DNA from: a virus
DNA length: 37,085 bases
Direction: 5' to 3' (one strand)
IMG/VR virus record: IMGVR_UViG_3300030329_003320
Location: 1-37,085 of that record
Part shown: positions 1-37,085 of the stretch, piece after piece
How positions within the stretch are numbered: the first letter of the stretch is position 1
Layout: every line of letters begins with the position of its first letter
The notes under the pieces: generated by a model
What the model was told of the DNA's origin: nothing
Database searches by the model: none
The model's input: the letters and a program-made list of their open reading frames with translations, nothing else
Translations under genes and position numbers: made by a program

Positions 1-96
1 TCTAGCGCCGACATTTCATTATCTCTGTCTGTTTTCGATTCAAAGTTTTTTCTAGGAGTCACCATGCACCCTCTACTTTCTTTTTCTTGGGTAGGT
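1..96. repeat. Terminal direct repeat, left copy (circular closure)
   Basis: These 96 bases are identical to 36990-37085. The left copy holds the first 65 bases (reverse strand) of the nuclease-like gene that is complete at the right end. The simplest reading is one locus sequenced across the junction of a circular or circularly permuted molecule, giving about 36,989 bp of unique sequence. A genuine 96-bp packaging repeat is less likely, because the P22-like head module suggests headful packaging. Confidence 0.9.
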
Positions 97-104
97 ATCC
101 ATCC

Positions 105-416
105 CTATATTTCTCCCAAGGTGGCGGCTCCTTGCTTGACCTGTCCTCCGGTGCCTTCTCGTAGAACCGCTTCCACTGCTCTTTTTCCCTGTCGCTCAAG
201 TGCTTCCATTCTTTCGATATCGCCTTCAACATCACAGAGTTCCTCCTGCCGCGCCATCTTCTTTGCCATTCTCCGGTCTATCATTCCGCGCAAGTCCTTT
301 GACCGCTTGTCCGTTTTCCTTTTCTCCCGCCACATTTTCCCCAACGCTTCGTCGTGAAGCGCCACCGATTTTCGTAGCCTCTGATACTCCGTGTACAATG
401 CCTCTAAGCTTTTCAT
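105..416 (-). CDS. Small charged coiled-coil protein, hypothetical
   Basis: 103 residues, not recognised. It is rich in Lys, Arg, Glu and Met with heptad-like helical stretches at about residues 5-85, so a coiled coil is likely. The ATG at 416 follows an AGAGG sequence. The gene starts inside the 3' end of the DUF6475-like gene in another frame, giving an unusually long 185-bp overlap. It is followed across the circle junction by the nuclease-like gene whose start lies at 65 and 37054. It is probably part of the leftward early operon. Function unknown. Confidence 0.6.
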   Translation of the reverse strand: MKSLEALYTEYQRLRKSVALHDEALGKMWREKRKTDKRSKDLRGMIDRRMAKKMARQEELCDVEGDIERMEALERQGKRAVEAVLREGTGGQVKQGAATLGEI

Positions 417-1002
417 TATCCTCTATTCTTTCTTTGGTGTATTCCTTTAGCATTTTATGTTGCGGCCCATGCGGCAAGCCCGTTGCGATGTTCACAACCA
501 TATCGTCCATTGCACCCCTTAAGGGCTCAAGGCTGCTAAGTGTCCCCAATACGTTTCCATTATTGGCGCAAGATGCCATGTGTTCATACGTCTTTATGAA
601 TGCGTTTCTAACAGTGCTATTAAAATATTCTTGCTTGCCCCTGCAAAGACTTACCCACCCACCAAGAGACCTTACGACTGCATGGATTAGTGGGTCATCA
701 AAGCGTACTCCCCGATTGCCGCCGACACTCCTGACCGCATTGCACACACTGAGCCACGCTAGGTTGCTGCGCTCACTTATACTTAATTCGCTCTTGTTCA
801 TAGCGTCAACAAAGTCACTTGGCTTAGGCATCCACTTGCTTGTTTCTGTGTGTACTCTTGCCGCTACAAGAAACTTTTCTAGGGGATACTTCTTTACTGC
901 GCTCCAATAAATATCTATCCCAACGGATGACAGTGGAGAATCATAAAGCTCGCTCATGGCGGTCAGCACCTCTAGGAACTTGCGCTTATCATCCTGCTGC
1001 AT
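232..1002 (-). CDS. DUF6475-like phage protein, probable replication accessory
   Basis: 256 residues. The N-terminal part (about 1-70) has the pattern of phage DUF6475 proteins: a helix with Ser-Pro-Leu, then an Ile-Tyr-Trp-Ser segment, then a Met-Pro-Lys-Pro-Ser-Asp motif at about 57-62. A second block at about 80-145 contains a Trp-Leu-Ser-Val segment, an Arg-Phe-Asp-Asp-Pro-Leu-Ile-His motif and Leu-Gly-Gly-Trp. Such proteins usually sit in phage replication regions, and a replisome-loading role is only inferred. The C-terminal 60 residues overlap the downstream gene and look low in complexity. The start overlaps the upstream gene by 14 bp, typical of coupling. Confidence 0.65.
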   Translation of the reverse strand: MQQDDKRKFLEVLTAMSELYDSPLSSVGIDIYWSAVKKYPLEKFLVAARVHTETSKWMPKPSDFVDAMNKSELSISERSNLAWLSVCNAVRSVGGNRGVRFDDPLIHAVVRSLGGWVSLCRGKQEYFNSTVRNAFIKTYEHMASCANNGNVLGTLSSLEPLRGAMDDMVVNIATGLPHGPQHKMLKEYTKERIEDNEKLRGIVHGVSEATKIGGASRRSVGENVAGEKENGQAVKGLARNDRPENGKEDGAAGGTL

Positions 1003-1309
1003 TTTCCTCTGCCTTTCTCTTCGCCTCTAACATCTTTTGCTTTTTCATCCTGTTGCGATAGAACCAATTGTTGCTTACGCTTTTATCATCCAACGTGCCA
1101 TGAGTTTCAATCGGCGCCTCCATTTGTATCTTGGCACCGTACTTTTTCTCTAAAGCACTAATTTCTTCTTTGCTCATGTCGAACTGAGTACGCACAGGCC
1201 CTGTATGGGTGTCATACTTTGACAAAAGGTTTGCCAACTTCATGACATAAAGTGCGTCATCATCGTTATTGTTTTTCCCCTGCGGCAGGTTAAGTGACAT
1301 ATCCTGCAT
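989..1309 (-). CDS. Hypothetical early protein
   Basis: 106 residues, not recognised. It is hydrophilic, with an Asn/Asp-rich N-terminus (about 12-19) and a Lys/Arg/Glu-rich C-terminal helix (about 84-104). The start at 1309 has a strong AGGAGGG ribosome binding site 6 bases upstream. The end overlaps the next leftward gene by 14 bp, and 11 bases separate it from the gene upstream. The tight spacing supports a real gene in the leftward operon. Confidence 0.65.
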   Translation of the reverse strand: MQDMSLNLPQGKNNNDDDALYVMKLANLLSKYDTHTGPVRTQFDMSKEEISALEKKYGAKIQMEAPIETHGTLDDKSVSNNWFYRNRMKKQKMLEAKRKAEENAAG

Positions 1310-1320
1310 AATAATCCCTC

Positions 1321-1584
1321 CTAGTTAAGTGTTTTAGGGTCGATATCGTCATCCTCATCGATATAGCCCATCTCCCCTGTCTCTGTATCTACTTCTATCA
1401 TAGGCCCCTGCACTCCCCAATCGTGCATATGTGGCTTCCCGCATCTAGGGCAAACAATCAAGACCTCTTGCGGGTGTATGGAACCTTCCTTAAACGCCAA
1501 CGCTGAGACCATGCCTAACGCACAACCCACCAACTTGCAGATAAGATTATTTATCCACGCGAACCTTGTTTTCAAAATATTCAT
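1321..1584 (-). CDS. Small protein with CPRCGKPH zinc-ribbon-like motif
   Basis: 87 residues. A hydrophobic segment lies at about residues 12-31, followed by Cys-Pro-Arg-Cys-Gly-Lys-Pro-His-Met-His at about 45-54, which could coordinate a metal ion. The C-terminus is strongly acidic (about 64-84). The start has a GGGAG site upstream. The hydrophobic segment could be a membrane anchor, with the acidic end in the cytoplasm. No family recognised. Confidence 0.6.
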   Translation of the reverse strand: MNILKTRFAWINNLICKLVGCALGMVSALAFKEGSIHPQEVLIVCPRCGKPHMHDWGVQGPMIEVDTETGEMGYIDEDDDIDPKTLN

Positions 1585-1602
1585 TTATAACTCCCAATTA
1601 GA

Positions 1603-1658
1603 TGCTAGGGACGGGTGAATAAAGAAGGGAGTTAGGGGTTGCACCCTTATCCCTAGCA
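1603..1658 (-). promoter_or_regulatory. Intercistronic long hairpin in the leftward operon
   Basis: A perfect 9-bp inverted repeat (1603-1611 with 1650-1658, TGCTAGGGA type) encloses a second stem (GGGTG with CACCC in the leftward RNA). It lies in the 84-bp gap between two leftward genes, where neighbouring genes mostly overlap. There is no T-run after it on the leftward strand, so an RNA-processing, stability or attenuation element is as likely as a terminator. Confidence 0.45.
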
Positions 1659-1668
1659 CCATTACAGC

Positions 1669-1971
1669 CTACAGCTTTTTCGCTATTTGCTCAAGTAAAC
1701 CTTTGTTGTCATTTTCCTCGTAAAACTTTCTTCGTCTTTTCCCTCTAACATATGCTTCCCCCTTAAGCATTCTTTCAAGCAAGTCTTTTCTTTGCTCATG
1801 GGCTATGGGTGGGCTAGCACCATCAGGCACTAGCACCCAAGCCCTGTCCCGGCAGCCGCTAAGATGCCCCCTAGCGTATATTGTTGCCTCTTCGATGTTT
1901 TCTGCAACTATCTCTAAGGCCACTGTCGGGTCTTTATCGGCGTATTGCCAATAAGCCTTAAAAAGGGGCAT
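1669..1971 (-). CDS. Hypothetical early protein
   Basis: About 100 residues, not recognised. The first half resembles a compact alpha/beta protein with an Ala-Glu-Asn-Ile-Glu-Glu-Ala helix. The second half is very basic (Arg-Gly-Lys-Arg-Arg-Arg-Lys at about 76-82), which may allow nucleic-acid contact. Translation may start at the ATG at 1971 or the in-frame GTG at 1977. Either overlaps the 3' end of the SSB-like gene, implying translational coupling. Confidence 0.6.
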   Translation of the reverse strand: MPLFKAYWQYADKDPTVALEIVAENIEEATIYARGHLSGCRDRAWVLVPDGASPPIAHEQRKDLLERMLKGEAYVRGKRRRKFYEENDNKGLLEQIAKKL

Positions 1972-2395
1972 CTTCACTATCTAGTGGCGGAGGCCCTACC
2001 TTGCTCCAATCCTCTCCTAGCTCTAGCTCATTGTAGCGCAGCACCTTTGGGTAGCCATCGTCATTCGGCCCCATCACTGCCTCGCCCTTAAGCCCTGCTA
2101 GCTTCTCCAAGTCACCGTCACTCTCAGGCCGCTTGGTGATGCCTAATCCCGCTAGGAATTGGTCAAACTTCCACATAGCATTAGCCGTTAAGAACACACG
2201 GTCAAAGCACCGAAAGGTCTTGCCGCTATTGTAATAGCCCTCAAGCTCAATCTCTATGCCCTCTGTACCTGTACGGTACGTTTTGTGTGATGCAGTCTTA
2301 ACGGTAAACCCATACTTGCCCTTTGGAAAGATGAACTCGCCGTCTTGTGGGACTGAAGTCTCCACGTTAACTTTGTTGTCAGGATAACTAATCAT
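1958..2395 (-). CDS. Probable single-stranded DNA-binding protein (phage SSB-type)
   Basis: 145 residues. The body is a likely small beta-barrel (about 20-75, alternating hydrophobic strands). The chain ends in an acidic tail finishing Asp-Ser-Glu-Asp-Ala-Pro-Phe. This matches the SSB C-terminal tip (acidic residues then Pro-Phe) that recruits replication and recombination partners. The gene follows directly on a Sak4-like ATPase and a Cas4-like exonuclease, the usual company of phage SSBs of the DUF669 type. An AGGAGT site precedes the ATG at 2395. It should coat single-stranded phage DNA during replication and annealing. The family assignment comes from the tail and context, not from a search. 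Confidence 0.7.
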   Translation of the reverse strand: MISYPDNKVNVETSVPQDGEFIFPKGKYGFTVKTASHKTYRTGTEGIEIELEGYYNSGKTFRCFDRVFLTANAMWKFDQFLAGLGITKRPESDGDLEKLAGLKGEAVMGPNDDGYPKVLRYNELELGEDWSKVGPPPLDSEDAPF

Positions 2396-2405
2396 ATCAA
2401 TACTC

Positions 2406-3377
2406 CTATATCTTTGTTGTTAGCCAATTGTTTAATTGTTTGAGCTTTTCTAATCCAAGCCCTGTTAAAACACCTTCATTAATGTCGTCCACGATGCCCA
2501 CTGAAACGCCTTGTTTCTTTAAGCTCTTAATAGCGGCGTCAACCGTATCCTCGGAGACCTCGGCCAAAAGCCCTAGGCATTTAGTTGCCTCGACGGTAGT
2601 TATGTCCTCGGACAATGCCTCTGCATAGTTGCCAAAGCTAAAAGGCACCTTGCTTGGCATCTCATAGCCTATCCTTGACTTAACTAGCCTACTAGGCTCG
2701 GGTTCAAAGACTAACCAACGCTCACTTCCAACGGATTGAGCTTTAGCCTTTTCACCGTCACGCTGTATAACCCTTATGTCGCTACAGGCATGGCCAATTT
2801 GGTCACACCATGCGTTAACCACTGCAAGGCTTTGCTTTGGTAGTGATGCAGCGCAAGCAGTAAAGTCCTGCGCTAGGCTATTGCTAACCTTTGCCGCCCC
2901 TGTATGAGACAAAAGAATTACCCGTATGCCCTTCATTTGCAGTGCATCTAGCTTCCCATGAAGGAACTCTTTTAATCGCTGTGCCACAACAGCATTGCCC
3001 TTGCCAAAGGAGTTAAAACCTTCCTTACCCCTTGAAGCATTCATAACACCACCAAAATCCACTTCGCAAACGTGATTTTCCAAAAGCCCTACCGCATTGT
3101 CTAGCGTGTCTATTGCAACTGTCTTGTATGAGTGTTCCTCATTAAGCAGTGCGTCAACCGCATCCACAACATCTCCCCAACTCTTACAGGTTCCATCCCT
3201 TGGCAGAGTGTGAACACTAGTTCCAATACTGCCTGACTCGGTTGCTATGATAACCGGATTTTCCGCATTTGCGGCAAAAGTAGTCTTGCCAATTCCGGGG
3301 TCACCGATAATCATGAGCCTCGGAGGAGGTTTGATCTTTTTCTTTTTGTCCGGTTTTAAACTAAATCTGTTTCCCAT
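2406..3377 (-). CDS. Sak4-like RecA-fold ATPase (AAA_24 type), recombinase
   Basis: 323 residues. The Walker A motif Gly-Asp-Pro-Gly-Ile-Gly-Lys-Thr-Thr lies at 25-33. A Walker B-like strand (Val-Ala-Ile-Asp-Thr-Leu-Asp) is at about 103-109, and a hydrophobic strand ends in Ser-His-Thr at about 157-160. This is the layout of the phage NTP-binding proteins called Sak4, which promote single-strand annealing or strand exchange. A lysine-rich N-terminus (11-16) precedes the fold. The start overlaps the end of the exonuclease gene by 17 bp, and the SSB-like gene follows 10 bp downstream. Together these suggest an exonuclease, annealase and SSB recombination set. Confidence 0.8.
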   Translation of the reverse strand: MGNRFSLKPDKKKKIKPPPRLMIIGDPGIGKTTFAANAENPVIIATESGSIGTSVHTLPRDGTCKSWGDVVDAVDALLNEEHSYKTVAIDTLDNAVGLLENHVCEVDFGGVMNASRGKEGFNSFGKGNAVVAQRLKEFLHGKLDALQMKGIRVILLSHTGAAKVSNSLAQDFTACAASLPKQSLAVVNAWCDQIGHACSDIRVIQRDGEKAKAQSVGSERWLVFEPEPSRLVKSRIGYEMPSKVPFSFGNYAEALSEDITTVEATKCLGLLAEVSEDTVDAAIKSLKKQGVSVGIVDDINEGVLTGLGLEKLKQLNNWLTTKI

Positions 3378-4272
3378 TGTTTTCTCCCATAAGCTCAGGC
3401 AACTCAGGATGCGCCTTTTCTAGCTTTGTTAATTTATCGCTTGTCTCAAGGCTTTCAAGCCCCTGACAAACCTTAAAGAACTCGCACATACCATACCCCT
3501 TACGACAGGCATTGGTATTCCTGAGCCAATTCCCGTCAACCATCCTGTCTTGTATCCTTTTTGCCAATGTGGCGTATTCCCACAATGCACGTTCTCTATC
3601 GCTCTCAGTGTAGACTATTTCCTCTCTGTAGTATGGTGCCTTATCGCTCTGATAATGCTCACCCATAACTAGCAGGTCTTTCATTTTTGGCTTATCCTTG
3701 TAAATCACATCGTAAATAATTCTCGGAGTATAATCTAAATCAAGCATTCTCTTTAGTGCTTCCTGATAAATCACTAGCTGAGTATCCATGCAATTATGCC
3801 TTTGCTGCCAATAGGTTCCGTGTTTGGTTTTCGCAGTCCAATCGCCTGAAGTTTTATGCTCTATAAGGATTATCTCCTTAGTCTTCTTGTCCTGAATAAC
3901 TCCGTCAAATTTCCCGCCAATAGTGCAATCCCCTAGCTGCATGGTAAACTCTTGCTCTACCGAAATTGTTTTATACTGCTTTTTGTGCAGTGACTTGTAT
4001 CGTTTATAATAGCCTTGCACGAATATCTTAGCCCTGTCAGTTAAGGCCGAGTCTTCCTCGCATAGTCGGTATGAGAGGGACTCTTTTTCTACATCGTGCA
4101 AGGCTTTGGGCAAAGCTTTACCTAGTAAAAACGCTTCTAAACCAAGATGCACAAGTGACCCCATAACCAATGGCTCCGACTCTTTATCTTCCCGATATAG
4201 GTCTAAATACCTTTGCTTAAACTTATACTCACAGTCCTGAAACTTCTTTATAGAGCTTTGCGTGATTAACAT
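3361..4272 (-). CDS. PD-(D/E)XK exonuclease, Cas4/RecB-like with Fe-S cysteines
   Basis: 303 residues from the ATG at 4272. I chose this start because it lies one base after the stop of the upstream gene (TAATATG); the open frame extends 16 codons further upstream. Motifs are an N-terminal Asp-Cys-Glu-Tyr-Lys-Phe (Cys14), Gly-Ser-Leu-Val-His at about 38-42, Gly-Gly-Lys-Phe-Asp-Gly then Ile-Glu-His-Lys (catalytic Asp and Glu-X-Lys) in the centre, and a Gln-Leu-Val-Ile-Tyr motif. A C-terminal Cys-X6-Cys-X5-Cys with Cys14 would complete a 4Fe-4S cluster as in Cas4 and AddB. It probably resects DNA ends for the neighbouring Sak4-like protein. Confidence 0.8.
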   Translation of the reverse strand: MLITQSSIKKFQDCEYKFKQRYLDLYREDKESEPLVMGSLVHLGLEAFLLGKALPKALHDVEKESLSYRLCEEDSALTDRAKIFVQGYYKRYKSLHKKQYKTISVEQEFTMQLGDCTIGGKFDGVIQDKKTKEIILIEHKTSGDWTAKTKHGTYWQQRHNCMDTQLVIYQEALKRMLDLDYTPRIIYDVIYKDKPKMKDLLVMGEHYQSDKAPYYREEIVYTESDRERALWEYATLAKRIQDRMVDGNWLRNTNACRKGYGMCEFFKVCQGLESLETSDKLTKLEKAHPELPELMGENNGKQI

Positions 4273-4273
4273 A

Positions 4274-4468
4274 TTAACAACCCCCACCAAGTACATAGTG
4301 CAATAATCCAAACATTGCAAGCAATAAAATTACCGCAGCAATCCTTAAGCGTACTTTTGCACCGCTTTTCCTTTTCTCATAACTCTTCTTGGCCAAATAA
4401 CGCAATGCCGATTTACGTGCGAATCTCTTGGCTGCGTCTTGGTTGTTTTCGTGTCTATGGTTTTGCAT
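4274..4468 (-). CDS. Small basic single-pass membrane protein
   Basis: 64 residues from the ATG at 4468, which shares bases with the stop of the upstream gene (TAATG) and has a GGGGGAG site upstream. An in-frame ATG at 4483 is the alternative. The N-terminal two thirds is rich in Lys, Arg and His. One hydrophobic segment occupies about 43-62, giving a single membrane span at the C-terminus. Not recognised. Position between the replication and exonuclease genes suggests an early host-directed or membrane-tethering role, but this is unproven. Confidence 0.55.
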   Translation of the reverse strand: MQNHRHENNQDAAKRFARKSALRYLAKKSYEKRKSGAKVRLRIAAVILLLAMFGLLHYVLGGGC

Positions 4469-5052
4469 TACTCCCCCAACCATTGCTTTGCAGCTTGCGC
4501 TGTTTTTATCGTGTTAATGCCTAGCTTCGGCTTTGTGCCTTCTTCGCTAACAGCCATAAACGATTCTACGTGTTCGCCGTTTCGCATACAAAGCTCCAAG
4601 CCAAGGTATTTAGTTCCCTGCTTATTGTGTCCAAGATGGAAAGGTGATTTATGCATACCGTCTATAGCCGATATAAGCTCCGCTACGGTGTATCCCTGCC
4701 TAAGCCTATCCTGTATAGCCAAATAGGTCTTGCTCTTTGTGACGGACGGTTCTCCCCATCTAGAGAGCAAAGTCCTTAATGCCCTAGGGTGATAGGTTCT
4801 GTAATGCTCTATGACAGAACGAATATCTAGTTCCATAGAGGTATCGTTTTTGGCACGGTTCTTGCTATTATATATATTATTATTATATATATTATTATTA
4901 TTTAATTTATTATCTAATTCATTAGTAATATTAATACTTTTCTTTTGTCTTACTTTTCTTTTAGGCTTTTGCATTGCAACCGTCAATTCTTTGACGCTTA
5001 TCGTCAATTCGGCTATGGCCGCAGTGAGGTTGTTTATGTTTTTGTCGTCCAT
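4468..5052 (-). CDS. Replication protein with phage DnaD-like C-terminal domain
   Basis: 194 residues. An N-terminal helix (1-35) leads into a low-complexity Asn/Ile/Tyr linker (about 41-63). The C-terminal domain (about 75-180) has an Arg-Leu-Arg-Gln-Gly-Tyr-Thr helix, an Ala-Ile-Asp-Gly-Met-His segment, a Ser-Pro-Phe-His-Leu-Gly motif and a Lys-Tyr-Leu-Gly-Leu-Glu motif. This is the pattern of the conserved phage C-terminal domain of replisome organisers. The linker is encoded by an extremely AT-rich tract, which would suit an origin inside the initiator gene as in lambda O. A GAGGAA site precedes the start. Role inferred: origin binding or helicase loading. Confidence 0.7.
   Translation of the reverse strand: MDDKNINNLTAAIAELTISVKELTVAMQKPKRKVRQKKSINITNELDNKLNNNNIYNNNIYNSKNRAKNDTSMELDIRSVIEHYRTYHPRALRTLLSRWGEPSVTKSKTYLAIQDRLRQGYTVAELISAIDGMHKSPFHLGHNKQGTKYLGLELCMRNGEHVESFMAVSEEGTKPKLGINTIKTAQAAKQWLGE
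4863..4942. other. AT-rich tract with direct repeats, candidate replication origin
   Basis: About 80 bases almost wholly A and T, with two near-tandem copies of a ttatatatattatta-type repeat, inside the replication-protein gene. Such a tract melts easily. Initiator genes of several phages carry their origin in the coding sequence. No initiator-binding iterons were identified with confidence, so the assignment rests on composition and location. Confidence 0.4.
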
Positions 5053-5113
5053 CGTTTATTCCTCCGTATAGGGTAAGGGTATGGGGTGGGGTTTACTTGT
5101 TACCCACAATTAA

Positions 5114-5309
5114 GCACGGTTCAAAGTTGATAGTAGGCATCTTTAAACCGTGCCGAATACCTCGCCCGCCTGAATCCACAGATTGCTCCTCCGCAGGCGG
5201 TACTTCCTCGCAACCCCTTAACGCTCGCTCGTCGGTTGCGAATTTGAGTGCTTTAACGGCTATCAATCCGCTTATTCAGCCACCCACAAGCCCCTAGCTA
5301 AAGGGCTTG
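5114..5309 (-). ncRNA. Non-coding region with four stem-loops, candidate structured RNA
   Basis: Four inverted repeats follow each other: 5114-5126 with 5141-5153 (13 bp), 5166-5172 with 5194-5200 (7 bp, with an inner 4-bp stem at 5173-5184), 5209-5215 with 5234-5240 (7 bp), and 5287-5293 with 5303-5309 (7 bp). In the first, the only non-Watson-Crick position is G-U if the leftward strand is transcribed but C-A if the rightward strand is, favouring a leftward RNA. It precedes the replication gene (start 5052), so it could be a leader, a processed RNA or an origin structure. No known RNA family recognised. Confidence 0.4.
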
Positions 5310-5313
5310 CCCC

Positions 5314-5595
5314 TTACTCTTTTTCGTTTGCCTTTCTCACCTCATTGTCGAAGCTGTTTAGCTTTGACAGTAGGCCGTAGGATGGCTTTAGCGCCATTTC
5401 GTTAATGTGATGGGTCGCTTCTAGCAAGTACATCGAACCGTTATTATAGCTAACTAGGTTCTCGCCTCTCTGCATCCTATTTGACAGGCTATCGAGTAGG
5501 CTTTGCACAGTGTCAGCACTAAGCTTTACTAAGAATTCAAGCTCCTTAATGTGCTTTTCCTGAAGCTCTAGCAATTCTTGTTCGCTAATTCTCAT
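5314..5595 (-). CDS. Hypothetical early protein, helical
   Basis: 93 residues, not recognised. The first 45 residues form a strongly amphipathic Glu/Leu/Lys-rich helix, probably a coiled coil. A Tyr-Asn-Asn-Gly-Ser-Met-Tyr segment and a second helix follow. The start at 5595 is preceded by AAGGGAGGG, a strong ribosome binding site. The stop is followed within a few bases by a 7-bp hairpin. Confidence 0.6.
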   Translation of the reverse strand: MRISEQELLELQEKHIKELEFLVKLSADTVQSLLDSLSNRMQRGENLVSYNNGSMYLLEATHHINEMALKPSYGLLSKLNSFDNEVRKANEKE

Positions 5596-5605
5596 ATTCC
5601 CTCCC

Positions 5606-5785
5606 TTAAGGCTTTGCCTTTAGAATTATCTTTTGCGGTAAAGTTAAAAAGCTTTGCTTGGTAAGCTCTAAAAGCTCTTTTAGTTTTTGGTTTTCTCTTT
5701 TGACTTGTTCCCTGCGACCGACATAATAGGCCGCAGGTATAAAGTCACAATCTAATTTAAAGTAAATTTCTTTATACAATTCCAT
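5606..5785 (-). CDS. Small hypothetical protein (59 aa)
   Basis: 59 residues beginning Met-Glu-Leu-Tyr-Lys-Glu and ending Lys-Ala-Lys-Pro. A hydrophobic/aromatic first half contains Ala-Ala-Tyr-Tyr-Val-Gly. A charged helix follows (about 27-43, rich in Lys, Glu and Leu). The ATG at 5785 follows a ggggttaa leader like that of the gene starting at 6200. The stop lies 10 bases before the start of the next leftward gene, just ahead of its ribosome binding site. It fills an otherwise unexplained 200-bp gap. Not recognised. Confidence 0.55.
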   Translation of the reverse strand: MELYKEIYFKLDCDFIPAAYYVGRREQVKRENQKLKELLELTKQSFLTLPQKIILKAKP

Positions 5786-5794
5786 ATTTAACCC

Positions 5795-6022
5795 CTAATA
5801 AATTTTTATTTGTTGATTGTATTTTCTGTTTATTAGCTTGCAGAACTCAGCGCAAGACAAAACCACTTTTAAATTGTCTCGCCTTGTGCCTTTTCCTATC
5901 TTAGTTATTCCGTACCACTCCGCTTCAGCCGCATCTACGCAAAACATAGCACCGACTTCTGAGGCTAGCACGAACCATGCGCCACCGTTATAGAGCGGCA
6001 TCACTTCCTCATTCGGTGCCAT
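5795..6022 (-). CDS. Hypothetical early protein (75 aa)
   Basis: 75 residues from the ATG at 6022, which has GGAGG 5 bases upstream and overlaps the end of the preceding gene by 14 bp. A longer open frame from 6082 is possible but would overlap that gene by 74 bp. Predicted alpha/beta with a central aromatic stretch (Ala-Trp-Phe-Val-Leu). No family recognised. Confidence 0.55.
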   Translation of the reverse strand: MAPNEEVMPLYNGGAWFVLASEVGAMFCVDAAEAEWYGITKIGKGTRRDNLKVVLSCAEFCKLINRKYNQQIKIY

Positions 6023-6200
6023 CTTCGCCTCCTGTGTCGCTATAAATCGCCTCATAGATGACTGCATCTGTCTTGTCTGCAATTTCGTTAGCTATTTCGG
6101 CGCTTACTGCATGATACAATTCGTCACCTTTGTAGAGTTCATTTAAAAACCCTTCCCAATAGCCTACTAAGTTTTTCCTTTGTTCTTTTGTCATTTTCAT
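6009..6200 (-). CDS. Small acidic hypothetical protein
   Basis: 63 residues, acidic, beginning Met-Lys-Met-Thr-Lys-Glu-Gln-Arg-Lys and ending Gly-Gly-Glu-Asp-Gly-Thr-Glu. Mostly helical by composition, with an aromatic motif Tyr-Trp-Glu-Gly-Phe at about 14-18. The start follows an AAGGGGTTAACT leader. Its end overlaps the next gene's start, consistent with coupled translation. Function unknown. Confidence 0.6.
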   Translation of the reverse strand: MKMTKEQRKNLVGYWEGFLNELYKGDELYHAVSAEIANEIADKTDAVIYEAIYSDTGGEDGTE

Positions 6201-6263
6201 AGTTAACCCCTTTTATCTTTTCTTTTTTTAGTAGCCTTGCATAAATGCTCGGCTGTTTTTCTT

Positions 6264-6770
6264 TTAAATGTTTAGTAAGCCTCTTAGCTTTTCTTGCGTT
6301 TTTTCGTCGTAAGCCCAAGGGCTATGTTCGTCTACAATTCGGCCCCATAGCTCTAGCGGGTCAAGGCCGCCGTCTCTTATATCCCTAGCGATGCTTGTAA
6401 TTAGGTCAATCGTTGACCTAGTGACTACGACTGCATCGCTGCAATGGGTTTGCTCTGCTGATATGCTCTTTCTCTCAAGTGTATCAATGACCTCTTCAAG
6501 TGCAGCCCGCACAAGTGCCACAAATCTAGCGGGGTGCAACTCTAGATAATCCACCCACATATCGGCATTATCACCGAACGTTTCAATGGCCATTTCCATT
6601 GATTTAGGGTCTCGGCTCCTCAGGTGGGGGTAATGTCCCGAGCAGGGAGTGATTTCTTCTAAGGCTTCCCGTGTCTCACTTGCCCATTCGATGCGCCTTT
6701 TTAAGGTTTTCTTGTCTAATTGTCCTGCTCTTGCGTAGGCGCTCAGAGCTTTTTCTTCTTTGCTATTCAT
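6264..6770 (-). CDS. Hypothetical early protein, first gene behind a sigma-54-like element
   Basis: 168 residues, not recognised. Helical, with a Cys-Ser-Gly-His-Tyr-Pro-His segment at about 43-49, a Trp-Val-Asp-Tyr-Leu-Glu-Leu-His motif at about 72-79 and a C-terminal helix. It is preceded by 130 bp without a gene, containing a hairpin and a perfect sigma-54-type -24/-12 element about 40 bp before the start. It is therefore probably the first gene of its own leftward transcript. A gap of 63 bp separates it from the next gene. Confidence 0.6.
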   Translation of the reverse strand: MNSKEEKALSAYARAGQLDKKTLKRRIEWASETREALEEITPCSGHYPHLRSRDPKSMEMAIETFGDNADMWVDYLELHPARFVALVRAALEEVIDTLERKSISAEQTHCSDAVVVTRSTIDLITSIARDIRDGGLDPLELWGRIVDEHSPWAYDEKTQEKLRGLLNI

Positions 6771-6806
6771 AATTTAAAGTCCTTTGCTTGTTATGTTCTT
6801 AGTTAT

Positions 6807-6823
6807 TGCAATCCTTGTGCCAA
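6807..6823 (-). promoter_or_regulatory. Sigma-54-type -24/-12 promoter element
   Basis: Leftward TTGGCAC-AAGGA-TTGCA has GG and GC exactly 10 bases apart, matching the sigma-54 consensus. The predicted start of transcription, about 12 bases past the GC, is near 6797, roughly 27 bases before the ATG at 6770. The copy before the gene starting at 7923 has the same distance. Confidence 0.65.
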
Positions 6824-6874
6824 GTTTACCCTACCTTATTTCAACTACTTGCGAGCTAGTTGGGTGGGGTATTT

Positions 6875-6895
6875 GCCCCCACATGGGGGCTTTTT
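6875..6895. terminator. GC-rich hairpin with T5 on the rightward strand
   Basis: A perfect 6-bp stem (GCCCCC with GGGGGC, loop ACAT) followed by five T on the rightward strand. An outer TGGGT/ACCCA pairing extends it. It lies just after the stop of the leftward gene ending at 6901 and before the sigma-54-like element at 6807-6823. The T-run favours stopping rightward (antisense) transcription. Leftward termination is possible but lacks a T-run. Confidence 0.5.
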
Positions 6896-6900
6896 ACCCA

Positions 6901-7218
6901 TTAATGCTCTATCTCTGCTATGTCTTTCCGCTTGTCGTTTTCTCCCTGTTTGCCATCGCATAAAGTGCAAGTGTTACAAGTGACAGGCAACTCGCCCACC
7001 TTAAGCTCTTTGTCCTTGTTCTTCGTTGCGGGACAAAGCATTTCGCCATCCTGTAATTGATCTATGTTGTCGATGATTCTAAAAGTCCTAAAGCCTAATG
7101 CTTTGGCCTCTGCTCTTGCGTTCTCCCCCATTGTTGGATCAATGCTTGCCATTGCAAACGGCGCAAGAAATGGGGCTTTTTTCCAAGAATGGATATAATT
7201 TGTATGGTTCGCTTTCAT
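6901..7218 (-). CDS. DUF7227-like phage protein, C-terminal half (split gene)
   Basis: 105 residues. The motifs are those of the second half of a widespread phage protein (DUF7227 type): His-Ser-Trp-Lys near the start, an Ala-Ser-Ile-Asp segment, Leu-Gly-Phe-Arg-Thr-Phe-Arg-Ile, a Leu-Cys-Pro-Ala motif, then Cys-Asn-Thr-Cys-Thr-Leu-Cys-Asp-Gly and Asp-Lys-Arg-Lys-Asp-Ile. The conserved cysteines suggest metal binding. The upstream gene encodes the matching N-terminal half, ending one base before this ATG. An AGGAG site 8 bases upstream shows this half has its own initiation signal. Molecular function of the family is unknown to me. Confidence 0.65.
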   Translation of the reverse strand: MKANHTNYIHSWKKAPFLAPFAMASIDPTMGENARAEAKALGFRTFRIIDNIDQLQDGEMLCPATKNKDKELKVGELPVTCNTCTLCDGKQGENDKRKDIAEIEH

Positions 7219-7219
7219 T

Positions 7220-7687
7220 TTATAAACTCCTAATGTTTTGCATTACTTCTAAAGCTACCTCTTTGGGGAGCGCATCTATCCCACCATAAGCCCCAACTCT
7301 AACCCTTCGCCTGCTTGCCTTGATTGCGTTCCATCCCTCAAGCCATTGTTCCTCCCTGTCGTGGGTTGACTTGTGTATGCTGTTAGGGGCTTGGTATACC
7401 CTAACGTAGCACTTTGTGACTTTCTTGGTCTCTTTGGCTTCCTTTGCTGCTTTTCTCCTAATGGCAGCCAAAAACGGACGCAAGGCACAGTTTCCACAGA
7501 CGCTCTCGTCACGTCCATCCTTGACCAATTCGGTTAACTTTTCGCGAGTATCCGGCAGAATCCAAAGCTGAACCATTGGCCCGATCTTAGTGTTAACGCT
7601 AGCCGATACAATGTTAGTAGCGACTAGCCTGATACGCTCCCCATTGTGGACGCTTTCGCCGCGCCAAAGAACATAAGTGCTTTGCAT
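7220..7687 (-). CDS. DUF7227-like phage protein, N-terminal half (split gene)
   Basis: 155 residues corresponding to the first half of a phage protein that is usually one chain: a Gly-Glu-Arg-Ile-Arg-Leu-Val-Ala strand, a Lys-Ile-Gly-Pro-Met-Val-Gln-Leu-Trp-Ile-Leu motif, Cys-Gly-Asn-Cys at about 64-67, Cys-Tyr-Val-Arg-Val-Tyr-Gln-Ala-Pro-Asn-Ser and Val-Arg-Val-Gly-Ala-Tyr-Gly at about 129-135. The stop is separated by one base from the ATG of the C-terminal half. The start at 7687 overlaps the upstream stop (TAATG) with a GGAGGAG site. Confidence 0.65.
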   Translation of the reverse strand: MQSTYVLWRGESVHNGERIRLVATNIVSASVNTKIGPMVQLWILPDTREKLTELVKDGRDESVCGNCALRPFLAAIRRKAAKEAKETKKVTKCYVRVYQAPNSIHKSTHDREEQWLEGWNAIKASRRRVRVGAYGGIDALPKEVALEVMQNIRSL

Positions 7688-7923
7688 TATAACTCCTCCT
7701 TTCCATAGGCATCTACCAAGCCCGCATAGATTGCCTTAGCGTTTTCACTTTCAGGCCCGTTGGATAGGGGTGATGGCGTGAAGTATTCGTTGATTCTGCA
7801 AAGTCTGTGGTACAGATGGCACCATTGCCCGTCCTCGTCGTGCGCCCAATGATATTGCCCGCCGTGGTAGTGGGCGCAAAACCAATAGTGCGCCTCAATT
7901 ATGTCGAACCTGTCAAAATACAT
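7687..7923 (-). CDS. Conserved small phage protein, first gene of the leftward block
   Basis: 78 residues from the ATG at 7923, chosen for the AGGAG site 6 bases upstream; the open frame reaches 8001 but crosses promoter sequence. It begins Met-Tyr-Phe-Asp-Arg-Phe-Asp-Ile-Ile-Glu-Ala, continues with Tyr-Trp-Phe and a His-Tyr-His-Gly-Gly segment, and has a Ser-Glu-Asn-Ala-Lys-Ala-Ile-Tyr motif near the end. This pattern recurs in small conserved phage proteins of unknown function. A sigma-54-type element ends 37 bp upstream. Confidence 0.65.
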   Translation of the reverse strand: MYFDRFDIIEAHYWFCAHYHGGQYHWAHDEDGQWCHLYHRLCRINEYFTPSPLSNGPESENAKAIYAGLVDAYGKEEL

Positions 7924-7959
7924 TATTGCTCCTATGTTGTTAATTATGTGTAGGAGTAT

Positions 7960-7976
7960 TGCAAGCCATGTGCCAA
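7960..7976 (-). promoter_or_regulatory. Sigma-54-type promoter element, nearest to the leftward block
   Basis: Leftward TTGGCAC-ATGGC-TTGCA, with GG and GC 10 bases apart. Predicted transcription start is near 7950, about 27 bases before the ATG at 7923. This is the best candidate for the working leftward promoter. Confidence 0.7.
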
Positions 7977-8065
7977 GTCTGCGCCTAATAAAAACAGGCA
8001 CTTAGAAGGGAGGTGGATGGGGCAATCTTCCCCATGGGTGGGACATTTGACACCACCTTGGAAAG

Positions 8066-8082
8066 ATGGCATAAAAGATGCA
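8066..8082 (+). promoter_or_regulatory. Sigma-54-type element
   Basis: Rightward ATGGCAT-AAAAG-ATGCA, GG-N10-GC spacing intact. It keeps the invariant dinucleotides but has AT in place of TT before the GC. Points toward the rightward block. Confidence 0.5.
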
Positions 8083-8104
8083 GAGCAGTAGGTAGCACAA
8101 AACA

Positions 8105-8121
8105 AGCAAGGAACGTGCCAA
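8105..8121 (-). promoter_or_regulatory. Sigma-54-type element
   Basis: Leftward TTGGCACG-TTCC-TTGCT, a very close match to the sigma-54 consensus with GG-N10-GC spacing. About 180 bp upstream of the first leftward gene. Confidence 0.55.
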
Positions 8122-8183
8122 GTGATAGTCAAAATGTTGACAAAAAGTCTAACGATAATGTCGGAAATATGGCGCACAGAAAC

Positions 8184-8200
8184 TTGGCATAAAAACTGCA
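8184..8200 (+). promoter_or_regulatory. Sigma-54-type element
   Basis: Rightward TTGGCAT-AAAAA-CTGCA, GG-N10-GC spacing intact, with CT rather than TT before the GC. Confidence 0.5.
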
Positions 8201-8222
8201 TAACAACCCTACCGCAACCGCT

Positions 8223-8239
8223 TGCAAGCCCCGTACCAA
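8223..8239 (-). promoter_or_regulatory. Sigma-54-type element (variant)
   Basis: Leftward TTGGTAC-GGGGC-TTGCA. Spacing is exact; GGTA replaces the usual GGCA. Confidence 0.45.
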
Positions 8240-8251
8240 CCTTTGTACCCA

Positions 8252-8268
8252 TGCAAGAGTCATGCCAA
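8252..8268 (-). promoter_or_regulatory. Sigma-54-type element
   Basis: Leftward TTGGCAT-GACTC-TTGCA, full match at GG, GC and flanking TTGCA, with exact spacing. Confidence 0.55.
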
Positions 8269-8302
8269 AAACGAAAAACGCACGACACCCCTACGCATTG
8301 TA

Positions 8303-8319
8303 TGCAAAAACCGTGCCAA
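8303..8319 (-). promoter_or_regulatory. Sigma-54-type element
   Basis: Leftward TTGGCACG-GTTT-TTGCA, a near-ideal sigma-54 sequence including the CACG after GG and a T-rich spacer. Confidence 0.6.
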
Positions 8320-8327
8320 GGTAGTCG

Positions 8328-8344
8328 TTGGCATAGAACTTGCA
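8328..8344 (+). promoter_or_regulatory. Sigma-54-type element, first of a tandem pair
   Basis: Rightward TTGGCAT-AGAAC-TTGCA. It is followed at an 18-bp period by an almost identical copy (8346-8362), so the pair looks like a local duplication. Confidence 0.6.
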
Positions 8345-8345
8345 T

Positions 8346-8362
8346 ATGGCATAGTACTTGCA
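8346..8362 (+). promoter_or_regulatory. Sigma-54-type element, second of a tandem pair
   Basis: Rightward ATGGCAT-AGTAC-TTGCA. The last rightward element before the rightward block. A transcript from here would have a leader of about 155 bases before the ATG at 8531. Confidence 0.6.
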
Positions 8363-8368
8363 CCCCCC

Positions 8369-8385
8369 TGCAAGACGCGTGCCAA
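8369..8385 (-). promoter_or_regulatory. Sigma-54-type element
   Basis: Leftward TTGGCACG-CGTC-TTGCA, near-ideal match with exact spacing. It lies back to back with the rightward pair at 8328-8362. Confidence 0.6.
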
Positions 8386-8401
8386 TCAAGAATCGTGCCA
8401 A
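8386..8401 (-). promoter_or_regulatory. Imperfect sigma-54-type element
   Basis: Leftward TTGGCACG-ATTC-TTGA. The -24 half is perfect but the -12 dinucleotide is GA instead of GC. It looks like a decayed or weak copy immediately next to the element at 8369-8385. Confidence 0.35.
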
Positions 8402-8405
8402 ATAA

Positions 8406-8488
8406 AAAAACCCGGTACACCCCCCTTCGTATATTCTATACAGGTATATCTCACACACTAAGAGAAATAGCCCTTTTTTTGGGTTTTT
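8406..8488 (+). promoter_or_regulatory. Leader with possible long-range stem
   Basis: AAAAACCC (8406-8413) can pair with GGGTTTTT (8481-8488), enclosing a 5-bp hairpin GTATA/TATAC at 8429-8441. The pairing ends in a T-run, so an attenuator-like structure in the rightward leader is conceivable. Evidence is limited to complementarity. Confidence 0.25.
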
Positions 8489-8530
8489 CCGATTTCCTAG
8501 AACCCCATTTTATTTTTTGGAGCAAAAAAC

Positions 8531-8689
8531 ATGGTCATGAAGAAAGTTAAAAAAGGCTATAAGAACTACTCGAAAAAGACAGGTAAGGCTTTATCTAAGA
8601 AGCCTATGAGCAAAAGAAAGGCTGCGAGGCAGTTAGCAGCAGTAGAAATTAGTAAAAAGCTAAGAAAGGGCTTAAGCTATGGAAAATAA
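8531..8689 (+). CDS. Small very basic phage protein (52 aa)
   Basis: 52 residues, with more than a third Lys or Arg. It contains Lys-Lys-Gly-Tyr-Lys-Asn-Tyr-Ser-Lys-Lys and Lys-Pro-Met-Ser-Lys-Arg-Lys-Ala-Ala-Arg-Gln-Leu-Ala. A Lys-Pro-Met-Ser/Thr-Lys-Lys-Ala plus Gln-Leu-Ala-Ala-Val-Glu pattern occurs in small basic proteins of many phages, next to head genes or in virions. Start ATG 8531 follows TTGGAGC; an in-frame ATG lies at 8537. The stop overlaps the next gene's start by 11 bp. DNA binding is inferred from charge only. Confidence 0.65.
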   Translation: MVMKKVKKGYKNYSKKTGKALSKKPMSKRKAARQLAAVEISKKLRKGLSYGK

Positions 8690-8888
8690 TGACAAAAAAG
8701 AAGCAATTAATAGCAAATACACTGAGTTATGCACTCAGCGTGGTGCTTTAACCCATCAAATTGACCGACTAAGCAAGCAATTGGCAAGTCTAGATGCTCA
8801 AATTGACGGTTTAGACGTTGCTATGATGGTTGTGACTCAATTAGAGGCTCAAGTTGAAGAAGAATCAGCTAACCCCTCTGCCGAATAA
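8679..8888 (+). CDS. Small coiled-coil protein, hypothetical
   Basis: 69 residues with heptad-like leucine spacing from about 17 to 50 (Gln-Ile-Asp-Arg-Leu-Ser-Lys-Gln-Leu-Ala-Ser-Leu), so a coiled coil is likely. The acidic C-terminus ends in Ser-Ala-Glu. It overlaps both neighbours (11 and 35 bp), suggesting coupled translation. Not recognised. Confidence 0.6.
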   Translation: MENNDKKEAINSKYTELCTQRGALTHQIDRLSKQLASLDAQIDGLDVAMMVVTQLEAQVEEESANPSAE

Positions 8889-9270
8889 GGGCAAAGAGTA
8901 TAACGACGATACTCGTGTGGCGAGGGCATCGACTCAGCACCGACTACAGGCTGCTAGAGTGGTGCCTTCTTCACAAGGGCTAGTTTCTGACTTCATGTCC
9001 TTGGTTCACTTGGAAATGACGAAGTTAGCATCAAGCATAGGCTTTGAGGCGGAGTGCTTGGACGAGAGTAAGTCAAAACACTTATCTAGACTCATAGCCT
9101 CACTAGACAGGCTAGTTAAGATCGAGAGTGACGTTCGCTCACAAAGCGAGGTCGATAGGTTGGACGACAAACAACTAGAGTCGAAGGTCAAACACGCCTT
9201 AAAAGCTTTGAAGATTGATGATAAGGAAATTAAAAACTTGATTGAGAAATCACGAGAGCAAGACGAGTAA
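8854..9270 (+). CDS. Hypothetical protein, possible small terminase-like
   Basis: 138 residues if translation starts at the TTG at 8854, which has AGAGG 6 bases upstream. A later start such as ATG 8995 is possible. The C-terminal half is helical with Ser-Leu-Asp-Arg-Leu-Val-Lys-Ile-Glu, a pattern seen in some phage small terminase subunits and in unrelated helical proteins. It is upstream of the large terminase, but five genes lie between. The small-terminase idea is therefore weak. No helix-turn-helix was clearly seen. Confidence 0.5.
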   Translation: MKKNQLTPLPNKGKEYNDDTRVARASTQHRLQAARVVPSSQGLVSDFMSLVHLEMTKLASSIGFEAECLDESKSKHLSRLIASLDRLVKIESDVRSQSEVDRLDDKQLESKVKHALKALKIDDKEIKNLIEKSREQDE

Positions 9271-9370
9271 TATATATAATATATAAACCTATACTTATAT
9301 ACCCACCTCGGTGCCGCCTTAGCGGGTTGCTTACCAAGCCATGTATTTATTTATATATATTATATATATA
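9271..9370. repeat. Long AT-rich inverted repeat enclosing a GC hairpin
   Basis: The left arm at 9271-9287 (TA-rich) is complementary to the right arm at about 9350-9370, with a two-base length difference. The enclosed 60-odd bases hold a CCGC-CTTA-GCGG hairpin (9314-9325). It fills the gap between the gene ending at 9270 and the acetyltransferase at 9395. It could be a terminator, a protein-binding site or a cruciform-forming origin element. No gene or promoter was recognised in it. Confidence 0.5.
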
Positions 9371-9394
9371 GTGTCAAGCTGAAAGAGAAAAATT

Positions 9395-9862
9395 TTGAAA
9401 GAGCAACTAGAAATAGTAGTTAGGGATGCGGTTCAGGAGGACTTGCCACTAATTTATAACTCTTGGCTCAAGCAATACCGCGAAAGTTCTTTTACGGTTG
9501 GCATCACAAACAGTGTCTACTATTCACAGCACAGGCGGCTCATAGACGGGCTTATAACGAGCGCACAGCTAAAGGTGGCCTGTGACCCTCAAGACCCTAC
9601 GAAAATCTACTCATGGGCCTGTGGCGAGCTTTATGAAGTGCCTGTGATTCACTTTGTGTACACCAAAAAGCAACATCGAGGTCAAGGTATAGCAAAAATG
9701 CTATTAGAAGAGATTGGCTGTGTCGAGGGAGAACACATTATCAGCACTCACTACATCAACACCGAGAAAACGCGAGAGTTAAACAAGTTAAACAAGATAA
9801 TATACAACCCATACCTTATCTACTCTTGTATGGGGAAAGGAATCTCAGCAAATGAAGCTTAA
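9395..9862 (+). CDS. GNAT-family N-acetyltransferase
   Basis: 155 residues. The acetyl-CoA binding motif A of GNAT enzymes is visible as His-Arg-Gly-Gln-Gly-Ile-Ala at 94-100, after a strand Pro-Val-Ile-His-Phe-Val-Tyr. The N-terminal helix and Asn-Ser-Trp-Leu segment fit the family. Length is typical for a single GNAT domain. Start is a TTG at 9395 with a weak GAAAGAG site. It should transfer an acetyl group to an unknown amine, possibly on a host or virion protein. Similar enzymes occur upstream of terminase genes in other podoviruses. Its end overlaps the next gene by 11 bp. Confidence 0.75.
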   Translation: MKEQLEIVVRDAVQEDLPLIYNSWLKQYRESSFTVGITNSVYYSQHRRLIDGLITSAQLKVACDPQDPTKIYSWACGELYEVPVIHFVYTKKQHRGQGIAKMLLEEIGCVEGEHIISTHYINTEKTRELNKLNKIIYNPYLIYSCMGKGISANEA

Positions 9863-10172
9863 GTCAGTCAGGTTTATACACAACGTGAGACTGCCTAACG
9901 GCAGCATCTCTAGCCATGCGACAGTCGAGTCTAACTATCAAAGGATTAGCTATATCGAGCTAGTTCCGAATTTCGTATTGGTGCATAGGGAGCATAAAAC
10001 AACAGCAATACCTTTGTCTAACGTAGCGCACTGTGAGAGTATTGAGGAACCCGCTATAGGCTTATTTCTCGAAAACCCGCCGGAAGGACACTCTAGTGAA
10101 GAAGCAGAACAAGGAAAGGGAAAAAATACCAAGACTGCACGAGGGAGAAAGAAGAAAACTTCTGTACTTTGA
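9852..10172 (+). CDS. Hypothetical protein with beta-rich core and basic tail
   Basis: 106 residues. The first 75 are beta-strand-like (Val-Arg-Phe-Ile-His-Asn, Phe-Val-Leu-Val-His). The C-terminal 30 are charged and end in a basic stretch (Arg-Gly-Arg-Lys-Lys-Lys). It overlaps the GNAT gene by 11 bp and the next small gene by 77 bp. Resembles small head-region proteins found ahead of phage terminases, but I do not recognise a family. Confidence 0.6.
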   Translation: MKLKSVRFIHNVRLPNGSISSHATVESNYQRISYIELVPNFVLVHREHKTTAIPLSNVAHCESIEEPAIGLFLENPPEGHSSEEAEQGKGKNTKTARGRKKKTSVL

Positions 10173-10257
10173 GCGGTTTCGGAGGATGGGTGTAGATTGG
10201 AAACCTTTCGTTCCTATAAGTAACCCGAAAGACGATAAAGAGGATTATGAGAACTAG
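10096..10257 (+). CDS. Small basic hypothetical protein (53 aa)
   Basis: 53 residues starting at a GTG with a strong GGAAGGA site 8 bases upstream. It begins Val-Lys-Lys-Gln-Asn-Lys-Glu-Arg, contains Tyr-Phe-Glu-Arg-Phe-Arg-Arg-Met-Gly-Val-Asp-Trp, and ends Asp-Tyr-Glu-Asn. It overlaps the preceding gene by 77 bp in another frame and the next by 11 bp (ATGAGAACTAG). The aromatic and basic middle, the ribosome binding site and the stop-start overlap suggest a real gene. Not recognised. Confidence 0.5.
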   Translation: MKKQNKEREKIPRLHEGERRKLLYFERFRRMGVDWKPFVPISNPKDDKEDYEN

Positions 10258-10474
10258 GGACTACTCGGTAAACGGAATAATGATAACAGACTGCCGTGAG
10301 AGGTCGCATTCATACAATATGCAGGGGATTGCTAGCATGACGGAGCGAGAGGCTTATAGCATTCGCAATCAGATCGAGGGCAAGATGCCCGCTGCACTAA
10401 AAGACATAATATGCCTAGTTAAAACAACTATCGGCGGAACCGTAGAGAGAATATGCCTAAAGAACAATCGATGA
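10247..10474 (+). CDS. Hypothetical protein (75 aa)
   Basis: 75 residues, not recognised. It has an alpha/beta pattern with an Ile-Met-Ile-Thr-Asp-Cys strand and a Met-Thr-Glu-Arg-Glu-Ala-Tyr-Ser-Ile helix. It overlaps the small gene before it by 11 bp and the large terminase by 22 bp, so it lies within the packaging operon. A regulatory or small-terminase-like role is possible but unsupported. Confidence 0.55.
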   Translation: MRTRDYSVNGIMITDCRERSHSYNMQGIASMTEREAYSIRNQIEGKMPAALKDIICLVKTTIGGTVERICLKNNR

Positions 10475-11907
10475 ATCCCATTGAAGCCCGTGAGGTTGTC
10501 AAGGAGTACATAAAGCGGTTTGGCGAGCCTCCCGTGCAGAAGAAGCGTATTAAGGCTACGGAGCGCAGCACTCAGTTCTTCAAAGACTGCTTTGAGGAGC
10601 AGATCAAATTCATCAACGACAAGAGCAAGCTCAAGACTGCGCTATGTTCGCGTAGAGCGGGGAAAACACACTCGGCTGCTGTTTACCTGCTAAAAGAAGC
10701 ACTAGAGAACCCCGATAGTGAGTGCGCCTACATCGCACTAACTAGAATTAATGCAAAACGTGTCATGTGGCCCAAGCTCAAGCAGTTGGATCGACAATAC
10801 AGCATGAACATAAACTTCAACAATTCGGAACTCACCGCTTACCTGCCCAATGGTAGCGTAATCTATCTTACAGGGGCTAACGATCAGGCCGATATCGACA
10901 AGCTTCGTGGTAGCGCATTCGTACTCATTATTATTGATGAGTGTGCGTCCTTTGGCCCGCACATGGATGAGCTAGTAGAAGAGGTATTGGAACCTACCCT
11001 TGTAGATCATGATGGTACTATGTGTCTTATCGGGACACCCAATGCTGCGTGTACGGGAATATTTTACCGTGCCACGACAGACCCCGACTCTGACTATAGT
11101 AACCATCATTGGACGCTTTTAGAGAACCCGCACATCCCTCACGCGCAGGATTGGCTAGACAAGAGGATGAAACGCAGGAATTGGGACAACGAGCATCCTG
11201 TCTATCTACGCGAGTGGAGGGGGAGATGGATTAGGTCGGCAGATAGTCTTGTTTATAAATTCAACGAGACTATTAATCTTTATGACTCCCTCCCCGTTTT
11301 GGATTATGATTTCGAGTACATACTTGGAGTGGATTTGGGCTTCAACGATGCAACTGCCTTTACTATTTGTGCCTTTAACAGGTATCTTCCTACCCTCTAT
11401 TTGGTCTACGAAATGAAAAAGGTCGGGATGATTCCGGCAGAGATCGCTGACCACATTAAGCACCTGAGCAACTCTCATAAATTTGTCCGTATTGTGATGG
11501 ATACGGGCGGTCTTGGCAAGAGCATCGCGGAGGAGTTTCGCATCCGTTACAACATCCCCGTCCACGCCGCAAGCAAACATGACAAATTTAGCTACATTGA
11601 GCTTCTGAACTCCGACCTCCGCTCCGGGTTCGTCAAAGTCCCACCGGACTCCTCTATCATTGATGAATGGAACCTCCTGCAATGGAGCGAAAATCAGAAA
11701 ACCGAGGATAAGCGTTTTGAAAACCATTTATGTGATGCCTTTCTTTATGCGTGGCGTGAGTCCAAACACTATTGTAGCGAGGAATTACCCTACTCGCCAA
11801 GGTACGGAACGAAGGAATATTGGGAAAAAGTGTGGGATGAATGGGAGACCGAGGAGGGTCAAAGAATTGAAAAACTCAAACGCATGGAATGGTGGGAGGT
11901 TTTATAA
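10453..11907 (+). CDS. terL: Terminase large subunit (ATPase and nuclease)
   Basis: 484 residues, normal for the family. The packaging ATPase shows Walker A Ser-Arg-Arg-Ala-Gly-Lys-Thr at 66-72, Walker B Leu-Ile-Ile-Ile-Asp-Glu ending at 163, and the coupling motif Ile-Gly-Thr-Pro-Asn at about 193-197. The C-terminal RNase H-like nuclease shows Gly-Val-Asp-Leu-Gly (Asp294), Met-Asp-Thr-Gly (Asp350) and Leu-Cys-Asp-Ala-Phe (Asp428). It pumps DNA into the prohead through the portal and cuts the concatemer. A second possible start (Met7) lies just inside. The stop overlaps the next start (TAATG). Confidence 0.95.
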   Translation: MPKEQSMNPIEAREVVKEYIKRFGEPPVQKKRIKATERSTQFFKDCFEEQIKFINDKSKLKTALCSRRAGKTHSAAVYLLKEALENPDSECAYIALTRINAKRVMWPKLKQLDRQYSMNINFNNSELTAYLPNGSVIYLTGANDQADIDKLRGSAFVLIIIDECASFGPHMDELVEEVLEPTLVDHDGTMCLIGTPNAACTGIFYRATTDPDSDYSNHHWTLLENPHIPHAQDWLDKRMKRRNWDNEHPVYLREWRGRWIRSADSLVYKFNETINLYDSLPVLDYDFEYILGVDLGFNDATAFTICAFNRYLPTLYLVYEMKKVGMIPAEIADHIKHLSNSHKFVRIVMDTGGLGKSIAEEFRIRYNIPVHAASKHDKFSYIELLNSDLRSGFVKVPPDSSIIDEWNLLQWSENQKTEDKRFENHLCDAFLYAWRESKHYCSEELPYSPRYGTKEYWEKVWDEWETEEGQRIEKLKRMEWWEVL

Positions 11908-12140
11908 TGTTTAAAAATAAGGTAGGATACTTGAAGATGTTGGATAACCCCGATAAACTAGATACGCTATTGAAGATTTTAAAGGCAAACGGTGTGCAGG
12001 AATGTCAAATTGGTGATATCACTCTTAAGTTCACCCATTTCGTACATCTGCCCGCCGAGTCAGTGGGCAGGTTTGTTGAGAAAAATGATCAGCACGCTGA
12101 ACCTGAAGACGATGACTTACTATACTATTCTGCGAGATAA
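11907..12140 (+). CDS. Small acidic head-region protein, hypothetical
   Basis: 77 residues from the ATG at 11907, which shares bases with the terminase stop (TAATG) and follows GGAGG. The sequence has a helix Leu-Asp-Thr-Leu-Leu-Lys-Ile-Leu-Lys and an acidic end (Glu-Pro-Glu-Asp-Asp-Asp). The open frame extends six codons upstream. Placed between terminase and portal. Function unknown. Confidence 0.6.
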   Translation: MFKNKVGYLKMLDNPDKLDTLLKILKANGVQECQIGDITLKFTHFVHLPAESVGRFVEKNDQHAEPEDDDLLYYSAR

Positions 12141-12142
12141 TT

Positions 12143-12625
12143 ATGCCTGATGACCCAACGCCAATACTGCCACCAACAGAACGCATGAGCGCCATACGGC
12201 AAACACCCAAGATTGTAACGCCTTCCGCGCTAGAGTCAGCGCAGGTAAAAATTATTGCTAGTATGCAGGATGACATCAGGGCTACTCAGGCAAGGATGCG
12301 AGAACTGCAAAACGACAGAGATATGCTAGATGCGCTAGAGCAGAGCGTAAGGCCCGAGGAAGAAGACCCTAAGTTTAGGCTTGTCGAGCCTAGCGCCCCA
12401 ACAGCGCCGCAGGGAGTCCGCACAAAGCAAGCACCCACTATGGAGGCTAGAACCTTTGAGCCGAGTGGCACCCCTGAGCATCTTGAAGCGGAGCGAGATG
12501 AACGCACCAAGAAGTTTCTTGCTATGGTAAAAAAGAACCCTGAGTTCCTAGACGCACTAAGGAATCTTATGGAAGAACTCCCTAACATGGACGATAAGAC
12601 AAAATCGAAGAAAGAGGCCGAGTAA
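12143..12625 (+). CDS. Hypothetical head-region protein, coiled coil
   Basis: 160 residues, not recognised. A helical segment at about 30-70 (Gln-Ala-Arg-Met-Arg-Glu-Leu-Gln) suggests a coiled coil. A Pro-rich middle (about 75-105) follows, then a charged C-terminus with Lys-Lys-Asn-Pro-Glu-Phe-Leu-Asp-Ala-Leu. Genes sit 2 bp on either side, in the packaging and head operon. Could be a virion or assembly accessory. Confidence 0.55.
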   Translation: MPDDPTPILPPTERMSAIRQTPKIVTPSALESAQVKIIASMQDDIRATQARMRELQNDRDMLDALEQSVRPEEEDPKFRLVEPSAPTAPQGVRTKQAPTMEARTFEPSGTPEHLEAERDERTKKFLAMVKKNPEFLDALRNLMEELPNMDDKTKSKKEAE

Positions 12626-12627
12626 CC

Positions 12628-14502
12628 ATGCCGACTAAAGACAAATTCAGCACATTTTGGTGGCAAGCCAACTCTAAAGAGGTAAACAATTATATCTTTG
12701 ACGCAGTTGAGTACATTGGCGAACGGCAGAATTACCGCACCACAGCCGACTTGCGGCATATGCGACTGTACGGCAACGCGCCTGTCGAAGGACTTAGCAG
12801 CAACGCATACTCCCGTCCCCCCGCAGGTCTAACTAGCCTGACGAACAGGCTGTCTCTAAACATCGTGCATTCAATGGTCTCCACGGTTGTCTCTAAGATC
12901 ATGAAAAACCGACCAAGACCCATGTTCCTGACTAGCGGAGGCGATTGGTCTATGAAGCGCAAGGCCAAAATGCTTAACAAGTTCACTCAGGGGCTGTTCT
13001 ACGCTAGTAAGGTCTACAAGGTTGGGGAAGACGTATGTCGGGATGCCTGTATCTTTGGCACAGGGTTCATGAAGATATACGAAAACAATGGTGAGATCAT
13101 TGCAGAGCGTGTGTTCCCTCACGAAATCATGGTTGATGACTCGGAAGCAATCTACGGGCAACCAAGGCAGATGTTTCAGCGAAAAATGATCAACAAAGAA
13201 GTGCTTCTGAGCATTTACCCTGAGCATAGAAAGGCGATCATAGAAGCGGCATCCACAGGCCCGCAGTCACCTAGCCCCTACCCTGACGTTGCAGTTTTTG
13301 ATGGAGTTGAGGTCATTGAGGCGTGGCACTTGCCGTCTGCGCGAGAAGCCAAGGACGGAAGGCATACCATCTGCATTGGCGGCGCAGTGCTTCTAGACGA
13401 AGAGTATAACAAGCCATACTTCCCATTTGTAAACCTTAAGTGGAGCAGCAAAGCATTGGGCTTTTGGGGGCAAGGCATTGCCGAGCAACTGACCGGATTA
13501 CAGATAGAGATAAACAAGCTTCTTAAGACAATCCAAATAGCAATGCACTTAGTCAGCGTACCCAAGGTCTTCGTTGAGCGAGGCAGCAAGGTCAGCAAGG
13601 CGCATTTGAACAATGAGATCGGCGGGATAATCGAATACGCAGGTACACCTCCGGTTTACAAGACGGCAAATTCCGTAAGCCCCGAAATGTTCTCCCACCT
13701 AGACAGGCTATACGCTAGGGCTTATGAGATCGTTGGGGTCAGTCAACTTAGTGCCGCTAGCCGCAAGCCCGCAGGCCTTGAGTCGGGACGAGCATTGCGC
13801 GAGTTCTCAGACATAGAGAGCGAAAGGTTTCTTTCGTTCGCTAGGTCTTATGAGACCATGTTCCTCGATGCCGCAAAGATTATGATTGATATTGCGCGTG
13901 ACGTAAGCAAAACAGGTAAGGACTTTAGCGTAACGAGCTTTGACAGGAGCAACCTGCAAAAGGTTAAGTGGTCGGACGTAAAGTTGGACGAAGACCAATA
14001 TATTATGCAAGTGTTCCCCACGAGTCTGCTGCCTGTCACTCCCGCTGCGAGATTGCAGACCGTTGAGGAGATGATGCGAACGGGGCTACTTAGCCGAGAA
14101 GATGGCATGGCGCTATTGGATTTCCCTGACCTAAAGAGCGTTCAGAGCTTAGAAACGGCATCATTCGATGAGATAGAAATGGTTATTGAGAGCATGATCG
14201 AAAAGGGAGAGTATATATCTCCTGAGCCGTTCTCGAATTTGGCATTTGCACTCAAGAAGGTCAATCAGGCGTACATCCGTGCTAAGTTGGACGGGGTTCC
14301 CGAGGAGAGATTGGATCTTATGCGAAGATACGTGGCTGAGTGCCAAAGTTTAATTAGCAATGCAGAAATGGCAGCACAGCAACAGCAAATGGCAATGATG
14401 CAAGCGCAAGCAAATGTACAAGCGGCAGCACAGCAACAAGCCGCACCGCAATTGCAGTCGGTGGCATCCGAGCAGGCGATACCTGCACTTATAGCAACTT
14501 AA
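12628..14502 (+). CDS. Portal protein (P22-like podovirus type)
   Basis: 624 residues. Position directly after terminase and before scaffold and capsid, and length, fit a podovirus portal. The N-terminal part carries Arg-Leu-Ser-Leu-Asn-Ile-Val-His and Lys-Asn-Arg-Pro-Arg-Pro at about 70-95, typical of this portal group. A wing region with Phe-Gly-Thr-Gly-Phe-Met-Lys-Ile at about 145-152 and Pro-His-Glu-Ile-Met-Val-Asp follow. The last 60 residues are Gln/Ala/Met-rich, as in portals with a C-terminal barrel. It forms the dodecameric DNA gate at one capsid vertex. Confidence 0.9.
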   Translation: MPTKDKFSTFWWQANSKEVNNYIFDAVEYIGERQNYRTTADLRHMRLYGNAPVEGLSSNAYSRPPAGLTSLTNRLSLNIVHSMVSTVVSKIMKNRPRPMFLTSGGDWSMKRKAKMLNKFTQGLFYASKVYKVGEDVCRDACIFGTGFMKIYENNGEIIAERVFPHEIMVDDSEAIYGQPRQMFQRKMINKEVLLSIYPEHRKAIIEAASTGPQSPSPYPDVAVFDGVEVIEAWHLPSAREAKDGRHTICIGGAVLLDEEYNKPYFPFVNLKWSSKALGFWGQGIAEQLTGLQIEINKLLKTIQIAMHLVSVPKVFVERGSKVSKAHLNNEIGGIIEYAGTPPVYKTANSVSPEMFSHLDRLYARAYEIVGVSQLSAASRKPAGLESGRALREFSDIESERFLSFARSYETMFLDAAKIMIDIARDVSKTGKDFSVTSFDRSNLQKVKWSDVKLDEDQYIMQVFPTSLLPVTPAARLQTVEEMMRTGLLSREDGMALLDFPDLKSVQSLETASFDEIEMVIESMIEKGEYISPEPFSNLAFALKKVNQAYIRAKLDGVPEERLDLMRRYVAECQSLISNAEMAAQQQQMAMMQAQANVQAAAQQQAAPQLQSVASEQAIPALIAT

Positions 14503-14515
14503 AAAGGAATAGAAA

Positions 14516-15346
14516 ATGAGTGAAGCAGCAAATCAGGAAATACAACAGGAAACACAACAGGAAACCCAAGAGTCCGCGCAAGAAACTAGCGAGCAACAGC
14601 CCCAAGAGACAGCGCAAGAAGACATCTACAGTGTTAGTAGCCAAGCCGCAGAATTGGCACAAAGGGAAGCGCAATTGGCCAAGTCCCAACAAGAGCTAGA
14701 GCTTAAGCTTCAGGAGGTGCAGAGTATGCAACAGCAGCACGATGCGGCCAAGGAAGACCCAATCAAGCTGCTTGAAAGTCTAGGCGTATCATATGAAGAC
14801 CTAACCAATAAATACATCGAGACACTTGGCGAGCCACAGAAGACCGATGCCGAATTAGCATTGGAGAAAATCGACCAATTAGAAAACCAACTCAATAGCG
14901 CCCAAGAACAGCAGAAGCAGCGCGATGAGCAAGTACAGGCCGAAGAGCAGAGACAAAAGTATGACTCTGCGTTAGTGCAAATTGCTAACTTTGTAGGCGA
15001 GAATAACGAAAAATACGAGCTAGTAAATAAAATGCAAGCCTCTGACCTTGTTTTAAATGTGATCGGAGAGCATTATAATAGCACGGGAGAGATTTTGGAC
15101 ATGGCAACAGCCTGTCAAGCAGTGGAAGAACACTATGAAGAGGAGGCGCAAAGATATTTAGCTTCCGAAAAGTTACTTAATAAAATGGGATTAAAGAAAA
15201 TAGAAACGCAGCAGGGCAATCAAGACACTAGGCCAAAAACACTGACTAACAACATTGGAACAACAGCCCCAAGGTACAATGATGACAGACCACTCTCTAG
15301 ACAGGAGTCTCTTGAAAAGGCAGCATCATTGTTAAAGTGGGTTTAA
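14516..15346 (+). CDS. Probable scaffolding protein
   Basis: 276 residues, very rich in Gln and Glu (first 65 residues nearly all Gln, Glu, Thr, Ser, Ala), with a long coiled coil at about 45-150. Position between portal and major capsid is where scaffolding proteins are encoded. The helical acidic body and a basic short C-terminal helix (about 215-225 and 260-275) fit the family. It would guide coat assembly and then leave the prohead. An AGGA site precedes the start. Confidence comes from composition and gene order. Confidence 0.75.
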   Translation: MSEAANQEIQQETQQETQESAQETSEQQPQETAQEDIYSVSSQAAELAQREAQLAKSQQELELKLQEVQSMQQQHDAAKEDPIKLLESLGVSYEDLTNKYIETLGEPQKTDAELALEKIDQLENQLNSAQEQQKQRDEQVQAEEQRQKYDSALVQIANFVGENNEKYELVNKMQASDLVLNVIGEHYNSTGEILDMATACQAVEEHYEEEAQRYLASEKLLNKMGLKKIETQQGNQDTRPKTLTNNIGTTAPRYNDDRPLSRQESLEKAASLLKWV

Positions 15347-15361
15347 CGGAGAACGTAAAAA

Positions 15362-16579
15362 ATGGGTAATGTATATGACCAAATTACGGCTTTCGCGGGC
15401 GGGGAAGGATTGGATCTTTCCTCTTTTGAGGAAGCCTTAAAAGAACACTATAAAGGTGGCGTAGTAGAGGACTTGGTTTACAAGAACCGACCTCTCATGG
15501 CAATGATGCCAAAATATTCAAAGTTTGGCGGACGAGTACTTCCTGTGCCTGTCATGAATGCCAACCCTCAAAACCGTAGTGCGAACTTTAGCGATGCACA
15601 AAAGACGGGTGGGGCATATCAAGCAGGTAGCATTAAGAGCTTCTTGCTTCAGCGTGTGCGCGACTATTCTATCGCTCGCATCGACGGCGAGACCTTAGAG
15701 GCATCTAAGGGTGACGCTAATGCTTTCATGCAAGCAGCGACTGCTGAGATTGATGGTGCGATGAGTGCTATCGGTCGATCATTGGCAGGTGCTTGCTATC
15801 GTGATGGCTCAGGTGTCATCGGCAATGCTGCTTCAGTTGCGGCAGGGCCACCGATTGAAATCACTTTAACCAATCCTGAGAATGTCACTCAGTTTGAAGT
15901 TGGAATGATCTTGCAAGATCCTACCGCTGCTCGTGAGGGTACGGTACAGGCTGTAGATCGCAGCAACGGCAAGCTTGAAATGGCAGCAGGTAGTACGCTT
16001 ATCGCTACAGATGACCTCGTGGTCAAGGGCGATCAGTCTGCTAAGGTTTCAGGTCTTTCCTCTTGGATTACCGACACATCTTTGGGAACATCATTCTTTG
16101 GTGTTGACCGAAGCGTAGACCCAAGCCGCTTGGCAGGTCTTAAGCATGACGGTTCTGCTCAACCCATCGAGGAAGCACTTATTGACGGTGCTTCATTGGT
16201 TGGTCGAGAGGGTGGCCGCCCCGACCACTGCTTCATGGGCTTTGAGAAATTCTCTGAGCTTGTAAAAGCATTGGGCAGCAAAGTGACCTATGTGGATGCT
16301 AAATCCCCTGCGGGTCTTGGCTTTAAGGCATTGGAGTTACACGCTCCATACGGAACAATGAAAGTTATTCCTGATGCCGACTGCCAACCTGATACAGCTT
16401 GGTTGCTGCAAATGGACACATGGAGCTTGAACAGCTTGGGCGAATGTCCTCGCATCTTGACCCATGATGGCAATAAGAGCCTTCGCATCTCTGATGCCGA
16501 TGCTATTGAAGTGCGTATTGGTTACTATGCCAATATCGCTTGTAAGGCACCGGGATGGAACTGCAAGGTGACATTATAA
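15362..16579 (+). CDS. Major capsid protein
   Basis: 405 residues. Placed after the scaffold gene. The N-terminal half has Val-Glu-Asp-Leu-Val-Tyr-Lys-Asn-Arg-Pro at about 35-44 and Arg-Asp-Tyr-Ser-Ile-Ala-Arg-Ile-Asp-Gly-Glu at about 100-110, both common in podovirus HK97-fold coat proteins. A domain rich in small residues and beta strands occupies about 165-235. It should form the icosahedral shell. A hairpin follows 11 bases after the stop and may raise or set capsid mRNA levels. GGAG precedes the start. Confidence 0.88.
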   Translation: MGNVYDQITAFAGGEGLDLSSFEEALKEHYKGGVVEDLVYKNRPLMAMMPKYSKFGGRVLPVPVMNANPQNRSANFSDAQKTGGAYQAGSIKSFLLQRVRDYSIARIDGETLEASKGDANAFMQAATAEIDGAMSAIGRSLAGACYRDGSGVIGNAASVAAGPPIEITLTNPENVTQFEVGMILQDPTAAREGTVQAVDRSNGKLEMAAGSTLIATDDLVVKGDQSAKVSGLSSWITDTSLGTSFFGVDRSVDPSRLAGLKHDGSAQPIEEALIDGASLVGREGGRPDHCFMGFEKFSELVKALGSKVTYVDAKSPAGLGFKALELHAPYGTMKVIPDADCQPDTAWLLQMDTWSLNSLGECPRILTHDGNKSLRISDADAIEVRIGYYANIACKAPGWNCKVTL

Positions 16580-16589
16580 TAAAAAATTC

Positions 16590-16611
16590 GGGGTGGGTTT
16601 CGGCCCACCCC
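16590..16611 (+). terminator. GC-rich hairpin after the capsid gene
   Basis: A perfect 8-bp stem GGGGTGGG/CCCACCCC with a 6-base loop. It lacks a clear T-run, so it may be a partial terminator or a 3'-end stabiliser of capsid mRNA. Confidence 0.6.
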
Positions 16612-16633
16612 TTATCCGTGTAAGGAATTTAAA

Positions 16634-17026
16634 ATGGCAAACAGAACATTCTCAAAAGTACAGGCACTTAATCATGAGGTTAAGGTGATCAGTGGCAGCA
16701 TCAAGGGTGCTATCGCATCCCCTTCTCTGCGTGGGCTTGGGTTCAGCGCAGAAAAAAATGGCGCTAATAATGGCGAGATTAAGATCACGCTAGAAGACAA
16801 GTACACCTCTCTGTTGAGTGCTACAGCATCGGCAATGATCGACGCTGACGTAGCAGCAGCAGTAAAAATTAAATCTCATGACGTTTCAGGCACGAAAGAA
16901 ATAGTGCTTAAGCTTTTTGTCGAAGATGCCGACCCTGCTAACTCTTGGGCTGCCACCGACCTCGGTGCAGACGAAGAAGTGCAGTTCACATTGGTACTCC
17001 GAAACTCATCGGCAGATAAGCGATAA
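16634..17026 (+). CDS. Probable capsid-associated (decoration-type) protein
   Basis: 130 residues, beginning Met-Ala-Asn-Arg-Thr-Phe-Ser-Lys-Val-Gln-Ala-Leu. A small beta-rich, Ala/Ser/Gly-rich protein located directly behind the major capsid gene and its hairpin. That is the usual place for a minor head or decoration protein. No enzyme motif. Identity as a decoration protein is inferred from position and composition. Confidence 0.6.
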   Translation: MANRTFSKVQALNHEVKVISGSIKGAIASPSLRGLGFSAEKNGANNGEIKITLEDKYTSLLSATASAMIDADVAAAVKIKSHDVSGTKEIVLKLFVEDADPANSWAATDLGADEEVQFTLVLRNSSADKR

Positions 17027-17034
17027 GGAACCCT

Positions 17035-17232
17035 ATGGAAGCAACTAGTAAAAAGAACTTGGCTATGGCTATCTTGGAAAAGGTCAGCGAGAAGCAGTCG
17101 GCTAATCCTGAGAAAAAGCCAATGGGCAACCCTGCCGCTAGGGCAATGCTGCAAGCATTGAAGGATGATGACGCAGAAAAGCTTACTTCTTCGTTGTCTG
17201 ATTTTATCAAGATACACATGAGTTCTTCTTAG
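17035..17232 (+). CDS. Small hypothetical head-region protein
   Basis: 65 residues, basic then acidic, mostly helical: Leu-Ala-Met-Ala-Ile-Leu-Glu-Lys-Val-Ser-Glu-Lys, then Met-Gly-Asn-Pro-Ala-Ala-Arg. It sits 8 bp after the preceding gene with AAGGAACC upstream. It is followed by a strong hairpin. Not recognised. Confidence 0.6.
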   Translation: MEATSKKNLAMAILEKVSEKQSANPEKKPMGNPAARAMLQALKDDDAEKLTSSLSDFIKIHMSSS

Positions 17233-17241
17233 TATAAATAA

Positions 17242-17263
17242 GGGGGGCGAAAGCCCCCCTTTA
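17242..17263 (+). terminator. Stem-loop terminator with GNRA tetraloop
   Basis: A perfect 7-bp stem GGGGGGC/GCCCCCC around a GAAA loop, flanked by an A/T stretch upstream and TTTATA downstream. This is a strong, short terminator-like hairpin between the head genes and the adaptor gene at 17274. Leaky read-through would be needed to reach the tail genes unless there is a promoter nearby, and I see none. Confidence 0.7.
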
Positions 17264-17273
17264 TAGGTGAAAT

Positions 17274-17975
17274 ATGTCAAACACTGCCACTTTATCCGAT
17301 CTGAGAACTAGGGTTCGACGAAGAGCCGACATGGAAAACTCGTCATTCGTGTCCGATTCCGAACTGAATCAGTACATCAACGAGTCTCTGTCTGAGCTAT
17401 ACGATATGTTCGTCAACGAGTACGAGGATTATGTCGTTCAAAAGCTAGACACAACCATCACGGGGCAAGAGGAATACAACATCGTAACCGACTTCGGCAT
17501 TGACAACTTTATGAAGATTGTCGGCATCGACCTGAAGACCGGAAACAGAACAATTAACCTGCAAAGGTTTATGTTCGCTGAGAGAAACAGCATTCAGAAC
17601 ACCCCAATTGTAAACACTGCCTTTGAACACAACATCCAATACGCAGTACTAGGCAAAAATATCAAATTCATTAACGATCAAGGCAATAACGATATCACAA
17701 TTTGGTTTATCCCGTGCTTTGAGCCGATGATAGCCTCAGATCAAATTGATGATGTAGCACCTTTCCTTTGCCCCGGTTGGGAGGAGTATGCAGTCGTGGA
17801 CGCAGCCTCCAAGTGCCTCATTAAAGAGGAGAGCGACAACACTCAGTTGGAGCAGGAGAAAGCGCAGCTAAGAGAGCGCATAAGAAGCATAGCCATGAAT
17901 AGAGATGCGGGCGCACCATACCGGGTGGTGGATGTAAACAGAAGCTCTTACGCAGATTGGTACTATGACATATAG
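17274..17975 (+). CDS. Head-tail connector / adaptor protein
   Basis: 233 residues. The N-terminus Leu-Ser-Asp-Leu-Arg-Thr-Arg-Val-Arg-Arg-Arg-Ala-Asp with Ser-Asp-Ser-Glu-Leu-Asn-Gln-Tyr-Ile-Asn at about 8-36 is characteristic of podovirus adaptors that bind the portal underside (P22 gp4 or T7 gp11 role). A C-terminal helical part with Trp-Glu-Glu-Tyr-Ala-Val-Val-Asp follows. It joins the portal to the short tail. GGTGAA precedes the start. Its end overlaps the next small gene by 11 bp. Confidence 0.8.
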   Translation: MSNTATLSDLRTRVRRRADMENSSFVSDSELNQYINESLSELYDMFVNEYEDYVVQKLDTTITGQEEYNIVTDFGIDNFMKIVGIDLKTGNRTINLQRFMFAERNSIQNTPIVNTAFEHNIQYAVLGKNIKFINDQGNNDITIWFIPCFEPMIASDQIDDVAPFLCPGWEEYAVVDAASKCLIKEESDNTQLEQEKAQLRERIRSIAMNRDAGAPYRVVDVNRSSYADWYYDI

Positions 17976-18108
17976 AGAGTACAAGAGAAAGTACTCCGAT
18001 ATCGAGGATGTTAACTACGTTCAAGGCGAGTTGGAAAAAATAGTGGTCTCCCTAAGCAAGAGGATAGACGAACTGCAAAAACGCATTAAGAAACTAGAGG
18101 AATCATAA
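17965..18108 (+). CDS. Small coiled-coil protein (47 aa)
   Basis: 47 residues beginning Met-Thr-Tyr-Arg-Glu-Tyr-Lys-Arg-Lys and ending in Arg-Ile-Lys-Lys-Leu-Glu-Glu-Ser. Regular Leu/Ile spacing from about 20 on suggests a coiled coil. It overlaps the adaptor gene by 11 bp and shares its stop with the next start (TAATG). Coupling on both sides makes it a likely real gene. Function unknown. Confidence 0.55.
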   Translation: MTYREYKRKYSDIEDVNYVQGELEKIVVSLSKRIDELQKRIKKLEES

Positions 18109-19751
18109 TGATATTACAAATCCCAAGCATAGGAGAGGCAAATACTGCCGCTACCGGAGTAGGAAAGGTTATCACCTCCCTCACACTCATCGAGACCACC
18201 TTCAACGCTCATGACCACACAACAGAGGGTGCAAGTATTCCCTCTGCGGCTTTAAACATAAATGCTGACGTACCATTCAACGACAATAGGTTAACTACCG
18301 CACAGACCATCGGGTTTCAGAGTTCTGCATCATTCCCCACCCCACCCCGTGGGAATATGCTATTCGTCCTAAGCAACGATCTTTGGTATAACGATGGAAC
18401 AAATGATATACAGCTAACGTCAGGTGGTGCAGGGCTGCCATCTGCTGACGGGTTCACTGACGGATATGTAAACAACGTATTGGGTCAGGGTAAAGCGGGA
18501 TACATTGTAGGCAGCACCCTATACAGGTTCACTCAGGGTGATGCCGCTGACGCACTGTCCTCCACATTGGCAAATGCGGAAGCTAACCATATTACGGCAG
18601 CAAGACTCATATCCCCTGAACACACTTCTGCCGCTAGCATCGAGCTAGACCCTACAAACAGTACGACAATTAAGCATGGTGGTGGTGCCTCTGAGGCGAT
18701 ATACCTTAAGGGTTCTACGGGCGGAAGCGTTAGCAAGATCTTAATCGATGCCCCTGCCACAACAGGCGGCCCGGGGTCTGCTACGGGGAGACGGATCGGG
18801 GTCTATCTCAATGACGCAACAGGCCCATGTGAAATATTGGGCGAAGGCAGTGCCTCTCTCCGGGTGGGCGTTGACAACGTAAACGACCTGCTTTGGGTTG
18901 GGAACTACAGCATCAACCACCCCGTCGTTATGCAGGGTGACGATACTGCTGCCATTGCGGGTGGGTATGGAATTTCCTTGGAGTGTATATCTACTCCAAT
19001 CCTTCTCAGGCATCGGTGGGATCAGTTCACAATCTCAAAGGGGTTTGGTGACTCAGGGACAGGTTCGCCCGTGGATACATATGGACATATTCGCCTTGAG
19101 AGCAGTGGCGTAAACCAAGCAGTTGCCAAGGCAGACATCAGAACTATTCCTGCGACATTCGCACCAACGGGCTATGGAGACATCTCTCCTGCGACCTCGA
19201 TAACAGCAGACCAAAGCTTGTTCATTAGCTCATCGGGAACCATATACATTGACAAAAACGACACGGTTCAGTCAGGAACCATTCAACCCGAAGACGATAA
19301 CACCTATGACCTTGGTGACGCATCCAAAACATGGGCTAAGAGCTTCACGGGCTACAATGTAACAAAGGATACATCCACGACTCCCACCGGACAATCGGGC
19401 AACGACCCACATAACCGGAACACTCAGAATGCTGTTGTGGCAAGAGCGACATTTGACGCAACATCAGGCACTCCCGTCATACCAACAAACCATTGGAACA
19501 TTTTGTCGGCGGCAAATGCGGGGGATGATGGCTTCTACACTATAACGCTAGATGAGCCTATTGCCTTGGACGCAACTGTTCAGGTGACTGTTGACGGAGC
19601 CACCTTGGGGGCAACGGGGCCATTTGATCTTTATGTTGCCACAGGCACGGTAACGTCCACTACAACGATAGACATTAGACTGACATCTATCGTCGGCGGG
19701 GTGCAGACCAAGTTGAATGCGGTATTTCACATGACGGTTGTTGGTGGATAG
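18108..19751 (+). CDS. Fibre-like virion structural protein
   Basis: 547 residues, low in charge and rich in Gly, Thr, Ser, Ala and Asp, with many short beta segments typical of trimeric fibres. The N-terminal helix region (1-50) may attach to the virion. A stretch at about 395-420 (Asp-Asn-Thr-Tyr-Asp-Leu-Gly and Thr-Trp-Ala-Lys-Ser) resembles tail-fibre tip motifs. The C-terminal 100 residues look like a compact beta domain. It lies between adaptor and tail nozzle genes, so a collar or head-tail fibre is possible. The stop abuts the next start. Confidence 0.6.
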   Translation: MILQIPSIGEANTAATGVGKVITSLTLIETTFNAHDHTTEGASIPSAALNINADVPFNDNRLTTAQTIGFQSSASFPTPPRGNMLFVLSNDLWYNDGTNDIQLTSGGAGLPSADGFTDGYVNNVLGQGKAGYIVGSTLYRFTQGDAADALSSTLANAEANHITAARLISPEHTSAASIELDPTNSTTIKHGGGASEAIYLKGSTGGSVSKILIDAPATTGGPGSATGRRIGVYLNDATGPCEILGEGSASLRVGVDNVNDLLWVGNYSINHPVVMQGDDTAAIAGGYGISLECISTPILLRHRWDQFTISKGFGDSGTGSPVDTYGHIRLESSGVNQAVAKADIRTIPATFAPTGYGDISPATSITADQSLFISSSGTIYIDKNDTVQSGTIQPEDDNTYDLGDASKTWAKSFTGYNVTKDTSTTPTGQSGNDPHNRNTQNAVVARATFDATSGTPVIPTNHWNILSAANAGDDGFYTITLDEPIALDATVQVTVDGATLGATGPFDLYVATGTVTSTTTIDIRLTSIVGGVQTKLNAVFHMTVVGG

Positions 19752-22700
19752 ATGCCGCTAAGGACTCAAAAGGTAAGCATCGACTTCGGTCTAGGGGTGG
19801 ACGAGTTCACCGACAGAAAGCTTGTTAAGGAGGGCAAGCTTATTAAGGCCGAAAACGTGCATTTCGATGGGAGCAAGAATGTTCAGAAGAGGGCCGGGTT
19901 CAGGACTCAGGTCATGCACGATCTTGAGGGAAACCCCATAGAAGCGCCGGAAAGCATAGCCAAGTACAAAGAGCAACCTGTCATATTTACGGCCAACAAA
20001 GTCTATACAGATGCAGGCAGTAGCGCCATTGGGGAGTCCGTGCGTTGGCGCGATACAGGGGCATTTAACCTGTCCGCAGACACAAGTGAGACAGGAATAG
20101 GCATACTGCCTAGCGCCAAGGACAGTGACTCCGACCTGAAGAACGTATCCACAGACCAATCGACGCTTACCTCGGGGGTTCGATGTTGCGTTTGGGCATC
20201 CGAGAATACCTCCACATCAGGCACCAATACGAATGCCTCTATAGGCATCAATATATACGACACCAACAACGGAAAAATACTCTTAGACTCTAAAATCACA
20301 CAAAGCAACATCACCACTTGGACAAGCGTTAAGGTCATACCGTTTGGCTCTCAGTCATCGACTCCTGATAGGTTCATCATCTTCGGCACAGGCAGACAAA
20401 GCTCTGCCACTTTTGGCGAGTTCTTCGTCTTCACCGTAAGGATAGATAGCAATAGCGTACCCTATGTGCAAAATGAGGGAACTTTTTGGACTTGGGCAAA
20501 TATCCCAAATCCTGACCTAACATTAAGCGCAATAAAGAGAAGCGATGTGTCAGCGGTGTATGATTCTCAGAACTCAAAAATATACATGAGTACCGTATTC
20601 GCTGACCTGCTAACAGTGCCACAAGTGTTGCCGACCATCTACAAGATAGAAGAGTCTAGTTCCGCGTCAGGGTTTACAGGGGTCGTGCATTCGTCTGCAA
20701 ATATTGGTGCTAGCGTCACAACGGCAGACGAGATAATTATTAACTCATTCTTGGGAGACCCATCCATAGAAGAAGTCGGCATAACTTTTGCCTGTGAGTG
20801 CGATGACCCAAACACCCCCGGATCTCAGCTAGAAGACAGGGTCATGAATGGCTTGGGAGACTCATCGAACCCCTCCATGTTGGTTGCTAGTGTCATGCAG
20901 GGGACTTCGGGCGTTCCGGCCACTAATGAGTATCGAGATGACTACACGGTAAGAAGCATACAGTATACGCGAACGGACGTAGTTGGTAGCGACATCCACT
21001 ACATGGCAGTCCACTTCGCAAAGGACAGGGATGTATCTACGGGACTCAAGAGGTACGACGTAGGCAATGACTTCCAAGAATACACAAGTATGCTAGCGGT
21101 TGACGTAGGGTTGCGCGACCCAACCCCAACGAATGTTGTCGATCAACGTACCAATATCCCATTCATGCGACCACAATCAAACATTGCGAAGTACACATCA
21201 GGCACAGGCAGCAATGCAAAAGACTACATAGCGATATTCGTCTCGAAAAAGAACAATAAGATAAACCTTTTTGACGATAACTTCGGCACAAGCTTCCTTT
21301 ACATGGTGGAAATAGACAACTCGCTCTTGGGCAAATTAATCCATCCGGGACACGCAGTAGCAAAGATACTGCCGGGAACTGCTTTTTGCGGTTCTTCGGG
21401 TCAGATAGAGCCAAGAAATGTATCCAAAATAGAGCTTATATCTAACAAGCTATCGTTCTCATGTCTTAAGTTGCCATCCGCGAATGACCGATCCGTGGCT
21501 AGTTTCGACATTGCCCTCGGTGGCAGTGGGCAGTCCGTAGAGTTCTCAGGCAGCCTCTATACTACAGGCGGCTTCTTGAAGACGTTCAACGGTTCAGAAT
21601 ATGTAGAGAATAACTTCCACTTTGCACCAAATGTCATTGGCATTGCCGAACAAGGCTTCCAAATCGTACAAGACATATTTAAAGAGAAGTTACACCCCGA
21701 CCAAGCACTCAAGGAAACACAGTATATAGACCCGGCAGGCAGCACGAACCCCACGTATCAATTCGCATTCATTTATGAATGGACTGACAAGAATGGAGAA
21801 GTACATAGGTCTGCTCCATCGGAGATAGTAACCGTACAATCGGCAAATGCGAACGAAATAGATGGAACAAATACCTTGGACTTTGGAGTAGTGCCGCTCA
21901 TTAATGAGTTCACCGAAAAAGAGAATGTATTGCTCAAGGCATATCGCACGCTAAATATAACATCCGACACAGATCCCGGTGTGTCATTAGAGCTATTCTA
22001 CGATGGTGATGTGCTTGTCGATGACTATGACAAGGCTCTCGTCAGCGAGGGCTTTGGAATCACCAACTACAACTTCAGCAAGCCTGATTCCAAAATCATT
22101 CAGAACGAAAGACTCTATATAAGCAATTCGGTAGTAGCCAATATCCCCCCGCCAAGTTTAGACCTCATGACGGTGCATGATGGGCGGCTATTTCTGCTCT
22201 CATCCGATAACAGAAATAGAATCTATTACAGCAAGCCCAAGGTAAGGTTCAGCAGTGCGGAGTTTAGTGACCTGCACTACATTGAATCGCCCCCTGACGG
22301 CGGTGACATAAACGGCATCGCTAGCCTCTCAGGGAAGCTGTTCATGTTTAAGAATGAGTTGACCTTGGCGAGTTATGGGTCTCCGCTTAACGAGTCAGGT
22401 ACGGGTGGAGGCTACTCTCCTCCAACAGCGTTCTCGCAAAGCATAGGATGCACCAATCCCGACTCGGTGAAGTCCACAGACAGTGGGATATTCTTTCAGT
22501 TCTACAACAACATATACAGCATCGATAGATCTCTAAGGCTCAACGAGGTAGGGTTGGGCGTTGTAGACAGCATCACTTCTGTGTCATCAATCATTCACCT
22601 GTCAGATTTAAATGAGCTTAGGATATGCCATGACGAAGGAACAGTCATATACAACACCCTCTTTGATCAGTGGTACACTTCTAGCTTGACTACGAAGAAT

Positions 22701-23222
22701 AACAGTATATCTGTAAATGGTAGGCAGTTCTGTATCGATAAGTCATCGTTAGATCTGCTACAGGAAGACCCTGACTACTTTGGTGATGGCTCGACACCAA
22801 TATCAACAGACATAGAAACTGCTTGGATAAAGATGTCAGGCCCGCAAGGGTTCCAAAGAATACGAAACCTGCTGCTTCTAGGGGAGTTAAGCGCCGACAC
22901 CACCTTTAAATTAGAGCTTTTTTATGATTATAATACTTATCCGTCAGAAACAATAAATATAACCGCTTCTGACATAGCTAGCTTGGCATCCTACGGGGGC
23001 GGAGCAACATATGGCGGCACAACGTATTATGGAGGAAACAGCATCGACAGGGTATTTCAATTCCGGCATAAGCCGAAGATACAGAAATGCGAGAGCATGA
23101 AGCTCAGGATTGTCGAAACATCACTGACCACCCCCACAAAGGGATACGCATTAAACAATATGCTGCTAGAAGTGGCAGCTAAACAATCGGCGTTCAAAAT
23201 GAAGAATGCCAAGACAGTGTAG
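19752..23222 (+). CDS. Tail nozzle / stabilization protein (P22 gp10 role)
   Basis: 1156 residues. The start (Val-Ser-Ile-Asp-Phe-Gly-Leu-Gly then Phe-Asp-Gly-Ser-Lys-Asn-Val-Gln-Lys-Arg-Ala-Gly-Phe) is the recognisable N-terminus of podovirus nozzle proteins that read as beta-propellers. Later segments repeat propeller-like strands, including Arg-Leu-Phe-Leu-Leu-Ser-Ser, Arg-Asn-Arg-Ile-Tyr-Tyr-Ser and a Phe-Asp-Gln-Trp-Tyr motif near 970. It forms the tube under the adaptor. It is larger than P22 gp10 or T7 gp12, so extra domains are likely. No enzyme motif seen. Start ATG follows the preceding stop directly. Confidence 0.75.
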   Translation: MPLRTQKVSIDFGLGVDEFTDRKLVKEGKLIKAENVHFDGSKNVQKRAGFRTQVMHDLEGNPIEAPESIAKYKEQPVIFTANKVYTDAGSSAIGESVRWRDTGAFNLSADTSETGIGILPSAKDSDSDLKNVSTDQSTLTSGVRCCVWASENTSTSGTNTNASIGINIYDTNNGKILLDSKITQSNITTWTSVKVIPFGSQSSTPDRFIIFGTGRQSSATFGEFFVFTVRIDSNSVPYVQNEGTFWTWANIPNPDLTLSAIKRSDVSAVYDSQNSKIYMSTVFADLLTVPQVLPTIYKIEESSSASGFTGVVHSSANIGASVTTADEIIINSFLGDPSIEEVGITFACECDDPNTPGSQLEDRVMNGLGDSSNPSMLVASVMQGTSGVPATNEYRDDYTVRSIQYTRTDVVGSDIHYMAVHFAKDRDVSTGLKRYDVGNDFQEYTSMLAVDVGLRDPTPTNVVDQRTNIPFMRPQSNIAKYTSGTGSNAKDYIAIFVSKKNNKINLFDDNFGTSFLYMVEIDNSLLGKLIHPGHAVAKILPGTAFCGSSGQIEPRNVSKIELISNKLSFSCLKLPSANDRSVASFDIALGGSGQSVEFSGSLYTTGGFLKTFNGSEYVENNFHFAPNVIGIAEQGFQIVQDIFKEKLHPDQALKETQYIDPAGSTNPTYQFAFIYEWTDKNGEVHRSAPSEIVTVQSANANEIDGTNTLDFGVVPLINEFTEKENVLLKAYRTLNITSDTDPGVSLELFYDGDVLVDDYDKALVSEGFGITNYNFSKPDSKIIQNERLYISNSVVANIPPPSLDLMTVHDGRLFLLSSDNRNRIYYSKPKVRFSSAEFSDLHYIESPPDGGDINGIASLSGKLFMFKNELTLASYGSPLNESGTGGGYSPPTAFSQSIGCTNPDSVKSTDSGIFFQFYNNIYSIDRSLRLNEVGLGVVDSITSVSSIIHLSDLNELRICHDEGTVIYNTLFDQWYTSSLTTKNNSISVNGRQFCIDKSSLDLLQEDPDYFGDGSTPISTDIETAWIKMSGPQGFQRIRNLLLLGELSADTTFKLELFYDYNTYPSETINITASDIASLASYGGGATYGGTTYYGGNSIDRVFQFRHKPKIQKCESMKLRIVETSLTTPTKGYALNNMLLEVAAKQSAFKMKNAKTV

Positions 23223-23229
23223 GTGAAAT

Positions 23230-23916
23230 ATGAGCAGCTTTTTTGGTAAAGCCAAGGAATTCTTCGACATGGGGCCTGAGCTAAGACAGGCAGGGGAATT
23301 TGTGGGGCTTGTGGAAACGGCAGAAGAAAAGCAAATCAGGGAAGACTTAGATCGGCAAAAGAAAAAGCTCAGAGAGCAAGCCGAGACAGGCGTGACACCT
23401 GAACTGCGAGAGTTCGCAAGACGCGCAGCAAGAGCAAGAGCGGCATTGGGAGCGCAATTTGCGGACAGGCGGCTAACCCCTGAGCAAAAAGCGCGGTTCC
23501 TTGGGCGTTCGCAAGCCCAACTCTCAGGTGGTGTTGCCGCAGGTATGGCCGAGGCTCAAAGGCGCGGCAGGGAGTTTGCGGAGCAACAGCTACAGGCAAT
23601 AAACCAACAGCGGCGAGCGGAGATGCAGGCCGAGCAAGACAGGAACCTAAACGCACTACTTAGCGTCATCGGCACAGGGGCAGCACTAGCCACAGGCGGC
23701 GGCGGGGCAGCCATACCGACAGGCACCAACCCCGGCGCAATCGAGCCATCGGCACTAAGCCTGTTGTTTGGTGGAGGAGGACGCACGGGCAATGCCGCGA
23801 GAACTGCACCGGGACGCTCCCGATACGGCAGCACGGCATCTCTGAGGGGCAATGGCATTAGCGCCGACGACACATATGTTAACCTGCCGAACGAGCAGGG
23901 ACTTTTCTCAGTATGA
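23230..23916 (+). CDS. Probable DNA-ejection / internal virion protein
   Basis: 228 residues. Charged helices rich in Arg, Glu, Gln and Ala at about 25-140 suit a coiled coil. A Gly/Ala-rich hydrophobic segment (about 145-165) follows and could insert into a membrane. The tail is Gly/Arg-rich. Small helical proteins encoded right after the nozzle gene are ejection proteins in P22-like phages (gp7 position). Function inferred from position and composition. AGGTGA precedes the start. Confidence 0.6.
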   Translation: MSSFFGKAKEFFDMGPELRQAGEFVGLVETAEEKQIREDLDRQKKKLREQAETGVTPELREFARRAARARAALGAQFADRRLTPEQKARFLGRSQAQLSGGVAAGMAEAQRRGREFAEQQLQAINQQRRAEMQAEQDRNLNALLSVIGTGAALATGGGGAAIPTGTNPGAIEPSALSLLFGGGGRTGNAARTAPGRSRYGSTASLRGNGISADDTYVNLPNEQGLFSV

Positions 23917-23926
23917 GGATTTACTA

Positions 23927-25660
23927 ATGGCAACACCAACAAACACAAGCACAGTAGACAACAGCCTAGAGATTGGCGGCGCATCCGCGCAACCGAAAAA
24001 GGATACGCTTGAAGAATTGCTTCGCTCGATAGCAGAAAAAAATGCCGCCATACAGGTCGAGGCACCCGGCAACGAGAACATGATATTTGAGCGCCGCAAA
24101 GCTTTCAAGGAGCAGTACAAGTTGGAGCAGGCGCAGAAACAAGCCGAGAAAGAGAAGGACACAAGCTTGGCCAAGGGGATGGTGTTGGGTTCTGTCTATA
24201 AGGTAAAAGGAGCAAGAGAAAAATTAAAACAAAAGCATCAATTACCTCAAAAGAAAGAGCGTTTAGAAGCTGAACTGCAAAAAGAGAAGCTGCGAAAGGA
24301 TGCACTAGCCGAAAAATTGGAAAGCGACCTAGCGGCACAACAGGCTAGGAAAGACCAAGCGATGAGAAATTTTGCATCTCAGAATGCTCAGATTGAAAAA
24401 GCTTTTCAAGACGCGCACGCAAAGGCATCAAACAGGCTAAACGAACTCAACAGTAAGATATCTGCCGTGCAAGCCAAAGACCCCTCTAGGCCCATCTTCG
24501 GCAGCAGCTTAGGGATAGCCGCTGCAATGATTGGCGCACTAAGGCAGGGGCTATTTGGTGGGCAAAACAATGCCTACAACCTACTCAAGGAAAAAGTTGA
24601 GAGGGCTGCTATGGCGCAAATGAACTCGCTAAAGAGCCTACAGGTAGAGTCCGGTTCAGCAAAGAGAGTGCTAGATGGCATCGTGCAACAGGCCGAGAGT
24701 GACAAGGAGGCTCTAGACGCAACTAAGCAAGCCATAATTAGTGACGTAAAGGCACAAATAGGAAATATAATGAAAAACTATAAGCTAGAGCTTGACCAAA
24801 ACCAAGCAGTAGAGCTTGCCGATGCAGTATATGACCTAAGTGCAAACATAGTCGAGCAAGAGGCATCGGAGCAGGCTAGGCTCGCCTCTACAACCATCAG
24901 CGGGGCGAGGGCTGTCAATGAGCTAAATAAAGAACTACGAGAGTCTAGGGCTGCGACTACGGACATCCCTCCAACAAAAGAGGAGATAAAGCGTGCAGCC
25001 AAGCTACAAGAGGATGTAGAGAGCGCGGCAGGAAGCTTGCAAGGACTAGCAGACACAATAGATGCCCTTAAGAGGATGAACCCAAGCGTCTTCGGGCGAG
25101 TAACCGCAACAGGGCTTAGGTTTATTCCTGAGTTTCTAAGAACTGCCTCTCAGACCGAGATGGATATGCTTAAGGCGCAATTTAATCAAATACTCTTTGA
25201 GAAGTTAAGGGAAACACAGCAAAGGATATCTGATCAAGATAGACAAGCCATGCGGGGTTGGGTTGGCAGCATAAAGGGAGACCCGGAAGCTGTTGCCAAG
25301 CGATTTGAGAAGCTTGTCGGTGATTCAACAAATAAGATTAACCACTATATCACTCAAGCCGCAGACATTAGACTGTACCCTAGCGAGGCAGGCAAGCAAG
25401 CCATCATTGCCGCGCTACCATCGCACAAGATATTTGGAGAGAACTCTACTGCTCGCGCAGTATTTGAGCCGCACAGCATCCTGTTCACCAATAGCTTCGG
25501 CGAACCCTTGGGGTTTGGCAGGGCAGCCATGCGCGTGCCTGAAGCTGCAACGGGCAAGGGAATAACCGAGGCACAGCGCGAAGGAGAGGATGGCGGCGGA
25601 TGGGTCGGTAAAGGCATTGACATGGTTGGGGGACTCTTTAGGGGACGGAACGAACAGTAA
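23927..25660 (+). CDS. Helical ejection / internal virion protein
   Basis: 577 residues from the ATG at 23927, chosen for the TGAGGAT site upstream; the open frame extends 25 codons further into the preceding gene. It is almost wholly helical, with long coiled coils at about 40-190 and 240-400 rich in Lys, Glu, Gln and Ala. A Gly/Ile/Ala segment at about 195-215 (Leu-Gly-Ile-Ala-Ala-Ala-Met-Ile) could cross a membrane. The C-terminus is Gly-rich. Middle gene of three likely ejection proteins, which are thought to form a channel for DNA entry. Confidence 0.65.
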   Translation: MATPTNTSTVDNSLEIGGASAQPKKDTLEELLRSIAEKNAAIQVEAPGNENMIFERRKAFKEQYKLEQAQKQAEKEKDTSLAKGMVLGSVYKVKGAREKLKQKHQLPQKKERLEAELQKEKLRKDALAEKLESDLAAQQARKDQAMRNFASQNAQIEKAFQDAHAKASNRLNELNSKISAVQAKDPSRPIFGSSLGIAAAMIGALRQGLFGGQNNAYNLLKEKVERAAMAQMNSLKSLQVESGSAKRVLDGIVQQAESDKEALDATKQAIISDVKAQIGNIMKNYKLELDQNQAVELADAVYDLSANIVEQEASEQARLASTTISGARAVNELNKELRESRAATTDIPPTKEEIKRAAKLQEDVESAAGSLQGLADTIDALKRMNPSVFGRVTATGLRFIPEFLRTASQTEMDMLKAQFNQILFEKLRETQQRISDQDRQAMRGWVGSIKGDPEAVAKRFEKLVGDSTNKINHYITQAADIRLYPSEAGKQAIIAALPSHKIFGENSTARAVFEPHSILFTNSFGEPLGFGRAAMRVPEAATGKGITEAQREGEDGGGWVGKGIDMVGGLFRGRNEQ

Positions 25661-25664
25661 AGCA

Positions 25665-28574
25665 ATGTCCGATAAAGAACAGGAAAAAATAGCCCTAGCG
25701 GAGCTAGCGGAAGATGAGCAGCTTAAGCGTGCCTCAAGAGCCTTGGCCACCCCTCCCATGGAGGAGAGTTCTGCGCTAGCGGTAGGCGAGTTAATCGGTG
25801 AAGGATTCGCACTAGACCGTAGCGGAGATATAAAGCAGATACCCGAATGGGTGCAGGCAAAGAGCAAGGAACTGCTCGACCCAACTATGCACGAAGCACC
25901 ACCTAAGTGGGCTAGGGAACTCGCAGTTAAGCGCCGAATAGACCGCAAGTACGGTAGCGAAAGACAGGCTGCCCTTGCACTAGGTCTCATTGAGGCCGCC
26001 GATCCTCTTGGTGCTTTTGACATATACGCAAGTGTTTCAAGTGACGAAATGCGAGAGGAAATTAAATACCTCAAGGATGTACACCCCGGCATCGTGTACG
26101 GCACCGAGATTGCGGGCATGGCTTTGGGCGGCGCGGCAGTAAAGACAACGGGTAAGCTCATAACCAAGCTCATCGGAAAAGAAGCTGCTGAAAAGGTTAT
26201 GCGCTCAATGCTTGGCAAGAGCGTTAAGAAGGCTGCCAAGGCCGCCACCGTACAGGATGCCGTAATCAAGAAGCTGAGTAAGGGCGTTGGCGAGAAGCTT
26301 GGCGCAAAGCGTAAGCTAATCAACAAGACAATCCTACCTGCACAATCCAAGGGCAAGTTAGCAGACGCTATGCTGTATTCGCCCGCCATACGCAAGGTAA
26401 CCAAGATAGTCGGGGAGTTGCCTGAGACCGCCACTCAGAGCGCCATCTATGCCGCAGGGGAAGCCGCGAAGAGTGCAGCACTAAACAGTGACGAAGACCT
26501 GACCGCCGAGAATGCCACAGATGTGCTTTGGAACACAGGCGTTGGGATAGGCCTACAGGGCGCTTTAGGGCTAGTGTCTCCGCTAGCCATGCAGGGCGGG
26601 CAATCCGTCGTTGAGATGGGCAAGCTAGGCAAGAAGCTTGTCAGGAAGATGCACGATAGCAACCCTGAAACACTTAGTGGCAAGAACTTAAAAAAACTAC
26701 TCGACATTGCAGCAGACGGGCGCGACTTTACGAAGCGACTAACGCGCAGCCATGCCGGAAAACCCGGCAGTGACGAGCTATTTAAACTGTTGCGAGATGG
26801 CAAGCTTATGCGTGCCGCCAATATGCGAGTACACAATAGCCCGGACGCACGCCCTGTCATGCCATCACTGAAAAAGGAAACAATCAAGAGCAGACTAGAA
26901 ACGCTAAACAAGTACTTTCACGAAAAGAGAAAAGACATAACAGACATCGTAGATAATAGCCGACAGGCTAAGATGGCAAGACGTAGTGCTAGTGCTTCCG
27001 GTGTCAACGCAGGCTCGCCTAGCCCCACCCTGCGTATGCCCGGTTCGTCGCTTGTCAGGATGAATAGCGTAGCAGACGCACTGAATGAGGCAAAGCTGCA
27101 ATTCATGACCCCTGTTGCAAAGCGCCGAGCGCAGCAATTGCAAAAAGAAATACACGAATCCATCACCAAGTTAGACGATCCATCCATAAGCCACGCCGAG
27201 CGAACTAGGCTAACCGAAAGGCTTGAGGCTCTACGGCATGGAGAGGGCGCACTTAATGATATGCTTTCTAGGATTGATGACGAGAGCGTGTTTCTGAGGG
27301 AGACCAAAGAGCAAGTAAAGGCATTAGATGACCTAATATTTAGCACTAGACAGCATGGTGACGCACTAAGCATCAACGATGCAATAAAGCAGAGAAGGAG
27401 CGACTTCCTTAACTCGCACCAAGACTTCAATAACCCGTATGCACTACGCTCTAGGCTTATCACGAACGAGATACTTAGCAGCCTAGATCGCACCGCAAAG
27501 GGCATGGTTCGTTCAGGAGACCTATCCGCTAGCCGCGCTTCTAAGCTCGTGCAGGACTTCATAGACAACGACCGCAAGTGGCACTTAATCATACCCATGC
27601 TGCAAGACGTTGGTAAGGCAGTCGATAAGGCAGTCGATAAAGACTCACTAGTTAAGATAAACCTTTCGGATGCCTTCTTGGCACCATACTCTCTTCGTTG
27701 GGCAGGTATGCGCGTAGCCGCTAGGTCGCTAGGCTCCTTCGTAGACCGCACAAATGCGCTTAAGAGTGCCATGCTCTTCGGTGAGGACTACAGCAAGGCG
27801 GCACTGAATTTCGTCATAGATAAGGCCACTCAATCGACACGACTAGCAGAAGAGCTTGCAGATAGTATTGCCACTAGAAGGGCATTCGCCATAAAGGCCG
27901 CCGCACCAATAGATGCCAAACAATTCACAGGCGAGTCCGAGGAGCAGGTTAAGCAGTTTAGGAAGAGTGCTGATCAGATAGCGGAAGATTACCAAAAGTA
28001 CTACCAAGATGTGAGCGCAGCCTTGAGTGTGCCTGAAGAGACAATGCAACAAGTGGTAGAGAACCTCGATGCGGTAGCCAACCTGAGTGAGACACAAGCG
28101 CAAAAGATAGCACTACAGAACCTGAAAGAGATGCAGTATATAAGGGACAACGTATTAACCAAGACCACCGACTTTAATGGGGACGCACTACCATCCCAAG
28201 AAGAAATAGACAACCTCAAGAAAGCTATAGCGGTAATCAATAATGACGGTGCATCCATCTACGCAAGGATCGCAGACGGCACCCTAGATAGCTATTCAGC
28301 CAAGGTGTTTAGAGACCTATACCCCAAAAAGCACAACGAACTAGTTGAGATAATTCTTCCGGTGGTTGCCGAGATGGGCAAGAAGAAGGAAAATATTCCC
28401 TATAAAATCAGAAGATCTCTAGAAACCTTAATGCCCGGTTACAACTTTAGCATACTGCCGCAAGCACCATTAACCTTGGGGGTTCAGCAAAACGCCTTTT
28501 CACCCGACGACAGAACAGCTAAAATGGGGCAAGACCAACTAGATATGGGCGCAAGAGCCGCTACGGAGTTTTAA
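25665..28574 (+). CDS. Large internal virion / ejection protein
   Basis: 969 residues from the ATG at 25665. An upstream in-frame ATG at 25590 has a better site (AAGGAGAGG) but would overlap the preceding gene by 71 bp. The protein is largely helical. A Gly/Ala-rich segment at about 140-175 (Ile-Ala-Gly-Met-Ala-Leu-Gly-Gly-Ala) and another at about 290-325 may be membrane-active. Long charged coils cover about 400-700. Position and size match the largest ejection proteins of podoviruses. No lysozyme motif was recognised. Confidence 0.65.
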   Translation: MSDKEQEKIALAELAEDEQLKRASRALATPPMEESSALAVGELIGEGFALDRSGDIKQIPEWVQAKSKELLDPTMHEAPPKWARELAVKRRIDRKYGSERQAALALGLIEAADPLGAFDIYASVSSDEMREEIKYLKDVHPGIVYGTEIAGMALGGAAVKTTGKLITKLIGKEAAEKVMRSMLGKSVKKAAKAATVQDAVIKKLSKGVGEKLGAKRKLINKTILPAQSKGKLADAMLYSPAIRKVTKIVGELPETATQSAIYAAGEAAKSAALNSDEDLTAENATDVLWNTGVGIGLQGALGLVSPLAMQGGQSVVEMGKLGKKLVRKMHDSNPETLSGKNLKKLLDIAADGRDFTKRLTRSHAGKPGSDELFKLLRDGKLMRAANMRVHNSPDARPVMPSLKKETIKSRLETLNKYFHEKRKDITDIVDNSRQAKMARRSASASGVNAGSPSPTLRMPGSSLVRMNSVADALNEAKLQFMTPVAKRRAQQLQKEIHESITKLDDPSISHAERTRLTERLEALRHGEGALNDMLSRIDDESVFLRETKEQVKALDDLIFSTRQHGDALSINDAIKQRRSDFLNSHQDFNNPYALRSRLITNEILSSLDRTAKGMVRSGDLSASRASKLVQDFIDNDRKWHLIIPMLQDVGKAVDKAVDKDSLVKINLSDAFLAPYSLRWAGMRVAARSLGSFVDRTNALKSAMLFGEDYSKAALNFVIDKATQSTRLAEELADSIATRRAFAIKAAAPIDAKQFTGESEEQVKQFRKSADQIAEDYQKYYQDVSAALSVPEETMQQVVENLDAVANLSETQAQKIALQNLKEMQYIRDNVLTKTTDFNGDALPSQEEIDNLKKAIAVINNDGASIYARIADGTLDSYSAKVFRDLYPKKHNELVEIILPVVAEMGKKKENIPYKIRRSLETLMPGYNFSILPQAPLTLGVQQNAFSPDDRTAKMGQDQLDMGARAATEF

Positions 28575-28575
28575 C

Positions 28576-28860
28576 ATGGGAGAGCAACTCTCAACGATCA
28601 CAAAGGCACTAGCCATTGTAATGAGTACGATAGCACTATCCGCAACGGCGGGGCCATGCAGTACGACATACAATTTTGTGAGCAAAGGAGAAGCGGCAAA
28701 AGTGCATACGGAAATCAAGCAGGAAATGAGAGGGATGGAGAAAGAGCTTCACTCCATCGAGAAAAGATTGGCGATTATAGACTCAAAGCAAAGCGAGATG
28801 CACGAAGATTTGAAGTCTATTCTTAACTACATATTGAGGAGCAAAACGAATGGTGATTGA
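28576..28860 (+). CDS. Membrane-anchored coiled-coil protein
   Basis: 94 residues. A hydrophobic segment at about 10-26 is followed by Ala-Gly-Pro-Cys and then a continuous charged helix (about 38-90, Lys/Glu/Met/Leu-rich). It could be an N-terminal signal or anchor with an outer coiled coil, similar in build to spanin-like or tail-associated small proteins. The lysis genes are distant, so a spanin is only one option. It lies between ejection and fibre genes and overlaps the next gene by 11 bp. Confidence 0.55.
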   Translation: MGEQLSTITKALAIVMSTIALSATAGPCSTTYNFVSKGEAAKVHTEIKQEMRGMEKELHSIEKRLAIIDSKQSEMHEDLKSILNYILRSKTNGD

Positions 28861-29173
28861 GTACAGTATTGGTGATACTTCACCCGCTATAGAGATCGAA
28901 ATAGAGAACTATGACCTGACAGGGTGTAGCCTCAAATTTGCTATTGGATTTACGGCAGGGAGCAAGGAGTTTGACCTTACCCTCGACGCAGACCCAACCA
29001 CAGGAAAGGCATCAGGCACCTTCCCTGCCCCGCCCGCTCCCGGAGACCCACCGTTCCTCAACGAGTCGGGCAAGTTTCCCGCAGAAATCCAACTTGTGAC
29101 ATCGGCAGGTCTGATAGAGACTTTTCGAGGTTTTTACGTTAGAGTATATGAGCAGTTAGCGACAAATCCATAG
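28850..29173 (+). CDS. BppU_N-like beta-sandwich, fibre-associated protein
   Basis: 107 residues. The pattern Gly-Asp-Thr-Ser-Pro-Ala-Ile near the start, Tyr-Asp-Leu-Thr-Gly-Cys-Ser-Leu, an Asp-Pro-Thr-Thr-Gly-Lys turn and a final Thr-Phe-Arg-Gly-Phe-Tyr-Val-Arg-Val strand resembles the N-terminal domain of baseplate upper proteins and other small phage Ig-like domains. It directly precedes the large fibre gene and may anchor it. Similarity judged by eye only. Confidence 0.55.
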   Translation: MVIEYSIGDTSPAIEIEIENYDLTGCSLKFAIGFTAGSKEFDLTLDADPTTGKASGTFPAPPAPGDPPFLNESGKFPAEIQLVTSAGLIETFRGFYVRVYEQLATNP

Positions 29174-29182
29174 AGAGACAGT

Positions 29183-31942
29183 ATGCCTAGTTTTAAACTT
29201 AAATCAGGGCCAAACACACTCAAGCTGAGTACGGGGCCAAAGAGATATCAGATAAAAACTGTGCATCTGTATGGGGGCGGCTCAGGGGGTGGGGGCGCAC
29301 CATCCGGCCCTGCGGGTGGAGACCTGAGCGGAACATACCCCGATCCTGCGGTTTCCGCCATGACCGAAACAAGTGGCCCAACATCACTCTCTCTTGGCGC
29401 AATAGCGGATGGAGATTTTCTTGTTCGATCGGGAACTGATATCATCGGAACCACATCGGGTAGCGGGATATCTCACTCCTCACTGTCGGGGCTAACCTCT
29501 CCCGCCAACGATCACACTCAGTATTTGGGTGGTGATGGTCTCAACGCGCAGCCCGTATTGGACTTGGGCGGCAACGCTATAAACGATCTCTCTATCATAA
29601 GCGAACTTCAGAAGATCTCAGGAAGCACGGCCCTTACATCTAATCGCGGAATGTCATTTGACTCGTCAACGGGAACGGTTAGCGTCGAACATGGCAGCAA
29701 CTCGGCCACCCCTATTGCCGGGAAACCAATGATGACGCTCAGTAGCCGACAAGACATAAATACCTCGGTCAGAACTCTATCCCTTAGCTCAGACAGAAAC
29801 GCAACTCTGACCTATGGTGTCGAGATGGAGATGACTGATGATGAGTTCAGAACAGACATAGGGAATGCGTCCGTTAAGAAGAGTTATCGCTTTGCGGGTG
29901 CAGAGGTTCTTGAGCTTACGAGTGGCGATGACATGGCCACGTTTAGGCGGAAGTCTCCGGTCGCAATTGGGGCGCACGGATGCAACATTTTCCTAGAACA
30001 CATTAGCAATTTCGGCATTGTTGACTCGGTGCTGCGAATAAGATCTGAGAGGTACACTACAGCGGGGCCAAGTCTTGTCAATTATCCACTTGGCGAAATC
30101 ATGGCTATAACCAATAACTCTAGACTTTTCTTGGGCGCTAGCAATAATCGTTGGGCAGCCATTCTCAGGGAAAGCAATATGACCATGCGCGTTGGTGCGG
30201 AGTTAGACCCTGAAATAAGACCTTGGACTCTTGAGGTCGCACCGGGGCAACTTAATCGCGGAATAAGATTGTTTGAGTCAAGGAACAGATCTGTGTTGGC
30301 TATGAGCGCAGAGTACAGAGCAGCAGCCGCTAGTCTTTTCAGCTTCCCCATAACCACTGCGGGCGGAACAATCGCTCAGGTATCCCCTGCCGTTGACTCC
30401 ATAATTGGGCTATTCCCATACGATTCATCAGGAGACAACTTAGATAGGAACTTAATCATCACCGCATCAGGGAATATGGTTCCTGCCTTCAATGATGCTA
30501 TAAAACTAAAGCACAATGGCGGCATAGATATTTGGGGTGATACTGAGTTTTTCAATACCGTAACTGCCGCACAATTGGTCGGCCCGCTGACGGGTGACGT
30601 AACAGGCAACGTAACCGGGGATGTGACGGGAGACTTAACGGGTGACGTAACCGGAGACGTAACAGGAGATGTAACAGGGAACCTTACAGGGAATGTCACC
30701 GGAAACCTTACGGGCAATGTAACAGGGAATGTTACAGGTGATCTGACAGGGACTGTGACCGGAGATCTTTGGGGTAGCGTGTTCGCGGATGACGGAACAG
30801 GCCCCGTGTTAACATCCCCAAACACATTTGCAAACGGAGCGGTAGAGCTTGCCTCTAACGGCTCAGGCACCATGACCGTCACTTCCGGTGGAGCGTTTGC
30901 TCTGACCACCAACGGAAGCAATGCCATAACCGCAGACACCGCACAAAACGTAGTGCTTAACAGCGATGTCGCTAACTCAGTTGCTACTAAGGGGTTTAAG
31001 CTCAATGTTGCCGAGGGGATAGACGCGACTGCCGGATACCTTCAAGTCGGCACCTCTCGCACCGCTGATGGAGAGGTCTACTTTAACCTTAACGCATCCG
31101 GCCCGCTTGGGACATATACCACCTACGGAGTAAGGATACTCAGGCAAGCAGGAGACAACGGGTCAACATTTTTTGACCATCGCGGTGCGGGTGCCATGTA
31201 CATAAGAACCCTAGACACAAGCAGCATGGTGTTTAGAACTGCGAACACTACAAGGTACAGCATATCCTCCGGTGGAGGACACACGTTTGGGCCTTTAAAC
31301 AGCACATACTTCAAGATAGACCCCGGCTCTTCTTCATCAAGTGGGTATGATGGACATATAAAGTGCAAGGACACGGGTGTTCATCTTACCACCAATGTAA
31401 CTTCTCGCGGAATATCCCTAGGAGGTAACAATAGCGAGGACTTCCATGTCCACAAAACGGCAGACGGAGGAAACTCTCAAGCTAAAGCGCTATACGTTAC
31501 GGATGTCGGCACCGACCCAACAGCATATAGCCCGGCACCAAGCACTGCGTACAACATCCTTAACAGGCAGAACACAATCTGTGCTAGTGGGAAGTTTACC
31601 GTCATTGCTGCAACATCGGTTACCACCTCATCAAATCATTTCGGCATAGACGAAACAACAACGAACGCATCGGGGTATGTGTCAGCGGGGCAGTTCTATG
31701 TCTATCTCGATCGAAAAGTTGAGCCTGACGCAACGATACTCGTGTCCACGAACGCGCAACTGTCTTGGACGGCAGCAGCACTATCAAGCTGCGGGGCGCA
31801 CCTCGACAGTTCAGCGGGGGCATGGCAATATCAGAGAATACTTGTTACCGTAGGGGCATACCTTTCTGCTTCAGGTAACGTGGTTGGGCTAGATTCAGAC
31901 TTTAGCTTGGCAGTCATAGGATTAATGGATGATGACCCATAA
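29183..31942 (+). CDS. Tail fibre protein with tetrapeptide GxxT repeats
   Basis: 919 residues. The N-terminal part has a Gly-rich linker (about 31-48) then Gly-Asp-Leu-Ser-Gly-Thr-Tyr-Pro-Asp-Pro, a motif shared by many tail fibres. At about 470-530 a run of Gly-Asp/Asn-Val/Leu-Thr tetrapeptides suggests a triple-stranded beta helix shaft. The C-terminal 130 residues form a separate beta domain. It should trimerise into the receptor-binding fibre. No chaperone motif ending in a catalytic dyad was recognised. Confidence 0.75.
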   Translation: MPSFKLKSGPNTLKLSTGPKRYQIKTVHLYGGGSGGGGAPSGPAGGDLSGTYPDPAVSAMTETSGPTSLSLGAIADGDFLVRSGTDIIGTTSGSGISHSSLSGLTSPANDHTQYLGGDGLNAQPVLDLGGNAINDLSIISELQKISGSTALTSNRGMSFDSSTGTVSVEHGSNSATPIAGKPMMTLSSRQDINTSVRTLSLSSDRNATLTYGVEMEMTDDEFRTDIGNASVKKSYRFAGAEVLELTSGDDMATFRRKSPVAIGAHGCNIFLEHISNFGIVDSVLRIRSERYTTAGPSLVNYPLGEIMAITNNSRLFLGASNNRWAAILRESNMTMRVGAELDPEIRPWTLEVAPGQLNRGIRLFESRNRSVLAMSAEYRAAAASLFSFPITTAGGTIAQVSPAVDSIIGLFPYDSSGDNLDRNLIITASGNMVPAFNDAIKLKHNGGIDIWGDTEFFNTVTAAQLVGPLTGDVTGNVTGDVTGDLTGDVTGDVTGDVTGNLTGNVTGNLTGNVTGNVTGDLTGTVTGDLWGSVFADDGTGPVLTSPNTFANGAVELASNGSGTMTVTSGGAFALTTNGSNAITADTAQNVVLNSDVANSVATKGFKLNVAEGIDATAGYLQVGTSRTADGEVYFNLNASGPLGTYTTYGVRILRQAGDNGSTFFDHRGAGAMYIRTLDTSSMVFRTANTTRYSISSGGGHTFGPLNSTYFKIDPGSSSSSGYDGHIKCKDTGVHLTTNVTSRGISLGGNNSEDFHVHKTADGGNSQAKALYVTDVGTDPTAYSPAPSTAYNILNRQNTICASGKFTVIAATSVTTSSNHFGIDETTTNASGYVSAGQFYVYLDRKVEPDATILVSTNAQLSWTAAALSSCGAHLDSSAGAWQYQRILVTVGAYLSASGNVVGLDSDFSLAVIGLMDDDP
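30590..30775 (+). repeat. Tandem 12-bp repeats coding for GxxT units
   Basis: About fifteen copies of a 12-base unit of the type ggtgacgtaaca, varying mostly in third positions and between Asp/Asn and Val/Leu. Protein sequence is kept while the DNA has drifted, pointing to selection for the beta-helix rather than recent expansion. Part of the fibre gene. Confidence 0.85.
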
Positions 31943-31960
31943 ACAACAAAGGAATAAATA

Positions 31961-32287
31961 ATGGCAACAACATCATACAGAGCAAACGTGGGGCTGAACG
32001 CTAGTGCGGACTATAGCTCGACAGCACAAATAGACCTGCTTACGGAGTCGCAAAACTTCGTTGGAGCAGAAGGGGCAACGATCTACTGCTTCTCCACACA
32101 GGACGGGACGATGGACGTTAACTATATCGACCTCAATGGCAACTCAAGAAGCTTGCAGACAGAGACCGTCACCGCAAGCACTCTGAAGGTTTTAGACATA
32201 GGCTTTCGGGTTCCGAGTTTCGAGGTAAAATTTACTCCTGACGCAGCAACCCCCGGCACTGTGACAGTAGAGGCATACACTTACTAG
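31961..32287 (+). CDS. Small beta-rich virion-type protein
   Basis: 108 residues, beta-strand pattern throughout, low in Lys and rich in Thr, Ala and Ser, with no Cys except Tyr-Cys-Phe-Ser. It lies between the fibre gene and two paralogous fibre-tip genes. A structural role in the tail fibre or adhesion complex is inferred from position. AAAGGAAT precedes the start. Confidence 0.6.
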   Translation: MATTSYRANVGLNASADYSSTAQIDLLTESQNFVGAEGATIYCFSTQDGTMDVNYIDLNGNSRSLQTETVTASTLKVLDIGFRVPSFEVKFTPDAATPGTVTVEAYTY

Positions 32288-32296
32288 GAGAAAAAT

Positions 32297-32872
32297 ATGT
32301 CGGCAGACATAGTTCAAATCGGAAAGGTTCCGAAAATAATACCGCATGAAATTGAGCTAGGCACTGCCGAGACTCCTGTGTCGGGGAATATAAACAAACA
32401 GGTAACATTTGATCATCCCTTGTTGATAGGCAGGGGTTGGTCGAGCCTTTATTCCAATGCAGGGTCTCACGGAATACTAACCTTTGAAGACCCTAGTGGC
32501 GGATACCTTGCACTGACAAGAGGCTCTCCAACGTCCACTCATGACTTTAAAATCAGCACCCAAACAACGCAGAGGGGGCTAGCTATAGGGCTAGGTACTT
32601 TTGCTAACGATGTCTCTGTCGCGGGTTCAGGTTCCTTTGGTGATGCGTCTTGGAACCAAACATCTGCGCCAACGTATGGATTAACTGTTCAGGGTTCCAT
32701 CGGAATGGGAACGAATGTCGAATTTGCTCTTGGGGAAACTGTTATCGCTATCGCAAACGCATCCGTAGTCCCTAGCGGCACCCCGACAGGCGGGGGCGTG
32801 TTGTACGTCGAGAGTGGCGCACTAAAGTACGTTGGGTCTTCGGGAACAATAACAACATTGGCAAACGCATAA
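32297..32872 (+). CDS. Fibre-tip type protein, paralogue A
   Basis: 191 residues. The C-terminal 60 residues (Gly-Glu-Thr-Val then Gly-Gly-Gly-Val-Leu-Tyr-Val-Glu-Ser-Gly-Ala-Leu-Lys and Gly-Ser-Ser-Gly-Thr) closely match the next gene and resemble the ends of many tail-fibre proteins. The N-termini also match (Ala-Asp-Ile-Val-Gln/Thr). It likely forms a small trimeric fibre or tip. AGGAG precedes the start. Confidence 0.65.
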   Translation: MSADIVQIGKVPKIIPHEIELGTAETPVSGNINKQVTFDHPLLIGRGWSSLYSNAGSHGILTFEDPSGGYLALTRGSPTSTHDFKISTQTTQRGLAIGLGTFANDVSVAGSGSFGDASWNQTSAPTYGLTVQGSIGMGTNVEFALGETVIAIANASVVPSGTPTGGGVLYVESGALKYVGSSGTITTLANA

Positions 32873-32881
32873 GGAGAAGTA

Positions 32882-33463
32882 ATGGCAGCAGACATTGTAA
32901 CATTGGGCGATCTTCCAAGCACCTCGACGGGCTTGCTGACGCTGATAGCTGAAAAAGAAGGCATATCGGGAACCGAACACAGGAAGTCGTTCGCAATCGA
33001 AAATCCAATAACGAATGAAACGAACTTAGAGATCAATGCGTACTCGTACACAGGAACGGGCAACAGGCCGGGAGCAAGCATAGTGTTCCCGGAGAGTGGA
33101 TTCCTTTACGTTTACGGGAGTTCCGTTTCAGCGCAGCCCACTATGGTGCTAGACAACTATAATAGGCGAGTCGGAATACAGACATCCCCCGGCGTAAACA
33201 GGTTCAGTGTAGCGGGCAATGCCGCTATCGGAAGCTTCAGTTGGATGAATAACTCTGTTCCCGATGGCAGCATAGCAATAGAAAAGAACATCGGCATGGG
33301 AACTTATAGTGAGTTTGGAAGTGGGGAAACTGTTTTTGGCATGGCCAATGCAACGGTAGCCCCTTCCGTCACCCCATCGGGTGGAGGGGTGCTGTATGTG
33401 GAATCGGGTGCATTGAAATTCATAGGATCAAGTGGTACTGTGACAACAATAGCTAACGCATAA
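32882..33463 (+). CDS. Fibre-tip type protein, paralogue B
   Basis: 193 residues, paralogous to the gene just upstream: same start type, same Gly-Ala/Ser-Phe-Ser/Ala-Trp region, same ending (Gly-Gly-Val-Leu-Tyr-Val-Glu-Ser-Gly-Ala-Leu-Lys). The middle (about 20-100) differs far more than the ends. That suggests duplication followed by divergence of the exposed part. An identical AAGGAG leader precedes both paralogue B and the next gene. Confidence 0.65.
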   Translation: MAADIVTLGDLPSTSTGLLTLIAEKEGISGTEHRKSFAIENPITNETNLEINAYSYTGTGNRPGASIVFPESGFLYVYGSSVSAQPTMVLDNYNRRVGIQTSPGVNRFSVAGNAAIGSFSWMNNSVPDGSIAIEKNIGMGTYSEFGSGETVFGMANATVAPSVTPSGGGVLYVESGALKFIGSSGTVTTIANA

Positions 33464-33474
33464 GGAGAAAAACA

Positions 33475-33693
33475 ATGGCAAGAGAATTACACGTTAAACG
33501 GTTGGTTATCACCAAGCTCGACGGCGGGAAGAACCATGCCCACTTTGAGTATGACGTAAAGGATGGAGACCTTGGCAAGAGTGCTATGCACAACGAGTCG
33601 AACCTTGATCTCAGCAAGAGCGTAAACCAAATACTTGCTGACTTTGAAGGCTCTAAGGGAACAGAAGAAAACATTCCCTCTAAAAAGAAGTAG
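33475..33693 (+). CDS. Small hypothetical protein (72 aa)
   Basis: 72 residues, hydrophilic, with Leu-Val-Ile-Thr-Lys-Leu-Asp and a basic end (Ser-Lys-Lys-Lys). It has an AAGGAG site and lies between the fibre-tip genes and the lysis genes. Not recognised. Confidence 0.6.
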   Translation: MARELHVKRLVITKLDGGKNHAHFEYDVKDGDLGKSAMHNESNLDLSKSVNQILADFEGSKGTEENIPSKKK

Positions 33694-33700
33694 GTAGCCT

Positions 33701-33982
33701 ATGGGTAATGGAAAAGACTCTACTGAGTGGAAGGCATCAAAGCTAGGCATCATTGCGAGTATCGCCTTACCTGCGATTGCAACCGCATTAGAAGCATTGC
33801 AGAGTGGCGGTCACGTTGAGAACCCGCTTTTGGCCGCAGCCATATCTGCTGCACTCTCAGTGCTTACGGCATTGGGTTACGGTGCTTTCAGGACTGCGCT
33901 GAAGGTTAAGCAGGTAAGTTTGGAAAGGGACAAGCTTAAGGCTGCTGCTATCGCGGGAGTAGACGCACTAGAAAAAAAGTAG
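33701..33982 (+). CDS. Putative holin, two membrane segments
   Basis: 93 residues. Hydrophobic segments at about 15-32 and 42-63 are joined by a short polar turn, then a charged C-terminal helix (64-93). Size, two spans, polar tail and position just before the amidase fit a holin that forms lesions in the inner membrane. The stop TAG is immediately preceded by the slippery heptamer A AAA AAG (33973-33979). Start ATG 33701 is preceded by a weak purine-rich site. Confidence 0.65.
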   Translation: MGNGKDSTEWKASKLGIIASIALPAIATALEALQSGGHVENPLLAAAISAALSVLTALGYGAFRTALKVKQVSLERDKLKAAAIAGVDALEKK

Positions 33983-34200
33983 GTGCCGAACTCGCTCAGG
34001 CAAGGCTGCTTAAAGAGGGGTTTGGATGCACTTCTTTCTATACTTCTATCAATAGCAAGGCGCTTCGTGGAGCAGTCAAAAGCAGCCACAACATATCAAA
34101 GAGACTACAGCTTTTTGGTGAACTCTACGGAGAAGCAGAACTCAAAAGCTTTACCAATAACAGTTGGGGAGCAGTCGGAGGATTGCGCCTTGAATGGTGA
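33701..34200 (+). CDS. Possible frameshifted, extended holin (-1 at 33973-33979)
   Basis: The -1 frame entered at the A AAA AAG heptamer stays open for 73 codons (to the TGA at 34198-34200), giving 166 residues. That frame has no ATG or GTG and only one TTG near its end, so it cannot easily be translated alone. The extension is hydrophilic and helical (Gly-Ala-Glu-Leu-Ala-Gln-Ala-Arg-Leu-Leu-Lys at its start). GGGAG lies 14 bases upstream of the heptamer, as with dnaX stimulators. A miscounted A-run (7 versus 8) in the assembly is the main alternative. Confidence 0.45.
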
Positions 34201-34210
34201 TGATAAGCCA

Positions 34211-34828
34211 ATGGAACAAGAGCTAGAAGTAATAAACATCATAGATCGGTCTAGCGATGGACGGTACAGGAAGCTGATTAAGCCCGAAATGGTGGTCATC
34301 CACCGCATAGGGCCAAAGCTACATTGCGGAGTTAATAATTGTGCCTACTGCGATAGCGCAGATGCAAAGACTAACAGTGAACATAGCTTTGGACTCCATG
34401 TCAATAAATGGTTTCAATACCACCCTAAAATTGGACTCACAGGTGGTAACAATCCTTACCACTTTGTCGTGGGTCATGGCAAGACTTTTCAATGCCTACC
34501 GCTGAGAGAATGTGGGGTACACGCACGAAGATGGAACATCAAGAGCCTAGCCATTGCCGTGCAGGGCAACTTTGAACACGAACACCCAAGCACCTACCAA
34601 AAGTATGCCGTAGACCTCCTGAGCGCCGCGCTGTGCCGTTTTCAGGGGAAGGTTGATGTATGGGGTCATACTGAACTCTCAGAAGGCTCTAAGGACAGGC
34701 TAAAGCGTTGCCCCGGAACATATATGTATATGCACAATAGGCGAGAAAACATAAAAAGAATATATGCGGAACTAGCAAGCAGAGAACTGTCCGAAATACT
34801 TAGCGAATTAAACATAACAATCGAATAG
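34211..34828 (+). CDS. Endolysin, N-acetylmuramoyl-L-alanine amidase (Amidase_2 / T7-lysozyme type)
   Basis: 205 residues from the ATG at 34211. Zinc ligands are His31 (Val-Val-Ile-His-Arg-Ile-Gly), His153 (Val-Trp-Gly-His-Thr-Glu) and Cys167 (Lys-Arg-Cys-Pro-Gly). Lys165 occupies the place of the catalytic lysine of T7 lysozyme. Asn-Pro-Tyr-His-Phe-Val-Val at 81-87 also fits. It cuts the bond between muramic acid and the stem peptide. The frame is open back to a GTG at 33983, but those codons overlap the possible holin extension and show no domain. No signal peptide, so it needs the holin. Confidence 0.85.
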   Translation: MEQELEVINIIDRSSDGRYRKLIKPEMVVIHRIGPKLHCGVNNCAYCDSADAKTNSEHSFGLHVNKWFQYHPKIGLTGGNNPYHFVVGHGKTFQCLPLRECGVHARRWNIKSLAIAVQGNFEHEHPSTYQKYAVDLLSAALCRFQGKVDVWGHTELSEGSKDRLKRCPGTYMYMHNRRENIKRIYAELASRELSEILSELNITIE

Positions 34829-34864
34829 CTTGCGGTCTCATACCTTGCGGGTATAGATTAAGTC

Positions 34865-35245
34865 ATGCGTTTACTTGAAGAACTCAGGCGCAAGGGTGTG
34901 CGCCATCTTAATGTTGGTTGGGCTAAATTCACTTTATTATCAATGCCTTACATAGAGGTTGACGGGCATGAGCTAGACGGAGTTACTGACTTTAGCGAGT
35001 ATAGTATAACCCTTAGCGAGAAGCTCAATATTGACGCAAGCAAGCGCACCCTTTTGCATGAGATATGGCATTGCATTTTAGCGGGTATGTGGATGGAAGA
35101 CAGGGGGCCTGAGTATGGTGATGCAGCGGGCATGGTTCACATATCGAATGAAGACCTAGCGGAAAACATAACTAGGGGAACAATGCTGTTCAGGTCTCTG
35201 AACCCGCAATTATGGGAAGTGCTACTTAGTCCTCGTCCACAATAG
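34865..35245 (+). CDS. Small HExxH metallopeptidase-like protein
   Basis: 126 residues. His-Glu-Ile-Trp-His at 65-69 is a zinc-peptidase motif, with possible third ligand Glu96 or Glu100 in Asn-Glu-Asp-Leu-Ala-Glu-Asn. No signal peptide. It lies 36 bp after the amidase as the last rightward gene and overlaps the end of a leftward gene by 20 bp. Similar short phage proteins look like ImmA/IrrE-type or lysis-associated peptidases. A role in cutting a host regulator or peptidoglycan crosslinks is inferred only from motif and place. Confidence 0.65.
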   Translation: MRLLEELRRKGVRHLNVGWAKFTLLSMPYIEVDGHELDGVTDFSEYSITLSEKLNIDASKRTLLHEIWHCILAGMWMEDRGPEYGDAAGMVHISNEDLAENITRGTMLFRSLNPQLWEVLLSPRPQ

Positions 35246-35393
35246 GCACTGTAACGTCATCCCAAGTGTTCCTGATTAGCCCTTCTAGAATCATGGCCGC
35301 CTTGCTTAGGCTGAGTACAATCTCGTCTTGCCCATTGTACTTGGCATTCTTTATACGCTCTAAAAGCTCTTGCTTAATTTGTTCTAATGTCAT
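35226..35393 (-). CDS. Small hypothetical protein, end of the leftward block
   Basis: 55 residues from the ATG at 35393, which has an AGGTAGGA site and follows 3 bases after the stop of the preceding gene; an in-frame ATG at 35411 lies inside that gene. It is helical (Gln-Ile-Lys-Gln-Glu-Leu-Leu-Glu-Arg-Ile) with an acidic end (Ile-Val-Asp-Glu-Asp). The final gene of the leftward operon. Its 3' end overlaps the convergent peptidase gene by 20 bp. Not recognised. Confidence 0.55.
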   Translation of the reverse strand: MTLEQIKQELLERIKNAKYNGQDEIVLSLSKAAMILEGLIRNTWDDVTVPIVDED

Positions 35394-35395
35394 TC

Positions 35396-35785
35396 CTACC
35401 TCACATAGCAATCATATATCTTGCCGTCAACGGCAACGCTAACCACCCCGTCAACGCATTCGGCGTTTTCACCGTACCTTCTAGCGAAATACTCTAGGTA
35501 CTCACAGCCATTTATGCCCCTGTTTAGCTCAGGGTCATCAAGATGCCGCCTATTGTTAACATAGGCATCCTTCACTTGAGCATGAGTCCAACGCTGCATA
35601 CAGTCATCCGCACACTCCTCGACGGGGAGCGTCCGGTCTACTTTTCTGTGCGGGTCATTCTCCCTAGCACAATCAACGATGTTCCAACAATGACTCTCAC
35701 ACATGGTCTCCATTGGCGGGGAACCGAAGAACACACCGCAACCCGAAAGAAGAACAAGCAAGCCACTATTGCTCATTTTCGTCAT
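35396..35785 (-). CDS. Cysteine-rich putative lipoprotein
   Basis: 129 residues. The short hydrophobic N-terminus ends in Leu-Leu-Ser-Gly-Cys, a good lipobox with Cys16 as the modified residue. The following chain holds about nine further Cys (for example Cys-Glu-Ser-His-Cys, Cys-Ala-Asp-Asp-Cys), suggesting disulfides outside the cytoplasm. It is in the early block, not the lysis cassette, so a superinfection-exclusion lipoprotein is a reasonable guess, not proven. It may start at Met1 or Met4 and overlaps the preceding gene by 20 bp. Confidence 0.65.
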   Translation of the reverse strand: MTKMSNSGLLVLLSGCGVFFGSPPMETMCESHCWNIVDCARENDPHRKVDRTLPVEECADDCMQRWTHAQVKDAYVNNRRHLDDPELNRGINGCEYLEYFARRYGENAECVDGVVSVAVDGKIYDCYVR

Positions 35786-36149
35786 CGATAACGCCTTTCA
35801 GATATCCGGTATGAACAAAGAAGTTCCCCGCCAAGCAAAGAAAGTCCTCAAACCGCATGGTTACGGTGGCCTCTTCCCTGTCGTCTTTGCAAATGGCTAT
35901 GGGCATCCTGCGCTTTTCGTCTTCAGCACTAGCCTCGATAGCCTGTTTTAGCGCAGCTTTTATGTTGCATCTTTTGTGCCTTTTTGCCTCCACCCAAAAG
36001 CTAGGCATATCCACATCGGGCGCATCGCTACCGCAACGCGACTGCCCTGAGCCTCGCTTGATATTTAGCTCAGGCCAATGCTCGGAGAGTATTCGCGCCA
36101 ACTCCCGCTCAAAGTTATGCCCCTTCCGTCTGCTACGTAAGCCACTCAC
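35766..36149 (-). CDS. Holliday junction resolvase-like PD-(D/E)XK nuclease
   Basis: 127 residues. Arg-Arg-Lys-Gly-His-Asn-Phe-Glu-Arg-Glu at 7-16 supplies the first conserved Glu. Ser-Asp-Ala-Pro-Asp-Val with Pro-Ser-Phe-Trp-Val-Glu-Ala-Lys at about 41-56 supplies the Asp and Glu-X-Lys catalytic set. The small size and arrangement fit phage and archaeal junction resolvases or related small nucleases. It would resolve branched replication intermediates before packaging. It overlaps both neighbours by 4 and 20 bp. Confidence 0.7.
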   Translation of the reverse strand: MSGLRSRRKGHNFERELARILSEHWPELNIKRGSGQSRCGSDAPDVDMPSFWVEAKRHKRCNIKAALKQAIEASAEDEKRRMPIAICKDDREEATVTMRFEDFLCLAGNFFVHTGYLKGVIDDENEQ

Positions 36150-36391
36150 TCTTTTAGCCTATACACGGATGGCTCTACTTTATCGCCATAGCTCTTTATG
36201 ACCTCAACATCCTTACCCTCTACCAATGTTTTCACTGAGCTTTTTATAAGGCTGCCTGTCATGTGCAGGTGGTTGCAGAGTTCTTCGTGGGTCATAGGGC
36301 CATGCTCTGACAATGCCGCTGCTACGGATGCCACGTTTCTCCCATGAAAGTCCACGTACTTCAGGTACGCATCTATACTCTTCTGATTCAT
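36146..36391 (-). CDS. Winged-helix DNA-binding protein
   Basis: 81 residues from the ATG at 36391, which shares bases with the upstream stop (TAATG) after a GGAGG site; the open frame reaches 36433. The segment at about 30-60 (Met-Thr-His-Glu-Glu-Leu-Cys-Asn-His-Leu then Gly-Ser-Leu-Ile-Lys-Ser-Ser-Val-Lys-Thr-Leu) reads as a helix-turn-helix. A hairpin wing (Val-Glu-Val-Ile-Lys to Val-Tyr-Arg-Leu) follows. A transcription regulator of phage genes is likely. No ligand domain is visible. Confidence 0.65.
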   Translation of the reverse strand: MNQKSIDAYLKYVDFHGRNVASVAAALSEHGPMTHEELCNHLHMTGSLIKSSVKTLVEGKDVEVIKSYGDKVEPSVYRLKE

Positions 36392-36576
36392 TAGCACCAA
36401 TCCTCCGGTTGTCCACGTAAGTCTGATACACAACCTGTGTTCTTGTTTTCATAATGTAGCCCATCATTAGGTATGCTGTGAGCGCAACCGCTTCCGATAA
36501 ACATAAGCAACCCAAAAAACAGACAGATAACCACAACAACGAGTACATCTATTATGTCCTCCAATAATTTATTCAT
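36391..36576 (-). CDS. Small membrane protein or lipoprotein
   Basis: 61 residues. A strongly hydrophobic stretch at about 9-29 is followed by Gly-Ser-Gly-Cys-Ala, a borderline lipobox (Cys31), then a short polar part with two more Cys. It overlaps the preceding gene by 8 bp and the winged-helix gene by one base. Could be exclusion- or membrane-related. Not recognised. Confidence 0.55.
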   Translation of the reverse strand: MNKLLEDIIDVLVVVVICLFFGLLMFIGSGCAHSIPNDGLHYENKNTGCVSDLRGQPEDWC

Positions 36577-37054
36577 TTTCCCCCCTATTAAAAAATGCTT
36601 TTGGTGTTAAAAAACTACTCTCAATATCACAGGTCATCATCGGCTCTACGTCCGCCGCATCCCTTCTAGACTTAACCCTACCACCCATCTGCACTCGCCA
36701 ATCCACCTCTGAGACATTGCACATTAGCGTTTCGTTCTTCCACCGCACCACTAGCAGGAAAGGCTTTTGAGTTGCCCTGCATAACAGTAGCCCGTGGGTT
36801 ATCTTTAGCGCCGATATGGAAAACTCACTCTTGTCTGTGCTTTTCCCGCTTCTATTTTTCACCTCTACAAAGGCTAGAATATTTGCGCCGAACCATTGCC
36901 CTCCCGCTCTTTTCCTTATCATGGCGAAGTCTAGCCTATAGCTTATGGGAAGCTTGCAGAAGTCATACTTATCAGAAACGCCCAAGGCATCTAGCGCCGA
37001 CATTTCATTATCTCTGTCTGTTTTCGATTCAAAGTTTTTTCTAGGAGTCACCAT
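36569..37054 (-). CDS. PD-(D/E)XK-like nuclease
   Basis: 161 residues. Tyr-Arg-Leu-Asp-Phe-Ala-Met at about 39-45 and Ala-Phe-Val-Glu-Val-Lys-Asn-Arg at about 61-68 give the Asp and Glu-X-Lys pattern of a restriction-endonuclease-like core. This suits a small phage nuclease. The start at 37054 lies in the terminal repeat (also at 65), behind an AGAGGG site, so the gene is complete only when the circle is closed or at this end. DNA target unknown. Confidence 0.6.
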   Translation of the reverse strand: MVTPRKNFESKTDRDNEMSALDALGVSDKYDFCKLPISYRLDFAMIRKRAGGQWFGANILAFVEVKNRSGKSTDKSEFSISALKITHGLLLCRATQKPFLLVVRWKNETLMCNVSEVDWRVQMGGRVKSRRDAADVEPMMTCDIESSFLTPKAFFNRGENE

Positions 37055-37085
37055 GCACCCTCTACTTTCTTTTTCTTGGGTAGGT
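36990..37085. repeat. Terminal direct repeat, right copy (circular closure)
   Basis: Exact copy of bases 1-96. It contains the start codon (reverse strand, 37054) and ribosome binding site of the nuclease-like gene and the intergenic bases leading to the gene that ends at 105. Gene order and direction are continuous across the junction, which supports a circular map. Confidence 0.9.

Follow-up and report, generated by a model that had tools for sequence, protein, structure and literature searches.

The window analysed here is a complete IMG/VR virus record of 37,085 bases, and it raises the question of why a phage control region should be packed with elements resembling sigma-54 promoters, and of what protein would read them. 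Many bacteria rely on sigma-54 to control nitrogen use, motility and the phage-shock response, and the polymerase that carries it is inactive until opened by an ATP-driven activator; phages are, to our knowledge, not known to rely on sigma-54 (RpoN). Leftward genes, including those for a Sak4-like annealing protein and an exonuclease, lie left of ~7.9 kb, and rightward genes, among them terminase, portal and major head protein, lie right of 8.5 kb. The element array at 7960-8401 is placed between these two modules, in a divergent control region, as a first-pass annotation of the sequence had recognised. No DNA match to phage records was obtained for the window, its protein relatives are distant, and no known RNA family (Rfam) was identified either in it or in L035 (147-kb virus record G011). 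The relevant features are:

4850..4866, plus strand: solitary sigma-54-type element TTGGCACGGTTCTTGCT, ending TTGCT, within and antisense to ORF 4468-5052
6807..6823, minus strand: predicted solitary sigma-54-type promoter TTGGCACAAGGATTGCA, exact, found with the ChIP matrix, upstream of ORF 6264-6770, predicted start ~6796
7687..7923, minus strand: gene 1 of the leftward module, starting at ATG 7923 and not at the listed GTG
7960..7976, minus strand: sigma-54-type element TTGGCACATGGCTTGCA, exact, gene-proximal and probably the leftward-module promoter, predicted start ~7949
8066..8082, plus strand: weak sigma-54-type element ATGGCATAAAAGATGCA, two mismatches with GG-N10-GC intact, matrix score 11.5
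8105..8121, minus strand: sigma-54-type element TTGGCACGTTCCTTGCT, found with the consensus-weighted and Salmonella ChIP matrices
8184..8200, plus strand: sigma-54-type element TTGGCATAAAAACTGCA, found with the consensus-weighted and Salmonella ChIP matrices
8223..8239, minus strand: sigma-54-type element TTGGTACGGGGCTTGCA, found with the consensus-weighted matrix
8252..8268, minus strand: sigma-54-type element TTGGCATGACTCTTGCA, exact, found with the Salmonella ChIP matrix
8303..8319, minus strand: sigma-54-type element TTGGCACGGTTTTTGCA, exact, top score of the window, found with both matrices, divergent from the 8328 element with a gap of 8
8328..8344, plus strand: sigma-54-type element TTGGCATAGAACTTGCA, exact, found with both matrices
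8346..8362, plus strand: sigma-54-type element ATGGCATAGTACTTGCA, found with the consensus-weighted matrix, 18 bp after the 8328 element
8369..8385, minus strand: sigma-54-type element TTGGCACGCGTCTTGCA, exact, found with the consensus-weighted matrix
8385..8401, minus strand: element with an altered -12 box TTGGCACGATTCTTGAT, GC changed to GA (TTGAT), in tandem at 16-bp spacing and overlapping the next -24 box
8531..8689, plus strand: first small gene of the rightward (virion) module
10453..11907, plus strand: terminase large subunit, marker of the virion module (PHROG 2, E 3e-40)

Direct reading of the sequence confirmed ten elements within 7960-8401, six leftward and four rightward, each with exactly 10 bases between GG and GC, together with the one further element whose -12 dinucleotide is damaged (8385-8401). 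Their earlier description as ten perfect copies of TTGGCAY-N5-TTGCA was overstated: only five in the interval are exact (7960, 8252, 8303 and 8369 leftward, 8328 rightward), and the other five differ from this string by 1-2 bases (TTGCT at the end of the 8105 element, CTGCA in that at 8184, GGTAC in that at 8223, ATGG at the start of that at 8346, and two changes in that at 8066). The damaged box need not be dead, because TTGAT is also present in one Salmonella sigma-54 ChIP site (PMC3844500), and it recurs in two terminase relatives of the phage (L010 and L013) as tandem 16-18-bp repeats. Outside the array there are two strong elements, at 6807-6823 (minus strand) and 4850-4866 (plus strand), the second of which may be a coding coincidence. 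A long AT-rich repeat follows this second element, which is kept in relative G001 at 8987 (minus strand).

Comparison with shuffled sequence had been proposed as a check on the array, and enrichment was found: the window contains the exact string 6 times, where dinucleotide shuffles yield 0.01 copies, and a consensus-weighted matrix identifies 10 sites in the region against 0.10. When up to two mismatches were allowed in a 480-bp region, 11 matches were obtained at a spacer of 5, against 0-3 at the other spacers from 0 to 11, and among the matches listed for 120 array contigs a spacer of 5 accounts for 454, versus 0-4 for any other; a spacer of 5 is required. A further matrix was built from the 29 Salmonella sigma-54 ChIP sites printed in PMC3844500 and, because of this origin, does not depend on the phage finding. 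At a threshold passed by 27 of the 29 training sites, it identified 8 window sites, 6 of them within the array, against 0.15 in simulated sequence. At positions not used in the search, 648 phage sites and the Salmonella set show near-identical base use, with A/G at position 7 of 0.30/0.61 versus 0.34/0.66 and A/T at positions 16-17. The upstream flanks of the sites show an A/R-rich mrNrY, which is part of the published sigma-54 consensus. The elements hence combine GG and GC 10 bp apart, set in the flanking consensus, with agreement with experimentally bound sites at every comparable position of the 29-site matrix, and the sigma-54-type identity originally assigned to them is upheld. This is strong evidence that the sites would be recognised by sigma-54 or by a protein of the same specificity, and recognition of the array sites by the host sigma-54 appears very likely on these comparisons.

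A phage-encoded sigma-54 or activator was looked for and not found: the window contains neither a sigma-54 gene (PF00309) nor an AAA+ activator gene, and 50 array records, many of them fragments, contain neither a sigma-54 DNA-binding domain (PF04552) nor an AAA+ activator gene. No binding site for an activator was identified either. No protein family besides terminase is widely shared across the array phages, and the reader of the motif is therefore probably a host factor. Of 24 bacterial genomes in which tandem sites occur, 22 encode RpoN, a figure that is circumstantial as to the phage hosts.

The placement of the sites relative to genes separates two of them from the rest. Start mapping in E. 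coli locates transcription starts 19 bp downstream of the motif centre, which corresponds to 11 nt past the 17-mer (PMC4591121). For both the 7960 and the 6807 leftward sites, an ATG with a Shine-Dalgarno sequence lies 36 bp past the site (AGGAG and ATG 7923 in the case of 7960), and the two share CATAA at the predicted start, ACATAA beginning at or next to +1, as also in relative L013. This relative presents the same placement at 5533 (minus strand, 33 bp) and 6015 (plus strand, 45 bp), and its site at 8128 (plus strand) precedes the rightward module. From this geometry, the 7960 and 6807 sites are likely promoters. None of the remaining array sites has such placement, and the rightward module of the window is without a well-placed sigma-54 promoter, one being found in relatives L009, L010 and L013. 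The first-pass annotation had raised the use of RpoN for main promoters; promoter placement singles out only 7960 in the array and 6807 outside it. An automatic ORF-based check that every site points at a start codon gave no useful answer, as the arrays are open reading frames in their own right and genes had been called crudely. The suggestion that the same array might be found in related phage genomes proved correct: three terminase relatives (L010, L012 and L013, 85% identity) keep the arrangement while single sites turn over, and in a further terminase relative, L009, one site is kept. A GP88-family gene (PF17338, E 2e-28, at 6617-7480 in L013) adjoins the array in L012 and L013 and is absent from that position in the window.

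Independent support for the sigma-54 reading came from a comparable layout in a 383-kb contig of 28% GC (JAIXLO010000160.1) that is binned with a Chitinophagales MAG, encodes a tail sheath and a DnaE-type polymerase, and is jumbo-phage-like. Of its 36 sigma-54-type sites, 31 share the strand of the genes, and other spacers yield 0-2 sites. The contig also contains 24 copies of a 16-nt leader, GGATCGCATCTWAGTA, each of them on the gene strand, and 17 of these copies lie 12 nt past a -24/-12 box with genes next, a count that includes four boxes scored by eye in which a substitution was missed by the search pattern. The seven leader copies without such boxes, at 13-294 kb, must use another promoter type. 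In a six-box cluster at 312.3-312.6 kb, the leader is present only at the gene-proximal box, and the design of the contig, with one placed promoter and an upstream cluster, appears from its sequence to be the same as that of the window. The Chitinophagales bin encodes RpoN and activators, none of which is found on the 383-kb contig itself. The region from 297 to 363 kb is rich in predicted sigma-54-type promoters with the leader.

The explanation we favour, and consider more likely than not, is that the elements are recognition sites of host sigma-54 (RpoN), that the gene-proximal ones act as promoters, and that the array upstream of them serves to load, hold or titrate sigma-54. The gene-proximal sites (7960 and 6807 in the window; 5533, 6015 and 8128 in L013) would be fired by the host's sigma-54 polymerase together with an activator of the host. 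The other sites at 8066-8401, rather than being independent promoters, would form an upstream array in both orientations, concentrating sigma-54, either as free sigma or as closed-complex polymerase, beside the promoters of the divergent modules. Once phage DNA replicates, the array might also pull sigma-54 off host genes. That RpoN recognises the sites in the cell, that a host activator is used and that the array has a loading or titration role is what we infer; charging of neighbouring promoters and titration of sigma-54 are each plausible, together they are reasonably probable, and titration by the array is put forward as a proposal only.

The arrays are not confined to this phage. Collections were scanned for tandem pairs, defined as two exact sites within 30 bp, which were present in at least 120 viral (IMG/VR) contigs, and divergent pairs were found in 57 viral contigs; the reversed pattern gave no match in the viral collection. 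Array regions were grouped into 65 clusters with no mutual DNA similarity at the threshold used, a number to be read as an upper limit because many of the contigs are fragments. Among 126 loci whose terminase belongs to this broad family, sites number 605 upstream of that gene and 23 downstream, the array being mostly 1-2.4 kb upstream, and 417 of the 605 upstream sites point away from the terminase (31% toward). In the largest group (110 loci), the DNA polymerase is 50% identical to that of Pelagibacter phage HTVC103P. No array was found in HTVC103P or in 11 other annotated records, the 12 comprising Pelagibacter, Roseobacter, Vibrio, Aeromonas and Sinorhizobium phages, HMO-2011 and others; 11 of them present no site and HMO-2011 a single isolated one. 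Calling an array-bearing phage unusual fits the 12 annotated records checked, yet such arrays are common in uncultivated phages, and the groups bearing them are probably largely marine. Since they occur in uncultivated groups and are absent from those 12 records, the arrays may have escaped notice; no report of sigma-54 arrays in phages was found in the open-access literature, which yielded sigma-54 promoter tools, rpoN receptor effects and phage inhibitors of polymerase.

The array might instead be mainly a sponge, in which replicated DNA sequesters sigma-54 or its polymerase and turns off host sigma-54 genes, with little direct role in transcription. Many interleaved sites would suit such a decoy (15 in the main cluster of L035, and elsewhere up to 12 strict sites per 500 bp), stable inactive closed complexes typify the sigma-54 polymerase (PMC2680985, PMC4591121), and 257 Gb of bacterial genomes gave tandem pairs at 26 loci, fewer than the at least 120 viral contigs. 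The proximal sites, however, are clearly placed as promoters, and a biased orientation and a fixed location in the control region would be needless for a pure decoy, which makes this reading rather unlikely. In L035, strict and relaxed sites are dense over ~0.8 kb at ~15.2-16.0 kb, with others scattered in the first 16 kb. Our favoured account of host sigma-54 sites combining promoters and an upstream array suggests that array phages may depend on, or soak up, host sigma-54. Its fullest form is a widespread and so far overlooked phage class with dense, helically phased arrays between gene modules; sigma-54, free or within polymerase, would coat these arrays, which would charge phage promoters and, after replication, deplete the host of sigma-54 in a takeover mediated by DNA only. 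This form is a tentative possibility.

If all ten elements were ordinary sigma-54 promoters of both modules, with redundancy providing strength, the quality of the motifs would be accounted for, as would the one-directional arrays aimed at one module in 22 of the 65 clusters and the predominance of upstream sites pointing away from the terminase. Sigma-54 polymerase with its activator, however, contacts DNA from about -31 to +11 (PMC2680985), and because array sites lie 16-18 bp apart, start to start, or oppose one another, they cannot all hold holoenzyme at once. At distances of 1-18 bp, most array sites either overlap or oppose a neighbour, which leaves too little room for two RNA polymerase holoenzymes. 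Within the array, 7960 alone has a start codon close by and a start-site motif, the cluster in the jumbo-phage-like contig bears its leader on the gene-proximal member alone, and in the largest array-phage group the rightward, structural-side module has a sigma-70-like promoter, contrary to the idea that the elements are the main promoters. We regard this explanation as unlikely.

The spacing between sites was analysed using one representative for each of the 65 clusters. Gaps between divergent sites fall at 4-8, 14-18 and 24-28 bp, and those between convergent sites mostly at 1-6, 11-15 and 23-27 bp, with a phase concentration at 10.5 bp (R of 0.59 for divergent and 0.49 for convergent sites) that was rarely or never matched when gaps were jittered; tandem sites show weaker 10.5-bp phasing. 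Location on one face of the helix suggests contact between bound proteins, although descent by duplication within lineages could lie behind part of the phasing. Holoenzyme cannot occupy both members of a convergent pair that are 1-6 bp apart; something besides simultaneous promoter use must account for these, and for convergent pairs we infer a bound species smaller than holoenzyme, such as free sigma-54. The tight packing of the sites and the helical phasing between opposed ones would also fit a small cooperative protein, and the array might be the operator of a phage or host protein with sigma-54-like specificity, serving as a regulatory or a partition/replication site; an enrichment of TTGACA and of exact sigma-70-type promoters in the surroundings of arrays also speaks for it. 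Against it, the degenerate positions agree with ChIP-mapped sigma-54 sites, the proximal sites combine promoter geometry with +1 leaders, terminase is the sole protein family shared among array phages, and the 50 array records hold no gene with a sigma-54 DNA-binding domain, so that we find it distinctly unlikely. A chance or low-complexity origin has a negligible probability, being ruled out by the shuffle, spacer and reversed-pattern controls and opposed by conservation in relatives.

Relative to known systems, the phage sites share with bacterial sigma-54 promoters the -24 GG and -12 GC 10 bp apart, the YTGGCACG-N4-TTGCW consensus including its degenerate positions, and, for the gene-proximal sites, a predicted start 11 nt past the 17-mer followed by leader and gene, but bacterial promoters are usually single or paired, whereas the phage sites form dense two-way arrays. 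Intragenic, non-promoter sigma-54 sites have been mapped in E. coli and Salmonella, with repression, interference and the guiding of polymerase to a nearby promoter among their suggested roles (PMC4591121, PMC3844500); these too are good motifs, some of which have no link to a gene start, but they are scattered singly in host genes, while the phage sites cluster in control regions. T7 Ocr (PMC7064336) and Xp10 P7 (PMC5053324) also exemplify phage interplay with host polymerase or sigma factors, although they act via a phage protein, and the candidate agent in array phages is a DNA sequence. Iteron, operator and centromere arrays similarly present many phased copies of a short motif in an intergenic control region; unlike them, the phage motif is the sigma-54 promoter consensus and its copies double as predicted gene-proximal promoters. 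If phages are indeed built on sigma-54 sites, infection would be tied to signals read by host activators, and such phages might dampen the responses of the host. In host prediction, the motif by itself could help by pointing to rpoN-bearing bacteria.

Prophage and MAG matches were discarded as host evidence, as the 26 bacterial matches mix ordinary host double sites with phage-like contigs. Tandem sites do occur in bacterial chromosomes too, since five Candidatus Poribacteria genomes share identical triple tandem sigma-54-type sites. Around the phage arrays, many members of the largest group (e.g. L128, L038, L054) have a conserved TTGACAAGTGTGTG at 4-59 bp past their last leftward site, and there is an enrichment of G-rich runs and of DnaA-box-like heptamers in the vicinity of arrays.
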